DNA of 44,987 nt, taken from positions 1-44,987 of the forward strand of contig JARNMJ010000034.1 in NCBI GenBank assembly GCA_029432795.1, written 5' to 3'. Within the stretch, counting starts at the first letter, position 1. Each line of letters starts with the position of its first letter. The notes under the pieces are model-generated. The model saw only the letters and a list, made by a program, of their open reading frames with translations. It made no database searches and was not told the origin of the DNA. Source of the DNA: Pontiellaceae bacterium B12219 (GTDB lineage Bacteria; Verrucomicrobiota; Kiritimatiellia; Kiritimatiellales; Pontiellaceae). Position numbers and translations under genes: made by a program. Shown here piece after piece: positions 1-44,987 of the stretch.

Positions 1-95
1 TGCGTAATGCGTAATGCGTAATGCGTAATGCGTAATGCGTAATGCGTAATGCGTAATGCGTAATGCGTAATGCGTAATGCGTAATGCGTAATGCG
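1..95. repeat. (TGCGTAA)n heptanucleotide tandem array
   Basis: Thirteen perfect copies of the 7-bp unit TGCGTAA run from base 1 to 91, followed by a partial TGCG. The array touches the window edge and may be longer. Because 7 is not a multiple of 3, the unit places TAA stops in all three forward frames. It lies downstream of the ruvC stop. The same unit occurs inverted at 35034-35075 and degenerate at 1451-1478. Confidence 0.97.
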
Positions 96-128
96 ATTAT
101 GGAAAAGTCAGATAGGGCTTCCCGTCAA

Positions 129-149
129 GTAATACGTAGTACGCAGTAA
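129..149. repeat. Opposed degenerate heptamer arm
   Basis: Three degenerate heptamers (GTAATAC, GTAGTAC, GCAGTAA) follow the left-edge array after a core of about 33 bp. The TACGTAG/TACGCAG phase resembles the reverse complement of the left-arm unit, so the pair forms one bipartite element. The arm ends a few bases before the ruvC stop codon. Confidence 0.6.
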
Positions 150-153
150 AACT

Positions 154-666
154 TTAAATCTTTTTCGCCTGCATTTCCAACGGAAGGGCGAGTTGGTGGT
201 GGTTGCAGATGGCAATGGCGAGCGCATCGGCGGCATCCTCCTGCGGTTGCTCTTTCAGGTTGAGCAGTCGCATAACCATCTTGGCAACCTGCTCTTTATC
301 GGCCGTTCCCGTTCCAACGACGGCCGATTTCACCTTGCGCGGTGTATGCTCGGAAATTTCAAGGCCCATAATGGCAACGGCGGCAATGGCCGCGCCGCGA
401 GCCTGACCGAGCACCATGGCCGTCTTGGGATTCTTTGCAAAAAATGCCCCTTCGATGGCCGCGCAATCGGGAGCGTGATTCTCGATCATATCCGTGATCG
501 TTGCGTAGATATTCCGGAGACATTCGGAGTGCGGCACCTTCGGCTTATTATAAATCCGGCCGTAGGCAATGGCCCGCATTTCAGAACCCCGGGCTTCGAT
601 AATCCCTACCCCCGTTGAGCGCAGGGAGGTATCGATACCCAGAATTCTGACAGTTTCCTTCGCCAC
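154..666 (-). CDS. ruvC: Crossover junction endodeoxyribonuclease RuvC
   Basis: RuvC resolves Holliday junctions with RuvAB during recombination repair by symmetric cleavage. The 170-residue length is normal for the family. The four acidic catalytic positions of the RNase H-like fold are visible: D12 in GIDTSLRSTG, E72 in AIEGAFFAKN, and D144 and D147 in the EDAADALA segment. The start is GTG at 666, because there is no upstream ATG and the yebC stop lies only three bases away. Translation is therefore probably coupled to yebC. The yebC-ruvC order is common in bacteria. The 3' end runs into a heptamer repeat element. Confidence 0.96.
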   Translation of the reverse strand: MAKETVRILGIDTSLRSTGVGIIEARGSEMRAIAYGRIYNKPKVPHSECLRNIYATITDMIENHAPDCAAIEGAFFAKNPKTAMVLGQARGAAIAAVAIMGLEISEHTPRKVKSAVVGTGTADKEQVAKMVMRLLNLKEQPQEDAADALAIAICNHHQLALPLEMQAKKI

Positions 667-669
667 GTT

Positions 670-1431
670 TTAGCCATCTTCTTTTTCGAGTTCCGCGGCA
701 ACATCGTCGGAGATATCAAAGTTGGTATAAACATCCTGAACATCGTCGAGCTCTTCCAGCTTTTCAACAAACCCCATGATCGATTTGGCCTGACTGATAT
801 CGGTGACTTCCACCACCAGATCCGGGATCAGCGTAATGTCGGATTCCGCCATTTCAATGCCCGCCTTGGTGATCGCATCAGAAACATTATCGAAATCATT
901 CGGATCGGTGATCACTTCAAACTGGTCGCCATCCGTCTTGAGATCCTCAGCACCGGCTTCGAGCACAATGTCCATCAGCTTATCTTCGGAGGTCTGATCC
1001 TTATCAATATAAATCTGGCCCTTGCGCTGGAACATACGGCTCACCGCACCCTGGTCTGCCATATTGGCCCCGGCTTTGGTGAAGGCGTGGCGCACTTCGG
1101 CAATCGAGCGGTTTTTGTTATCGGTCAGCACTTTCACCACCACCGCGATACCGCCGGCGGCGTATCCTTCGTAGGATCCTTCTTCAAGCTGGCCGCCTTC
1201 GAGCTCGCCGGTACCCTTCTTAATGGCACGTTCGATATTGTCTTTCGGCATGGAAACGCCTTTGGCCTTCTGCACCAGCGCGCGCAACGAAATATTGTCG
1301 TCCACGTTTCCGCCGCCAGCCGATGCCGCGACCATGATTTCCTTCGCGAGCTTGCTGAAAACCTTACCGCGTGCGGCGTCTGCCTTTCCTTTTCTATGCT
1401 TAATATTTGCCCATTTACTATGTCCTGCCAT
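670..1431 (-). CDS. yebC: YebC/PmpR-TACO1 family regulatory protein
   Basis: This cytoplasmic protein of 253 residues opens with the family hallmark MAGHSKWANIKHRKGKAD and continues through the conserved VSMPKDNIERAIKKG and YEGYAAGGIAVVVK segments. Family members are described as DNA-binding regulators (PmpR) or as translation factors that help ribosomes through difficult peptides (TACO1/YebC), so the molecular role here is not settled. A GGAG ribosome-binding site lies about 11 bases before the ATG. It follows tyrS on the minus strand across an 80-bp repeat-filled gap and is followed three bases later by ruvC. Confidence 0.95.
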   Translation of the reverse strand: MAGHSKWANIKHRKGKADAARGKVFSKLAKEIMVAASAGGGNVDDNISLRALVQKAKGVSMPKDNIERAIKKGTGELEGGQLEEGSYEGYAAGGIAVVVKVLTDNKNRSIAEVRHAFTKAGANMADQGAVSRMFQRKGQIYIDKDQTSEDKLMDIVLEAGAEDLKTDGDQFEVITDPNDFDNVSDAITKAGIEMAESDITLIPDLVVEVTDISQAKSIMGFVEKLEELDDVQDVYTNFDISDDVAAELEKEDG

Positions 1432-1450
1432 TGCTCAATTCTCCGTGTGT

Positions 1451-1521
1451 TGCGTAACGAGTAAAACGTGATGCGTAATTTCTGCTCTACCGGTTTTTCG
1501 TTACGAATTACTAGTTAATCG
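1451..1521. repeat. Bipartite heptamer repeat element (tyrS-yebC gap)
   Basis: The left arm has four units of 7 bp at 1451-1478 (TGCGTAA, CGAGTAA, AACGTGA, TGCGTAA). The right arm has three units at 1501-1521 (TTACGAA, TTACTAG, TTAATCG) in the opposite sense. A core of about 22 bp separates them. The tyrS stop codon (1511-1513) lies inside the right arm. The arms are roughly self-complementary and could form an imperfect hairpin at the 3' end of the tyrS message. Confidence 0.75.
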
Positions 1522-2716
1522 TTATCTTAGCGAAACCACGCTTGCCTGAGCGGATAATCATTCCATCTTCGGGAATAATCTGAGCGCGTTCGTCTTCTAC
1601 TTTCTCGTCATTAATTTTTACCGCGCCCTGCTTGATCAATCGACGGGCCTCGCCATTGCTTTTGGCCAGCCCGGCTTGAACCATCAGATTGAGCAGACCG
1701 ATCTCCTCGGCGGCAACGGTGACTTCCGGAATATCATCCGGCAATTCCTTCTGCGCAAAAATACGCGTAAATTCTTCCGAGGCATTTCGGGCCTCTTCTT
1801 CGCTGACAAAACGGGCAACAACGCCCTGCCCCAGCATATCCTTCACCTTACGGGGATGCAGCTCGCCGCGTTCAACTTTAGCTTTCGTTTCCGCCACCTT
1901 ATCGGCAGGCCAGCAAAGAATGTATTCAAAATATTTCCACATGAGCACGTCCGGAACGCTCATGAGCTTGCCGTACATATCGCGCGGAGTTTCGTTGACC
2001 CCCACATAATTATTGAGGCTCTTGGACATTTTCTGCACGCCGTCCAGTCCTTCAATCAGCGGGAGCGTCATTACGCACTGCTGCGGCTGGCCCATCACTT
2101 TCTGAAGCTCACGACCGAGCAGCAGATTAAAGAGCTGGTCCGTTCCGCCGAGCTCAAGATCGGCTTCAACCATCACCGAGTCATAGGCCTGCACCAGCGG
2201 ATACAAAAATTCCACCAGTGAAATCGGACGGTTCTCGGCATAGCGCTTCGAAAAATCATCGCGCGCCAGCATCTGAGCCACGGTAACGTGTGCCGTCAGC
2301 CGAATGACATCCTCGAATTTCATTTCGCCGAGCCATTCGGAATTGAATCGGACTTCGGTCTTTTCCGGGTCCAGGATTTTAAAGACCTGCTCTTTATAGC
2401 TTTCGGCATTTTTTTTGACCTGCTCTTTAGACAGTGCGGGACGCGTAGCCGATTTACCGGACGGGTCGCCGATCATGCCGGTAAAATCGCCGATGATGAA
2501 GACAACGGTGTGGCCGGCATCCTGAAATTCGCGCAGTTTATTCAACCCGACCACATGACCGAGGTGAATATCCGGAGCGGAGGGGTCGGCCCCGTATTTA
2601 ATGCGGAGCCCTTTTCCTTTTTCCGCCGCTTTTTCGAGTTTTTTCTTAAGGTCGTCGCGGTTGATAAAATCAACGGCGCGGGCCGACAGGAAATCCAGTT
2701 GTTCTTCAATATTCAT
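1511..2716 (-). CDS. tyrS: Tyrosyl-tRNA synthetase
   Basis: This class I aminoacyl-tRNA synthetase charges tRNA-Tyr in the cytoplasm. The ATP-binding signature HLGH sits near residue 51 and KMSKS near residue 236. A C-terminal S4 RNA-binding domain (about 335-400, with SNGEARRLIKQGAVKIN) completes the bacterial architecture. I choose the ATG at 2716 (401 residues) over a TTG at 2743, because the nine extra residues carry no visible ribosome-binding site and the family pattern begins at MNIEEQLDFL. The gene is separated from upstream rpsA by a strong terminator, so it needs its own promoter, which I could not place. Confidence 0.96.
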   Translation of the reverse strand: MNIEEQLDFLSARAVDFINRDDLKKKLEKAAEKGKGLRIKYGADPSAPDIHLGHVVGLNKLREFQDAGHTVVFIIGDFTGMIGDPSGKSATRPALSKEQVKKNAESYKEQVFKILDPEKTEVRFNSEWLGEMKFEDVIRLTAHVTVAQMLARDDFSKRYAENRPISLVEFLYPLVQAYDSVMVEADLELGGTDQLFNLLLGRELQKVMGQPQQCVMTLPLIEGLDGVQKMSKSLNNYVGVNETPRDMYGKLMSVPDVLMWKYFEYILCWPADKVAETKAKVERGELHPRKVKDMLGQGVVARFVSEEEARNASEEFTRIFAQKELPDDIPEVTVAAEEIGLLNLMVQAGLAKSNGEARRLIKQGAVKINDEKVEDERAQIIPEDGMIIRSGKRGFAKITIN

Positions 2717-2791
2717 GCGTTCATCCAAACGTTGAGTGTTCAATTCGGGAAATGAAGCGCGTATTTAGCCATAATCCCGAATGCAAGTCAC

Positions 2792-2818
2792 AAAAAAACC
2801 TGCCCGAATCCGGGCAGG
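2792..2818 (-). terminator. Rho-independent terminator of rpsA
   Basis: Read on the minus strand, an 8-bp perfect stem CCTGCCCG/CGGGCAGG with a 4-nt loop (2799-2818) is followed by seven T residues (2798 down to 2792). It lies 27 bases after the rpsA stop. Confidence 0.93.
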
Positions 2819-2844
2819 CTTTTCAGCATTAAGCATACAGGAAC

Positions 2845-4578
2845 TTAGCCCTGTTTCTTGTCGCCGGGGTGCCACTCTTCGAGGGCGTCGCCGAAGGCGT
2901 TGTCGAATGCGGATCCGAGGTCAACAAGCTCAGCACCTGACTGGAGGCCTTCGAGCATGTCTTCGCGAATTTCGAATTCGTCGTCATTCACCTTGGCAGC
3001 CTTGACGCTCAGACCGATACGGTGTTCAACCGGATCAACCTTCACAACGCGGGCTTCAATGGTGTCGCCGACATTCATAACGTCTTTCACGCGCTCAACG
3101 TGGTCGTCGGAGATCTGGCTGATGTGAACCAGGCCGTCGATACCTTCTTCGATTTCAACAAATGCGCCGAAGGAAGAGATTTTGGTAACGATACCGGACA
3201 CTTTCGCGCCGATCGGATAACGGTCAACAATACCGGCCCAAGGATCGTCCTGAGCCTGCTTGAGGCCGAGGGAGATGCGCTGGTTGTTGGAATCGATTTC
3301 CAGTACAACGGTTTCCACTTCTTCGCCCTTCTTGAGGACTTCGGAAGGATGGTTGACCTTGCGGGTCCAGGACATATCAGACACGTGGATCATTCCGTCA
3401 ACGCCTTCTTCGAGCTCAACAAACGCACCGTATGAAGTGAAGTTGCGAACCTTACCGGTGACAAGCGAGCCGATCGGGTATTTACCCGCAACCACTTCCC
3501 ATGGGTTTTCTTCGGTCTGGCGCATGCCGAGCGAAATCTTCTTGTCGTCGGTGGATACGGCCAGAACAACCGCGTCAACTTCGTCGCCGACGTTCAGAAC
3601 GTCTGCAGCGCGCTGGATGCGTTTGGTCCAGGACATTTCGGAAACGTGAACGAGTCCTTCAACACCTTCTTCGAGTTCAACAAACGCGCCGTACGGTGCG
3701 AGGTTGACCACTTTACCGTGTACACGGCCGCCGATCGGATAACGGGCTTCAATTTCTTCCCACGGATTATCCATGGTCTGCTTGAGGCCGAGGGAGATAC
3801 GTTCTTTCTCGAGGTCGATTTCGAGAATCATCACGTTGAGTTCGTCGCCAACCTTCAGGATTTCTGACGGATGGTTGATGCGTCCCCAGGTCATGTCGGT
3901 GACATGCAGGAGGCCGTCGATACCGTCGAGATCAACAAATGCACCGAAGTCGGTGATGTTTTTGACCACGCCCGGACGAAGCTGACCCGTTGTGATTTCG
4001 GCCAGAATCTTGCGACGGGATTCACGACGGGACTCTTCGATGAGTTCACGACGGGAAACAACGATGTTTTTGCGCTCAAGGTTAATCTTGAGAATACGGA
4101 ATTCATAGGTTTTGCCCATGTGTTCGTCAGGATTACGAACCGGAGTAACGTCAAGCTGGGAGCCCGGAAGGAACGCATCGACGCCAACGTCGACAATGAA
4201 GCCGCCCTTGACGATATTCTTGATGGTACCTGTAACCAGGCTGCCTTCTTCGCATTCGTTGACCACATAGTCCCACGCACGCTGCTGTTCAGCACGGCGC
4301 TTACTGATGACAATCATGCCATCTTTGTCCTCGAGCTGTTCGAGGAATACTTCGGTTTCCTGTCCGATCGGATCTTCAGCGAGATCTTTGAATTCGGAAG
4401 CGTCGATGATGCCTTCGGATTTGTATCCGATGTCGATGAGTACATCGCCGTCGATGACGCTGAGGATTTTACCGGAAACGATAGACCCTTCGGTGAAGTT
4501 CTTAAGGGTTTCGTCGTACATTGCTTCCATGGCTGCGTCGTCCGCACCCAGGTTGTTATTGTTGGTTGTTGATTCCAT
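2845..4578 (-). CDS. rpsA: 30S ribosomal protein S1
   Basis: S1 binds mRNA and helps load it on the 30S subunit. The 577-residue protein has six S1/OB-fold repeats. The two N-terminal ones are divergent (GSIVSGKI and GSLVTGTI regions) and act as the ribosome-binding pair in the family. Four canonical ones follow, each with the GAFVxLxxGxxGLxHxS pattern. Six repeats and this length match the full-length proteobacterial-type S1 rather than the short Gram-positive form. The ATG at 4578 has no good Shine-Dalgarno; the nearest GGGAG is about 20 bases upstream. Weak Shine-Dalgarno leaders are also known for E. coli rpsA, where S1 regulates its own synthesis; whether that applies here is inference. 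It is transcribed alone from a good promoter to a good terminator. Confidence 0.97.
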   Translation of the reverse strand: MESTTNNNNLGADDAAMEAMYDETLKNFTEGSIVSGKILSVIDGDVLIDIGYKSEGIIDASEFKDLAEDPIGQETEVFLEQLEDKDGMIVISKRRAEQQRAWDYVVNECEEGSLVTGTIKNIVKGGFIVDVGVDAFLPGSQLDVTPVRNPDEHMGKTYEFRILKINLERKNIVVSRRELIEESRRESRRKILAEITTGQLRPGVVKNITDFGAFVDLDGIDGLLHVTDMTWGRINHPSEILKVGDELNVMILEIDLEKERISLGLKQTMDNPWEEIEARYPIGGRVHGKVVNLAPYGAFVELEEGVEGLVHVSEMSWTKRIQRAADVLNVGDEVDAVVLAVSTDDKKISLGMRQTEENPWEVVAGKYPIGSLVTGKVRNFTSYGAFVELEEGVDGMIHVSDMSWTRKVNHPSEVLKKGEEVETVVLEIDSNNQRISLGLKQAQDDPWAGIVDRYPIGAKVSGIVTKISSFGAFVEIEEGIDGLVHISQISDDHVERVKDVMNVGDTIEARVVKVDPVEHRIGLSVKAAKVNDDEFEIREDMLEGLQSGAELVDLGSAFDNAFGDALEEWHPGDKKQG

Positions 4579-4691
4579 GTTTAAAGCGGGAACACGCGCT
4601 CCCTGACCTTTTTGTTATAGTTTTTTTTATCTAAACGGTTGAAGCTCCAGCCACTCGGCCGAAACAGACCTCTTCCGTAAATGAGCGCGTC

Positions 4692-4719
4692 ATAATAGAC
4701 GTATCTCTCTGTCTTGCAA
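4692..4719 (-). promoter_or_regulatory. Sigma-70-like promoter of rpsA
   Basis: On the minus strand TTGCAA (4719-4714) and TATTAT (4697-4692) are separated by 16 bp. The predicted start near 4685 leaves a leader of about 107 nt before the rpsA ATG. Confidence 0.6.
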
Positions 4720-4762
4720 GCTGTAAAATCGTTATTTTAAAGAGGATACGCCCTGAATCCCG

Positions 4763-5761
4763 CTAGTTCGACATTACGATATTCACGAGCTCTTTGCCGT
4801 CTTCGTAGGCGGAAATGTTTTCGAGCGTGGTTTTGGCAATGGCCGAAACCGCCTCTTCCGTGAAATAGGCCTGATGCCCGGTAATCACCACATTCGGGAA
4901 AGTGGTTAAGCGCGCAAAAACATCGTCAGTCCGAATTTCGAAGGTCTTGTCTTCGAAAAAGAGGTCCTCCTCTTCTTCATATACATCAATGCCCAGATAG
5001 CCGATCTTTCCGGATTTCAGGCCCTCAATCGCCGCCTTGGCGTCAATTAAGGCCCCCCGGCTGGTGTTAATAATCATCACACCTTTTTTCATCCGGGCAA
5101 TCGCATCATTGTTGACGAGATGGCGGGTTTCTTTAAACAGCGGGCAGTGCAGCGAAATAATGTCGGACTCCGCAAAAAGAGCCTCACGCTCCACATATTC
5201 GACTCCTAATTCTTTTTCACACACCTCATTCTTAAATTTGTCGTAAGCCAGAATCCGGCAACCGAAGCCGCGGAGAATGCGAGCCACACATTCCCCGATT
5301 TTACCGGTTCCCACCAAGCCCACAGTACGGTTGCGCAGATCAAACCCCAGCAAACCGTCCAGTGAAAAGTTTCCCTGTTTAACCCGGGAGTTGGCCCAGT
5401 AGATTTTACGATTCAGCGCAAGCATCAGGCCCACGGTGTGTTCCGCCACCGCATAAGGAGAGTAAGCCGGCACCCGAACCACCGTAATGCCGAGTTCTTT
5501 GGCACTGTTGATATCCACATTGTTAAAACCGGCACAGCGAAGCGCAATCATGCGGGTGCCCTGAGCCGCCAGCGCAATCAGAACCGATGCATCCACCTGG
5601 TCATTCACAAAAACACAGGCGCACTCAAAGCCCTCGGCCAGCTTCAGCGTATCCCGATTAAGGCGCGTTTCGAAATAGGTGATTTCGTGCTGGAAATCCT
5701 TGTTATACAAATCAAAAAACCGTCGGTCGTAGGGTTTGGTACTGAAGAAAGCAATTTTCAT
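4763..5761 (-). CDS. ldhA: Fermentative D-lactate dehydrogenase (NAD-dependent)
   Basis: The protein reduces pyruvate to D-lactate with NADH in the cytoplasm and so recycles NAD during fermentation. It is 332 residues long, close to E. coli LdhA, and aligns with it almost without gaps. The dinucleotide loop is GTGKIG at 151-156. The catalytic Arg, Glu and His fall at R235, E264 and H296, the same numbers as in the E. coli enzyme. The start MKIAFFSTKPYD is chosen because it matches the family N-terminus; an in-frame extension to 5878 has no family similarity. It ends 44 bp before the rpsA promoter and appears monocistronic. D-2-hydroxyacid dehydrogenases vary in substrate, but the DLFFED and GHQAYFT segments favour lactate. 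Confidence 0.93.
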   Translation of the reverse strand: MKIAFFSTKPYDRRFFDLYNKDFQHEITYFETRLNRDTLKLAEGFECACVFVNDQVDASVLIALAAQGTRMIALRCAGFNNVDINSAKELGITVVRVPAYSPYAVAEHTVGLMLALNRKIYWANSRVKQGNFSLDGLLGFDLRNRTVGLVGTGKIGECVARILRGFGCRILAYDKFKNEVCEKELGVEYVEREALFAESDIISLHCPLFKETRHLVNNDAIARMKKGVMIINTSRGALIDAKAAIEGLKSGKIGYLGIDVYEEEEDLFFEDKTFEIRTDDVFARLTTFPNVVITGHQAYFTEEAVSAIAKTTLENISAYEDGKELVNIVMSN

Positions 5762-6104
5762 TTTTTTAATCCATTTTAGAATTCTCGTGTTCGAACAAAC
5801 TGTACCATTAATGGACACTTTGTTTTGATGCGATGAATAATCCGGAATAATAAGCTCATCAGCGGCGAATCCGCTCAATTACGAATTAAAATCATGAGTT
5901 GAAGCTTTCAAATTCACTCTCATCCGCTATTCCATACTCCTTATCTTATAGATCAGGCGGGCAAATAGCAGACAAGAATGTAAAAAGAAAAACAAAGACC
6001 TGCAAGAATCAGTTTCGTACCCCTTGCACATCTTTGTGGCCATAAAGTTGGCAGTATGGAATTCTCAACATGCCGTCCGCCGGAGCAATAGCTGAAGGAA
6101 TCAC
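5762..6104. other. Divergent intergenic region ldhA / AEC transporter
   Basis: These 343 bp must carry the promoters of ldhA (minus) and the transporter gene (plus). I see AT-rich stretches but no promoter pair with convincing spacing, no terminator and no small gene with a ribosome-binding site. The last bases hold an AAGGA ribosome-binding site for the gene at 6105. Confidence 0.5.
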
Positions 6105-7061
6105 ATGAATTACGTTTTTCAGGTAGTTTTCATTTTAGTGCTGATGACAATTGGCTTTGTTGCCCGGAAACGTGGCGTAATCAGCGCCGTTGGAACCAGC
6201 GAAATGGTGCGCATTCTTATTGCCGTCATTTATCCCTGCCTTATTTTTTCCTCCGTCACCAAACTCAACGTGCAGGAACTCTCCGCCAACTGGATTATGC
6301 CGGTCATGGCCATGGCGATTGCCGGAACCGGTCTGATACTCGGCTTGATTTCATTGCGGTTCATTAAAGGAGTTGATCCCGAGCGGGCGAGCGCCTTTCT
6401 CTTCCAGAACACAATCAACAACTATCTTTTTCTTCCACTGCCGCTCGTTATGCTGCTATGGGGCAACGAAGGGGTTGCCCTGCTGGTTTTTGCTTCCATG
6501 GGCTTCGAGCTGACCGTTTGGACACTGGGCGTATTTCTTTTCAATCGCTCCAGCAAGCTGTCCGAGGGAATTCGAATGATGTTCGGGCCGCCATTGATTG
6601 CACTGCTCTTTTCAATCGGCTGGGTTTGCGTGCGAGACTTAGCTGCCCCGGAACTTCCAGCGTCTGGATTTTTTGCCGAATCCGCGCAGCGCCTGCTTTA
6701 TCTGACCTATTTCGGAACCGATACCATCGGAAAAGCCACCGTGGCGGTTTCGATGCTGGTTTCCGGAAGCCGCATCGCAACCCTGAATGCCAGCTCCGCC
6801 TTTGATTGGCACGTTTGGCTTCTCGCCGGCCTCCGGCTCATCGCAACCCCGGTGCTCTTCATTCTCTTGCTGAATATGATCCCCATGGCAGAAATGGCTA
6901 GGGGAATACTTGCTGTGATTGCCGTGATGCCCGCCGCCGTGGTGAGCCTGATCTTCAGCGAGCGATTCGGCGGAGATTCCGACTTTATCGCCTCCACCCT
7001 GCTCGTGACGCACGTCGCGGCCATCGTCACGATTCCTCTCCTGCTGACCTGGGCGTTGTAA
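6105..7061 (+). CDS. AEC family transporter (auxin efflux carrier-like permease)
   Basis: This integral inner-membrane protein of 318 residues has about ten hydrophobic segments in the five-plus-five arrangement of the AEC/bile-acid-sodium-symporter superfamily. Family features include an early PCLIFSSV segment in the first half and the closing pattern MPAAVVSLIFSERFGGDSDFIASTLLVTHVAAIVTIPLLL. Bacterial AEC members export or exchange small carboxylates such as malate or malonate; the substrate cannot be read from the sequence. A role in lactate or other acid export would fit its position divergent to ldhA, but that is inference. The ATG at 6105 has AAGGA six bases upstream. Confidence 0.85.
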   Translation: MNYVFQVVFILVLMTIGFVARKRGVISAVGTSEMVRILIAVIYPCLIFSSVTKLNVQELSANWIMPVMAMAIAGTGLILGLISLRFIKGVDPERASAFLFQNTINNYLFLPLPLVMLLWGNEGVALLVFASMGFELTVWTLGVFLFNRSSKLSEGIRMMFGPPLIALLFSIGWVCVRDLAAPELPASGFFAESAQRLLYLTYFGTDTIGKATVAVSMLVSGSRIATLNASSAFDWHVWLLAGLRLIATPVLFILLLNMIPMAEMARGILAVIAVMPAAVVSLIFSERFGGDSDFIASTLLVTHVAAIVTIPLLLTWAL

Positions 7062-7069
7062 ACATTGTC

Positions 7070-7188
7070 GATTTTTGATTGATGATTTGAAGGACTCCCT
7101 GCTTCCGCGGCGCTCTGGTACAGAGCGCGCCCCACCCATAGCCTGAGTTCCTTAAATCGGCAATCCAAAATCAACAATCGGCAATAAC
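7070..7188. repeat. Bipartite heptamer element with nested REP-like hairpin
   Basis: The left arm is three 7-bp units starting GATT (7070-7090: GATTTTT, GATTGAT, GATTTGA). The right arm is five contiguous 7-bp units of opposite sense (7154-7188: AAATCGG, CAATCCA, AAATCAA, CAATCGG, CAATAAC). Inside lie a second, shorter inverted pair (AAGGACTCC and GAGTTCCTT) and a perfect hairpin at 7110-7128. The element fills the whole gap between two convergent genes and could serve as a bidirectional transcript end. Confidence 0.8.
7110..7128. repeat. Perfect hairpin, REP-like
   Basis: GCGCTCTG and CAGAGCGC form an 8-bp perfect stem around a 3-nt loop. The 3' flank reads GCCCCACCC, similar to the flank TCCCTCCACCCC of the hairpin at 34227-34246. 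No T-run follows on either strand, so it is not a classical terminator. Confidence 0.85.
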
Positions 7189-7189
7189 T

Positions 7190-7729
7190 TTATTCCGGAA
7201 TGAACAGTTTCTGCCCGACGTAGATGCTGTCCGATTTCAGATTATTGGCTTTTTTAATGGCGGAAACCGTGGTGCCGTATGCCTGCGCAATCGCGGATAG
7301 TGTATGGCCGGACTCAACCACATGTTCACGGCCGGGCCCTTTGTTCGAGGACGAGCCGGATGAGGAAGGTCGACTCGCAACACTCTTTTTCAGCAGTACC
7401 TCGACCTCTTTAATCAGATTACTCATTTCCCGTTGCTGCTTGGCATCAAGAGCATTCATTTTGCTGTTTAACTGCCCAATCTGAGCATTCATAGAGGAAA
7501 CATCGTTTCGCAGACCCTGAATCTCCTGCATCAGGCGGGCATTTTCCATTTCAATCGAATCCACCTGGCCCTTCACGCGATAAACCTGCTCTTCGGAATG
7601 ACGCTGTGCCGCCAACTGGCGGGCCTCGGCCTGCTTACGCTGCTGCGGCGTTTGCAGGGTTTCGCAGCCGGTAAAAAGAAAAACTGAAAACAAACTTATA
7701 ATAACCGTAGATTTCATTTTTTTATCCAT
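7190..7729 (-). CDS. LysM-domain lipoprotein with coiled coil
   Basis: This 179-residue exported lipoprotein has a hydrophobic signal segment ending in the lipobox FTGC with Cys22. A Gln/Glu/Lys-rich coiled-coil region spans about 30-115. A Ser-rich linker leads to one C-terminal LysM domain (about 135-179, [18 protein letters not shown] through VGQKLFIPE) that would bind peptidoglycan. It probably tethers to the outer membrane and contacts the cell wall, but no enzyme domain is present. An alternative start at Met5 fits equally well, as neither ATG has a clear ribosome-binding site. It lies downstream of sppA on the same strand, separated by a repeat element. Confidence 0.85.
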
Positions 7730-7757
7730 ATTTTCGAACCGCAGAATACCTGACAGG

Positions 7758-7856
7758 GAATCTTGAATTCCGAAAGAAATTTATTTTTCCCACCACACTC
7801 GTTCCCTGCTTTACTTCTTCGGATCATCATTCTCTGTTTCAATATTCGAAATTCAA
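7758..7856. repeat. Bipartite heptamer element (sppA-LysM gap)
   Basis: The left arm is GAATCTT, GAATTCC, GAAAGAA at 7758-7778. The right arm has TTC recurring every 7-8 bp at 7830-7832, 7838-7840, 7845-7847 and 7852-7854. The arm pair CTTGAATTCCGAA and TTCGAAATTCAAG matches as an inverted repeat at 12 of 13 positions. The units are degenerate, so this was recognised by period rather than identity. Confidence 0.55.
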
Positions 7857-7870
7857 GCGGCAAGCCGTGC

Positions 7871-8857
7871 CTAGGGTTTCCAAAGATATAAAAAACGCGG
7901 GGCCTGCACAGCCTGAAAATCAGGGATCTTCGGTGATTTTGCCCCGAACATGCTCTCAAAAAAGGACATTGGACGCGTGTAACGCACAACATACAGATCA
8001 TCAACATCCAGCAAATCCGCGAGCTTATCCACCGCATCCTGCAGGTAGCCGACACCATCGATCAGGTTGTATTCCAGTGCCTGGGCCACATTAAACACCC
8101 GGCCGTCCAGCAACTCCCGACTTTCCAATCCCCGGGAATCTTCAACAATCGAGGCAAAACGTTCCTGCATGGAATTCACAAGAGTCTGCAGCATTTCAAT
8201 ATGCTCCGGATTCACCGGCTCAAACGGGTTGAGCATATCTTTGTTTGCGCCGGAAGCAATCGTCACCGAACTCAGACCGAGCTTTTCTCCCAGTCCTTCC
8301 ATATTCAGGGTCTGCATAATGACCCCCACCGATCCGACAATGGCCGTCGGTTCCGCCATAATATAATCACCAGCCATAGCCGCGTAATAGCCGCCGGACG
8401 CACACAGATCTCGAACAAAGACCATCACGATTCGCGATTCGTCTTCACGTTTGAACTGTTCGAGCGCGGCATAAATTTCATCGCTTGGGGTCACCGCGCC
8501 GCCGGGCGAATCCACTTCCAGCAGAATGGCTTCAACCTGCTCATCAATCGTTGCCGCACGAATTTGCGATAGAACCGATTCCACCATATCGGGCTCGTAG
8601 CCGAACAGCCGTTCCTGCCGGCCCCGCATGATGACGCCCTGCAATCCGATACGAACGACCTTGGTCTCACCGCCTCCATAGGACCAGACCTCGTCAAAAG
8701 AAGGGTATTGATCCTGCGCAATATCATTTGCCGTTGCCGCAGACCCACTGAACAGCGCCGCCGTCAGACCGATATTTGTTAAAAAGCTGCCGAAAAGCAT
8801 TAATGCCAATATGGCAATCGCAATCCAACACCCGACTTTTGACCCACTCTTCGCCAT
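7871..8857 (-). CDS. sppA: Signal peptide peptidase SppA, short form
   Basis: This membrane-anchored serine protease (S49 family) degrades cleaved signal peptides. The protein has one N-terminal membrane segment (about residues 8-30) and a single protease domain, the short form seen in Bacillus rather than the doubled E. coli form. With the chosen start the Ser/Lys dyad is S154 in CASGGYY and K206 in SGANKDMLNP. Their spacing of 52 residues equals that of the B. subtilis enzyme (S147/K199). I choose the ATG at 8857, which has a GGAG site eight bases upstream, over the ATG at 8893. It is divergent from kpsF. Confidence 0.93.
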   Translation of the reverse strand: MAKSGSKVGCWIAIAILALMLFGSFLTNIGLTAALFSGSAATANDIAQDQYPSFDEVWSYGGGETKVVRIGLQGVIMRGRQERLFGYEPDMVESVLSQIRAATIDEQVEAILLEVDSPGGAVTPSDEIYAALEQFKREDESRIVMVFVRDLCASGGYYAAMAGDYIMAEPTAIVGSVGVIMQTLNMEGLGEKLGLSSVTIASGANKDMLNPFEPVNPEHIEMLQTLVNSMQERFASIVEDSRGLESRELLDGRVFNVAQALEYNLIDGVGYLQDAVDKLADLLDVDDLYVVRYTRPMSFFESMFGAKSPKIPDFQAVQAPRFLYLWKP

Positions 8858-8925
8858 GATCTCGCTCCAGAATTTTACAAGGATTGGAAACATAGAGGTT
8901 CGCCGCCTTTATTTGAATAAATAAA

Positions 8926-8940
8926 TTCCAATGGCTGGAA
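8926..8940. repeat. TTCCAR-N3-YTGGAA dyad, intergenic copy
   Basis: This is a perfect match to the dispersed dyad, in the divergent gap between sppA and kpsF. A second copy with one mismatch (ATCCA arm) follows at 8957-8971, 31 bp further on and 17 bp before the kpsF start. Two copies in one divergent promoter region make a regulatory role possible here. Confidence 0.85.
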
Positions 8941-8988
8941 AAAATACGTTAATTTCATCCAACCCTTGGAAGAAAACGGAGAGAGAAC

Positions 8989-9963
8989 TTGGACTATCTG
9001 CAACGCGCACATGAAGTATTGGAAATTGAAACCGCCGGAATTCAAAAAGTTAAAGCGGATTTAGGCGAAGGGTTCATTCAGGCCATCGATGCCATTCTGG
9101 CCACCATCAGCAACGGATATGGAAAAGTGGTCGTGGTCGGAGTCGGGAAAAACTGGCACATCGGAAATAAGATGGCTGCCACCTTCACCAGCACCGGCAC
9201 CCCAGCCGTCGCGATGCACCCGATCGAAGCCATGCACGGCGACTTCGGTATTTTATCCGAACACGACATTGTCTTAGCCATGAGCTATTCCGGCGCATCA
9301 GACGAACTCATTGCCGTACTCCAACCGGTAAAACGCAAAGGCGTCAAAATCATTGCCCTGACCGGCGAAATGGATTCCCCGCTCGCCAAGCACGCCGACA
9401 TTATTGTTTCCGTGAAAGTGGAAAAAGAAGCCTGCCCGTTCAATATGGCGCCCACCACCAGCACCACAGCCACCCTCGCCCTCGGCGATGCCATGGCGAT
9501 GGTCCTGCTCGAAGCCCGCGGATTTAAGATTGAAGATTATGCCGCCCGGCATCCCGGCGGCGCGATCGGCCGCACCCTGCTGCTCCGCGTGGCAGACGTG
9601 ATGCGAACCGGAAACCGCTGTGCCACCGTGCAGTCCGGCCAACTCGTGCGGGAAGCCCTGATTGCCATGACCGGCGCGAAAGCCGGTTGTGTTGCGGTGA
9701 CAGACGATCAGCAGAAACTGCTGGGAATCATCACCGACGGCGACCTGCGCCGTCATCTGATTGAAACCCCGAATCTAACCGAGCACACGGTGGATGAAAT
9801 CATGACCCGCAGTCCGAAAACATTAACCCAGGATATGCTCGCCGTAGAAATTCTGAATATTTACGAGCAGAGCAACATTGATGATCTGGTGGTGGTAGAC
9901 GATCAGCAACGGGTTATCGGTGCAGTCGATATTCAGGACATGCCCAAACTGAAAATCCTTTAA
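8989..9963 (+). CDS. kpsF: KpsF/KdsD-type D-arabinose-5-phosphate isomerase
   Basis: The enzyme converts ribulose-5-phosphate to arabinose-5-phosphate, the first committed step to Kdo, the sugar that links ABC-exported capsules to lipid. The 324 residues hold an N-terminal SIS domain (about 40-175, with SYSGASDEL and CPFNMAPTTSTTATLALGDA) and two CBS domains (about 205-256 and 270-322). The start is TTG at 8989 behind a GGAGAG site. An oddity: the loop that is KSGHIG in E. coli KdsD reads KNWHIG here (K54-N55-W56-H57), so Ser-Gly is replaced by Asn-Trp next to the conserved Lys and His. Its stop overlaps the stop of kpsT on the other strand. Confidence 0.93.
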   Translation: MDYLQRAHEVLEIETAGIQKVKADLGEGFIQAIDAILATISNGYGKVVVVGVGKNWHIGNKMAATFTSTGTPAVAMHPIEAMHGDFGILSEHDIVLAMSYSGASDELIAVLQPVKRKGVKIIALTGEMDSPLAKHADIIVSVKVEKEACPFNMAPTTSTTATLALGDAMAMVLLEARGFKIEDYAARHPGGAIGRTLLLRVADVMRTGNRCATVQSGQLVREALIAMTGAKAGCVAVTDDQQKLLGIITDGDLRRHLIETPNLTEHTVDEIMTRSPKTLTQDMLAVEILNIYEQSNIDDLVVVDDQQRVIGAVDIQDMPKLKIL

Positions 9964-10613
9964 GCACAACTCGCGTTATAGGCGCTGAGCAGTGACTCAA
10001 CATCGTCATGATAGGTCAGCCCGGCATGGGTCAGCAGCAGGCCGCAATCGCAATAGGATTTAATCGTCCCCAGCGAATGCGAAACCATGATGATGCGGGA
10101 GTGATCCAGTTTCTGCTCCAAAGCTTCCTTGCTCTTGCGCCGGAAATTGGCATCGCCCACCGCCGTAATCTCATCAATCAGATAACAGTCAAAATCAATG
10201 GCCATACTCAGCCCGAACGCCAGCCGGGCCTTCATTCCGCTGGAATAGGTTTTGATCGGCAGCCGCATCGACTTCCCCAATTCGGAAAATTCTTCCACAT
10301 AGTCAATGACCCATTCGGTGTCCTGCCCGTAAATCCGCGAAACAAACCGCACATTTTCCAACCCGGTCATCGACCCATTGAAACCGCCGGCAAAACCCAG
10401 CGGCCACGATACGCGCACGTTTCGGGTGATGCGTCCGCTGTCGGCCTGCTCCGTTCCGGCAATCAGCCGCAGAAGGGTTGATTTTCCCGCGCCGTTCGGC
10501 CCCATGATGGCGATATTACGTCCCTGCTCGAACCGGAAATTCAGATTCTCGAAAATCACCTTCCGCACTTTTTTCAGAGTGTACGCTTTGTAGACATCAA
10601 TCAGCTCAATCAT
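9960..10613 (-). CDS. kpsT: Capsule polysaccharide ABC transporter ATPase KpsT
   Basis: This ATPase powers export of the lipid-linked capsule across the inner membrane with KpsM. It is 217 residues, the family size. The Walker A motif is GPNGAGKST at 38-46, the signature is YSSGM at 123-127 (typical of polysaccharide exporters in place of LSGGQ), and Walker B is CYLIDE at 143-148 followed by ITAVGD. The start at 10613 is fixed by the ATGA overlap with the kpsM stop; a longer reading frame to 10682 would run into kpsM. It is the last gene of the eight-gene capsule operon and converges on kpsF with no terminator between. Confidence 0.95.
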   Translation of the reverse strand: MIELIDVYKAYTLKKVRKVIFENLNFRFEQGRNIAIMGPNGAGKSTLLRLIAGTEQADSGRITRNVRVSWPLGFAGGFNGSMTGLENVRFVSRIYGQDTEWVIDYVEEFSELGKSMRLPIKTYSSGMKARLAFGLSMAIDFDCYLIDEITAVGDANFRRKSKEALEQKLDHSRIIMVSHSLGTIKSYCDCGLLLTHAGLTYHDDVESLLSAYNASCA

Positions 10614-11383
10614 ACAGACACCCGTTTTTTCCGGTAAAGCCGTTCGCCCGCCAACCCCAATAATAACAGTACCAGACTGCACCCCACCACATAGGTGCGG
10701 CTCAACACCATGCTGTCATAGTTTGGATAATATCCCGTGCGCACCCATTCGATCAGATGCATCACCGGGTTCCATTTCAGTATGGCAAGAGCCTCCGGAG
10801 GAAGACGGCTGGGAATATAAAATACGCCTGAAATAATAAACAACGGCCGGTTTATCACCTGCTCCACATACTGCCACGATGCCCACTGCGACAAAACCAC
10901 CGCATTAAACGTTCCGGAACCGAATCCCAACAGCGCAATCGCCCCAAATGCATAGAGCAACTGATCCGGATGCCGCGGAAGATCGGCGAGCCCAAAGATG
11001 ATCAGAACCGAATAGAAGATCAGCATAATCACCAGGTAGGTGGCCGAAATCAGCAGGAAGCGCGCGAAAAGCGTGTCCGTTTCTTTAATAATCGGATAGG
11101 TCAGCAACGCTTTATTGGCATTGAATGTGGTCATCAGCGACGAAGAAAGTTTGCGAAAGAATTCCAACGTCAGATACCCCGTTGCAAAAAAGAGTGCCAG
11201 ACTGGAGCCGAACGGGGGAAGACGACCGATTGAGGCAAATACCAATACCAATATGGCCACACCGGCCGCCGGAGTGGCAATGGCCCAGAGATAGCCCAGT
11301 TGCGAGGTGCCGAAGGTTGCGCGGGTTTCGCGCAACACCAAAGCCCCGAGCACTCTTGCCTGTAATGCCAGAAGTTTCGCCAT
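10610..11383 (-). CDS. kpsM: Capsule polysaccharide ABC transporter permease KpsM
   Basis: This 257-residue inner-membrane permease has about six hydrophobic segments, a family-typical N-terminus (LRETRATFGTSQLGYLWAIATP) and the conserved late segment FIISGVFYIPSRLPPEALAILKWNPVMHLIEWVRTGYYPNYDS. The length matches E. coli KpsM. The ATG at 11383 has AGGA eight bases upstream and leaves a 10-bp gap after kpsE, so I prefer it to an ATG at 11419 that would overlap kpsE. It overlaps kpsT by four bases. Confidence 0.94.
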   Translation of the reverse strand: MAKLLALQARVLGALVLRETRATFGTSQLGYLWAIATPAAGVAILVLVFASIGRLPPFGSSLALFFATGYLTLEFFRKLSSSLMTTFNANKALLTYPIIKETDTLFARFLLISATYLVIMLIFYSVLIIFGLADLPRHPDQLLYAFGAIALLGFGSGTFNAVVLSQWASWQYVEQVINRPLFIISGVFYIPSRLPPEALAILKWNPVMHLIEWVRTGYYPNYDSMVLSRTYVVGCSLVLLLLGLAGERLYRKKRVSV

Positions 11384-11393
11384 ACCGCCGATC

Positions 11394-12545
11394 CTAGGAA
11401 AGGTGATCCCGCACTGCATAGACCATCAGAGTTCCGATCCCCCAGAGCCCGGCAGACACCACGAGCATCAGAACCGGGTAGAGTATTTTACGCGGATACA
11501 ACGGAAACTCAGGTAACGACGGCTGACTGTACACCGCGAGATAGCGCTGTTGCCGTCCAGCCTCCACACGAGCCGTTTCGAGCGATCCCAAAGCCGAAGC
11601 ATATGCTTTCTGGGCAAAACTTTTTTCCACCTGAAGTTCTTCATATTCCGCCAGCAATTTAGACAAATCATCCTCCGAGCCGGACACACGAATCCCCCCG
11701 CTTTTTTCCGCAATCTGTTTTTCGAGGGCTTCAGCCTGACGGCGCAGGGTGGCTAATGAGGGCGCATCCGGATCAACCGTTGTTTCAAGCGCAGCCATAC
11801 GCCCCCGGACGGTGAGCAGATTTTTCTCGAGTCCGGCAAGAATTTCAATCTGAGCCAAAGCACTGGCGGCGGGATCAAGCGATTCTCCCAGCTCGCGGAA
11901 CTTGCGTAAATCCCGCAAAGCAGCCAACAGGCGCTCCTCCGCCCGCGCCACCTCTCCTTCCGCAAAAGAAACGGCATCCGAACGGGCCTGTTCCGATAAC
12001 GTATTCACAAGCGTTTTGGAATAGTCCAGCACAAGCTCCGCCACCCGCAGCGCATCCTCCGGTGAAAAACCCTGAATTTCGTAAGTAATGATTCCTGAGG
12101 TTGGGTCAAAGCTCGTCTGAATTCGGCGTTCCCAGTATTTCAGTACTTTTTCAACATCACGATCAGGCCAGAGACGGGAAGGCCAATCAATGGATTTTGC
12201 TCCATAGATGGCACGGAAATCAAAATCCTGCTGAAGCTGATCCAACAAATCGCGACTCTCAAGAAAGTTCAGCAGCATATAGGCATCAGATGTCGTTGAA
12301 CCACTGCCAGCCAGTCCGGTGAAAGCGCCGAGATAATCAGCCCCCCCATTGGTTGTTACAGTCCGTACCGAAAACCCGGCCCCGGATACATACCGGTCCG
12401 AAGCAACAAACGTGGTATAGACTGTTCCGAGAAGCGTCGGCAAAATGACGCATAGAATGAACGATACTTTCAGCCAAAACCTTCGCTTCGCCCGCGGACG
12501 CACAGGTAGTAACGACTGCTTCTTTTCTTTGTTTTCTTCCGTCAT
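11394..12545 (-). CDS. kpsE: Capsule export inner-membrane/periplasmic adaptor KpsE
   Basis: KpsE/CtrB/BexC proteins span the periplasm and couple the KpsMT exporter to the outer-membrane OPX channel. The 383 residues carry one membrane segment near each end (about 25-48 and 355-378) and a long coiled-coil periplasmic part rich in Glu, Ala and Arg. Both the layout and the length match E. coli KpsE. The start at 12545 lies behind an AAGGA site located inside the end of kpsC and only one base after the kpsC stop. An open extension to 12749 is rejected because it would read through kpsC in another frame. Confidence 0.93.
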   Translation of the reverse strand: MTEENKEKKQSLLPVRPRAKRRFWLKVSFILCVILPTLLGTVYTTFVASDRYVSGAGFSVRTVTTNGGADYLGAFTGLAGSGSTTSDAYMLLNFLESRDLLDQLQQDFDFRAIYGAKSIDWPSRLWPDRDVEKVLKYWERRIQTSFDPTSGIITYEIQGFSPEDALRVAELVLDYSKTLVNTLSEQARSDAVSFAEGEVARAEERLLAALRDLRKFRELGESLDPAASALAQIEILAGLEKNLLTVRGRMAALETTVDPDAPSLATLRRQAEALEKQIAEKSGGIRVSGSEDDLSKLLAEYEELQVEKSFAQKAYASALGSLETARVEAGRQQRYLAVYSQPSLPEFPLYPRKILYPVLMLVVSAGLWGIGTLMVYAVRDHLS

Positions 12546-12546
12546 A

Positions 12547-14460
12547 TTAAGCATTCCTTCTAAGCCCTGATTCGGACCATTTCCGCACGATTTTACGGCG
12601 GACCCGCCGCCACAAGGGCATGCGCGATGGACCTTCCGCCCGCCAATCGACCAGCTCTTCAACGGCCCGCTCGGGGGAGGTGAACGCATCCGTTGTGCGG
12701 CTGACATAGGTTGGATACAGGATGAGTGCTCCTGCAACAAGTTCATCAAGATTAAGTTTCCGGGTACGCCGTTTGATCGGATCGATATCTGTCGTTAACC
12801 CCCACCCGGCATAAAATGGATTTCCATGACACGTCACCGGAATCCCCCGCAGCAACGCTTCGAATCCTGTCAGCGAGGTGAGCGTGTGCACTTCATCAAC
12901 CTGATCAAACAGCTGCACCGCGTCTCCGGCTGTGATGATTTCATCGCACCACTGAAGGACCTCGTCCTCACCCTTCCCTTTCAGACGAAGTCCGGCCACC
13001 ACATCCGGATGCGGTTTATAAACCACATAAGCCTCCGGATTCGTGGCGCGCACAGCTTTCAATAACCCCAGATTGGTTGATTCCGGCGGCGCACCAAAGC
13101 GGATTGAAGCATCGTTTTCCACCTGCCCCGGAACCAGAATCACGTGACTCGCGTGTTCCGGACGCGTCCAGCGCGCTCCGGCCAGATTATATTTTCCGAT
13201 CCCCAGCGAAACGATCGTTTCCCTTAAACGCCCCGCCCGCTCCAAAAGCGCATCATCGAACACCTGTTCCTGCAGCATATGCTCCAACCGCGAGGGCCGG
13301 GTTGCATCATAATAAATGCCTACATCATCAATCACCCACGAAAGGGGACGCACCAGATCACCGCCCAGACCGGACGAACGCAAAAAGCCGTCTTCCACCC
13401 GCAAAATGTTCCAATCTCTGGAAAGGCCGTCCGGCTGCGCACTGCCCCAAACCACGACGGTTGATTTCGGTGGAATTCTATCCGCTGAAACCGAAAATTG
13501 AATTTCCGAACCCTGGAAGAAAAATTTAAGCAATGGTTTTTTCCACGGTGAGAAACCGAGTGCATACAGGGTTGCGGGAAAACGCGACTGCATGCGGCGT
13601 TGCAGGCCGATGTATTCCATCACCGTTTCCACTTCGCAACGTCCGCCCCGCTCCGGATCGATATAACGGGGATAGTCCACCAGAGCCGCATGCACCAGTT
13701 GCTCCAATGTTGCAGCGCCCCGCCGTTCCGGAGCCGGCAGTTCATCCTGCGTCAGCCCCCAGCCCGCGTAAAACGGCATGCCGAAACACCGCACCGGTTT
13801 GCCCCAGATTAACGCTTCAAATCCGACTTGCGACGTGACGGTATAGACCGAGTCCGCAAGCTCAATCAACCGCACCGGATGGCAGCTTTCGGCCACCATT
13901 TTAATGCGCGGATTTTTTTCCAAGGTCTGGATGTCGAAATGCCCCGCCTTTTTCCGGGTGTAAATATCCGGATGCATTTTCACCACCACCGCCGAATCCG
14001 GATTTTCATCGAGCGCCGCTTTTAACATCGTCCGAAATGAATCCGCATTCGCTAGCCCGTATTCAACCGACAGATCGCCGGCCACCTGATCGACAACCAG
14101 TACATAGCGCTCCGGCAGCTCGCCAGCATACTCCCGCGCGGCGTTGTATTTGGATAAACGAAGTGCTCGCCATTGCTCAACCAATCGGTTTGCCCGTACT
14201 TGCTCCCCACTTTCCAAGGACATAAAAATCAGTTTTTCCAATCGCGAAGGCGCTGTCGCATCATAATATATTCCGACATCATCGTTCACAATCGAAAGAG
14301 CCACATCTTCCCGTCCCATGGAACGCAAGACCCCGTCTTCTTGCAGGATAAAGTTTGCATCTTTATTCCCCGCATTAAGAACAGCTAACCTACCGGATCT
14401 CTTTCGTCCCCATCCGACATTCTCCGCTTGCATATAATTTATGGATCGTGAGGTGCGCAT
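12547..14460 (-). CDS. kpsC: Capsule Kdo-linker glycosyltransferase KpsC
   Basis: KpsC extends the beta-Kdo linker that joins capsule to phosphatidylglycerol. The 637-residue protein shows the two tandem modules of the family. One has LQEDGVLRS and IVNDDVGIYYDATAPSRLEKL near residues 39-80. The second has VEDGFLRSSG and VIDDVGIYYDATRPSRLEHML near 357-400. Each module later carries a pair such as FGMPFYAGWGLTQDE and HGNPFYAGWGLTTD. In characterised KpsC proteins the two modules are two different Kdo transferases. The ATG at 14460 has only a weak ribosome-binding site. It sits between the O-acetyltransferase gene and kpsE. A TTCCAR dyad lies within the second module (13409-13423). Confidence 0.93.
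   Translation of the reverse strand: MRTSRSINYMQAENVGWGRKRSGRLAVLNAGNKDANFILQEDGVLRSMGREDVALSIVNDDVGIYYDATAPSRLEKLIFMSLESGEQVRANRLVEQWRALRLSKYNAAREYAGELPERYVLVVDQVAGDLSVEYGLANADSFRTMLKAALDENPDSAVVVKMHPDIYTRKKAGHFDIQTLEKNPRIKMVAESCHPVRLIELADSVYTVTSQVGFEALIWGKPVRCFGMPFYAGWGLTQDELPAPERRGAATLEQLVHAALVDYPRYIDPERGGRCEVETVMEYIGLQRRMQSRFPATLYALGFSPWKKPLLKFFFQGSEIQFSVSADRIPPKSTVVVWGSAQPDGLSRDWNILRVEDGFLRSSGLGGDLVRPLSWVIDDVGIYYDATRPSRLEHMLQEQVFDDALLERAGRLRETIVSLGIGKYNLAGARWTRPEHASHVILVPGQVENDASIRFGAPPESTNLGLLKAVRATNPEAYVVYKPHPDVVAGLRLKGKGEDEVLQWCDEIITAGDAVQLFDQVDEVHTLTSLTGFEALLRGIPVTCHGNPFYAGWGLTTDIDPIKRRTRKLNLDELVAGALILYPTYVSRTTDAFTSPERAVEELVDWRAEGPSRMPLWRRVRRKIVRKWSESGLRRNA
13409..13423. repeat. TTCCAR-N3-YTGGAA dyad inside kpsC
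   Basis: A perfect match. On the coding strand it is read as S-R-D-W-N, and the identical 15-mer with the same peptide context (S-R-D-W-K) recurs in kpsS at 20980-20994. The codon phase differs from the F-Q-x-L-E copies. Confidence 0.9.
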
Positions 14461-14497
14461 CAGTAGTATATTCTTCTACTTCTCATTAACGCCCACA

Positions 14498-15235
14498 TTA
14501 TGGTGATTCAGTTGACAACATTTTGATTGACAGATCTCCTGCAACACGGGTTACGCGATATCTATCAGGAGTAAATCGCGACAAGCGTCCATTCGTCTTT
14601 TTTTTAAAAAAATCATCCAGAAAATTTCTCACATCGGCATATTTGTATTTTTCCCCAACAGGCGGCTTCCAGTTCCACCATTCCGCATCCTGCAGGCGCT
14701 CTATAATCGTTTCATCAAAACGATAGCGAATCAGGCTAGCAGGATTGCCGGCAACAATGGCATAGGGAGGAACGTCTGCATTCACAAATGAGTTCGCGCC
14801 GATAATGGCTCCGTTTCCCACGGTAACGCCTTGCCGAACTATGACATTTCTACCAATCCAAACATCATTTCCTACAACCGTTTTTTTGGAATTTCCTTTC
14901 CAGGGCGTTTCATCGCTCAAAAAACGTTCCCAGCTTTCGAAATCAGAGAACCAGCGCAGACCGTCATACTGTACTGGATGAGAAGAAACCCAATCAATTG
15001 GATGTTCAGGAGGACCAATCGCGACATTACGCGCAATAGAACAAAAACGGCCAATTCCAGCATTTTTAATTTCTGACCCCGGCCCAATGTATGAAAAAGC
15101 GCCGATCGACTCCGAGCCCAAACACCCTGTGTGAGGCAGTCGGACGGCTGGCTCGAATTCAATCGAACGGGTAATCTGATTCAGATTACTAATCAACAAT
15201 CCCAATTTTGCCAACTCTCTCGTACTTGTCGCCAT
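14498..15235 (-). CDS. Left-handed beta-helix acetyltransferase (CatB/XAT-like)
   Basis: This 245-residue hexapeptide-repeat protein probably adds O-acetyl groups to the capsule or its precursor with acetyl-CoA. Repeats with the I-G-x-x-x pattern run through about 40-75 and 120-165. They are interrupted by the loop GPPEHPIDWVSSHP, whose H78 corresponds to the catalytic His of the xenobiotic acetyltransferase class, and are followed by the family-typical GNPASLIRYRF. A GGAG site lies nine bases before the ATG. It sits between kpsC and the 1155-aa protein, in the AT-richer middle of the locus where strain-specific capsule genes normally lie. The acceptor is unknown. Confidence 0.88.
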   Translation of the reverse strand: MATSTRELAKLGLLISNLNQITRSIEFEPAVRLPHTGCLGSESIGAFSYIGPGSEIKNAGIGRFCSIARNVAIGPPEHPIDWVSSHPVQYDGLRWFSDFESWERFLSDETPWKGNSKKTVVGNDVWIGRNVIVRQGVTVGNGAIIGANSFVNADVPPYAIVAGNPASLIRYRFDETIIERLQDAEWWNWKPPVGEKYKYADVRNFLDDFFKKKTNGRLSRFTPDRYRVTRVAGDLSIKMLSTESP

Positions 15236-15253
15236 GGTAGCCCGCTCCGATAC

Positions 15254-18200
15254 TTAAGATTGTGTAGATAAGCGATAATAAGATTTCATTATTGAACTGC
15301 GTGAGTCCTTGAAAAACAGGTCCCGGTCTTTCTTGTATTTATTATACTTTCGGTCATTTACAAATCGACGGACGAAAAAGTCCTCAAGAGGATTCACCCG
15401 TGCCGTATTCCCTGGAATCGGGCTGACTTGGGCGGTGCTGTCTGGAGGGACAGTTCTGGACTTTCTTTTGGGATTTTTCGGCTTCGAAGATTTATGCGTC
15501 TGTTTACCGTTAAAAACCGCCTCTGCGCCCTTCTTCCATACGGAAGACGAAAGCGTATCCTTCTGCTCGGGGTTAATAATGTATTTTTTCTGAATTCCCC
15601 CCATGGAATCTTCAAACGATTTCCCCAGCAGCATTTCAGCATCACACTTTGCCGGTTTTTCATAAAAATATCGCAAGCAGGATTCCGCAAGTGAGGGATC
15701 GATATGAATCTGTTCTGAAAAACGGCCAAAATGTCGCTTATATTCCCGGGAAAAACGGATAATTCCGTCATGAACCAGTCCTATAAACCGCGTTCTGTTC
15801 GCTCCGTCCGGGTCAAAACGGAATTCCGGAGATCGCTGCCCCTCCCGATCACGCATACGAACAAACGAGGGCTCGCCGCAGCACAACAAATATTCTGTTA
15901 AATGACGATTCTGAACTACGACTGATGAAGTAAGTGCCTGAGACAGATTTTTACCGAAATAACATCTATGCCTATCCCCTAGCACTTCCCATTTTTCGCC
16001 ATCCTGTAAAGTCGCATAATAATATCCCGTCAACCGCCGATCTATCAGTAAACCCAGTGCACCCTGAATATTGGCTTTCCAGCCAATGTCAACTATGCCC
16101 GGATCATCACATCCAAGAAATCCGACCTCGTCCAAATATTCCAGATAAGCCGAACGTTCGATTGCAGCGTTTTCCAGAATATCATGCTCAAGAGCATCAC
16201 AGGCTGTCGCTATAAGACGTCTGTCCTCATACGATCTGCTCAGCTTTGAATTCACATCACGAATGCCCACAACTTTCAACCGGTCAATCCTCTCCGGGGT
16301 TAAAGCGAGTCCATAACGACCATCCAGTAACGCCGCTAAAGAGACCCCGGGATCGTACGGCATTGCACTCAAAGCCAGAATATCCGCTCGGTTTTTCAGG
16401 CCAGCCACCCGAATGGCTCTTCTGGACCCATATAGATAAGTAGATCGAATCGCATCCTCCCGATTCCCAAACAGTTCTTTATAAACTTCATGAAAGATCC
16501 ACCCCTCGCGAGCCATGAAAAACAAATGGCTGATATTATCTCGTCTCGCCTCACGCTCCAGCCAAATTACATAAGCAATCACTAACGGCCCTAATCCTGA
16601 AAATCCAAGAAGATCAGCCCGTCCCCTGAACAGAGAAGCTAACGCTTCCTTCGGCACCGGAGCATCAAATAAGTGATTTGCAATTAAACCAGCAATAGCA
16701 CTTCGAGCCTTTTCTCCTGCACCCGCCCGAGGAGAATATATATTCTTATAGTGAGCATTTGTTCTCATCCATTCAATGGCACTCGACCACCTGAATGTCG
16801 AAATACCTTTCACTTTTGCAGCATTGATGTCGGTTTGTTTATTATCGCCAACATGCAACAACGATTTAGGCCGCAAATTTAATTCCCTCAATGCGATGTC
16901 ATACAACCCCCCATCGTGCTTTCTGCATTCATGCTCCGCAGAGAGAAAAAATGCCCCATGCGAGGTATACCCAGATTTACGCAACATTTCTTCAATCACT
17001 TTTCGAGGGAGGTACATATCGGAAATCAGATAAACAGGCAGACGGGATTCAATAGCCAGATTGTATAGCTTTTTCCCGAAATCGCGACAGGAGGAAAAGG
17101 CGAGCTCAATTTTCACTTCCTCATCCTTCAGAGCAGCTAGCTGTGCGTCAGTCAATCCATAAAATTCGCGCACGGTTTCATATATATCTTCCAGGGAGAT
17201 TTCTTTCTTTGCAGGCAACCGCTCACGTGTCGCAACCTCACAAAGAGCACGGTTCTTTCCGAAATCAACCGCAACCCCATCCGTAACTTCGAGAGCCCGC
17301 AGCTCAAGGAACTTATATACATCCGCAGGCTTTTCCACAGGACGACGTATCAACGTGTCGAAAACATCGAATGAAACCGCCTCGATATCTCCTGAATCAA
17401 GACGATCTTTAAATTCATTAAGTATTTTATGCGATGCACTCCACTCACATGTATTGCTTTTCCTCCGCGCTTCATGCGTCAGTCGAAAACCACCCAACAA
17501 TTTCGAAGCATAATCGTGATCGATGGAACCAAAGTCCGGAAGCAACTCAATTCCAGAACAGCCACTCTGTTTTCGAACAATCATCTCCTTCAGTAGATTC
17601 ACTAGAAAGGAAGAATCTGCCGTCACGGAATGCGCCAGCGGTTGATGCTTCGACAAAATAAATTTCAATGTATTTTCAGTAACATCCGCCCACGTTAGCG
17701 ATGACCCTTGCAATTCATTATAATCATACTCATCTAGATATGACGTTCCATACGTTGCCAAACGTCTTTTCCAGGCGAATGATTGCAAGCCAAGGGAAGA
17801 TGATACGGTCTTGACTTCGCCCACGAACGGCAAAAGGAATTGAGACACACTGTTTATTTTTTCCAGGTCCGGGTTATAAATCAAATTAGGAAACCGATCC
17901 GAAAGCGACTCCAACACATCAAGATTCAGCGGTGCATCCTTAGCAATATTTGAAACATATTGCGTAACAACAACCCCCTCATTTTCTTCTGAATTCTGAA
18001 GTACATCAAGCAACAGATCCATCTGACTTTCATAACCGGAATTAGCAAGAAACGCGTAATGCCCCGTAACCTGTAACGGCAGCAATGAAACCTTCTCCCA
18101 TTTTTCCAGTGATGCAATAAACGAAGGATCTATCACCTGCTGTTCATCAATATGAGCACGCACCCGAGAGGAAAAATCAAAGACAAGATCTTTGCTTGAT

Positions 18201-18721
18201 ACCTCTCCTTCAAATTCCTGAACCTCTTTCGCGTGGCGATGCAGCATACCCTTTCGAAATAAACCCACCGGATCAAAGATCACGGTATGCGGATAAGGCG
18301 CCCGGCTGAAAATCCCCGGCATCTGATGCACAATTACCGCATCAGTAAACATCCGCTCCAAAAATGGAACAGGAGTTTCCCATAACAAAATCGCGTCATA
18401 GGATTCATCCAAATAGCTCTCAAGCCGTTTTTGGATATTTTCTATGAAAACAGAATCATCCTCCAGATAGAGCGAAACGTATGCTCGTGCATCTGATTGC
18501 CCCAGATCCTTGCCAAACTCGAACGGCAAAATAACCGGTTTAATTCCTGCATGCAGATGTTTGATTTCATTCCTGAAAAATTCCGGAAGAACAAAACTCA
18601 CCGAAACCCCAGCCTCACTAAGCAGATTTGCTTGAGGAATCAGATGCTTTCGAGTGCAATTTCGAAAAAAATCATATTCGCCATTTGAGGGCCATGGCGG
18701 AACCCAAAATAGTATATTCAT
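15254..18721 (-). CDS. Large GT-B-like / HAD-fold capsule biosynthesis protein (COG5610-like)
   Basis: The protein has 1155 residues. Residues 1-380 resemble a capsule-type GT-B glycosyltransferase: an N-terminal NILFWVPPWPS strand and a later segment TVSSSLGLQSFAWKRRLATYG like the nucleotide-sugar half. Residues about 447-650 are a HAD domain of the COG5610 type, with motif I SFDVFDTLI (D452), motif II LISDMYLP (S567) and motif IV HVGDNKQTDINAAK (D626, D631). The usual second Asp of the DxD motif is Phe454, with Asp one place later at D455. Residues about 680-970 (FSGLGPLVIAYVIWLEREA, HLFFMAREGWIFHEVY) match the C-terminal part of the same family. The tail is basic. It is the only candidate polymer-forming gene in the locus. 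The bases are visibly AT-richer than the flanking kps genes. The exact reaction is not known. Confidence 0.7.
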   Translation of the reverse strand: MNILFWVPPWPSNGEYDFFRNCTRKHLIPQANLLSEAGVSVSFVLPEFFRNEIKHLHAGIKPVILPFEFGKDLGQSDARAYVSLYLEDDSVFIENIQKRLESYLDESYDAILLWETPVPFLERMFTDAVIVHQMPGIFSRAPYPHTVIFDPVGLFRKGMLHRHAKEVQEFEGEVSSKDLVFDFSSRVRAHIDEQQVIDPSFIASLEKWEKVSLLPLQVTGHYAFLANSGYESQMDLLLDVLQNSEENEGVVVTQYVSNIAKDAPLNLDVLESLSDRFPNLIYNPDLEKINSVSQFLLPFVGEVKTVSSSLGLQSFAWKRRLATYGTSYLDEYDYNELQGSSLTWADVTENTLKFILSKHQPLAHSVTADSSFLVNLLKEMIVRKQSGCSGIELLPDFGSIDHDYASKLLGGFRLTHEARRKSNTCEWSASHKILNEFKDRLDSGDIEAVSFDVFDTLIRRPVEKPADVYKFLELRALEVTDGVAVDFGKNRALCEVATRERLPAKKEISLEDIYETVREFYGLTDAQLAALKDEEVKIELAFSSCRDFGKKLYNLAIESRLPVYLISDMYLPRKVIEEMLRKSGYTSHGAFFLSAEHECRKHDGGLYDIALRELNLRPKSLLHVGDNKQTDINAAKVKGISTFRWSSAIEWMRTNAHYKNIYSPRAGAGEKARSAIAGLIANHLFDAPVPKEALASLFRGRADLLGFSGLGPLVIAYVIWLEREARRDNISHLFFMAREGWIFHEVYKELFGNREDAIRSTYLYGSRRAIRVAGLKNRADILALSAMPYDPGVSLAALLDGRYGLALTPERIDRLKVVGIRDVNSKLSRSYEDRRLIATACDALEHDILENAAIERSAYLEYLDEVGFLGCDDPGIVDIGWKANIQGALGLLIDRRLTGYYYATLQDGEKWEVLGDRHRCYFGKNLSQALTSSVVVQNRHLTEYLLCCGEPSFVRMRDREGQRSPEFRFDPDGANRTRFIGLVHDGIIRFSREYKRHFGRFSEQIHIDPSLAESCLRYFYEKPAKCDAEMLLGKSFEDSMGGIQKKYIINPEQKDTLSSSVWKKGAEAVFNGKQTHKSSKPKNPKRKSRTVPPDSTAQVSPIPGNTARVNPLEDFFVRRFVNDRKYNKYKKDRDLFFKDSRSSIMKSYYRLSTQS

Positions 18722-18741
18722 ATCTATCTCTCTTAATTTGC

Positions 18742-19893
18742 TTACTGCACAAACAACGTGCTCGTTCGGCTGATATCGAGCAGGGGTTGTACGTAGATTC
18801 TGATAAATTTGTAGTATTCGGCGGCGAAAGCATTGGCCACGTAGATGATGTCTTTGTCCTGCATGGCAAACGAGCGCGACAGGAAAAAGGCTTCGGGCTC
18901 TTTAAAATCGAGCCGGTAAATCGCGGCCGCGCGCCCATGAAAGAGGACGTCCGGCACCTCTCTGCCTGCTGCGCGCAGCACATCCGGATCTTCGAAACGG
19001 AACAGGAACACACCGCCGGCATCGGCCTGGCCATCATTCAGACCGCCGGCCTGAGCCAGCGCTTCAGCCAGGGAGAGCGTTTCGGTTTCAAAGGCGTGCC
19101 GGCTCTTGGAACTGACCGCCCCGAATGCGGTAAAGGTGCGCGGTTTATGCATCAGCTGCACGGTATCGCCGGGCATCATCCAGACATTGTTGTTTTTCTG
19201 CCCGAGCACTTCATCAAGCCGGATGGTATCGGAGATTTCACCGCGCACAATTTTGGCTTCGGCTTCATAAATCGGGGCGCGCGATCCTCCTGCGGCGGCT
19301 ACTGCATCGAGCAGGCGGACCCCGCCGATCGGTAACGGATAGCGACCGGGCTGGTTCACATCGCCCACCACCACGAGGTTATTGCTGACATTGGCTTTAA
19401 GGGCCACCTGCACCTGTGGCTCGACGGCTTTTCCCTGCAGTCCTTCTTCAATGGTGGAACGAACCTCTTCAATCGTTTTACCCGCCACCTGCACCTGCCC
19501 TACATAAGGAATAAAAATCGCCCCGCTTTCATCGATTACGGAATCGATGCGCGACTGCTTCTTTTCGAAGGTGGAAAACAGGCCGTCGCCGGAGGTTTCC
19601 CAGATGTTGATCACGAGCTGGTCTCCGATGCCGAGAACGGATTCGGGTTTTCCGTTCAATGTGGTGCTGAAACTTTCGTTCAGGGAAACTGGCCGGCGAT
19701 CGCCCAGCTGCTGCACAACATCCACGCTCAGCTGAATGACGGCATATTCGCGGTCATCGGCCGGTTCGTCCTGCACTTTGGCCATTTTATGGCGCGAAGG
19801 CCCGGAACCGGGCAGTGTTGAACAACTGCTGAGCAACAAACCTGTTGCGATGGCCGCTCCCCACGAATTAAATAGTTTTTGTTTATTCATCAT
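18742..19893 (-). CDS. kpsD: Outer-membrane capsule export protein (OPX, CtrA/BexD/KpsD type)
   Basis: This lipoprotein of about 383 residues forms the periplasmic/outer-membrane exit channel for the capsule. The signal sequence ends in the lipobox LLSSC. A polysaccharide-export domain follows (ESVLGIGDQLVINIWE through AIFIPYVGQVQVAGKT), then SLBB-type domains (VVVGDVNQPGRYPLPIGG; FTAFGAVSSKSRHAFET). Its size is that of CtrA/BexD rather than the longer E. coli KpsD, so the symbol is by role. The start is one of two adjacent ATGs (19893 or 19890); an upstream TTG is disregarded. It begins 11 bases after the kpsS stop and is followed after 20 bases by the large GT/HAD gene. Confidence 0.9.
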   Translation of the reverse strand: MMNKQKLFNSWGAAIATGLLLSSCSTLPGSGPSRHKMAKVQDEPADDREYAVIQLSVDVVQQLGDRRPVSLNESFSTTLNGKPESVLGIGDQLVINIWETSGDGLFSTFEKKQSRIDSVIDESGAIFIPYVGQVQVAGKTIEEVRSTIEEGLQGKAVEPQVQVALKANVSNNLVVVGDVNQPGRYPLPIGGVRLLDAVAAAGGSRAPIYEAEAKIVRGEISDTIRLDEVLGQKNNNVWMMPGDTVQLMHKPRTFTAFGAVSSKSRHAFETETLSLAEALAQAGGLNDGQADAGGVFLFRFEDPDVLRAAGREVPDVLFHGRAAAIYRLDFKEPEAFFLSRSFAMQDKDIIYVANAFAAEYYKFIRIYVQPLLDISRTSTLFVQ

Positions 19894-19904
19894 TTCGGTG
19901 CAGA

Positions 19905-21338
19905 TCAACTTGCGTTCCTGACTTTAAATTCAATGTGTTCGGAAAAACTTTCTTCCTGAAGCTTTGAGCAAACATTCCGGCAGGCCAGCCGAATTCCGCG
20001 AGCGGCATAGAAATCGCCAACCGCAAGCGCCCGATGCTTCACCCATCCCAAATAAGCTCGCCGTGTCTCGAAATTCGCCACCGATCCACCGGTCCAGAAG
20101 GAGTCAAAATCCGGATTGCCGTTTCCACAGGTCGCCAGTTCCGGATGGGCGTATAGCGCATTGCCAACCACCAGCAGCGGAATGCCATGGTAAATGGCGG
20201 AGAATCCGGACGTACTGTTAATCGTAATCATGCCGGCACTATGGCGCGTCAACAATCCAAGTGAACCGGTATCAAGCACATCAACACGCTCGCTGACCCC
20301 ATAGGCCTTGGCGGTTTCCCGGATCAGATGCTTATAATTACTATGTCCGCGGGCCAGCGGGTGAATCTTAAAAACCAGCCGTTTTCCGGGTGGAGCCTGC
20401 TTCGCAAATGATCGGAGCGTTTTCGAAATTAAATCAACCTGACTCCAGCCCATTGAAAATTCCTTTAACTGGCAATCGGAATCAACCTGAAGGGGAACCA
20501 GAAAATAGCCTCTATCGTGGTATTCCAGTAAATTCTGGATAATCATAAAATTAGTGGTCTGGCCTCGAACCCGCCGATAGACACTCCGCCCCCAGCAGAA
20601 AATTTCGGTCACCAGCGAAAACCGTTTATGATAAAGTTTCCGCTGTTTTCCGTATGTGAAAAGATTACGCAGGGCATAATAGACAATGTTGTGCCATACC
20701 TTCACGCTCCCTTCACGGAAGTTCTCCACCGGTTTCCCATCATCCAGATGCACTTCGCTATCGGCCGAGGGCAGGCAGCGTGCAATCGGAGAGCTCGCAT
20801 TATTTCCACTGTGCTCAATCGTGATGAACCCCGGACGTATGTACCCTTCCTCCAGCGAAATAACCTTTATCTTACATTGGGCAGCAACTTCCCGGGCAAT
20901 ACGATGAATCTCGCGCTCGGAACCGAACAGGATAATGCCGTCGATATTCGCTGCCGTAATGAAATCGCTCAACCAGTTTTTCCAATCTCTGGAACCCCCA
21001 TGGAAACTGATCCGCCCCTCTTTTCGGGAAAAGAACCGGTCGCCGGCGTTAAAACAGATCCGCCAAACCTCATATCCGCTATCCGACAGCGCGTCTTGCA
21101 AATGCTTAAAAAACGGTCCGACCGGTCCCTGCAACAGCATGATCCGTTCGCGTGACTTATGCCGGGAAATCCCCTTGCGCCCCAAATCAATAGGAAGGAT
21201 GCGCGACGTCACTTTGGCATCCGATCTCAGACCAGTCACCGATTTGTTTTTTATATACTCCACTGAAAAAAAGCCCCGTTTTTCTATAAAATTTATCTTT
21301 TCAACCAAACGTCGTACAAGCCGCGGAACAGACAACAA
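19905..21338 (-). CDS. kpsS: Capsule Kdo-linker initiating glycosyltransferase KpsS
   Basis: KpsS adds the first beta-Kdo to phosphatidylglycerol at the cytoplasmic face, starting the capsule linker that KpsC extends. Family blocks are clear: IMLLQGPVGPFFKHL, the CFNAGDRFF segment, ISLEEGYIRPGFITIE, VFKIHPLARGHSNYKHL and MITINSTSGFSAIYHGIPLLVVGNALY. The open frame gives 477 residues from a TTG at 21338. The first in-frame ATG is at 21140 (411 residues, close to the usual 390), where family similarity begins, so the N-terminal 66 basic residues may not be translated. It is the first gene of the operon, below a sigma-54-like promoter and an inverted repeat. Confidence 0.9.
   Translation of the reverse strand: MLSVPRLVRRLVEKINFIEKRGFFSVEYIKNKSVTGLRSDAKVTSRILPIDLGRKGISRHKSRERIMLLQGPVGPFFKHLQDALSDSGYEVWRICFNAGDRFFSRKEGRISFHGGSRDWKNWLSDFITAANIDGIILFGSEREIHRIAREVAAQCKIKVISLEEGYIRPGFITIEHSGNNASSPIARCLPSADSEVHLDDGKPVENFREGSVKVWHNIVYYALRNLFTYGKQRKLYHKRFSLVTEIFCWGRSVYRRVRGQTTNFMIIQNLLEYHDRGYFLVPLQVDSDCQLKEFSMGWSQVDLISKTLRSFAKQAPPGKRLVFKIHPLARGHSNYKHLIRETAKAYGVSERVDVLDTGSLGLLTRHSAGMITINSTSGFSAIYHGIPLLVVGNALYAHPELATCGNGNPDFDSFWTGGSVANFETRRAYLGWVKHRALAVGDFYAARGIRLACRNVCSKLQEESFSEHIEFKVRNAS
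20980..20994. repeat. TTCCAR-N3-YTGGAA dyad inside kpsS
   Basis: A perfect match, identical over all 15 bases to the copy in kpsC although the two genes are not homologous in this stretch. It is read as S-R-D-W-K. Confidence 0.9.
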
Positions 21339-21362
21339 ATCTGCAGTGCGATCAAGTCATTT

Positions 21363-21384
21363 AGTTTAAAGAACACTTTAAACT
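21363..21384. repeat. Perfect inverted repeat in kpsS leader
   Basis: AGTTTAAAG and CTTTAAACT form a 9-bp perfect dyad with a 4-nt AACA centre, 25 bp before the TTG start of kpsS. It is AT-rich with no T-run, so an operator or leader hairpin is more likely than a terminator. It would lie just downstream of the transcription start predicted from the sigma-54-like element. Confidence 0.7.
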
Positions 21385-21401
21385 GCATTCCGGCAGCTTA
21401 G

Positions 21402-21418
21402 AGCAGTGATCATGCCAA
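21402..21418 (-). promoter_or_regulatory. Sigma-54-like (-24/-12) promoter of the capsule operon
   Basis: On the minus strand TTGGCATGATCACTGCT matches the RpoN consensus YTGGCACGRNNNTTGCW with two mismatches and exactly ten bases between the GG and GC pairs. The start would fall near 21390, upstream of kpsS. No activator gene is in the window. It partly overlaps a 6-bp hairpin (CATGCC/GGCATG, 21411-21429). Confidence 0.45.
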
Positions 21419-21496
21419 GCCCCGGCATGTCTCCTGATTGCCGCTTAAAACGCGATATACATACGGTTTGGAACGATGAATTAAACGATAGACTTC

Positions 21497-21536
21497 CCCA
21501 TTGACCCGCAAATGGGCAATCGGTAGGGTTTGCGGG
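21497..21536 (+). promoter_or_regulatory. Two overlapping, mutually exclusive hairpins in the ppiD leader
   Basis: Hairpin A pairs CCCATT (21497-21502) with AATGGG (21511-21516). Hairpin B pairs CCCGCAAA (21505-21512) with TTTGCGGG (21529-21536). They share 21511-21512 and occlude each other, as in a two-state leader. They end 39 bp before the ppiD start. Confidence 0.5.
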
Positions 21537-21575
21537 TTATTTCTTACACCATTTCAGAATGAGAGAGGTTTACCC

Positions 21576-23249
21576 ATGGCAATGATGATTTCAAAATTCA
21601 ATAAACTGATTCACAACAAGACCGTATGGCTGGTCTTCGCAATTTTTATCAGCGTCGCATTTGTCGGCGTTTATACCGGTTCGCAGACCGGCGGCGCCGA
21701 GCGCCAGAAGTCGCAGAATGATGTGGTCGGCCGACTCTACGGCGAAGACATCAGCCGGCAGGAATTCAGCGCGGCCTACCAAAACGTATATGTGATGTAT
21801 TCCATGATGATGGGCCGCGAGCTCAACATTACAGACGAAGTCGATGCTGTACTCCGTCGCTCAGCCTGGCAGCGTATCGCCACCCTTAAAAAGGCGGAAC
21901 AGATGGGACTGACCGTAACGCCGGAGCAGGTCGTAAACCTTATCAAGTCCGAACAGGTGTTCCAGAATCCGCAGACAGGACAATACGATGCCAATGCTTA
22001 CAATGCCTTTGTTAACGGCTTTCTGCCGCGCACCGGAATGAATGCCAAACGTTTTGAAAATATGATGGCCGAACAGGTTCTCATCCAGAAGGCATCCGCT
22101 GCTGCCGCTCAGGGCGCTCTGGTAACCGACGACGAAATCAAAAAAGCATTCCACCTTTATACGGACAAGCTAACCGTAGCCTATGCCGCTTTGCCCCGCA
22201 GTCTGGCCGGCACCGTTGAAGTAACAGACGAGCAGGCCAAAGCCTACTACGAACAGAATCAGGATGAATTCCGCATGCCGGAAAAATTCATCGTGCATTA
22301 TGTGGCATTCCCTGTTTCTGACTACACCAACTCGGTGGAAGTTGCCGACGAACTTATTGCTCAGGTTTATGAAGGAAATAAGGAGCGCTTCATCAAACCG
22401 GAAACTGCAACCAATGCGGTTCCGGAATACCGTTCACTGGAAGAAGTGAGGGATGAAATTTATGAGCTGGTCTCCTCCGATATGTCCCTTCGGGCAGCCG
22501 CCAATGCCGCCGATGCGTTTGTGGCTCAGCTGGCATCGGAAGAAGCCACATTCCAGGGCGAGGCCGAAAAAGCAGGCCTTCAGATTGTCACAAAAACCCC
22601 GCCGTTTGCGGCCACCGATACCCCCCGAGGCATTGACCCGACTGCACCCTTTGCACAGGCCACCGCCAGCCTTCAGCTGACCCCGACCCAGTATTACAGC
22701 GACCCGGTTGTCGGCCGTGACACCGTATATGTGATCGCACTCCAGAAAACACTGGACTCCTTCGTCCCGGCATTTGATGTGGTTAAGGCGGAAGCCATTG
22801 AATCCGCAAAAATTGCTGCATCCGAAGAGGCCTATGTTGAAAAATGCGAAGCAGTTTATGCCGAAACCGCCGCTGCCATAGAGAACGGAATCTCCTTCGC
22901 CGATGCGGCATCAAAATACAATCTGGACGTGCAGACCACCGAACCCTTCAACATCTCCTCACCACTGGAAACCGAATTCGGTCGCGACATCATGGGAGCC
23001 ACCATTCAGTTTGATAAAGGAGCTCTCGTTGACCTGATCAGCACCCCCGATGAATTCCTGCTGGCTTACGTGCTCGATAAAGAAATTGCCGACGAAACCA
23101 TCACACTTCCTCCGATGCGCGAGGACCTTGCCGCAGGCATCCGTCAGGAAAAAGCAGCGCGTCTGGCTCAGGCCTGGCAGGAATCGTTGCTGGAAGAAGC
23201 CGGATTTGAAGACCTGAGCGAAGTTCAAACGGCTTCCGACGAAGTCTAA
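21576..23249 (+). CDS. SurA/PpiD-like periplasmic folding factor
   Basis: This membrane-anchored protein of 557 residues resembles PpiD. A short cytoplasmic N-terminus is followed by one membrane segment (about 16-33, VWLVFAIFISVAFVGVY), then a SurA_N-type chaperone domain (NDVVGRLYGEDISRQEF, about 50-200) and a long Gln/Ala/Glu-rich periplasmic part. I do not see a clear parvulin core with its usual GG-LG signature, so chaperone activity without isomerase activity is likely. The ATG at 21576 has GAGAGG eight bases upstream; a TTG extension to 21501 would translate the leader hairpins and is rejected. It is first in a five-gene operon. Confidence 0.82.
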   Translation: MAMMISKFNKLIHNKTVWLVFAIFISVAFVGVYTGSQTGGAERQKSQNDVVGRLYGEDISRQEFSAAYQNVYVMYSMMMGRELNITDEVDAVLRRSAWQRIATLKKAEQMGLTVTPEQVVNLIKSEQVFQNPQTGQYDANAYNAFVNGFLPRTGMNAKRFENMMAEQVLIQKASAAAAQGALVTDDEIKKAFHLYTDKLTVAYAALPRSLAGTVEVTDEQAKAYYEQNQDEFRMPEKFIVHYVAFPVSDYTNSVEVADELIAQVYEGNKERFIKPETATNAVPEYRSLEEVRDEIYELVSSDMSLRAAANAADAFVAQLASEEATFQGEAEKAGLQIVTKTPPFAATDTPRGIDPTAPFAQATASLQLTPTQYYSDPVVGRDTVYVIALQKTLDSFVPAFDVVKAEAIESAKIAASEEAYVEKCEAVYAETAAAIENGISFADAASKYNLDVQTTEPFNISSPLETEFGRDIMGATIQFDKGALVDLISTPDEFLLAYVLDKEIADETITLPPMREDLAAGIRQEKAARLAQAWQESLLEEAGFEDLSEVQTASDEV

Positions 23250-23262
23250 CCCGGGAACAGCC

Positions 23263-23676
23263 ATGCCGCTGCACTATCTGATTGCCCTGTTTATCGGCCT
23301 GCCGATACTGGAATTTGCAGTACTGATCAAACTGCACGGCATGGTCGGCTTTCTGCCAACCGTACTGCTCGTTTTTCTGACGGGCATTGCGGGAGCGGCA
23401 TTGGTTCGCCGGCAAGGTGTTGCCACTCTCTTCAAGATTCAGCAGGAGATGAATGTCGGAAATCTGCCGGCCCCCCAAATGATCGACGGGGTCATGATTC
23501 TGCTGGCAGGAGCACTGCTCATTACTCCCGGCTTACTTTCCGATTGCGTTGGTTTTGCACTCCTCATTCCGATGGTTCGGGAGAAAATCCGCTTCTGGCT
23601 GCGAGATAAACTGAAAGAAAAAATCCGCAGTGGACACATCCAGGTAAACACAACCCGCCCGAATGATTTCCAATGA
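23263..23676 (+). CDS. fxsA: FxsA family membrane protein
   Basis: This 137-residue inner-membrane protein has three to four hydrophobic segments and the family pattern LIALFIGLPILEFAVLI near the start, GAALVRRQG near residue 47 and LLITPGLLSDCVGFALLIP near 86-104. E. coli FxsA is known for suppressing F-exclusion of phage T7 when overproduced; its normal role is unclear. It starts 13 bp after the PpiD-like gene and precedes the UbiA gene by 10 bp. Confidence 0.9.
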   Translation: MPLHYLIALFIGLPILEFAVLIKLHGMVGFLPTVLLVFLTGIAGAALVRRQGVATLFKIQQEMNVGNLPAPQMIDGVMILLAGALLITPGLLSDCVGFALLIPMVREKIRFWLRDKLKEKIRSGHIQVNTTRPNDFQ

Positions 23677-23686
23677 CAGGAACGGA

Positions 23687-25108
23687 ATGACAGCCGATAA
23701 ATCCATCCCGATCTGCGTTGATCTTGACGGAACCCTCGTCAAAATCGATACCCTGCATCAGGCACTTTTTCTGCTCTTACGGCGTAAACCCGCCTGCATC
23801 CTGCAGATTCCCGGTTGGATCCTTAAAGGAAAAGCGTACCTGAAAGATCAGGTCATGCAGCGGGTTGAGCTCGATGCATCCGTGCTGCCCTACAACACCA
23901 AACTGCTCAGCTGGTTGAAAAAGGAACATGCTGCCGGACGCAAACTGATTCTGGCAACAGCATCGAATTACAGAACGGCCAATGCCGTTGCGGAACATCT
24001 GGGTATTTTTGATGATATTCTGGCGAGCAACGCCGAAACCAACCTCCGCCACAACCGAAAACTGACCGCCATTCAGGAACGCTTTCCAACCTTTGGATAT
24101 GCCGGAAACGACAATGCCGACTTCCCGATCTGGGATGCCGCGGACATCGTGATTCTGGCCAATCCGAACACGGCCACTAAAAAAGGATATGCCATTCGGG
24201 CAGACCATATTTTTCTGGATCAGCGGACCTGGGGAAGCATGTTCATCAAGGCCATCCGCTGTCAGCAATGGCTGAAAAATCTCCTTATTTTTTCGCCCAT
24301 ACTGCTGGCCCACCGTTTTACAGACCTTGGAAACCTGATCCATGCCGGCATCGCTTTTATTGCATTCAGTCTGGCGGCCTCCTCGATTTACATTCTCAAC
24401 GATCTGTTCGACCTCAGTGCCGACCAGCATCATCCCCGCAAATGCCGCCGCCCCTTTGCCTCGGGAGATCTGCCCATTACGATCGGAGCACTAACAGCCC
24501 CGTTGCTGGTACTGACCAGTCTTTCCCTGTGTATTTTTCTGCCCTTTCCTTTTTTTATCACTCTGCTGATCTATTTCGGCATAACAACCGCCTACTCCTG
24601 GCGCGTTAAACAGATGCCGATCGCCGATGTACTGACCCTCGCCATTCTCTATTCCCTGCGCATCGTTGCCGGTTCCGTTGCAACCGGGACGGAGGTATCC
24701 GGCTGGTTCATCGAATTTGCCATTTTCCTCTTCCTGAGCCTCGCGCTGGTGAAGCGAACATCGGAACTCAAAGAAATACAGCATAGCGCCTCCGAGGAAA
24801 AATCAGCACGTGAGCGCGGATACAGCGTAAGCGACCTTCCGCTGCTGCTCAGTTGCGGCACCACATCCGGCTATATTTCGGTCTTCGTTTTCACCATGTA
24901 TCTGGGCAGTGATAAAGTGGCCGAACTCTATACCTACCCGAGCCTGCTTTGGATTTTCTGTCCCCTGCTGCTGTACTGGATCACCCGCATCTGGCATCTC
25001 GCATGGCACGGAAAAATGGAAGACGATCCCGTCGCCTTTGCCGCCCGCGATTCACAAACCTTTGTCGTCGGTGCCATCGGCATCGCAACCTTGCTTTACG
25101 CAATTTAA
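23687..25108 (+). CDS. HAD hydrolase-UbiA prenyltransferase fusion (DPPR synthase-like)
   Basis: This two-domain protein has 473 residues. An N-terminal HAD phosphatase (1-190) carries D12 and D14 in CVDLDGTLVK and a FGYAGNDNADFPIWDAA motif IV. A C-terminal UbiA-type membrane domain of about nine hydrophobic segments carries the Asp-rich NDLFDLSAD and the YSWRVKQMPIADVLT segments. This fusion type is close to decaprenyl-phosphate phosphoribosyltransferase-like enzymes, which transfer a sugar phosphate to a polyprenyl phosphate; the HAD part could then remove the phosphate. The substrate is inferred only. The ATG at 23687 with an AGGA site is preferred to one at 23663 inside fxsA. Confidence 0.88.
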   Translation: MTADKSIPICVDLDGTLVKIDTLHQALFLLLRRKPACILQIPGWILKGKAYLKDQVMQRVELDASVLPYNTKLLSWLKKEHAAGRKLILATASNYRTANAVAEHLGIFDDILASNAETNLRHNRKLTAIQERFPTFGYAGNDNADFPIWDAADIVILANPNTATKKGYAIRADHIFLDQRTWGSMFIKAIRCQQWLKNLLIFSPILLAHRFTDLGNLIHAGIAFIAFSLAASSIYILNDLFDLSADQHHPRKCRRPFASGDLPITIGALTAPLLVLTSLSLCIFLPFPFFITLLIYFGITTAYSWRVKQMPIADVLTLAILYSLRIVAGSVATGTEVSGWFIEFAIFLFLSLALVKRTSELKEIQHSASEEKSARERGYSVSDLPLLLSCGTTSGYISVFVFTMYLGSDKVAELYTYPSLLWIFCPLLLYWITRIWHLAWHGKMEDDPVAFAARDSQTFVVGAIGIATLLYAI

Positions 25109-25124
25109 AATGGAGAACCCCAAA

Positions 25125-26039
25125 ATGACCAAACCCGCAGTTGAACTCACCATCGTCGGATCCATCGGCATCGACACCATTGAAACCCCCTCTGAAAAAC
25201 GGGAAGAAATTCTCGGCGGTTCCGTGAGCTACGCGTGTGCGGCGGCCTCCTTCTTCACACACACCGGCATGGTCGGCGTTGTCGGCAGCGACTTCCCGCA
25301 GGAATTCCGCGACACCTGGAGCACAATGAGCATCGACCTCGAAGGGCTTCAGACCGTAGAAGGAAAGACCTTCCGCTGGGGCGGGGTTTACCACAAAAAT
25401 ATGGACAACCGCGACACCCTCTTCACCGATCTCGGGGTATTCGAATCCTTTACACCGGAACTCCCTGCAGCCTATCGCAACGCGCCCTACTTATTTCTGG
25501 GAAATATCCACCCCGCGCTTCAGCTGCACGTACTCGAACAGGTTCATAATCCAAAATTTGTACTGATCGACACCATGGACCTGTGGATCAATATTGCCAA
25601 AGATGACCTCGAAAAAGTCATCAGTAAATGCACCATGCTCACGCTGAACGAATCCGAAGCCGAGCTGTTCACCGGCGAACATACACTGACGCAAGCCGCT
25701 GCAAAACTGCTCGAACTCGGTCCGGAATATGTGCTCATTAAAAAGGGAGCAAACGGATCGATGTTATTTACCAAAGACGATATTTTCCTGCTGCACGCCT
25801 ATCCGCTCGACAGCTTCAAAGACCCGACCGGAGCCGGCGACACGTTTGCCGGCGGACTGATGGGCGCACTGTGCGCTTCCGGAAAAACAGATAAAGAAGC
25901 CATTCGCGAAGCCATGGTTTACGGCTCCATCACAGCCTCCTTCGGCGTCGAAGAATTCAGTCTGGAACGTCTGACCCAGCTTGACCGCGACGAAATTGAA
26001 ATTCGGGTTGCTGAATTTAAAGAGATGTGCAGAATATAG
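25125..26039 (+). CDS. PfkB/ribokinase-family sugar or nucleoside kinase
   Basis: This 304-residue kinase phosphorylates a sugar or nucleoside with ATP. The first signature is GSIGIDTIETPSEKREEILGG near the N-terminus. The second is DPTGAGDTFAGGLMG, with the catalytic base Asp in GAGD, near residue 240. The middle contains LNESEAELFTGE and EYVLIKKGANGSMLF, typical of the family. The ATG at 25125 has GGAG nine bases upstream; an ATG five codons earlier is possible. It sits directly after the HAD-UbiA gene, so a shared sugar-phosphate pathway is an attractive but unproven idea. Confidence 0.88.
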   Translation: MTKPAVELTIVGSIGIDTIETPSEKREEILGGSVSYACAAASFFTHTGMVGVVGSDFPQEFRDTWSTMSIDLEGLQTVEGKTFRWGGVYHKNMDNRDTLFTDLGVFESFTPELPAAYRNAPYLFLGNIHPALQLHVLEQVHNPKFVLIDTMDLWINIAKDDLEKVISKCTMLTLNESEAELFTGEHTLTQAAAKLLELGPEYVLIKKGANGSMLFTKDDIFLLHAYPLDSFKDPTGAGDTFAGGLMGALCASGKTDKEAIREAMVYGSITASFGVEEFSLERLTQLDRDEIEIRVAEFKEMCRI

Positions 26040-26045
26040 AACTTA

Positions 26046-26420
26046 ATGAAAGAAAAGAGTTACACACTTCAATTTGAGTTACGGGATGACTATCTCTATG
26101 CCCATCTGGAAGGCCAAGACAGCTTCAACGCAAGTATAGAGTACTGGACCCGTATCGCCGAAGAAGTCAGAACCCGGAATCTGACCAAGGTACTCGTGCA
26201 TGAAAATCTGGAGGGCGAACTTTCCGAAGGCGAGGTTTTCGAACTCATCATGGAAGTTCTACCGGCCAGCACCGGGATAAAAGTTGCCCTGTTTGATGAA
26301 CAACAGGTCAACTCCGATATCAATGAACTTGGCGAACTGGTGGCTCGGAACCGCGGTGCTGATATTCGGATTTTCCAATCGCTGGAAAACGCGGGGAACT
26401 GGCTTGCAGCATCAGAGTAG
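26046..26420 (+). CDS. STAS/SpoIIAA-like small protein
   Basis: This 124-residue soluble protein lacks a signal sequence. The alternating strand-helix pattern (YLYAHLEGQDSF; NLTKVLVHENLEG; GIKVALFDEQQ; ADIRIFQSLENAGNWLA) fits the SpoIIAA-like STAS fold used in partner-switching or lipid binding. I cannot identify a phosphorylatable Ser with confidence. It follows the PfkB kinase by six bases, is the last gene of the operon, and overlaps the end of priA on the other strand by nine bases. Confidence 0.65.
   Translation: MKEKSYTLQFELRDDYLYAHLEGQDSFNASIEYWTRIAEEVRTRNLTKVLVHENLEGELSEGEVFELIMEVLPASTGIKVALFDEQQVNSDINELGELVARNRGADIRIFQSLENAGNWLAASE
26373..26387. repeat. TTCCAR-N3-YTGGAA dyad inside the STAS-like gene
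   Basis: A perfect match, read as F-Q-S-L-E near the C-terminus of the protein. Confidence 0.9.
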
Positions 26421-28604
26421 CGAAAGTGCATCCACATCAACCGTCAACGTAACGCCTTTGGGCAGCTTATACTGCGACTGAACGTACCGAATCGGCTTTG
26501 TCATTTTAACCGTATGCTCGCAACGAAGCATAATCTGATAACGCCACTGACCCTTTGCCCGCGCCAGCGGGGCGGGCATGGGTGGACAATGGCTCACCGA
26601 ATCGGGAAGAATCGGCTCCAACCGTTCGAAAAAACGATCCGCCGCCCCCATCACATCCAATTCTGATTCGCCCTTAAACGTGAGGAGCACCAAATGGGAA
26701 AACGGGGGATAGGCCAGCTCTTTGCGGAACTCCAGATCCTGCGCACAAAACCCTTCGTAATCCATACTGCGTGCCGCCTGAATGGCCGGGTGATGCGGTG
26801 TGTAGGCCTGCACAATCACTTCCCCCGCCTTCTCCCCGCGTCCGGCCCGGCCCGCCACCTGCGTCAGCAGCTGAAAGGTACGTTCGCCGGCCCGGAAATC
26901 GGGAACGTGCAACGACATGTCTGCATGCAGCACCCCCACCAGCGTCACATTCGGAAAATCCAGCCCTTTGGCAATCATCTGTGTTCCCAGCAGAATATCA
27001 ATTTTCCCCGTCCTGAATTTATCGAGCACCGTGCGATATGAATCTTTCTTGCGCATCGTATCCGAATCCATCCGCGCCACCCGTGCGTTCGGACAGATTT
27101 TTTCCAGCACCTCTTCAATTTTTTCGGTTCCCATCCCTGCATATTTAAAATCGGGATCAGAACACTTCGGGCAACGCGCCGGCACCTTTTCTTCCGCCCC
27201 GCAAATATGGCACATCAACTTATGGTCCCGTTTGTGGTAGGTCATCGAAACACTGCAGGCGGAGCATTCCGCCACATAACCGCATTGCTCACATTGCAAC
27301 GACGACGAAAAGCCTCGGCGGTTCAAAAACAGAATCGTCTGCTCCCCGACATTAAGCCGATCGTATATCCCTTCCACCAGTTCTCGGGAAAAGATCTGCG
27401 GCCGACCATCCCGCTCCTTTTCAATGCACATATCCACCACGCGCATCAGCGGCATTGACCGGTCATCCACGCGCATTAGCATTTCCGCCAGTTTATAGCG
27501 CCCGTTTTTCACATTGGCGAACGACTCCATCGCAGGCGTCGCCGACCCGAGCACCACACAGCAGTTCTCCAGATGGCCGCGCATCACGGCAACATCGCGC
27601 GCATTATAGCGCGGCGACTCATCCTGCTTATAGGTCGCCTCGTGCTCTTCATCCACAACAATTAAACCGACGTTTTCAATCGGCGAAAAGAGTGCCGAGC
27701 GCGCCCCGATGGCAATCTTTGCTTCGCCATTCCGAATGCGATGCCATTCATCGTGCCGCTCGCCATCGGAAAGGCTGGAGTGCAGCACGGCGATGCATTC
27801 GCCGAAGCGCGACCGAAACCGATCCACCGTTTGCGGAGTCAGCGCAATTTCCGGCACCAAAACAATCGCGCCCTTCCCCTTATCCAATGCGTGCTGAATC
27901 GCCTGTAAATAGACTTCAGTTTTCCCGCTGCCGGTCACTCCGTGCAGCAGAACGGTTCCCGGTTTTTCCTGATCCACCTCGGCGTTAATGATATCCAGAG
28001 CAGTTTGCTGTTCGACCATCAGATCAAACGGCTTCGTGCGCAGCAGTTCCATTCCGGCATGCGGATCGCGCTGAATCGTCTCCTCAGAAATGGTTACCAA
28101 TCCCAGCTTTTCCAAGGTTCGGATCGGTGAATCTGAACAGCCGGTGCGCTCTTTCAATTCAGAAATCGTCATGGCCCCGTGCGCTTCCAGCGTTTGGAAA
28201 ACCTCATCCTGCAGGGCTGAAATTTTTTCAGGTGTTTTACCGGTGAGAGCAACAGAAAGCTGCTTTTTGTGTTTTGCGCCCCGCTTCCGGACAGCGCTGG
28301 GCAGAACCGTGCGAACGGCGTGCTCGATCGGCGCGCAATAATACTCCGCAATCCAATATGCAAGTTTCATGATTTCGTCGGGAATAAGCGGTTTTTCTCC
28401 AACCACGCCGCTGATAGGCTTGAGCTTATCCGCAAATGCCGAATACGTGGAAAGGCCCACAACAAAACCGCGCAGTTCACGCGACCGAAACGGAACATTC
28501 ACCTGCGATCCAACCTTTATCGATGCCTGCAGATGGGCAGGAATCAGGTAATCAAATTCCCGATCCAACGATATCTCAACTACAACTTTTGCAATCCGTG
28601 CCAT
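26412..28604 (-). CDS. priA: Primosomal replication helicase PriA
   Basis: PriA restarts collapsed replication forks and reloads DnaB. The 730 residues show an N-terminal DNA-binding domain (1-110), a superfamily 2 helicase core with Walker A GVTGSGKT at 222-229 and a DEEH box near residue 318, and the zinc-binding insertion with four CxxC pairs (CEQCGYVAECSAC and MCHIC through CPKC, about 435-475). The late TQMIAKGLDFPNVTLVGVLHAD motif completes it. The start MARIAKVVVEISLDREFDY is family-typical. A TTCCAR dyad lies 18 bp before the start. Upstream terminators leave less than 45 bp for a promoter. Confidence 0.97.
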   Translation of the reverse strand: MARIAKVVVEISLDREFDYLIPAHLQASIKVGSQVNVPFRSRELRGFVVGLSTYSAFADKLKPISGVVGEKPLIPDEIMKLAYWIAEYYCAPIEHAVRTVLPSAVRKRGAKHKKQLSVALTGKTPEKISALQDEVFQTLEAHGAMTISELKERTGCSDSPIRTLEKLGLVTISEETIQRDPHAGMELLRTKPFDLMVEQQTALDIINAEVDQEKPGTVLLHGVTGSGKTEVYLQAIQHALDKGKGAIVLVPEIALTPQTVDRFRSRFGECIAVLHSSLSDGERHDEWHRIRNGEAKIAIGARSALFSPIENVGLIVVDEEHEATYKQDESPRYNARDVAVMRGHLENCCVVLGSATPAMESFANVKNGRYKLAEMLMRVDDRSMPLMRVVDMCIEKERDGRPQIFSRELVEGIYDRLNVGEQTILFLNRRGFSSSLQCEQCGYVAECSACSVSMTYHKRDHKLMCHICGAEEKVPARCPKCSDPDFKYAGMGTEKIEEVLEKICPNARVARMDSDTMRKKDSYRTVLDKFRTGKIDILLGTQMIAKGLDFPNVTLVGVLHADMSLHVPDFRAGERTFQLLTQVAGRAGRGEKAGEVIVQAYTPHHPAIQAARSMDYEGFCAQDLEFRKELAYPPFSHLVLLTFKGESELDVMGAADRFFERLEPILPDSVSHCPPMPAPLARAKGQWRYQIMLRCEHTVKMTKPIRYVQSQYKLPKGVTLTVDVDALSLL
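28185..28199. repeat. TTCCAR-N3-YTGGAA dyad inside priA
   Basis: A perfect match, read on the coding strand as F-Q-T-L-E at about residues 136-140. Confidence 0.9.
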
Positions 28605-28621
28605 AAGCGTTCCAATGTAGT

Positions 28622-28636
28622 TTCCAATGATTGGAA
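28622..28636. repeat. TTCCAR-N3-YTGGAA dyad upstream of priA
   Basis: A perfect match, extended to TTTCCA/TGGAAA and with an exact dyad except for the central base. A half-site TTCCAATG repeats directly at 28613. The identical 15-mer TTCCAATGATTGGAA occurs inside the sirtuin gene at 30324. Confidence 0.9.
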
Positions 28637-28642
28637 AGGCAC

Positions 28643-28695
28643 GAAAAAAGGCCGCCGGGTGCGTAACGGAGAATCCCGGATTTTCCTGACGGCCT
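28643..28695 (-). terminator. Second, branched terminator-like hairpin before priA
   Basis: On the minus strand AGGCCG pairs with CGGCCT and an inner CCGGG with CCCGG around a 15-nt loop. The structure is followed by six T residues. It stands in tandem behind the hpf terminator. Confidence 0.6.
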
Positions 28696-28702
28696 GTATA
28701 AT

Positions 28703-28730
28703 AAAAAGCCCCCCGGATTTTCCGGAGGGC
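28703..28730 (-). terminator. Rho-independent terminator of hpf
   Basis: On the minus strand a 9-bp stem GCCCTCCGG/CCGGGGGGC (one mismatch, 5-nt loop) is followed by five T residues. It begins 23 bases after the hpf stop codon. Confidence 0.88.
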
Positions 28731-28753
28731 CTCGTTTTCCCTAAGGTTGGAAG

Positions 28754-29170
28754 TTAAGCGGCTTTTTCGATTGCCCGAACGATTCTGCGGCGCGTACGGC
28801 GCCCGTGGCGCTTAACCAGCTGTTTTTCAATACTGTCAAAAACATCTGCAATCGCGCCGTAAACCCCGTCGTGAAGACCGGTTTTTTCCGTGCTGTGCGC
28901 AACATAGAGCCGTTCGCCGGGAACATTGAGTTTTACTTTCACCTGAAAGATTCCGGTTTTTTCACGATGATGCGTCTCATCAATCACAACATACGCCTTC
29001 GCACCTGGAAGCGGGTATTTTTCAAATTTTTCCATCATTTGATCGACCAGCCATACAACGCGCTGTGACTCCTGCATATGTCGAAACTGAATCTCGACCG
29101 GAATCGCCGCATCGGATGCGTGCTCATTGAAGTAAGAAGGTGCGGGGTTAATCTGCTTTGATGTATGCAT
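28754..29170 (-). CDS. hpf: Ribosome hibernation-promoting factor (HPF/RaiA family)
   Basis: HPF-type proteins bind idle 30S subunits and protect or dimerise ribosomes in stationary phase. The 138 residues match the short form: VEIQFRHMQESQRVVWLVDQ, the KAYVVIDE strand, FQVKVKLNVPGERLYVAHST and a helix IADVFDSIEKQLVKRHGRR. The terminal RRRI-rich tail is basic. A strong AAGGAG site eight bases before the ATG at 29170 fixes the start; an upstream ATG at 29218 lacks one. It is a single-gene unit with its own terminator. Confidence 0.88.
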   Translation of the reverse strand: MHTSKQINPAPSYFNEHASDAAIPVEIQFRHMQESQRVVWLVDQMMEKFEKYPLPGAKAYVVIDETHHREKTGIFQVKVKLNVPGERLYVAHSTEKTGLHDGVYGAIADVFDSIEKQLVKRHGRRTRRRIVRAIEKAA

Positions 29171-29430
29171 TACATCAGCTCCTTTCCTTGAGGGTTGATT
29201 CAAATGTCGGACCTGCACACACCGTTGCGCACATGCCCGTGTTGCGTTTGTAGACTACCCGTTCAAAGAACATGTTCAAAGTTTTTCCCGTCTCAATAAG
29301 CGCACAATAGGCTCGATTCTTCATAACCGATTGAGCAGGAAACGGGCACGGCTCTTCCAATGGTTGGAAAAAAATTTCGTATCCACAGCATATCCTGTGA
29401 TAAGAACGGGTTTTTAAGGGAGCCAAATTA
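29171..29430. other. Divergent gap between hpf and the Rdx gene
   Basis: These 260 bp hold a TTCCAR dyad at 29355-29369 and an exact 10-bp palindrome GAACATGTTC at 29268-29277. They also carry the ribosome-binding sites of both flanking genes. I found no convincing promoter pair and no small gene. Confidence 0.5.
29355..29369. repeat. TTCCAR-N3-YTGGAA dyad, intergenic copy
   Basis: A perfect match in the hpf/Rdx divergent gap, 62 bp before the Rdx start. Confidence 0.9.
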
Positions 29431-29730
29431 ATGGGAAAACGAAGTATAACGGTTGAATACTGCACTAAATGCAGATTTATGATGCGCTCTGCCTGGATTG
29501 CCCAGGAACTGCTGCAAAGTTTTGAGGGCGACATCGATGAAGCCGTACTGAGGCCCAGCGAAATTCCCGGCATCTGGCGGATCTACGCCAACGATCAGCA
29601 GGTTTGGGATCGGAAAACCGAACGCGGTCTGCCGGAAATGAAAGATCTGAAACGCCGGGTCCGCGATATTATTGCACCGAACAAAAACCTCGGCCATGCC
29701 GAAACGGTTGAACCCAAAGCGGAAGCGTAA
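29431..29730 (+). CDS. SelW/Rdx family thioredoxin-fold protein (Cys form)
   Basis: This small cytoplasmic protein of 99 residues has the SelT/SelW/SelH pattern: VEYCTKCRFMMRSAWIAQELL with the redox pair C11 and C14 (Cys where animal SelW has selenocysteine), EAVLRPSEIPGIWRIYAND and VWDRKTERGLPEMKDLKRRVRD. The family is thought to act in redox reactions, but bacterial substrates are unknown. A GGGAG site lies nine bases before the ATG. It is followed after 12 bp by a small membrane protein gene. Confidence 0.88.
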   Translation: MGKRSITVEYCTKCRFMMRSAWIAQELLQSFEGDIDEAVLRPSEIPGIWRIYANDQQVWDRKTERGLPEMKDLKRRVRDIIAPNKNLGHAETVEPKAEA

Positions 29731-29742
29731 GCGCGGAACTCT

Positions 29743-30018
29743 ATGAGCAAAGAAACGATTCTCTTAATCCTCCTCTGTCTGGCCCTTGGCTTTCACTATG
29801 TCTCTCAAAAGGCGTTGTTGAAAAAAGGCTGGGAATCGGACGATCCTAAAAAATATGTAAACCGGTTTATGATTAACGGAGCCGGCTTAATTACCATCGC
29901 CATTGCCGCCCTGCTGGCCGCCAAACCGCCCTTCGGCCTCTTCGGCATTCTGGTTTTCATCGAAGGAGCCGTCTGCGTCACTTTCGGTCGCAAACTCAGT
30001 AAAAAGCCAAAGGCGTGA
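29743..30018 (+). CDS. Small membrane protein of unknown function
   Basis: The 91 residues contain three hydrophobic segments (about 5-21, 46-63 and 66-83) joined by a charged stretch KKGWESDDPKKYVNR and ending in a basic KKPKA tail. I do not recognise the family. It is probably co-transcribed with the Rdx gene and converges on the sirtuin gene, with nine bases between the stops. Confidence 0.7.
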   Translation: MSKETILLILLCLALGFHYVSQKALLKKGWESDDPKKYVNRFMINGAGLITIAIAALLAAKPPFGLFGILVFIEGAVCVTFGRKLSKKPKA

Positions 30019-30027
30019 CGCTCTGAT

Positions 30028-30741
30028 TTAGTACATAACGCTTTCCATCACCTTGCATAGATCGTCATGAATCACCAGCTGAGCCTCTCCGTCCAGTGGA
30101 GTCGGCTCCCGGTTAATAATGACCAGACGCGCATTCCATGGCCGATATCCCGGCAGGCCGGCCGCCGGCTGCACCACTAATGAAGTTCCGAGAACCAGTA
30201 CCAAATCGGCCTGACTCATCACCTTCACCGCTTCCATCCAATCGTACTCGGGCAGCATCTCTCCAAAAAATGTGATATTCGGTTTATACACCCCGCCACA
30301 GGAACAATGCGGTACCTCTCCGTTTCCAATGATTGGAAAAAGCTCTTCCGTTTTAATCTGCGAACCGCACGCCCGGCATGTACTGAAGATAAAGTTCCCG
30401 TGCACGGTATACACGGGATCGGAGCCGGCACGCTGATGATAATCATCCACATTCTGCGTAACCACGGTGACATGCTTCATCGCGGCTAATGCGCGGTGGG
30501 CTGAATTCGGTTCTGCATCTCTGACCTGGGGATAAAACGTCCGGGCAAAGCGATAAAAAAATTCCGGCGTCCGATCAAACTTACGCAAATCAAATACGTT
30601 GTCATTAGTGCCGTTGGAGTAAATCCCGCTGGCCGACCGGAAATCGGGAATGCCTGATGCCGTCGAAATCCCCGCACCCGTCAGTGCAACAATTGACGTT
30701 GCGCTGCGAATCCATTCCGACAACTGTTCAATAGAATTCAT
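30028..30741 (-). CDS. cobB: SIR2-family NAD-dependent protein deacylase
   Basis: Sirtuins remove acyl groups from lysines using NAD. The 237 residues show the NAD-binding TGAGISTASGIPDFRS at 21-36, TQNVDDYHQRAG at 95-106, catalytic H114 in the VHGN segment and a zinc site of C122, C125, C146 and C148. The second pair is CSC, with one residue between instead of the usual two to four. The late segment NITFFGEMLPE is typical. A TTCCAR dyad is embedded at 30324-30338 (coding F-P-I-I-G). The gene lies between a convergent membrane-protein gene and divergent trmO. Confidence 0.92.
   Translation of the reverse strand: MNSIEQLSEWIRSATSIVALTGAGISTASGIPDFRSASGIYSNGTNDNVFDLRKFDRTPEFFYRFARTFYPQVRDAEPNSAHRALAAMKHVTVVTQNVDDYHQRAGSDPVYTVHGNFIFSTCRACGSQIKTEELFPIIGNGEVPHCSCGGVYKPNITFFGEMLPEYDWMEAVKVMSQADLVLVLGTSLVVQPAAGLPGYRPWNARLVIINREPTPLDGEAQLVIHDDLCKVMESVMY
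30324..30338. repeat. TTCCAR-N3-YTGGAA dyad inside cobB
   Basis: A perfect match, identical to the intergenic copy at 28622. It is read as F-P-I-I-G, a third codon phase. Confidence 0.9.
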
Positions 30742-30827
30742 AATACGCAGATTACCCCATTTTAATGGATTAGAACAGTAGGTAAAAAATCTATGTAATC
30801 CGCAAAATCTATGGATACTGTCCCGTT

Positions 30828-31544
30828 ATGAATTTTGAATTTAAACCAATCGGAATGATTCGTTCGTGTTACACAGACAAGTTCGGGATACCGCGTCAGC
30901 CGGGCCTCGTGAAAAGTGCAACGGCAACGCTGGAAATGCTGCCTCCTTTCAATCAGCCGGAAGCCTTCCGGGGATTGGAAGAGTTTTCCCATGTCTGGAT
31001 CAGCTTCGTATTTCACCAATCGGCTTCCAATGCTCCGCTTTCGCAGGGCTCCGGTGTGACAGGCTGGAAAGCCACCGTTCGCCCGCCGCGTCTGGGCGGG
31101 AATGAACGCGTGGGAGTGTTTGCCTCGCGCTCCAACTTCCGGCCGAATCCGATCGGACTTTCCGTTGTGGAATTGCTGGAGGTGAACGGCACCGAATTAC
31201 GGCTGGGCGGCGGCGATTTTCTCGACCAAACACCGGTACTCGACATTAAGCCCTACATTCCGTATTCCGACAGTATTCCCGATGCAACGGGCGCATTTGC
31301 CGCCGCACCTCCAAGGCCTGGAAACACAGTTTCCTTTCTGCCGGAGATAGAACAAAAACTCAAAACGCTGGAAACTGAAGCGCGCCCCAACCTTCGGCAA
31401 TTAATCTGCGATATGCTTTCGTTCAACCCGCGTCCGGCCTATCAGCGGGACAATCCCGACCGCCTGTACGGAACCACAGTTTTCGACCTTGAAGTGCGGT
31501 GGAAACAGATTGGAACAGATGTGACAGTTGTTGCGATCAAGTAA
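30828..31544 (+). CDS. trmO: tRNA (t6A37-N6)-methyltransferase TrmO/TsaA
   Basis: TrmO methylates N6-threonylcarbamoyladenosine at position 37 of certain tRNAs using S-adenosylmethionine. The 238-residue protein has the family order: FKPIGMIRSCYTDKFGIPRQPGL at the N-terminus, LEEFSHVWISFVFH near 53, RPPRLGGNERVGVFASRSNFRPNPIGLSVVELL near 88-120 and LDIKPYIPYSDSIPDA near 145. There is no obvious ribosome-binding site before the ATG at 30828, so translation may be leaderless or weak. It ends three bases before a degenerate phosphatase fragment on the other strand. Confidence 0.93.
   Translation: MNFEFKPIGMIRSCYTDKFGIPRQPGLVKSATATLEMLPPFNQPEAFRGLEEFSHVWISFVFHQSASNAPLSQGSGVTGWKATVRPPRLGGNERVGVFASRSNFRPNPIGLSVVELLEVNGTELRLGGGDFLDQTPVLDIKPYIPYSDSIPDATGAFAAAPPRPGNTVSFLPEIEQKLKTLETEARPNLRQLICDMLSFNPRPAYQRDNPDRLYGTTVFDLEVRWKQIGTDVTVVAIK
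31309..31323. repeat. Near-match to the TTCCAR dyad inside trmO
   Basis: CTCCAAGGCCTGGAA differs from the consensus at the first base only. Other one-mismatch copies are at 6655, 8957, 13918, 23668, 24083 and 34517. Confidence 0.5.
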
Positions 31545-31547
31545 GTC

Positions 31548-31680
31548 CTAATTGAGGACGTATTCGCAGATTTCAGCGAAGGCATCGAAGACGGGGTCGC
31601 CATCGAAAGATTCCAGCAGTTGGAAAGATGCAACAGCCTGATTAAGCGCATCCTCAAGAACGTCAATTTGCGCCTTATAA
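31548..31680 (-). pseudogene. Internally deleted copy of the HAD phosphatase 3' end
   Basis: Read on the minus strand the segment encodes DALNQAVASFQLLESFDG followed directly by DPVFDAFAEICEYVLN and a stop. These match residues 113-130 (DTLNQAVEYFQLLEFFDD) and about 198-212 (VPVFDVLAEIREYVLG) of the intact phosphatase at 33402-34052, with about 67 residues missing between. The match is also visible in the bases. There is no start codon with a ribosome-binding site. The intact gene and this remnant flank the hemopexin-like gene. Confidence 0.8.
31611..31625. repeat. TTCCAR-N3-YTGGAA dyad in the phosphatase fragment
   Basis: A perfect match, read as F-Q-L-L-E. It is homologous to the copy at 33675 and therefore not independent, although the central bases differ. 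Confidence 0.85.
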
Positions 31681-33402
31681 TTCTTCCGCAAACAATCTCA
31701 AGGGATCCAGGTTGGAAGGGATATCTTTGTATGGTTCATACGGAATGAGAATTTTCTGGAGATATGCTCTGAGCTGTCCATATTCCTGACCTGCGCTCAG
31801 CTTGCGGACGACTTTGACGTCTAACCATATTTTAAAGTTAAGATATTTAATTATAGAGGCTCCGATGCGCAGGGGTTTGGTAGAGCCTGTTGTTTTGAAT
31901 TCAATCCAGTTGCCAGTACGACCAACCAGATTCCCTACATATGGCTTCCCTTTCCGGAGGGTCATCTCTGCCACCAGATCGCCTTCCACAGATCGGAGGT
32001 CTTTCTGAGTCGCGGCCAGTTTTTGGAGGATTTCTTCAAGTGTTACCGACATCTCATCTGCGGAGTGCGCCGGTACCTCTTTCCTGACTTTCGGAATAGG
32101 TTGAATTTCAGTAACTTTAGGTTTTCGTGGTGGAGCGAGGACCTCCTGCTCCGGAACAGGCCACCCATCAATAGTCATTTTCCCTTCCGCTTCAACCTGT
32201 TTCATCCTGATGTTGAACCGGTAGTATTTATCCCCGGCAAAGAAATAGATAATCCCACGTTGCGCTGTAGCCGCCGCATCAATATGAACGGGCAGTCCCT
32301 TCCAATGCGGGGAACCAAACGGGGAGGTTTTGGTCACCTTTGCCAGCTTGCAGTCGTAGTGGTAGCACGTGTCGTCGGCAAAAAACACGATCGTACTTTT
32401 ATTTATATATGTCGCGGCATCAACGATTGCGGGAATGCCTTCAAATTGTTCGATCCCATTTTCGACAGCCTTTTCAGCCTCGTGCTTCTCTTTATTGTAC
32501 GAACGAAATGAGCCGTCAAAAAAGAAGTATAACTTTTGATCTGAATGGTTAGCGATGGCGCTGAATGCATCCGGAATTCCTTCCCAATCATGCTTCCCGA
32601 ATTCAGTGATGCGGTCAATTGAATGAGTTCGCGTATCGAAACGAAGTATTCTATCGTTGTTGAATAGAGTGATGCGACTTGTGGATTCGGATACGGCGGC
32701 ATGTACTCCTCCCTTCAGCGGGTTTTCGGGAAGCGTTTTTTCGAAATCCTCCAGCTCGGCCTCCTCGAGAGGGCAGCCCCACGCGGACTCGATATCTTTT
32801 ATCAACCGGTTCGAGCTCTCTTCCTGAGCAATCAGCATTCCTTTGGCATCAAAGACCTTCACGGCATATCCTGAGACTTGAATGGATGGTACAGATCGGT
32901 TAGGGGCATTACTTAAATTCTGCGTGAAGAATCGTTTTCCATAGTTTTTTTCATCGGAGAAAGGGCCTTCAGGCAGCGCGTCATATGACCAAGATTTGCT
33001 GTCCAGCAGGAGCTGTTGATCGGAGCTCTTTCTATTGTAACCGATGGTGAAGAGCTTAACGGTGATCGGAGCAGCATAGGCCCGGCTATTCATTTTCTGA
33101 AGAAGGAGGTTGCAACCGGCTGTTATGGCGAGGAAATCTCTTGATTCATTTTTTGTCAGAGCGATTTTAAGTTCAGGTGGGTGCGTTATTTCAACATAAC
33201 TGACATCCGCATCAGACAGCTGAAGCTTTGAGACCCGAATGGTGCTTTTGTCCCTTAATTTCAATACGATCGCATCTCCGACTTCAGCGACAAATTCAGC
33301 TTCGATTGCGCTGCCGTCTTTCCCTTCCCAGAGCCGGTAATCGGCAGACACGGGTATAACACTCGCAAGCAACAGCCCCCAAATATAGCGGTGTAATTTC
33401 AT
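31675..33402 (-). CDS. Secreted SHD1-domain protein with hemopexin-like repeats
   Basis: The protein has 575 residues. A signal peptide (1-20, cleaved after PVSA) is followed by an SLA1-homology SHD1-type domain (22-71: YRLWEGKDGSAIEAEFV through LSDADVSYVE), a pattern frequent in secreted PVC-bacterial proteins. Residues about 232-418 form four hemopexin-like blades, each with an aromatic/Asp strand and a W-x-G-[IL]-P turn: HDWEGIPDAFSAI, IEQFEGIPAIVDAA, PHWKGLPVHIDAA, and IDGWPVP at the last. A linker rich in Pro and Lys and a small beta-rich C-terminal domain (about 485-530) close the protein. Function is unknown; hemopexin folds usually bind proteins, metals or heme. The ATG overlaps the stop of the upstream phosphatase (TAATG). 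The bases are AT-richer than the neighbours. Confidence 0.72.
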   Translation of the reverse strand: MKLHRYIWGLLLASVIPVSADYRLWEGKDGSAIEAEFVAEVGDAIVLKLRDKSTIRVSKLQLSDADVSYVEITHPPELKIALTKNESRDFLAITAGCNLLLQKMNSRAYAAPITVKLFTIGYNRKSSDQQLLLDSKSWSYDALPEGPFSDEKNYGKRFFTQNLSNAPNRSVPSIQVSGYAVKVFDAKGMLIAQEESSNRLIKDIESAWGCPLEEAELEDFEKTLPENPLKGGVHAAVSESTSRITLFNNDRILRFDTRTHSIDRITEFGKHDWEGIPDAFSAIANHSDQKLYFFFDGSFRSYNKEKHEAEKAVENGIEQFEGIPAIVDAATYINKSTIVFFADDTCYHYDCKLAKVTKTSPFGSPHWKGLPVHIDAAATAQRGIIYFFAGDKYYRFNIRMKQVEAEGKMTIDGWPVPEQEVLAPPRKPKVTEIQPIPKVRKEVPAHSADEMSVTLEEILQKLAATQKDLRSVEGDLVAEMTLRKGKPYVGNLVGRTGNWIEFKTTGSTKPLRIGASIIKYLNFKIWLDVKVVRKLSAGQEYGQLRAYLQKILIPYEPYKDIPSNLDPLRLFAEEL

Positions 33403-34052
33403 TAGAACTCCATTCCAAGGACATATTCACGGATTTCGGCCAGGACGTCAAAAACAGGAACACCGGTGGTTTCGAGGCGCGAGCGGCTGTTGTGGCCACA
33501 GGCAACGAGCGCACAGTTTACGCCCATCGCGTCGGCGACTTCAAAATCATGCAGGGTGTCGCCGATAAACAACACGTCGACGGGATTCACAGTAAGGCCC
33601 GCGATGTACTTCAATCCGTTTTCCACCTTGCCGGCGGCATAGATATCGTTGAGGCCGATGACGTCGTCGAAAAATTCCAGGAGTTGGAAATATTCAACGG
33701 CCTGGTTCAACGTATCCTGCTGATAGGCCGATAAAACGGCCTGCCGGATTCCCTGCGATTGGAAGGCCGAAATCAGCTCGCGTGCCCCATCGTGCAACGG
33801 GCATTCATAGCGACGTTCGGTATATTCGGCAATGAACTCCTCGGCCAGCACGCTGTACGGATCTTTGGAATAATCGAAACCGAGCTGGCAATAATATTGA
33901 TCGACCGGAAAACAGAGTTTGTCGCGATAAATTTCCAGCGTGGTAGCAGGAAGATTCCGGCGCTCAAGCATGTGGTTGTTAATTTCCACACACAGCTGCG
34001 TGTCGTCCCAAAGCGTTCCGTTCCAGTCCCAGATGATGTGCTTGAATTTCAT
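33402..34052 (-). CDS. HAD-superfamily phosphatase (phosphoglycolate phosphatase-like)
   Basis: This cytoplasmic 216-residue protein of HAD subclass IA has motif I WDWNGTLWDD with nucleophile D9, motif II around LSAYQQ (S108) and motif IV FIGDTLHDFEVA (D165, D169). The usual second Asp of motif I is Asn11, as in a recognisable WDWNGTL subgroup. The substrate is unknown. The start at 34052 is chosen because motif I follows at once; an extension to 34091 has no family support. The next gene starts on its stop codon. A deleted second copy of its 3' end lies at 31548-31680. Confidence 0.85.
   Translation of the reverse strand: MKFKHIIWDWNGTLWDDTQLCVEINNHMLERRNLPATTLEIYRDKLCFPVDQYYCQLGFDYSKDPYSVLAEEFIAEYTERRYECPLHDGARELISAFQSQGIRQAVLSAYQQDTLNQAVEYFQLLEFFDDVIGLNDIYAAGKVENGLKYIAGLTVNPVDVLFIGDTLHDFEVADAMGVNCALVACGHNSRSRLETTGVPVFDVLAEIREYVLGMEF
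33675..33689. repeat. TTCCAR-N3-YTGGAA dyad inside the HAD phosphatase gene
   Basis: A perfect match, read as F-Q-L-L-E at residues 122-126. Confidence 0.9.
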
Positions 34053-34342
34053 GCAGGCATAATGATGGTCTCGAAGAGACACAAAAAGCACAAAGACCCT
34101 GAATCTGTTTTGGTGAAGCCGCCTGCAGGTCGTTGGGGCTTCCCGTGACTAAATGATCTATTGCTCCGGAAAATAAAGATCGTGATTTATACGATTTGCT
34201 GAAGGAATAGCATCCCCGCTGTCTGCGGACGATGAGGACATCGTCCCTCCACCCCCAGTCACAATATTCAGTTACCGCCTCTACAGGAATCTATGCATTC
34301 CATGCTTTATTTTTCGGTTAATCCCACGATTAGCTAACGGAT
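34053..34342. other. Intergenic region with half heptamer arm and REP-like hairpin
   Basis: Near 34080-34103 there is a short run with a 7-bp period (GACACAA, AAAGCAC, AAAGACC) without an opposed arm. A perfect hairpin lies at 34227-34246. The segment GGGGCTTCCCGT at 34134 resembles GGGCTTCCCGT in the core of the element at the left window edge. No gene is seen. Confidence 0.6.
34227..34246. repeat. Perfect hairpin, REP-like
   Basis: GGACGATG and CATCGTCC form an 8-bp perfect stem around AGGA, followed by CTCCACCCC. Architecture and flank resemble the hairpin at 7110-7128. No T-run is present. Confidence 0.85.
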
Positions 34343-34969
34343 CTAATGATGGACAGTGGCAATTTTCAGGGCGAGCCCGACAAAGACCACTCCCGCCACT
34401 TTATTAAGCACCAACTGAGCGCGGGAAGATCGGTTCAGCCATTGCCCCAGCGAACCGGCCAGAAAAGAGATCATGAAAAAGACCGACATACCCGCGATGA
34501 TGAAAAGGCCGCCGAGTTCCAGAAACTGGAGCACCATCGAGCCGCGTTCCGGCTCGGCAAACTGCGGCAGGAAAGCAAGAAAGAAGATCGATACTTTGGG
34601 ATTGGTGACGTTCATGATGATGCCGCGGACATAGAGCTTCCGAAGTTTGATCCGCCCTTCCCCATCGGCTTCAATCGCCTGTCCCTTTGCTCGAAAGGCT
34701 TTCCATGCGAGATAAAACAGATAGGCGGATCCGATATATTTCAGCACGGAAAAGGCGGTTTCCGAAGTTTGGAAAATCACCGCAATTCCGAAGGCCACCG
34801 CACAGGTATGAACCAGTACGCCGGTCAGCAGGCCGAGCGTGGTGACGATGCCGGCACTTTTTCCATGCACCGCCGACTGGGTCAGCACAAAGATATTATC
34901 CGGTCCCGGCGCGAGCGCCAGCAGCGTTGACGCAATCCAAAAGGTTAAAATGGTTTCTGAATCCAGCAT
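34343..34969 (-). CDS. LysE/RhtB family amino-acid exporter
   Basis: This 208-residue inner-membrane protein has about six hydrophobic segments and the family pattern ALAPGPDNIFVLTQSAVHGKSAGIVTTLGLLTGVLVHTCAVAFG at 18-60. FQTSETAFSVLKYIGSAYLFYLAWKAFR and GIIMNVTNPKVSIFFLAFLPQF follow. The family exports amino acids such as homoserine, threonine or lysine; the substrate cannot be assigned. It stands alone between two repeat-bearing gaps. Confidence 0.92.
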   Translation of the reverse strand: MLDSETILTFWIASTLLALAPGPDNIFVLTQSAVHGKSAGIVTTLGLLTGVLVHTCAVAFGIAVIFQTSETAFSVLKYIGSAYLFYLAWKAFRAKGQAIEADGEGRIKLRKLYVRGIIMNVTNPKVSIFFLAFLPQFAEPERGSMVLQFLELGGLFIIAGMSVFFMISFLAGSLGQWLNRSSRAQLVLNKVAGVVFVGLALKIATVHH

Positions 34970-34979
34970 GGATTTTAAT

Positions 34980-35075
34980 GAGTAATCCGTAAGGCGTAAC
35001 TAATCTTGCCTGCCCAGCCCATTCCGTCAAAATTCACGCATTACGCATTACGCATTACGCATTACGCATTACGAC
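34980..35075. repeat. Bipartite heptamer element (GTAANNN / TTACGCA)
   Basis: The left arm is GAGTAAT, CCGTAAG, GCGTAAC at 34980-35000. A core of about 33 bp follows. The right arm is TTACGCA in four perfect copies at 35041-35068, with a degenerate unit on each side. The right arm is the reverse complement of the unit at the left window edge. Its last unit supplies the stop codon of the flavoprotein gene (35069-35071). Confidence 0.9.
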
Positions 35076-35719
35076 TCGGCTTCGGTGCGAATGAAGTTCA
35101 TCTGCTGAGAGCGGTCATTATCCGGAAACGGAATGGTCGCTTTGGCAGCGTCGATACATTTCATAATCCAGGCCATATTTTCTCCGAGGTTGTCCATGGT
35201 CTGCATGCCTTCCACATCCTGCTCGGATTCGCCGCGCGCGGCACCGTAGCCCATATTCCAATAACTGGAACCGGGAATGATCATCTGGGAAATCGTGAAA
35301 AAATTGCTCATGGAATTGATGGTGTTTATCGACCCGCCGCGACGGACGGCGGATACAGCCGCACCGACTTTTCCCTTTAAGGCGCTGCCGTTGGCAAGCG
35401 TGACATAGCCGGCCCGATCGATCAGCGTTTTCATCTCGGGCGTCATATCGGAAAAATAGGTCGGCGATCCGAGCAGAATACCGTCGGCCTCGACCATTTT
35501 TTTAATCCATCCATTCACATCATCGTTATAAATGATGCAGGACATATTCTGAGTTTTAAAACAGGCTCCGCAGGCCGTACAGCCGGAAAGCAGCTCGCCG
35601 CCGATTTTAATGATTTCGGTTTCGATGCCGTGTTTTTCCAATCGATCACAGACCCGTTTGAGCAAGGTTTCCGTGTTTCCGCCTTTGCGCGGACTTCCAT
35701 TAAATGCGACCACTTTCAT
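35069..35719 (-). CDS. Flavodoxin-family iron-sulfur flavoprotein (NADPH-dependent FMN reductase-like)
   Basis: This 216-residue flavodoxin-fold protein binds FMN through FNGSPRKGGNTETLL at the N-terminus and LLGSPTYFSDMTPEMKTLIDR near 82-102. A compact cysteine set C47-x2-C50-x2-C53-x7-C61 resembles the [4Fe-4S] site of archaeal-type iron-sulfur flavoproteins. It may reduce quinones, peroxide or other electrophiles. It is downstream of the TetR gene by 37 bp on the same strand and so probably shares its control. The stop codon lies in a heptamer repeat. Confidence 0.88.
   Translation of the reverse strand: MKVVAFNGSPRKGGNTETLLKRVCDRLEKHGIETEIIKIGGELLSGCTACGACFKTQNMSCIIYNDDVNGWIKKMVEADGILLGSPTYFSDMTPEMKTLIDRAGYVTLANGSALKGKVGAAVSAVRRGGSINTINSMSNFFTISQMIIPGSSYWNMGYGAARGESEQDVEGMQTMDNLGENMAWIMKCIDAAKATIPFPDNDRSQQMNFIRTEAES
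35256..35270. repeat. TTCCAR-N3-YTGGAA dyad inside the flavoprotein gene
   Basis: A perfect match, read as S-S-Y-W-N, the same codon phase as the kpsC and kpsS copies. Confidence 0.9.
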
Positions 35720-35756
35720 GATAGAATTCTTTCTGTAGAGTTAAATGTTAAGGGGG

Positions 35757-36326
35757 TTAGTGCAGGCAGGAAAAGACATCTTCAAGCAGTTCTTCCACCG
35801 ACACATTGCCTTTATTCGCCTGCGCATAGGCCCGGAGTCCCATCAGCTGCATTTGTAAAAACCGGGCCAGCCGCCTGGGATCTCTGGATGAATCCAGCTC
35901 GCCGCACTCCACCGCCTGGGTCAGCAGATCCACAAATGCGCCTTCAATTCCGCGCAACAGCTGTTTCGATTCATCGAGCAGTTCCGGGTTGTCGTTCTCG
36001 GTCAGCTCGGAAATACTTTTCACCAGCATACACATGCTGTTCGGTGCATCGGCATTTCCCAGCACCACATTGCGCAAAAACAGTTTCAAAGCTTCCAGCG
36101 GCGTCGACGTGGCTTCAACACAGGCCTGCAGCTGCAGCTTCCCCTGTCCGGCATAATACCGAAGCGTTTCCTTGAATAGGCCATCTTTGCAACCGAAGCC
36201 TGCATAAATACTGCCGGGCCGCAAATCAGTGACCTCCTGCAAATTGCGCATGGAGGTGGCATGATAGCCTTTTTCCCAGAATAGATTGGTAGCTTTTTCG
36301 ATTACATCCTGACGATCGTACTTCAT
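35757..36326 (-). CDS. TetR/AcrR family transcriptional repressor
   Basis: This 189-residue regulator has an N-terminal DNA-binding domain (ATNLFWEKGYHATSMRNLQEVTDLRPGSIYAGFGCKDGLFKETL, about 12-55). The C-terminal ligand domain includes LKLFLRNVV and GCMLV-like CMLVKSISELTEND, with a few Cys residues (C69, C99, C138, C187) that could sense electrophiles. One operator-like site lies 24 bp upstream of its start and two more lie near the divergent operon, so it probably represses itself, the flavoprotein gene and the detoxification operon. The inducer is unknown. Confidence 0.92.
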   Translation of the reverse strand: MKYDRQDVIEKATNLFWEKGYHATSMRNLQEVTDLRPGSIYAGFGCKDGLFKETLRYYAGQGKLQLQACVEATSTPLEALKLFLRNVVLGNADAPNSMCMLVKSISELTENDNPELLDESKQLLRGIEGAFVDLLTQAVECGELDSSRDPRRLARFLQMQLMGLRAYAQANKGNVSVEELLEDVFSCLH

Positions 36327-36349
36327 ATCACGGCCTCGCTGTCTATTTT

Positions 36350-36363
36350 TGAACGATTGTTCA
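36350..36363. promoter_or_regulatory. TetR-type operator 1
   Basis: TGAACGATTGTTCA is a 5-bp dyad (TGAAC/GTTCA) with a 4-bp centre, 24 bp upstream of the TetR start. It matches the TGAACG-type operators used by several TetR regulators. Confidence 0.75.
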
Positions 36364-36490
36364 TTTATTGCAGATGAGGCTGCTGTATGTCGATCGCGAA
36401 ATTGCAGGAATCGTATTGGGGAATTTGAATCCGCCCTTCACACGGGCCCCGTCACCCCGGATCTTTCTGATTAGAGAAATGTTTAATCCC

Positions 36491-36626
36491 GAAATCCTGA
36501 ATCCTAAACAAATTCGAAGGTTTGAAATTTCAATGTTCCGAATGAAGAGACACAACCGTGTTTTGCTTACTTGGAGTTTTTTGGATTGAGTTTTATTTCG
36601 GGTTTGGAAATTCGTGCTTCGAATTT
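36491..36626. repeat. Degenerate bipartite heptamer element in the tetR divergent gap
   Basis: The left part (36491-36532) is A-rich with AATCC/AAACAA-type units every 7 bp (GAAATCC, TGAATCC, TAAACAA, ATTCGAA). The right part (36571-36626) is T-rich with the same period (TTGGAGT, TTTTTGG, ATTGAGT and so on). The right part read in reverse contains AAATTCGAAG and AACCCGAAAT, echoing the left part. The rest of the 499-bp gap holds the operators and no gene I can support. Confidence 0.5.
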
Positions 36627-36717
36627 TGTGCAGTCGGTGCAATTGCAGGCATCACACGTTCGACCAAGCCTGCATTGCCGAAAGAGCACCATAAGAGTCT
36701 CATTTTAATTCTCAGCT

Positions 36718-36731
36718 TGAACGAATGTTCA
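36718..36731. promoter_or_regulatory. TetR-type operator 2
   Basis: TGAACGAATGTTCA, a TGAAC/GTTCA dyad with a 4-bp centre (6-bp arms if the flanking T and A are counted). It is 24 bp from operator 3. Confidence 0.8.
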
Positions 36732-36740
36732 AAATAATAC

Positions 36741-36769
36741 TTGAACGGTCGTTCATTTGATCATAAAAC
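36741..36769 (+). promoter_or_regulatory. Sigma-70-like promoter of the detoxification operon
   Basis: TTGAAC (36741-36746) and TAAAAC (36764-36769) are separated by 17 bp. The -35 box lies in operator 3, so repressor binding would block polymerase. The start would fall near 36777, about 50 nt before the first gene. Confidence 0.5.
36742..36755. promoter_or_regulatory. TetR-type operator 3
   Basis: TGAACGGTCGTTCA, a TGAACG/CGTTCA dyad that overlaps the candidate -35 box of the downstream operon. Confidence 0.8.
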
Positions 36770-36825
36770 CCTCCTCAACGAAACGGAAATACCCGTTGAA
36801 TCATTAAAATTTAAATGGAGAGAAC

Positions 36826-37374
36826 ATGAGCACATTCAAAATTCATACGATTGAAACCGCCCCCGAAGCCAGCAAAGCGATGCTGAGCGGCATTCAGGAG
36901 AAAACCGGTATGATTGCCAACCTGCAAGGCGTAATGGCGGAGGCGCCCGGCCTGCTGGAAGGCTATATGAAGCTGCATCAGCTGGCATTGGATTCCTCCT
37001 TTAACGATGAAGAGGTCACCGTGGTTTGGCAGACGTTCAATGTGGAACACGAATGCCACTACTGCGTTCCGGCCCATACCGCCATTGCCCACATGATGAA
37101 AGTGGACCCGGCCATTACAGAAGCACTGCGCAAGGGCGGCAACATGCCGACGGAAAAACTTCAGGTGCTGCACGAAACCGCGCTGTCCATGAGCCGGAAC
37201 CGGGGACACCTGACCGAGGCGGAAAAGGAAAAGTTTTATGCGGCCGGTTATGAAAACCGCCAGTTGCTGGAAATCGTACTGATCCTTTCACAAAAGGTGA
37301 TGAGCAACTATGTGAACCACCTCGCCGAAACCCCGATCGATGAACCCTTCCGGAAGTTCGCCTGGGAAAAATAA
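36826..37374 (+). CDS. AhpD-like carboxymuconolactone decarboxylase family protein
   Basis: This 182-residue all-helical protein has the AhpD redox motif E-H-E-C77-H-Y-C80-V-P-A-H84. Proteins of this type act as thiol peroxidases or reduce peroxiredoxin partners; a decarboxylase role is unlikely with the CxxC present. A GGAGAG site lies just before the ATG. It is the first gene of the TetR-controlled operon, as in many electrophile- or peroxide-inducible clusters. Confidence 0.9.
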   Translation: MSTFKIHTIETAPEASKAMLSGIQEKTGMIANLQGVMAEAPGLLEGYMKLHQLALDSSFNDEEVTVVWQTFNVEHECHYCVPAHTAIAHMMKVDPAITEALRKGGNMPTEKLQVLHETALSMSRNRGHLTEAEKEKFYAAGYENRQLLEIVLILSQKVMSNYVNHLAETPIDEPFRKFAWEK

Positions 37375-37435
37375 ACCCGCTTTACGAAAACCGAACACAA
37401 AGAAAGAAACAACACCAACAAACAAAGGAATAGAT

Positions 37436-37606
37436 ATGAAACTGAACATTACAAATAGAAACTCGTACTTACCCACCTCTTCAGTCGGCATTGGATTGGG
37501 ATTCGCCAATCTGCAGGCCACCGAAGGTATCAAGGTCAATATTAACGGCCGTCCGAACAGTAAAAAATCCGGATTAGGCTCCAAAGGCCGCCGCGCTCAG
37601 GGCTAA
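37436..37606 (+). CDS. 56-residue basic small protein, family not recognised
   Basis: The small gene has a good AAAGGA site seven bases before the ATG at 37436 and a clear place in the operon, between the AhpD-like and DsbA-like genes. The N-terminal part (NRNSYLPTSSVGIGLGFANLQ) is uncharged and Gly-rich. The C-terminal part (NGRPNSKKSGLGSKGRRAQ) is strongly basic and Gly/Ser-rich, like a nucleic-acid-binding tail. It has no Cys, no signal sequence and no membrane segment. I do not know its function. Confidence 0.7.
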   Translation: MKLNITNRNSYLPTSSVGIGLGFANLQATEGIKVNINGRPNSKKSGLGSKGRRAQG

Positions 37607-37634
37607 GGCCTGAAGCACAACAGGAAAGATGGTT

Positions 37635-38282
37635 ATGAAAAACACACTGAAAGTGGACATCGTTTCCGATGTTGCCTGTCCATGGTGCATCGTTGGCTAC
37701 CTACGCCTGCAGCAAGCCATCACCGAAACGGGGCTGCAGGGCCGGGTCGATATTGAATGGCACCCTTTTGAAATCAATCCCGATATGCCGCCCGAAGGCG
37801 AAGAGCTGAACGCCCACATCGCCCGGAAGTACGGATCCACTCCGGAAGAATGTCGCCACTTTCGTGCGCAGCTGACGCAACTGGGCACTGAACTCAGCTT
37901 TGCGTTTGATTACTACGACGGCATGAAAGTCGTCAACACACGGGATGCGCATATCCTGCTTGAATACGCGCAGGAACAGGGAAAACAAACCGCGCTTATA
38001 CAGCGCCTGTTTGCTGCTCTTTTCAGTGAACGCAAAGATATCTCCAATCGGCAGATCCTTGAACAGGAAGCGGCCTCCGTCGGTCTGAATGTCGACGAAG
38101 TGATGGCTGAACTGGAAAACGCCGCCGCCCGCCAACGCGTGCAGGACAAAGAAGCCTTTTGGATCAACCAGGGCGTATCCGGCGTGCCCACTGTCATTTT
38201 TAATCAAACCTCGGCATTAACCGGCGCTCAACCGGTTGAGTTCTATAAACAGGTATTGGAAGAACTGACCAACGATCTGTAG
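37635..38282 (+). CDS. DsbA-family oxidoreductase, FrnE-like
   Basis: This cytoplasmic thioredoxin-fold protein with a helical insert lacks a signal peptide, as in FrnE/polyketide-type members. The redox pair is C15-P-W-C18, and the cis-Pro loop is SGVPTVIF near 183-190. The family catalyses dithiol-disulfide exchange and is linked to oxidative or electrophile stress. I choose the ATG at 37635, nine bases after AGGA, over one two codons earlier that lies too close to the site. It belongs to the TetR-controlled operon. Confidence 0.88.
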   Translation: MKNTLKVDIVSDVACPWCIVGYLRLQQAITETGLQGRVDIEWHPFEINPDMPPEGEELNAHIARKYGSTPEECRHFRAQLTQLGTELSFAFDYYDGMKVVNTRDAHILLEYAQEQGKQTALIQRLFAALFSERKDISNRQILEQEAASVGLNVDEVMAELENAAARQRVQDKEAFWINQGVSGVPTVIFNQTSALTGAQPVEFYKQVLEELTNDL

Positions 38283-38343
38283 CTCATTCCCCGACCTTTC
38301 ATCAATTAACCCGCGCACCAATTACCTTTCAGGAGCATAAAGA

Positions 38344-39024
38344 ATGAAAATTTTAATCGTACTGACATCGAATGATCAACTCGGCGACACCGGTCGCAAG
38401 ACGGGCTTTTGGCTCGAAGAGTTCACCGCGCCCTATTATGTGTTTAAGGATGCCGGTGCGGATATCGTATTGGCGTCCCCGAACGGCGGACAAGCCCCGC
38501 TCGACCCGGGCAGCGATACACCCGATTTCCACACAGACACCACGGCCCGTTTCGCTGAAGATCGCGATGCCCAGGTGCTGCTGGCAAATACCGTTGACCT
38601 GAACACCATCAATCCGGACGACTTCGATGCGGTCTTCTATCCCGGCGGTCATGGCCTGCTGTGGGACCTGGTGGAAAATCAGGATTCTATCAATCTGATT
38701 GAAAAATACTGCGCCGATGGAAAACCGATCGCCGCCGTATGCCACGCACCCGCCGTTTTCCGGCACCCGCGCAAACCCAATGGCGATCCGCTCGTGCAAG
38801 GGTTGAACGTCACCGGATTCAGCAACAGCGAAGAAATCGCCGTTCAATTAATGGACGTGGTTCCGTTCTCCGTAGAGGACATGCTCACCGCGCGCGGCGG
38901 GATCTATTCCAAAGGCGACGACTGGGCTTCCTCCTTCGTCCAAACCAACGAAGCGCTCATTACCGGACAGAATCCCGGTTCATCCGCCGCCACCGCAGAG
39001 GCCCTGCTGAAGCAACTTAAATAG
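38344..39024 (+). CDS. DJ-1/PfpI family protein (class I glutamine amidotransferase-like)
   Basis: This 226-residue DJ-1/PfpI-fold protein has nucleophile C133 in the elbow AAVCHAPAV, followed by H134, and the acidic partner E26 in GFWLEEFTAPYY. The segment VFYPGGHGLLWDL at 97-109 is typical. Related proteins act on glyoxals (glyoxalase III/deglycase) or as redox chaperones, which fits an electrophile-stress operon. AGGAG lies nine bases before the ATG. Confidence 0.9.
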   Translation: MKILIVLTSNDQLGDTGRKTGFWLEEFTAPYYVFKDAGADIVLASPNGGQAPLDPGSDTPDFHTDTTARFAEDRDAQVLLANTVDLNTINPDDFDAVFYPGGHGLLWDLVENQDSINLIEKYCADGKPIAAVCHAPAVFRHPRKPNGDPLVQGLNVTGFSNSEEIAVQLMDVVPFSVEDMLTARGGIYSKGDDWASSFVQTNEALITGQNPGSSAATAEALLKQLK

Positions 39025-39031
39025 GGCCGAA

Positions 39032-39114
39032 AGTCGGCGAGTCTAAAGTCGCAAGTCAGCGCTCCCGACCTTCAGACCTTCGACCTTCGACCTTCCGACC
39101 TCAGACTTTTGACC
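39032..39114. repeat. Bipartite heptamer/octamer element (AGTC / GACC units)
   Basis: The left arm carries AGTC at 39032, 39040, 39047 and 39054 (steps 8, 7, 7). The right arm carries GACC or GACT at 39067, 39075, 39082, 39089, 39097, 39104 and 39111 (steps 8, 7, 7, 8, 7, 7). The arms are opposed (AAGTC versus GACTT/GACCTT). It fills the gap between the DJ-1 gene and the RND adaptor gene, within the operon. Confidence 0.75.
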
Positions 39115-39134
39115 ACCTAACAGGAACCCATCCC

Positions 39135-40334
39135 ATGCCGATTCCAACCAAACATAAAAGCCCCCTTTTCATCTCCTTCGCCGCCGTTACGCTCATCGCA
39201 ATTGGAGGCATCGTTTCCATCTCCCGCCAAAGCGCAGCCGAAGAAACAGCAGCAGTCATCCCCCCTGCAAGGGCGGTTGAAGTTGACATTGTCCAAACCA
39301 CAAAGGCCCGCCTCTGGCGCGAATTTTCCGGACGGATGGCCGCCGTCGACCGCGCTGAAATTCGACCGCAAGTCAGCGGCACCATCACCGACATTCGCTT
39401 TGTCGACGGACAACGCGTGGAAAAAGGCGATATACTTTTCGTAATTGATCCGCGGCCTTACGAGGCGGCCGTGCAACAGGCCAAGGCAGATCTCGCTTCG
39501 GCCCGCACCGCCAATGAACTGGCACAGTCCGTCCAGAAACGCGCAAACGAGCTCATTAAAAATTCCGCGATTTCACAACGCACCTACGACGAGCGTGCCA
39601 ACAACACCCTCGTCACCGATGCCGCAGTACTCGGTGCCGAAGCCCGCTTGGAACAGGCGCAGATCAATCTCGACTACGCCTACATCAAGGCCCCTTTTTC
39701 CGGACTGCTCGGCCGGGCGGAAATCACGCTGGGCAATCTGGTATCCGCCGGCCCGACGGCTCCCCTGCTGACCACCATTGTTTCCGACTCCGGAATTTAC
39801 GCCGAATTTGAAGTCGATGAAAAAACCTATATGGATAACATCCACGCCGTTTCCGGCATCCGGAACAACGAACTCAAAATCCCGGTCGAAATTTATATCG
39901 GTGTTGCCCGCAAACGCTATGAAGGATTTATCCACAGTCTGGACAACCAGATTGATCCCTCCTCCGGAACCATCCGCGGCCGCGCCTTTTTTGCCAACGA
40001 AAATGCAGAATTGGTACCCGGCATGTTTGTCCGCGTCAATCTGGGCTCCCCCACCGAACGGGAAAGCATACTGCTGAACGAGCGCGCCATCGGAACCAAT
40101 CAGGACCGCAAATTTGTCTATGTCGTCAATCCGGATAACATCGTCGAATACCGCGAAGTCACTCTCGGCGAAAGCATCAAGGGCAGCCGTGTGATCCGCA
40201 GCGGTTTGAAAACCGGTGAAATGGTCATCACCAAAGGCCTCATGCGCATTCGTCCCGGGATGTCGGTTGATCCGCAAGTGCAGGAAATCGCCCTGACTTC
40301 AACCGAATCCGGCCAACTCGCCGCAGCTGAATAA
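39135..40334 (+). CDS. RND efflux periplasmic adaptor (AcrA/MexA-type membrane fusion protein)
   Basis: This 399-residue protein links the RND pump to its outer-membrane channel. The N-terminal hydrophobic segment (about 10-30) serves as signal or anchor. The lipoyl halves (IRPQVSGTITDIRFVDGQRVEKGDILFVIDP and IKAPFSGLLGRAEITLGNLVSAG) flank an Ala/Gln-rich hairpin helix. Beta-barrel and membrane-proximal domains follow. It precedes the pump gene by 14 bp. The substrate range is not readable, but the operon context suggests toxic electrophiles or aromatic compounds. Confidence 0.93.
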   Translation: MPIPTKHKSPLFISFAAVTLIAIGGIVSISRQSAAEETAAVIPPARAVEVDIVQTTKARLWREFSGRMAAVDRAEIRPQVSGTITDIRFVDGQRVEKGDILFVIDPRPYEAAVQQAKADLASARTANELAQSVQKRANELIKNSAISQRTYDERANNTLVTDAAVLGAEARLEQAQINLDYAYIKAPFSGLLGRAEITLGNLVSAGPTAPLLTTIVSDSGIYAEFEVDEKTYMDNIHAVSGIRNNELKIPVEIYIGVARKRYEGFIHSLDNQIDPSSGTIRGRAFFANENAELVPGMFVRVNLGSPTERESILLNERAIGTNQDRKFVYVVNPDNIVEYREVTLGESIKGSRVIRSGLKTGEMVITKGLMRIRPGMSVDPQVQEIALTSTESGQLAAAE

Positions 40335-40348
40335 TCAGGATATTTCCT

Positions 40349-43300
40349 ATGAATTTTTCCCGCTACTTTGTCGACCGGCCGATTATGGCTTCGGTGCTCT
40401 CGCTGCTGATTCTGCTCGGCGGTTTAATCGCTGTATTCAAACTGCCGATCTCGGAATATCCCGAAGTGACGCCGCCGTCGATTGTGGTGCATGCCTCGTT
40501 CCCGGGAGCCAACCCTTCCGAGATTGCCCAGACGGTGGCGACTCCATTGGAGGAGCAGATCAACGGGGTCGAAAACATGCTCTACATGAATTCGCTCGCG
40601 ACCTCAGACGGCGCCATGAATCTGCGGGTCACCTTTGCCATCGGAACCGATCCGGACCTCGCCCAGCAACTCGTGCAGAACCGCGTTTCGCAGGCACTCC
40701 AACGCCTGCCGGAAGTCACGCGGCAACTGGGTGTGACCGTCACAAAAAGCTCACCGGACCTGGTGATGGTGGTGCATCTGCAATCCCCGAACAACCAATA
40801 CGACATGCTCTACCTGCGCAACTACGGCACGCTCAATGTGAAGGACGAGCTGGCCAAGATTAACGGCGTCGGCACCATCGGGCAGTTTGGCTCGGGCGAC
40901 TATGCCATGCGCATCTGGCTCAACCCCAACCGCGTGGCCGAACGCGATATGACCGCCACCGAAGTCGTTGCCGCCATTCGCCGCCAGAACGTGCAGGTTG
41001 CGGCGGGCCTCATCGGCGGACCGCCGTATGACAACTCGGTGCAGGTTCAAATGCCTGTCAATGTGCAAGGCCGTCTCCAAACCCCGGAAGAATTCGGCAA
41101 CGTGGTCATCAAGCGCGATGCCAACGGCGTGGTTACTCGATTGAGCGATGTCGCCCGCATTGAGCTCGATGCCCAGACCTATGCCCTGCGTTCGCTGCTC
41201 GACAGCAAGCAGGCCGCGGCCATGCCGGTTTTTGCTTCGCCCGGTGCAAATGCACTGCAGATTTCCGCAGACGTGCGTGCAACCATGAAACGCCTGAAGC
41301 AAAGCATGCCGGAAGGCGTCGACTATGAAATCGTCTACGACCCGACCGTCTTCGTGCGCAAGTCCATCAAAGCCGTGGTCAGCAGCCTCATTCAGTCGGT
41401 CCTGCTGGTGGCGCTCGTCGTGATCATCTTCCTGCAGAACTGGCGCGTATCCATCATTCCATTGCTGGCGGTTCCGGTTTCCATTATCGGCACCTTTGCC
41501 TTCATGTATTTTTTCGGATTCTCAATTAATGTGCTCTCCCTGTTCGGGCTGATTCTCGCCATCGGCATTGTGGTCGACGACGCCATTGTGGTGGTGGAAA
41601 ACGTGGAACGGAATGTGGCCGAGGGCCTGCCGCCGCGTGAGGCCACCATTAAGGCGATGAAGGAAGTCACCGGCCCGGTAATTGCCACCACGCTGGTGCT
41701 CGCCGGCGTCTTTATTCCCATCGCGTTCATCAGCGGTCTGACCGGACAGTTTTATCGCCAGTTTGCGCTGACGATTGCCATCGCCGCGTTCATCTCCACC
41801 TTTAATTCGCTCACCCTGAGCCCGGCGCTGTCGGCCCTGCTGCTGCGTCCGGCCGATGCACCGAAGGACAGGTTTACCAAATTGATCGACTTCCTGTTCG
41901 GCTGGTTTTTCCGGGGCTTCAACAAACTGTTTAAGCGCAACCAGAAAGACTATACCGTCACGCTCAAAACCGTTGCCAAACGCAAAGCCGGCATGATGCT
42001 GATTTACGGTCTGCTCGTCATCTTCACAGCCTTCACCTTCAAGCTCGTGCCGAAAGGCTTTATTCCGCTGCAGGACAAGCAGTATCTGATCACGTTCGCC
42101 GTACTGCCGCCCGGAGCCACACTGGAACGGACCGAAGCCGTGCTGCGCGAAATGCAGGCCATTGTTAAAACCGTGCCGGGCACCAAACACACGGTTCAGT
42201 TTCCCGGCCTTTCCATCAACGGATTCGTAAACTCCCCCAGTGCCGGGATTGCCTTTATTCCGTTGCAGGATTTTGAAGAGCGCACCGCGCCCGGGCTCGA
42301 CGGCGTTTCACTCGCGCAGACCATTCAGCAGCGGTTTAACGAAATCGACGGGGCCTTCATTGCCGTCTTTCCGCCGCCGCCGGTGCGCGGGCTCGGAAAT
42401 CTCGGCGGGTTTAAATTACAGATCGAAGACCGTTCCAATCAAGGCATGGAAGCCCTCGCGGATACGGTCCAGACCGTCATTGCAAAAGCCAACGAAGATC
42501 CGGCGCTGACCGGAGTCTTCTCGAGCTATAACGTAAACTTCCCGCAACTGCTGGCCGAGGTCGACCGTACCAAAGCCGAGCAGCTGGGCGTGCCGGTGGA
42601 TGAACTCTTCCGCACGATGCAGATTTATCTGGGCTCGATGTACGTGAACGACTTCAACCAGTTCGGCCGTACCTATCAAGTGATCGCCCAGGCCGATAAA
42701 ACCTTCCGTTCGCGACCGGCGGATATCGGCCGTCTGCAGACCCGCAACATTGACGGCAATATGGTTCCGCTCGGCGCCATGGTCGATGTGCAGGAAACCT
42801 TCGGTCCGGAGACGGCGATGCGCTACAACTCGTTCCCGTCGGCCGACATCAACGGCAAAGCCGCACCCGGCTATTCATCCGGTCAGGCGCAGGATGCCAT
42901 CACAAAAATTCTGAAAGAAACCCTGCCGCAGGGCATGGATTTCGAGTGGACGGAAATGACCTACCAGCAGATTCTGGCCGGGAATACCGCCATCTATATT
43001 TTCCCGCTCTGTCTGTTGCTGATCTTCCTGATTCTGGCGGCGCAGTATGAAAGCCTGACGATGCCGCTGGCCGTGATCCTGATTGTGCCGATGAGTATTC
43101 TCTCCGCCATGATCGGACTGTGGGTAACGGGGGCCGATAATAATATCTTCACCCAGATTGCGCTGTTTGTATTGGCCGGACTGGCCAGTAAGAATGCCAT
43201 TCTGATTGTGGAATTCGCCCGCGAACTGGAGCGGCAGGGCGAGGATATTGCCACCGCCGCCATCGAAGCATCGCGGATGCGTTTGCGCCCAATTCTGATG

Positions 43301-43504
43301 ACCTCCGTTTCGTTTATTGCCGGCGTGCTGCCGCTGATGCTCAGCACCGGTGCCGGCTCCGAAATGCGCCGCGCCATTGGCCTGGCCGTGTTTGCCGGCA
43401 TGGTCGGGGTCACGCTTTTCGGCCTGGTCTTCACCCCCGTCTTCTACATCGTATTGCGTAAGCTTGAAGTGAAGCTTTCCAAAAAGAAGGAACTCTCCGC
43501 ATGA
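40349..43504 (+). CDS. RND multidrug efflux transporter (AcrB/HAE1 family)
   Basis: This 1051-residue proton-driven inner-membrane pump has twelve hydrophobic segments and two large periplasmic loops. Hallmarks are FVDRPIMASVLSLLILLGG at the first helix, the proton-relay pair in GIVVDDAIVVVENVERN (about residues 409-412), the GFVNSPSAGIAFIPL region, and GLASKNAILIVEFARELE in the second half. The length and repeat structure are complete. It lies 14 bp after the adaptor gene, and its stop overlaps the start of the outer-membrane factor by four bases. Confidence 0.96.
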   Translation: MNFSRYFVDRPIMASVLSLLILLGGLIAVFKLPISEYPEVTPPSIVVHASFPGANPSEIAQTVATPLEEQINGVENMLYMNSLATSDGAMNLRVTFAIGTDPDLAQQLVQNRVSQALQRLPEVTRQLGVTVTKSSPDLVMVVHLQSPNNQYDMLYLRNYGTLNVKDELAKINGVGTIGQFGSGDYAMRIWLNPNRVAERDMTATEVVAAIRRQNVQVAAGLIGGPPYDNSVQVQMPVNVQGRLQTPEEFGNVVIKRDANGVVTRLSDVARIELDAQTYALRSLLDSKQAAAMPVFASPGANALQISADVRATMKRLKQSMPEGVDYEIVYDPTVFVRKSIKAVVSSLIQSVLLVALVVIIFLQNWRVSIIPLLAVPVSIIGTFAFMYFFGFSINVLSLFGLILAIGIVVDDAIVVVENVERNVAEGLPPREATIKAMKEVTGPVIATTLVLAGVFIPIAFISGLTGQFYRQFALTIAIAAFISTFNSLTLSPALSALLLRPADAPKDRFTKLIDFLFGWFFRGFNKLFKRNQKDYTVTLKTVAKRKAGMMLIYGLLVIFTAFTFKLVPKGFIPLQDKQYLITFAVLPPGATLERTEAVLREMQAIVKTVPGTKHTVQFPGLSINGFVNSPSAGIAFIPLQDFEERTAPGLDGVSLAQTIQQRFNEIDGAFIAVFPPPPVRGLGNLGGFKLQIEDRSNQGMEALADTVQTVIAKANEDPALTGVFSSYNVNFPQLLAEVDRTKAEQLGVPVDELFRTMQIYLGSMYVNDFNQFGRTYQVIAQADKTFRSRPADIGRLQTRNIDGNMVPLGAMVDVQETFGPETAMRYNSFPSADINGKAAPGYSSGQAQDAITKILKETLPQGMDFEWTEMTYQQILAGNTAIYIFPLCLLLIFLILAAQYESLTMPLAVILIVPMSILSAMIGLWVTGADNNIFTQIALFVLAGLASKNAILIVEFARELERQGEDIATAAIEASRMRLRPILMTSVSFIAGVLPLMLSTGAGSEMRRAIGLAVFAGMVGVTLFGLVFTPVFYIVLRKLEVKLSKKKELSA

Positions 43505-44841
43505 ACCTGAAACCTCTGTTTTTACTGCCCCTGCTTTTGAGCGGATGCGTCTCGATGCAGGAACTTCCCGAACCGGGAACGCCCGACGTCTGGGAATTCT
43601 CGGCATCCACCGTTTCCACCAACGAGCTGTCGGCCTGGTGGACCTCCTTCAACGATCCGGACCTGAATGCGTTGGTGGAACTTGCGCTGACCAACAGTCC
43701 GCGGCAGCGCATCGCCGCGGCCCGGATTGAAGAGGCCCGCGGCATTCGCCGCACGGCCCGGTCCAGCCTGTTTCCAACCCTTGGAATCGCGGGAGCGGCG
43801 GGACGCGAGCGGGAACCGCTGACGGAATCCACCGGCAATTTTTACGACACGGGTTTTGATGCCTCCTACGAGCTGGATCTGTTTGGAAAAAACCGGAACA
43901 CCGTAAAGGCTGCGGATGCGCAGTTCCAGGCTTTGGAAGCCGACTTCCAACAGGTTGAAATCACCCTGGCCGGCGAAGTGGCCCGCACCTACATCGATTT
44001 CCGCGCCGCCGAAAAACAGCGCGCCATTGCCGAAAAGAATCTGGAGGCGCAGGAGGCCACTCTGAAGCTCGTTCAGCATCAGCGCGATCTGGGCGAGAGT
44101 CCTCAGCTGGATGTGGAACGCTCGGCGAGTCTGGTGAATACCACCCGCGCGTCGATCCCCGAATATAAACGCCAGGCCGATAACGCGCGCCTTCAGCTGG
44201 CGGTGCTCACAGGGCAGCTGCCGCAGGACCTGCAACCGCTGTCCTCCGATACCTCAGTCGTTCCCGGCGCGGACATTGCGCCACTGCTGTTGGCACCGGC
44301 CGACGTGATGGCCAACCGGCCGGATATCCGCAGCGCCGCCGCCTTGCTTGCGGCCAACACCGCACAGGTCAAGGTTTCCGTTGCGGAGCTCTACCCCACC
44401 ATCAGCCTGTCCGGATTCTATGGAATGGCGGAAGGCGTCTTGTTTGATTCCGCAACGGTTTGGAGCGGGGCCATCGGGGGCGCCGTGAACCTGATCGACT
44501 TCGGGCGCGTGGAGGGCCGGATTGATGCAGCGCAAGCGCGCGAACGGCAAGCGTATGAACTGTACCGACTGACGATTCTGCAGGCGGTTGCCGATGTTGA
44601 AACAGCCTTGATCGATCATGAGCGCATCAGCGAGCAGTATGGATCGCGCAAAAAGGCCTATAACAATTCTGCGGCGGCGCTGAAGCTTTCGGAAGAACTC
44701 TTTCGGGAAGGGGAGATTTCCTTTCTGGATGTGCTCGATGCCCAGCGCACCGTGAACGACACCGACGCCGCGCTGGTCGCTGTGGAAGCGGCTCAGGCAC
44801 AAAGCATCGTGCGGCTTTATAAATCGCTCGGCATTTATTAA
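43501..44841 (+). CDS. Outer-membrane efflux lipoprotein (OprM/NodT, TolC family)
   Basis: This 446-residue trimeric channel protein is complete. The signal sequence ends in the lipobox LLSGC (Cys16). Two outer-membrane-efflux repeats follow, with NPR-like TNSPRQRIAAARIEEARG and FDASYELDLFGKNRNTVKAAD in the first half. TNTAQ-type AANTAQVKVSVAELYPTISLSGFYG and LRLY-type REGEISFLDVLDAQRTVND lie in the second half. It begins on an ATGA overlap with the pump gene. Two perfect TTCCAR dyads lie inside (43772 and 43924). Confidence 0.95.
   Translation: MNLKPLFLLPLLLSGCVSMQELPEPGTPDVWEFSASTVSTNELSAWWTSFNDPDLNALVELALTNSPRQRIAAARIEEARGIRRTARSSLFPTLGIAGAAGREREPLTESTGNFYDTGFDASYELDLFGKNRNTVKAADAQFQALEADFQQVEITLAGEVARTYIDFRAAEKQRAIAEKNLEAQEATLKLVQHQRDLGESPQLDVERSASLVNTTRASIPEYKRQADNARLQLAVLTGQLPQDLQPLSSDTSVVPGADIAPLLLAPADVMANRPDIRSAAALLAANTAQVKVSVAELYPTISLSGFYGMAEGVLFDSATVWSGAIGGAVNLIDFGRVEGRIDAAQARERQAYELYRLTILQAVADVETALIDHERISEQYGSRKKAYNNSAAALKLSEELFREGEISFLDVLDAQRTVNDTDAALVAVEAAQAQSIVRLYKSLGIY
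43772..43786. repeat. TTCCAR-N3-YTGGAA dyad inside the outer-membrane factor gene (copy 1)
   Basis: A perfect match, read as F-P-T-L-G (same phase as the cobB copy). Confidence 0.9.
43924..43938. repeat. TTCCAR-N3-YTGGAA dyad inside the outer-membrane factor gene (copy 2)
   Basis: A perfect match 152 bp after copy 1, read as F-Q-A-L-E. A further one-mismatch copy follows at about 43945. Confidence 0.9.
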
Positions 44842-44864
44842 AAACAAAACAGAGGAATAAAAAT

Positions 44865-44897
44865 ATGAGCATCACAATCGAAAACAAAGTCGCCTAG
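44865..44897 (+). pseudogene. Ten-codon remnant of a short-chain dehydrogenase-like gene
   Basis: An AGAGGA site nine bases upstream and an ATG at 44865 start the peptide MSITIENKVA, followed at once by TAG. The peptide looks like the N-terminus of a short-chain dehydrogenase (the next residues would be LVTGA). The frame is lost exactly where an insertion-sequence-like end begins, so this would be the next gene of the efflux operon, cut by insertion. Confidence 0.6.
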
Positions 44898-44987
44898 CAG
44901 TCTGTCGGACTTATCCTTTTTCAGTTAACAAATACCATGCTAGACTGGTCCAGTCTCAGTCTTAACGGAATATGTCTATGGCTACTC
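44898..44987 (+). mobile_element. Probable left end of an insertion sequence, cut by the window edge
   Basis: The sequence change falls at a CTAG tetramer (44894-44897), followed by CAGTCTGTCGGACTTA, which resembles terminal repeats of known insertion sequences; I cannot assign a family. A leader of about 75 bp holds the palindrome AGACTGGTCCAGTCT (44942-44956). An ATG at 44972 opens a frame that runs off the window and could be a transposase. An alternative is a deletion junction followed by a regulator or antitoxin gene. Confidence 0.45.
44942..44956. repeat. 7-bp-arm palindrome upstream of the terminal open frame
   Basis: AGACTGG and CCAGTCT form a perfect dyad around one T, 15 bp before the ATG at 44972. 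It could be an operator or part of a promoter of that partial gene. Confidence 0.6.

Follow-up and report, generated by a model that had tools for sequence, protein, structure and literature searches.

Retaining beta-Kdo transferases carry out a rare form of glycosyl transfer that proceeds through a covalent Asp adduct. In the E. coli K13 capsule system, KrkA and an acetyltransferase make a Ribf-Kdo polymer, and KrkA, which alone adds both Kdo and ribose, was judged to account for the K13 repeat by itself (PMC12887879). KrkA of E. coli K13/K20/K23 is a GT140-HAD-ribosyltransferase protein (PMC12887879), and Bcs3 of H. influenzae type b is composed of the modules CroT-CrpP-CriT, the first being a TagF-like CDP-ribitol transferase (PMC10299916). 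WbbB of R. terrigena is a GT99 retaining beta-Kdo transferase (PMC9587256). The present study describes a bacterial capsule locus in which a single large protein resembles all three.

The capsule locus and its two region-2 genes

The window analysed is the whole stretch of 44,987 nucleotides at positions 1 to 44,987 (forward strand) of contig JARNMJ010000034.1 from Pontiellaceae bacterium B12219 (GCA_029432795.1), a 273-contig draft assembly that is 96% complete. It contains a group 2 (ABC-dependent) capsule locus with kpsM, kpsT, kpsE, kpsD, kpsC, and kpsS all present, together with kpsF. KpsF/KdsD, the arabinose-5-phosphate isomerase for the Kdo precursor, is encoded on the plus strand (8989..9963). 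The minus strand encodes the ABC ATPase KpsT (9960..10682), the ABC permease KpsM (10610..11419), KpsE of the BexC/CtrB/KpsE family (11394..12749, the true start probably lying downstream of 12749), the dual beta-Kdo transferase KpsC of linker synthesis (12547..14460), a KpsD-type outer-membrane polysaccharide export protein (18742..19908), and KpsS, the Kdo transferase starting the linker (19905..21338). Between kpsC (12547-14460) and kpsD/kpsS (18742-21338), on the same strand, sit two intact open reading frames separated from their same-strand neighbours by gaps of 18-37 bp: one for an O-acetyltransferase (14498..15235) and one for a predicted three-module capsule polymerase of 1155 aa (15254..18721), consisting of an N-terminal GT-B domain, a HAD phosphatase, a phosphoribosyltransferase, and C-terminal helices. 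No further glycosyltransferase or sugar-nucleotide gene was found in the capsule region, and kdsA and kdsB were found in the B12219 genome.

The left-handed-beta-helix acetyltransferase falls in the CatB/Vat-like class by its hexapeptide repeats and its kinship with capsule acetyltransferases, and it is 36% identical (E 2e-42) to the acetyltransferase adjoining E. coli krkA, which is likewise CatB/Vat-like and the other region-2 gene of its locus. The locus thus has the KrkA-type architecture of a Kdo-transferase-like GT-B domain, HAD, gPRT, and C-terminal helices within a minimal kps region 2. A preliminary description of this DNA had proposed that a complete export and Kdo-linker locus held only two capsule-specific genes, an O-acetyltransferase and a large polymerase candidate; both genes and the full kps set were recovered, and the likeness of the large protein to KrkA and Bcs3, with no other polymer gene in the region, agrees with the role proposed for it. 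As the closest characterised system is that of K13, in which KrkA acts with an acetyltransferase, a single-protein polymerase is likely here, though a further polymer gene may lie elsewhere in the draft.

HAD phosphatase and phosphoribosyltransferase modules

Residues 444-650 (16772..17392, minus strand) are predicted to form a HAD phosphoribosyl phosphatase of the CrpP/PRP-like type with D452 as the nucleophile, and PF13242 matched this region (E 9e-5, Pfam). The following residues 651-1034 (15620..16771, minus strand) are predicted to be a CriT/gPRT-like, PRPP-dependent glycan phosphoribosyltransferase with R738, E/D739, S766-R767, and D878, and residues 1035-1155 (15257..15619, minus strand) form a linker and helices collinear with the KrkA C-terminus. 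The profile search matched Bcs3 (E 1.5e-49 over residues 429-892) and the ribofuranosyl transferase 7SHG (E 4e-47). In the fold search with the full-protein model, the HAD-gPRT protein of Thermobacillus composti (7SHG), which has both C-terminal modules but lacks the GT-B domain in its solved form, matched with Z 27.8 over residues 444-1034, and Bcs3 matched with Z 26.6. BLAST against KrkA of E. coli strain B20105 (itself matching 9YFX with E 2e-236) aligned residues 447-1151, C-terminal helices included, at 25% identity (E 5e-72); KrkA furthermore has the same length and module order. These matches to Bcs3, 7SHG, and KrkA suggest that residues 444-1034 comprise a HAD phosphatase and a PRPP-dependent ribofuranosyltransferase, the modules that Bcs3 carries in the same order. 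The active-site residues, placed by alignment with Bcs3 and the residues named in PMC10299916, are kept in 11/11 for both the HAD (Asp nucleophile, Lys, and Asp) and the gPRT (R-E/D, S-R, and D878), position 739 being Glu or Asp.

The HAD motif reads S-F-D-V-F-D-T (D452, D455), and the displaced second Asp had earlier been taken as a sign of possibly odd chemistry. However, in the active phosphatase of Bcs3 the conservation of DXD is confined to its first Asp (PMC10299916), and both Bcs3 and KrkA carry DIFDT, a motif of the same type as DVFDT, so that this spacing is normal for the PRP-type phosphatase family and unusual HAD chemistry was rejected. The domain is best read, on its motif and relatives, as a phosphatase stripping the 5-phosphate from a transferred ribose-5-phosphate. 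A glycosyltransferase-like half and a HAD domain had both been recognised correctly, but the third catalytic module, the gPRT at ~651-1034, had been overlooked; residues 680-970, which had been set aside for checking, are part of it.

The N-terminal domain and its altered active site

Residues 1-400 (17522..18721, minus strand) form a GT99/WbbB-like GT-B domain, and the GT-B fold expected for residues 1-380 was borne out by structure prediction and fold search. The model of the domain (pLDDT 85.5) matched WbbB best (Z 24.8, rmsd 3.5, 337 aligned), followed by KrkA (Z 15.7) and KpsC (Z 15.1), with the remaining GT-Bs at Z <=11.9; it thus has the fold of the retaining beta-Kdo transferases GT99, GT107, and GT140. 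In hhalign, the domain matched KpsC (GT107) and KpsS of the same locus with 96.5% (E 7e-10) and 88% (E 3e-6), placing these linker Kdo transferases in its superfamily, whereas the N-domain of KrkA (GT140) reached a non-significant 12.6%, the likeness there being structural only. Since phmmer with the N-domain alone found no match in the PDB and profile matches to KpsC/WbbB were weak (E 0.15-1.3), the kinship with beta-Kdo transferases rests on structure and hhalign. Unlike the C-terminal modules, the N-domain has no detectable sequence similarity to KrkA, and it is nearer to WbbB in fold.

The fold also bears on a reading that develops the comparison made in the preliminary description with polymerases of phosphate-containing capsules, namely that the protein would be the polymerase of a phosphodiester capsule whose N-domain moves polyol phosphate like CroT of Bcs3. 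The overall module order is Bcs3-like and, in sequence, the C-terminal half matches Bcs3 best, and to this extent the resemblance to a multidomain polymerase stands. The phosphate-containing polymer, however, finds no support: the N-domain is WbbB-like rather than TagF/CroT-like, PF04464 was absent among the Pfam matches of the protein up to E 1 and from all proteins of the 273-contig, 96% complete assembly, and the locus has no CDP-polyol genes. A polyol-phosphate polymer was rejected as a candidate on the fold and the lack of PF04464, no phosphodiester is expected, and we consider this reading very improbable.

Conservation in the N-domain was counted over 16 aligned members from several bacterial lineages, with identities down to 23%. 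The QxxxD Asp is present in none of the 16; the position aligned with it in KpsC and a GT99-like protein, 221, is His in eight and Tyr in eight. The HP motif is likewise gone, position 255 being Tyr in 14 and His in two with no Pro at 256, and the Glu contacting the nucleotide ribose is replaced by Gln313 in 16/16. The nucleophile Asp232, base Glu158, and His265 of WbbB correspond to H/Y221, P135, and Y255 here (PMC9587256), while the Arg and Gln positions are shared. KrkA retains the QxxxD Asp and HP and comes from another organism lineage, but has the same YE/WE general-base position and Arg at an identical 25-residue spacing, so E115 is probably the general base. The KpsC and KpsS copies of the same locus keep all their QxxxD and HP motifs, both sets being intact in KpsC. 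Judged from these alignments, the N-domain family represents a branch of the beta-Kdo transferase fold that lacks the nucleophile.

Loss of the nucleophile and HP motif would also fit a degenerate, non-catalytic scaffold, the second sugar coming from an enzyme encoded elsewhere. This is hardly credible to us, because E115, R140, Q217, T253, Q313, and D150 are all invariant in the 16 proteins despite identities as low as 23%, which argues for a kept active site.

With the QxxxD Asp, HP motif, and nucleotide-ribose Glu absent, CMP-Kdo is not assured as the donor. The same three-module polymerase could instead draw a non-Kdo sugar from a housekeeping nucleotide sugar and build a polymer of the Ribf-hexose type, and the three CMP-Kdo site residues, lost together in 16/16 members, would then have gone because the donor changed. 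Diversification of the fold is also seen within the phylum, where relatives of the N-domain occur as fusions with a GT2 domain, next to the gene of a Wzt-like ATPase, and likewise carry altered sites. We nevertheless regard a non-Kdo donor as doubtful, as WbbB is plainly the closest solved structure in fold and unrelated GT-Bs score much lower, the invariant Gln217 is equivalent to the residue holding the Kdo carboxylate in WbbB and KrkA, the invariant Thr253 occupies the position of the cytosine-contacting Ser225 of KrkA, and sugar-nucleotide genes do not accompany the family. The kds genes adjoining homologues may serve the linker only.

If the donor is CMP-Kdo, the exchange of the nucleophilic Asp for His/Tyr, alongside a preserved general base, suggests that transfer probably proceeds without an Asp adduct. 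Sialidases use Tyr as a covalent nucleophile, and the restriction of position 221 to His or Tyr, both adduct-capable in principle, with the general base and Arg retained, would be consistent with a still retaining enzyme making a K13-type beta-Kdo polymer through His/Tyr221. To our knowledge, however, no glycosyltransferase of this fold has a covalent His or Tyr nucleophile. Furthermore, D232, D193, and D160 mutants of related beta-Kdo transferases are largely or wholly inactive (PMC9587256, PMC12887879), and a retaining mechanism thus appears improbable. The simplest alternative to the Asp-adduct route is plausibly inversion in a single step, which would yield alpha-Kdo. We suggest tentatively that the N-domains transfer Kdo with inversion, having arisen from the retaining beta-Kdo fold through Asp loss with Glu115 as the base, and that they build alpha-Kdo-Ribf capsules. 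An enzyme forming alpha-Kdo is required for E. coli K16 and K74, in which Kdo is alpha-linked (PMC13171606), and inverting N-domains, if confirmed, would be of this kind. The family is a candidate for inverting Kdo transfer. Combining the shared fold and a preserved active site with the absence of the Asp, it also lends itself as a natural test of the origin or loss of the Asp-adduct mechanism.

On balance, we favour the 1155-aa protein as the capsule polymerase, acting alone in the manner of KrkA and Bcs3. The computations show directly the order of the modules, their folds, the residue changes, and the conserved gene neighbourhoods; from them we infer the activities, N-domain donor, stereochemistry, and polymer structure in the following scenario. 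The C-terminal transferase may extend the chain with ribofuranose-5-phosphate taken from PRPP, and the HAD domain may then remove the 5-phosphate. The N-terminal GT-B domain would add the second residue, most likely Kdo from CMP-Kdo, because it has the beta-Kdo transferase fold, the family is not accompanied by other sugar-nucleotide genes, and an extra enzyme for attaching the polymer to the Kdo linker was not seen. The two-component polymer would grow on the KpsS/KpsC Kdo linker, be partly O-acetylated by the neighbouring acetyltransferase, and be exported through KpsMTED.

Transfer and distribution of the gene pair

Both region-2 genes are AT-rich, with GC 0.45 and GC3 0.41-0.43 compared to GC3 0.54-0.64 in the neighbouring capsule and housekeeping genes. 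The pair was absent from the 57 relatives searched, and other genes occupy the same site in same-genus genomes. On base composition and distribution, the pair is a transferred cassette, as the AT-rich bases had led the preliminary description to suggest.

A direct protein scan of genome contigs found no match, and the N-domain alignment used as the query against genome contigs found ten loci. Full-length relatives are present in kps loci of Pseudomonas TH41, Iodobacter, Cupriavidus, and Aliagarivorans, with no other apparent polymer gene there, suggesting that one-protein machines for Ribf-containing capsules reach past the enterobacteria as exchangeable cassettes. No QxxxD-bearing polymerase was found with a protein query in 296 genomes of the Aliagarivorans order, and a distant DNA search with Enterobacterales-order relatives as the query found no E. 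coli copy of the family. No sequence among the listed E. coli kps loci was assignable to the K16 or K74 polymerase; the matches listed there included KrkA and a related protein of 1112 aa without an assigned type.

Capsule locus and its exchangeable gene pair

The ABC-type capsule locus is complete, with the gene order kpsF (+), kpsT, kpsM, kpsE, kpsC, acetyltransferase, large protein, kpsD and kpsS. The preliminary description recognised only two capsule-specific genes, and this finding is real: between kpsC and kpsD lie the genes for a 245-aa hexapeptide acetyltransferase (14498–15235, − strand) and the 1155-aa large protein (15254–18721, − strand), with intergenic spacing of 18–37 bp around the pair, and no further glycosyltransferase or sugar-nucleotide genes were found within the capsule cluster. 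The KpsE ORF as listed (11394–12749) overlaps kpsC by approximately 200 bp, and its true start is probably further downstream.

The GC3 of both pair genes was 0.41–0.43, against 0.54–0.64 in the other capsule genes and sampled flanking genes, and none of the 57 relatives searched had a full-length match. Four same-genus genomes (L066–L069) carry kps genes in syntenic loci. In all three with a complete or near-complete region 2, other genes occupy the pair's site: two have a 740-aa protein, adjoined in one of them by a 228-aa gene, and the remaining one carries 767- and 235-aa genes. On the fourth contig, two different genes adjoin kpsD. A region 2 of one or two genes is thus common among these bacteria, the pair being an exchangeable cassette acquired by transfer. 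A HAD–UbiA fusion (23663–25108, + strand) adjoins the kps locus and is kept beside kps in L066, L067 and L068, which have other capsule cassettes. The UbiA family includes makers of polyprenyl-linked pentose from PRPP, and this fusion could offer another route to ribose, unrelated to the first.

C-terminal modules and the K13 system

In phmmer searches with the large protein, E-values were 1e-17 for Haemophilus influenzae Bcs3 and 6e-10 for the ribofuranosyl transferase 7SHG, and a profile from 11 relatives matched them over residues 429–1028 at 1.5e-49 and 4e-47, respectively. The whole-protein AlphaFold model (pLDDT 79.9) aligned with 7SHG across 444–1034 (Z 27.8) and with Bcs3 (Z 26.6). The C-terminal half thus contains the HAD domain described earlier, though not alone, since the Bcs3 and 7SHG matches add a ribofuranosyltransferase module. 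In Bcs3, CrpP is a phosphatase that conserves only the first Asp of DXD, and CriT transfers ribofuranose-5-phosphate from PRPP (PMC10299916). Because Bcs3 and KrkA carry DIFDT and CrpP conserves the first Asp only, DVFDT in the large protein is the normal family form instead of a sign of unusual HAD chemistry. Catalytic positions of both modules were kept in 11 of 11 relatives, residue 739 being E or D.

The closest system to the pair is that of E. coli K13, whose region 2 comprises a transposase, an acetyltransferase and KrkA; in vitro, KrkA transfers both Kdo and ribose, and it is the proposed K13 polymerase (PMC12887879). We located krkA in E. coli B20105 (9YFX match, E 2e-236). Its product shares 25% identity with the large protein across 447–1151 (E 5e-72), and the adjoining CatB-like acetyltransferase shares 36% with that of the window (E 2e-42). 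A catalogue of the kps loci of E. coli, published in 2026, includes a set with a single large ORF (>1,100 aa) combining GT99-like and ribofuranosyltransferase–phosphatase domains (PMC13171606). The suggestion that the large protein is the polymerase was a good one; a phosphodiester polymer was not supported. Machines of this KrkA/Bcs3 type are already known; what is new is an N-domain without the nucleophile.

N-domain fold, active site and donor

Pfam gave only a sub-threshold Capsule_synth match in the N-domain (202–328, E 0.018). The predicted structure of residues 1–399 (pLDDT 85.5) matched WbbB, a GT99 retaining beta-Kdo transferase, with Foldseek E 1e-13 and VIA Z 24.8 (rmsd 3.5, 337 residues), followed by KrkA (15.7) and KpsC (15.1), other GT-B enzymes listed reaching ≤11.9. 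In hhalign, the 16-member N-domain profile matched KpsC (96.5%, E 7e-10), a GT99-like E. coli protein over nearly the full domain (96.7%, E 4e-10) and KpsS (88%), and KrkA at only 12.6%.

In the alignments, the Gln of QxxxD that holds the Kdo carboxylate corresponds to Gln217. The nucleophilic Asp corresponds to residue 221, which lies in a stretch (218–226) of low confidence in the full-length model and is His in eight and Tyr in eight of the 16 members. Residue 255, at the His position of the HP motif, is Tyr in 14 and His in two, with no Pro next to it, and Gln313 replaces the nucleotide-ribose-contacting Glu in all 16. The Q, D, H and P are intact in all KpsC and KpsS copies of the B12219 genome and relatives. 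Arg140, the counterpart of WbbB Arg163 and KrkA Arg127, is retained, as is Glu115 within a W–E motif, while the WbbB base position is Pro135. The general base of KrkA is Glu102 (PMC12887879), and the 25 residues between Glu115 and Arg140 equal its Glu102–Arg127 distance; by spacing, motif and position, Glu115 is the putative equivalent of Glu102.

Alongside the computed architecture, folds, residue changes and gene context, we infer that the large protein alternates Ribf and a second residue on the chain, Ribf being donated by PRPP and then dephosphorylated. The main rival concerns the second residue, in that the N-domain may have changed its donor from CMP-Kdo to another. The fold and the invariant Gln217 favour Kdo, as do kdsA and kdsB elsewhere in the genome and the smallest family loci, which have no other sugar gene or linker-joining gene. 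The absent Asp argues against the double-displacement route of characterised relatives, and direct inverting attack activated by Glu115 would be the simplest remaining route. The alpha-Kdo of E. coli K16 and K74 would require an inverting enzyme (PMC13171606).

Relatives and their loci

Full-length relatives (23–41% identity) occur in Cupriavidus, Marinicaulis, Pararhizobium, Pseudovibrio, Sinorhizobium, Pseudomonas, Iodobacter and Aliagarivorans, and in two more genomes of the Aliagarivorans order; others are borne on plasmids of Rhodobacter, Pseudomonas, Pelagovum and Sinorhizobium. The Pseudomonas TH41, Iodobacter, Cupriavidus and Aliagarivorans loci hold kps genes (with kds in some), the large protein and at most one acetyltransferase. 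A homologue of the window acetyltransferase directly follows the large gene in Cupriavidus, Pseudovibrio and Aliagarivorans, and lies one gene further on in Sinorhizobium. In Sinorhizobium americanum symbiosis DNA (L008, 10001–14973; L016), a full-length homologue, together with two hexapeptide acyltransferases, has a nodA-family gene on one side and nifHDKEN on the other, export genes not being nearby. Two Pseudomonas loci (L010, 7261–8937; L019, 13558–15141) encode a 527–558-aa protein after the polymerase gene, with an RRHP motif in the L010 copy, which is possibly a linker-joining or additional Kdo-type transferase.

E. coli HYM1 encodes a 1112-aa hypothetical protein (L083, 9890–13228), a cousin of the large protein (E 9e-43; N-domain hhalign 97.6%) and likewise without the QxxxD motif, along with a WcbI-like acetyltransferase and a cytidylyltransferase; the cousin is present in 12 complete E. 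coli genomes. Same-phylum N-domain relatives (L115 and L116 [L121, L122]; L117 and L118), two with a GT2 fusion beside a Wzt-like ATPase gene and two stand-alone, keep HP, lack Gln217 and the Asp, and are perhaps WbbB-like O-antigen chain terminators.
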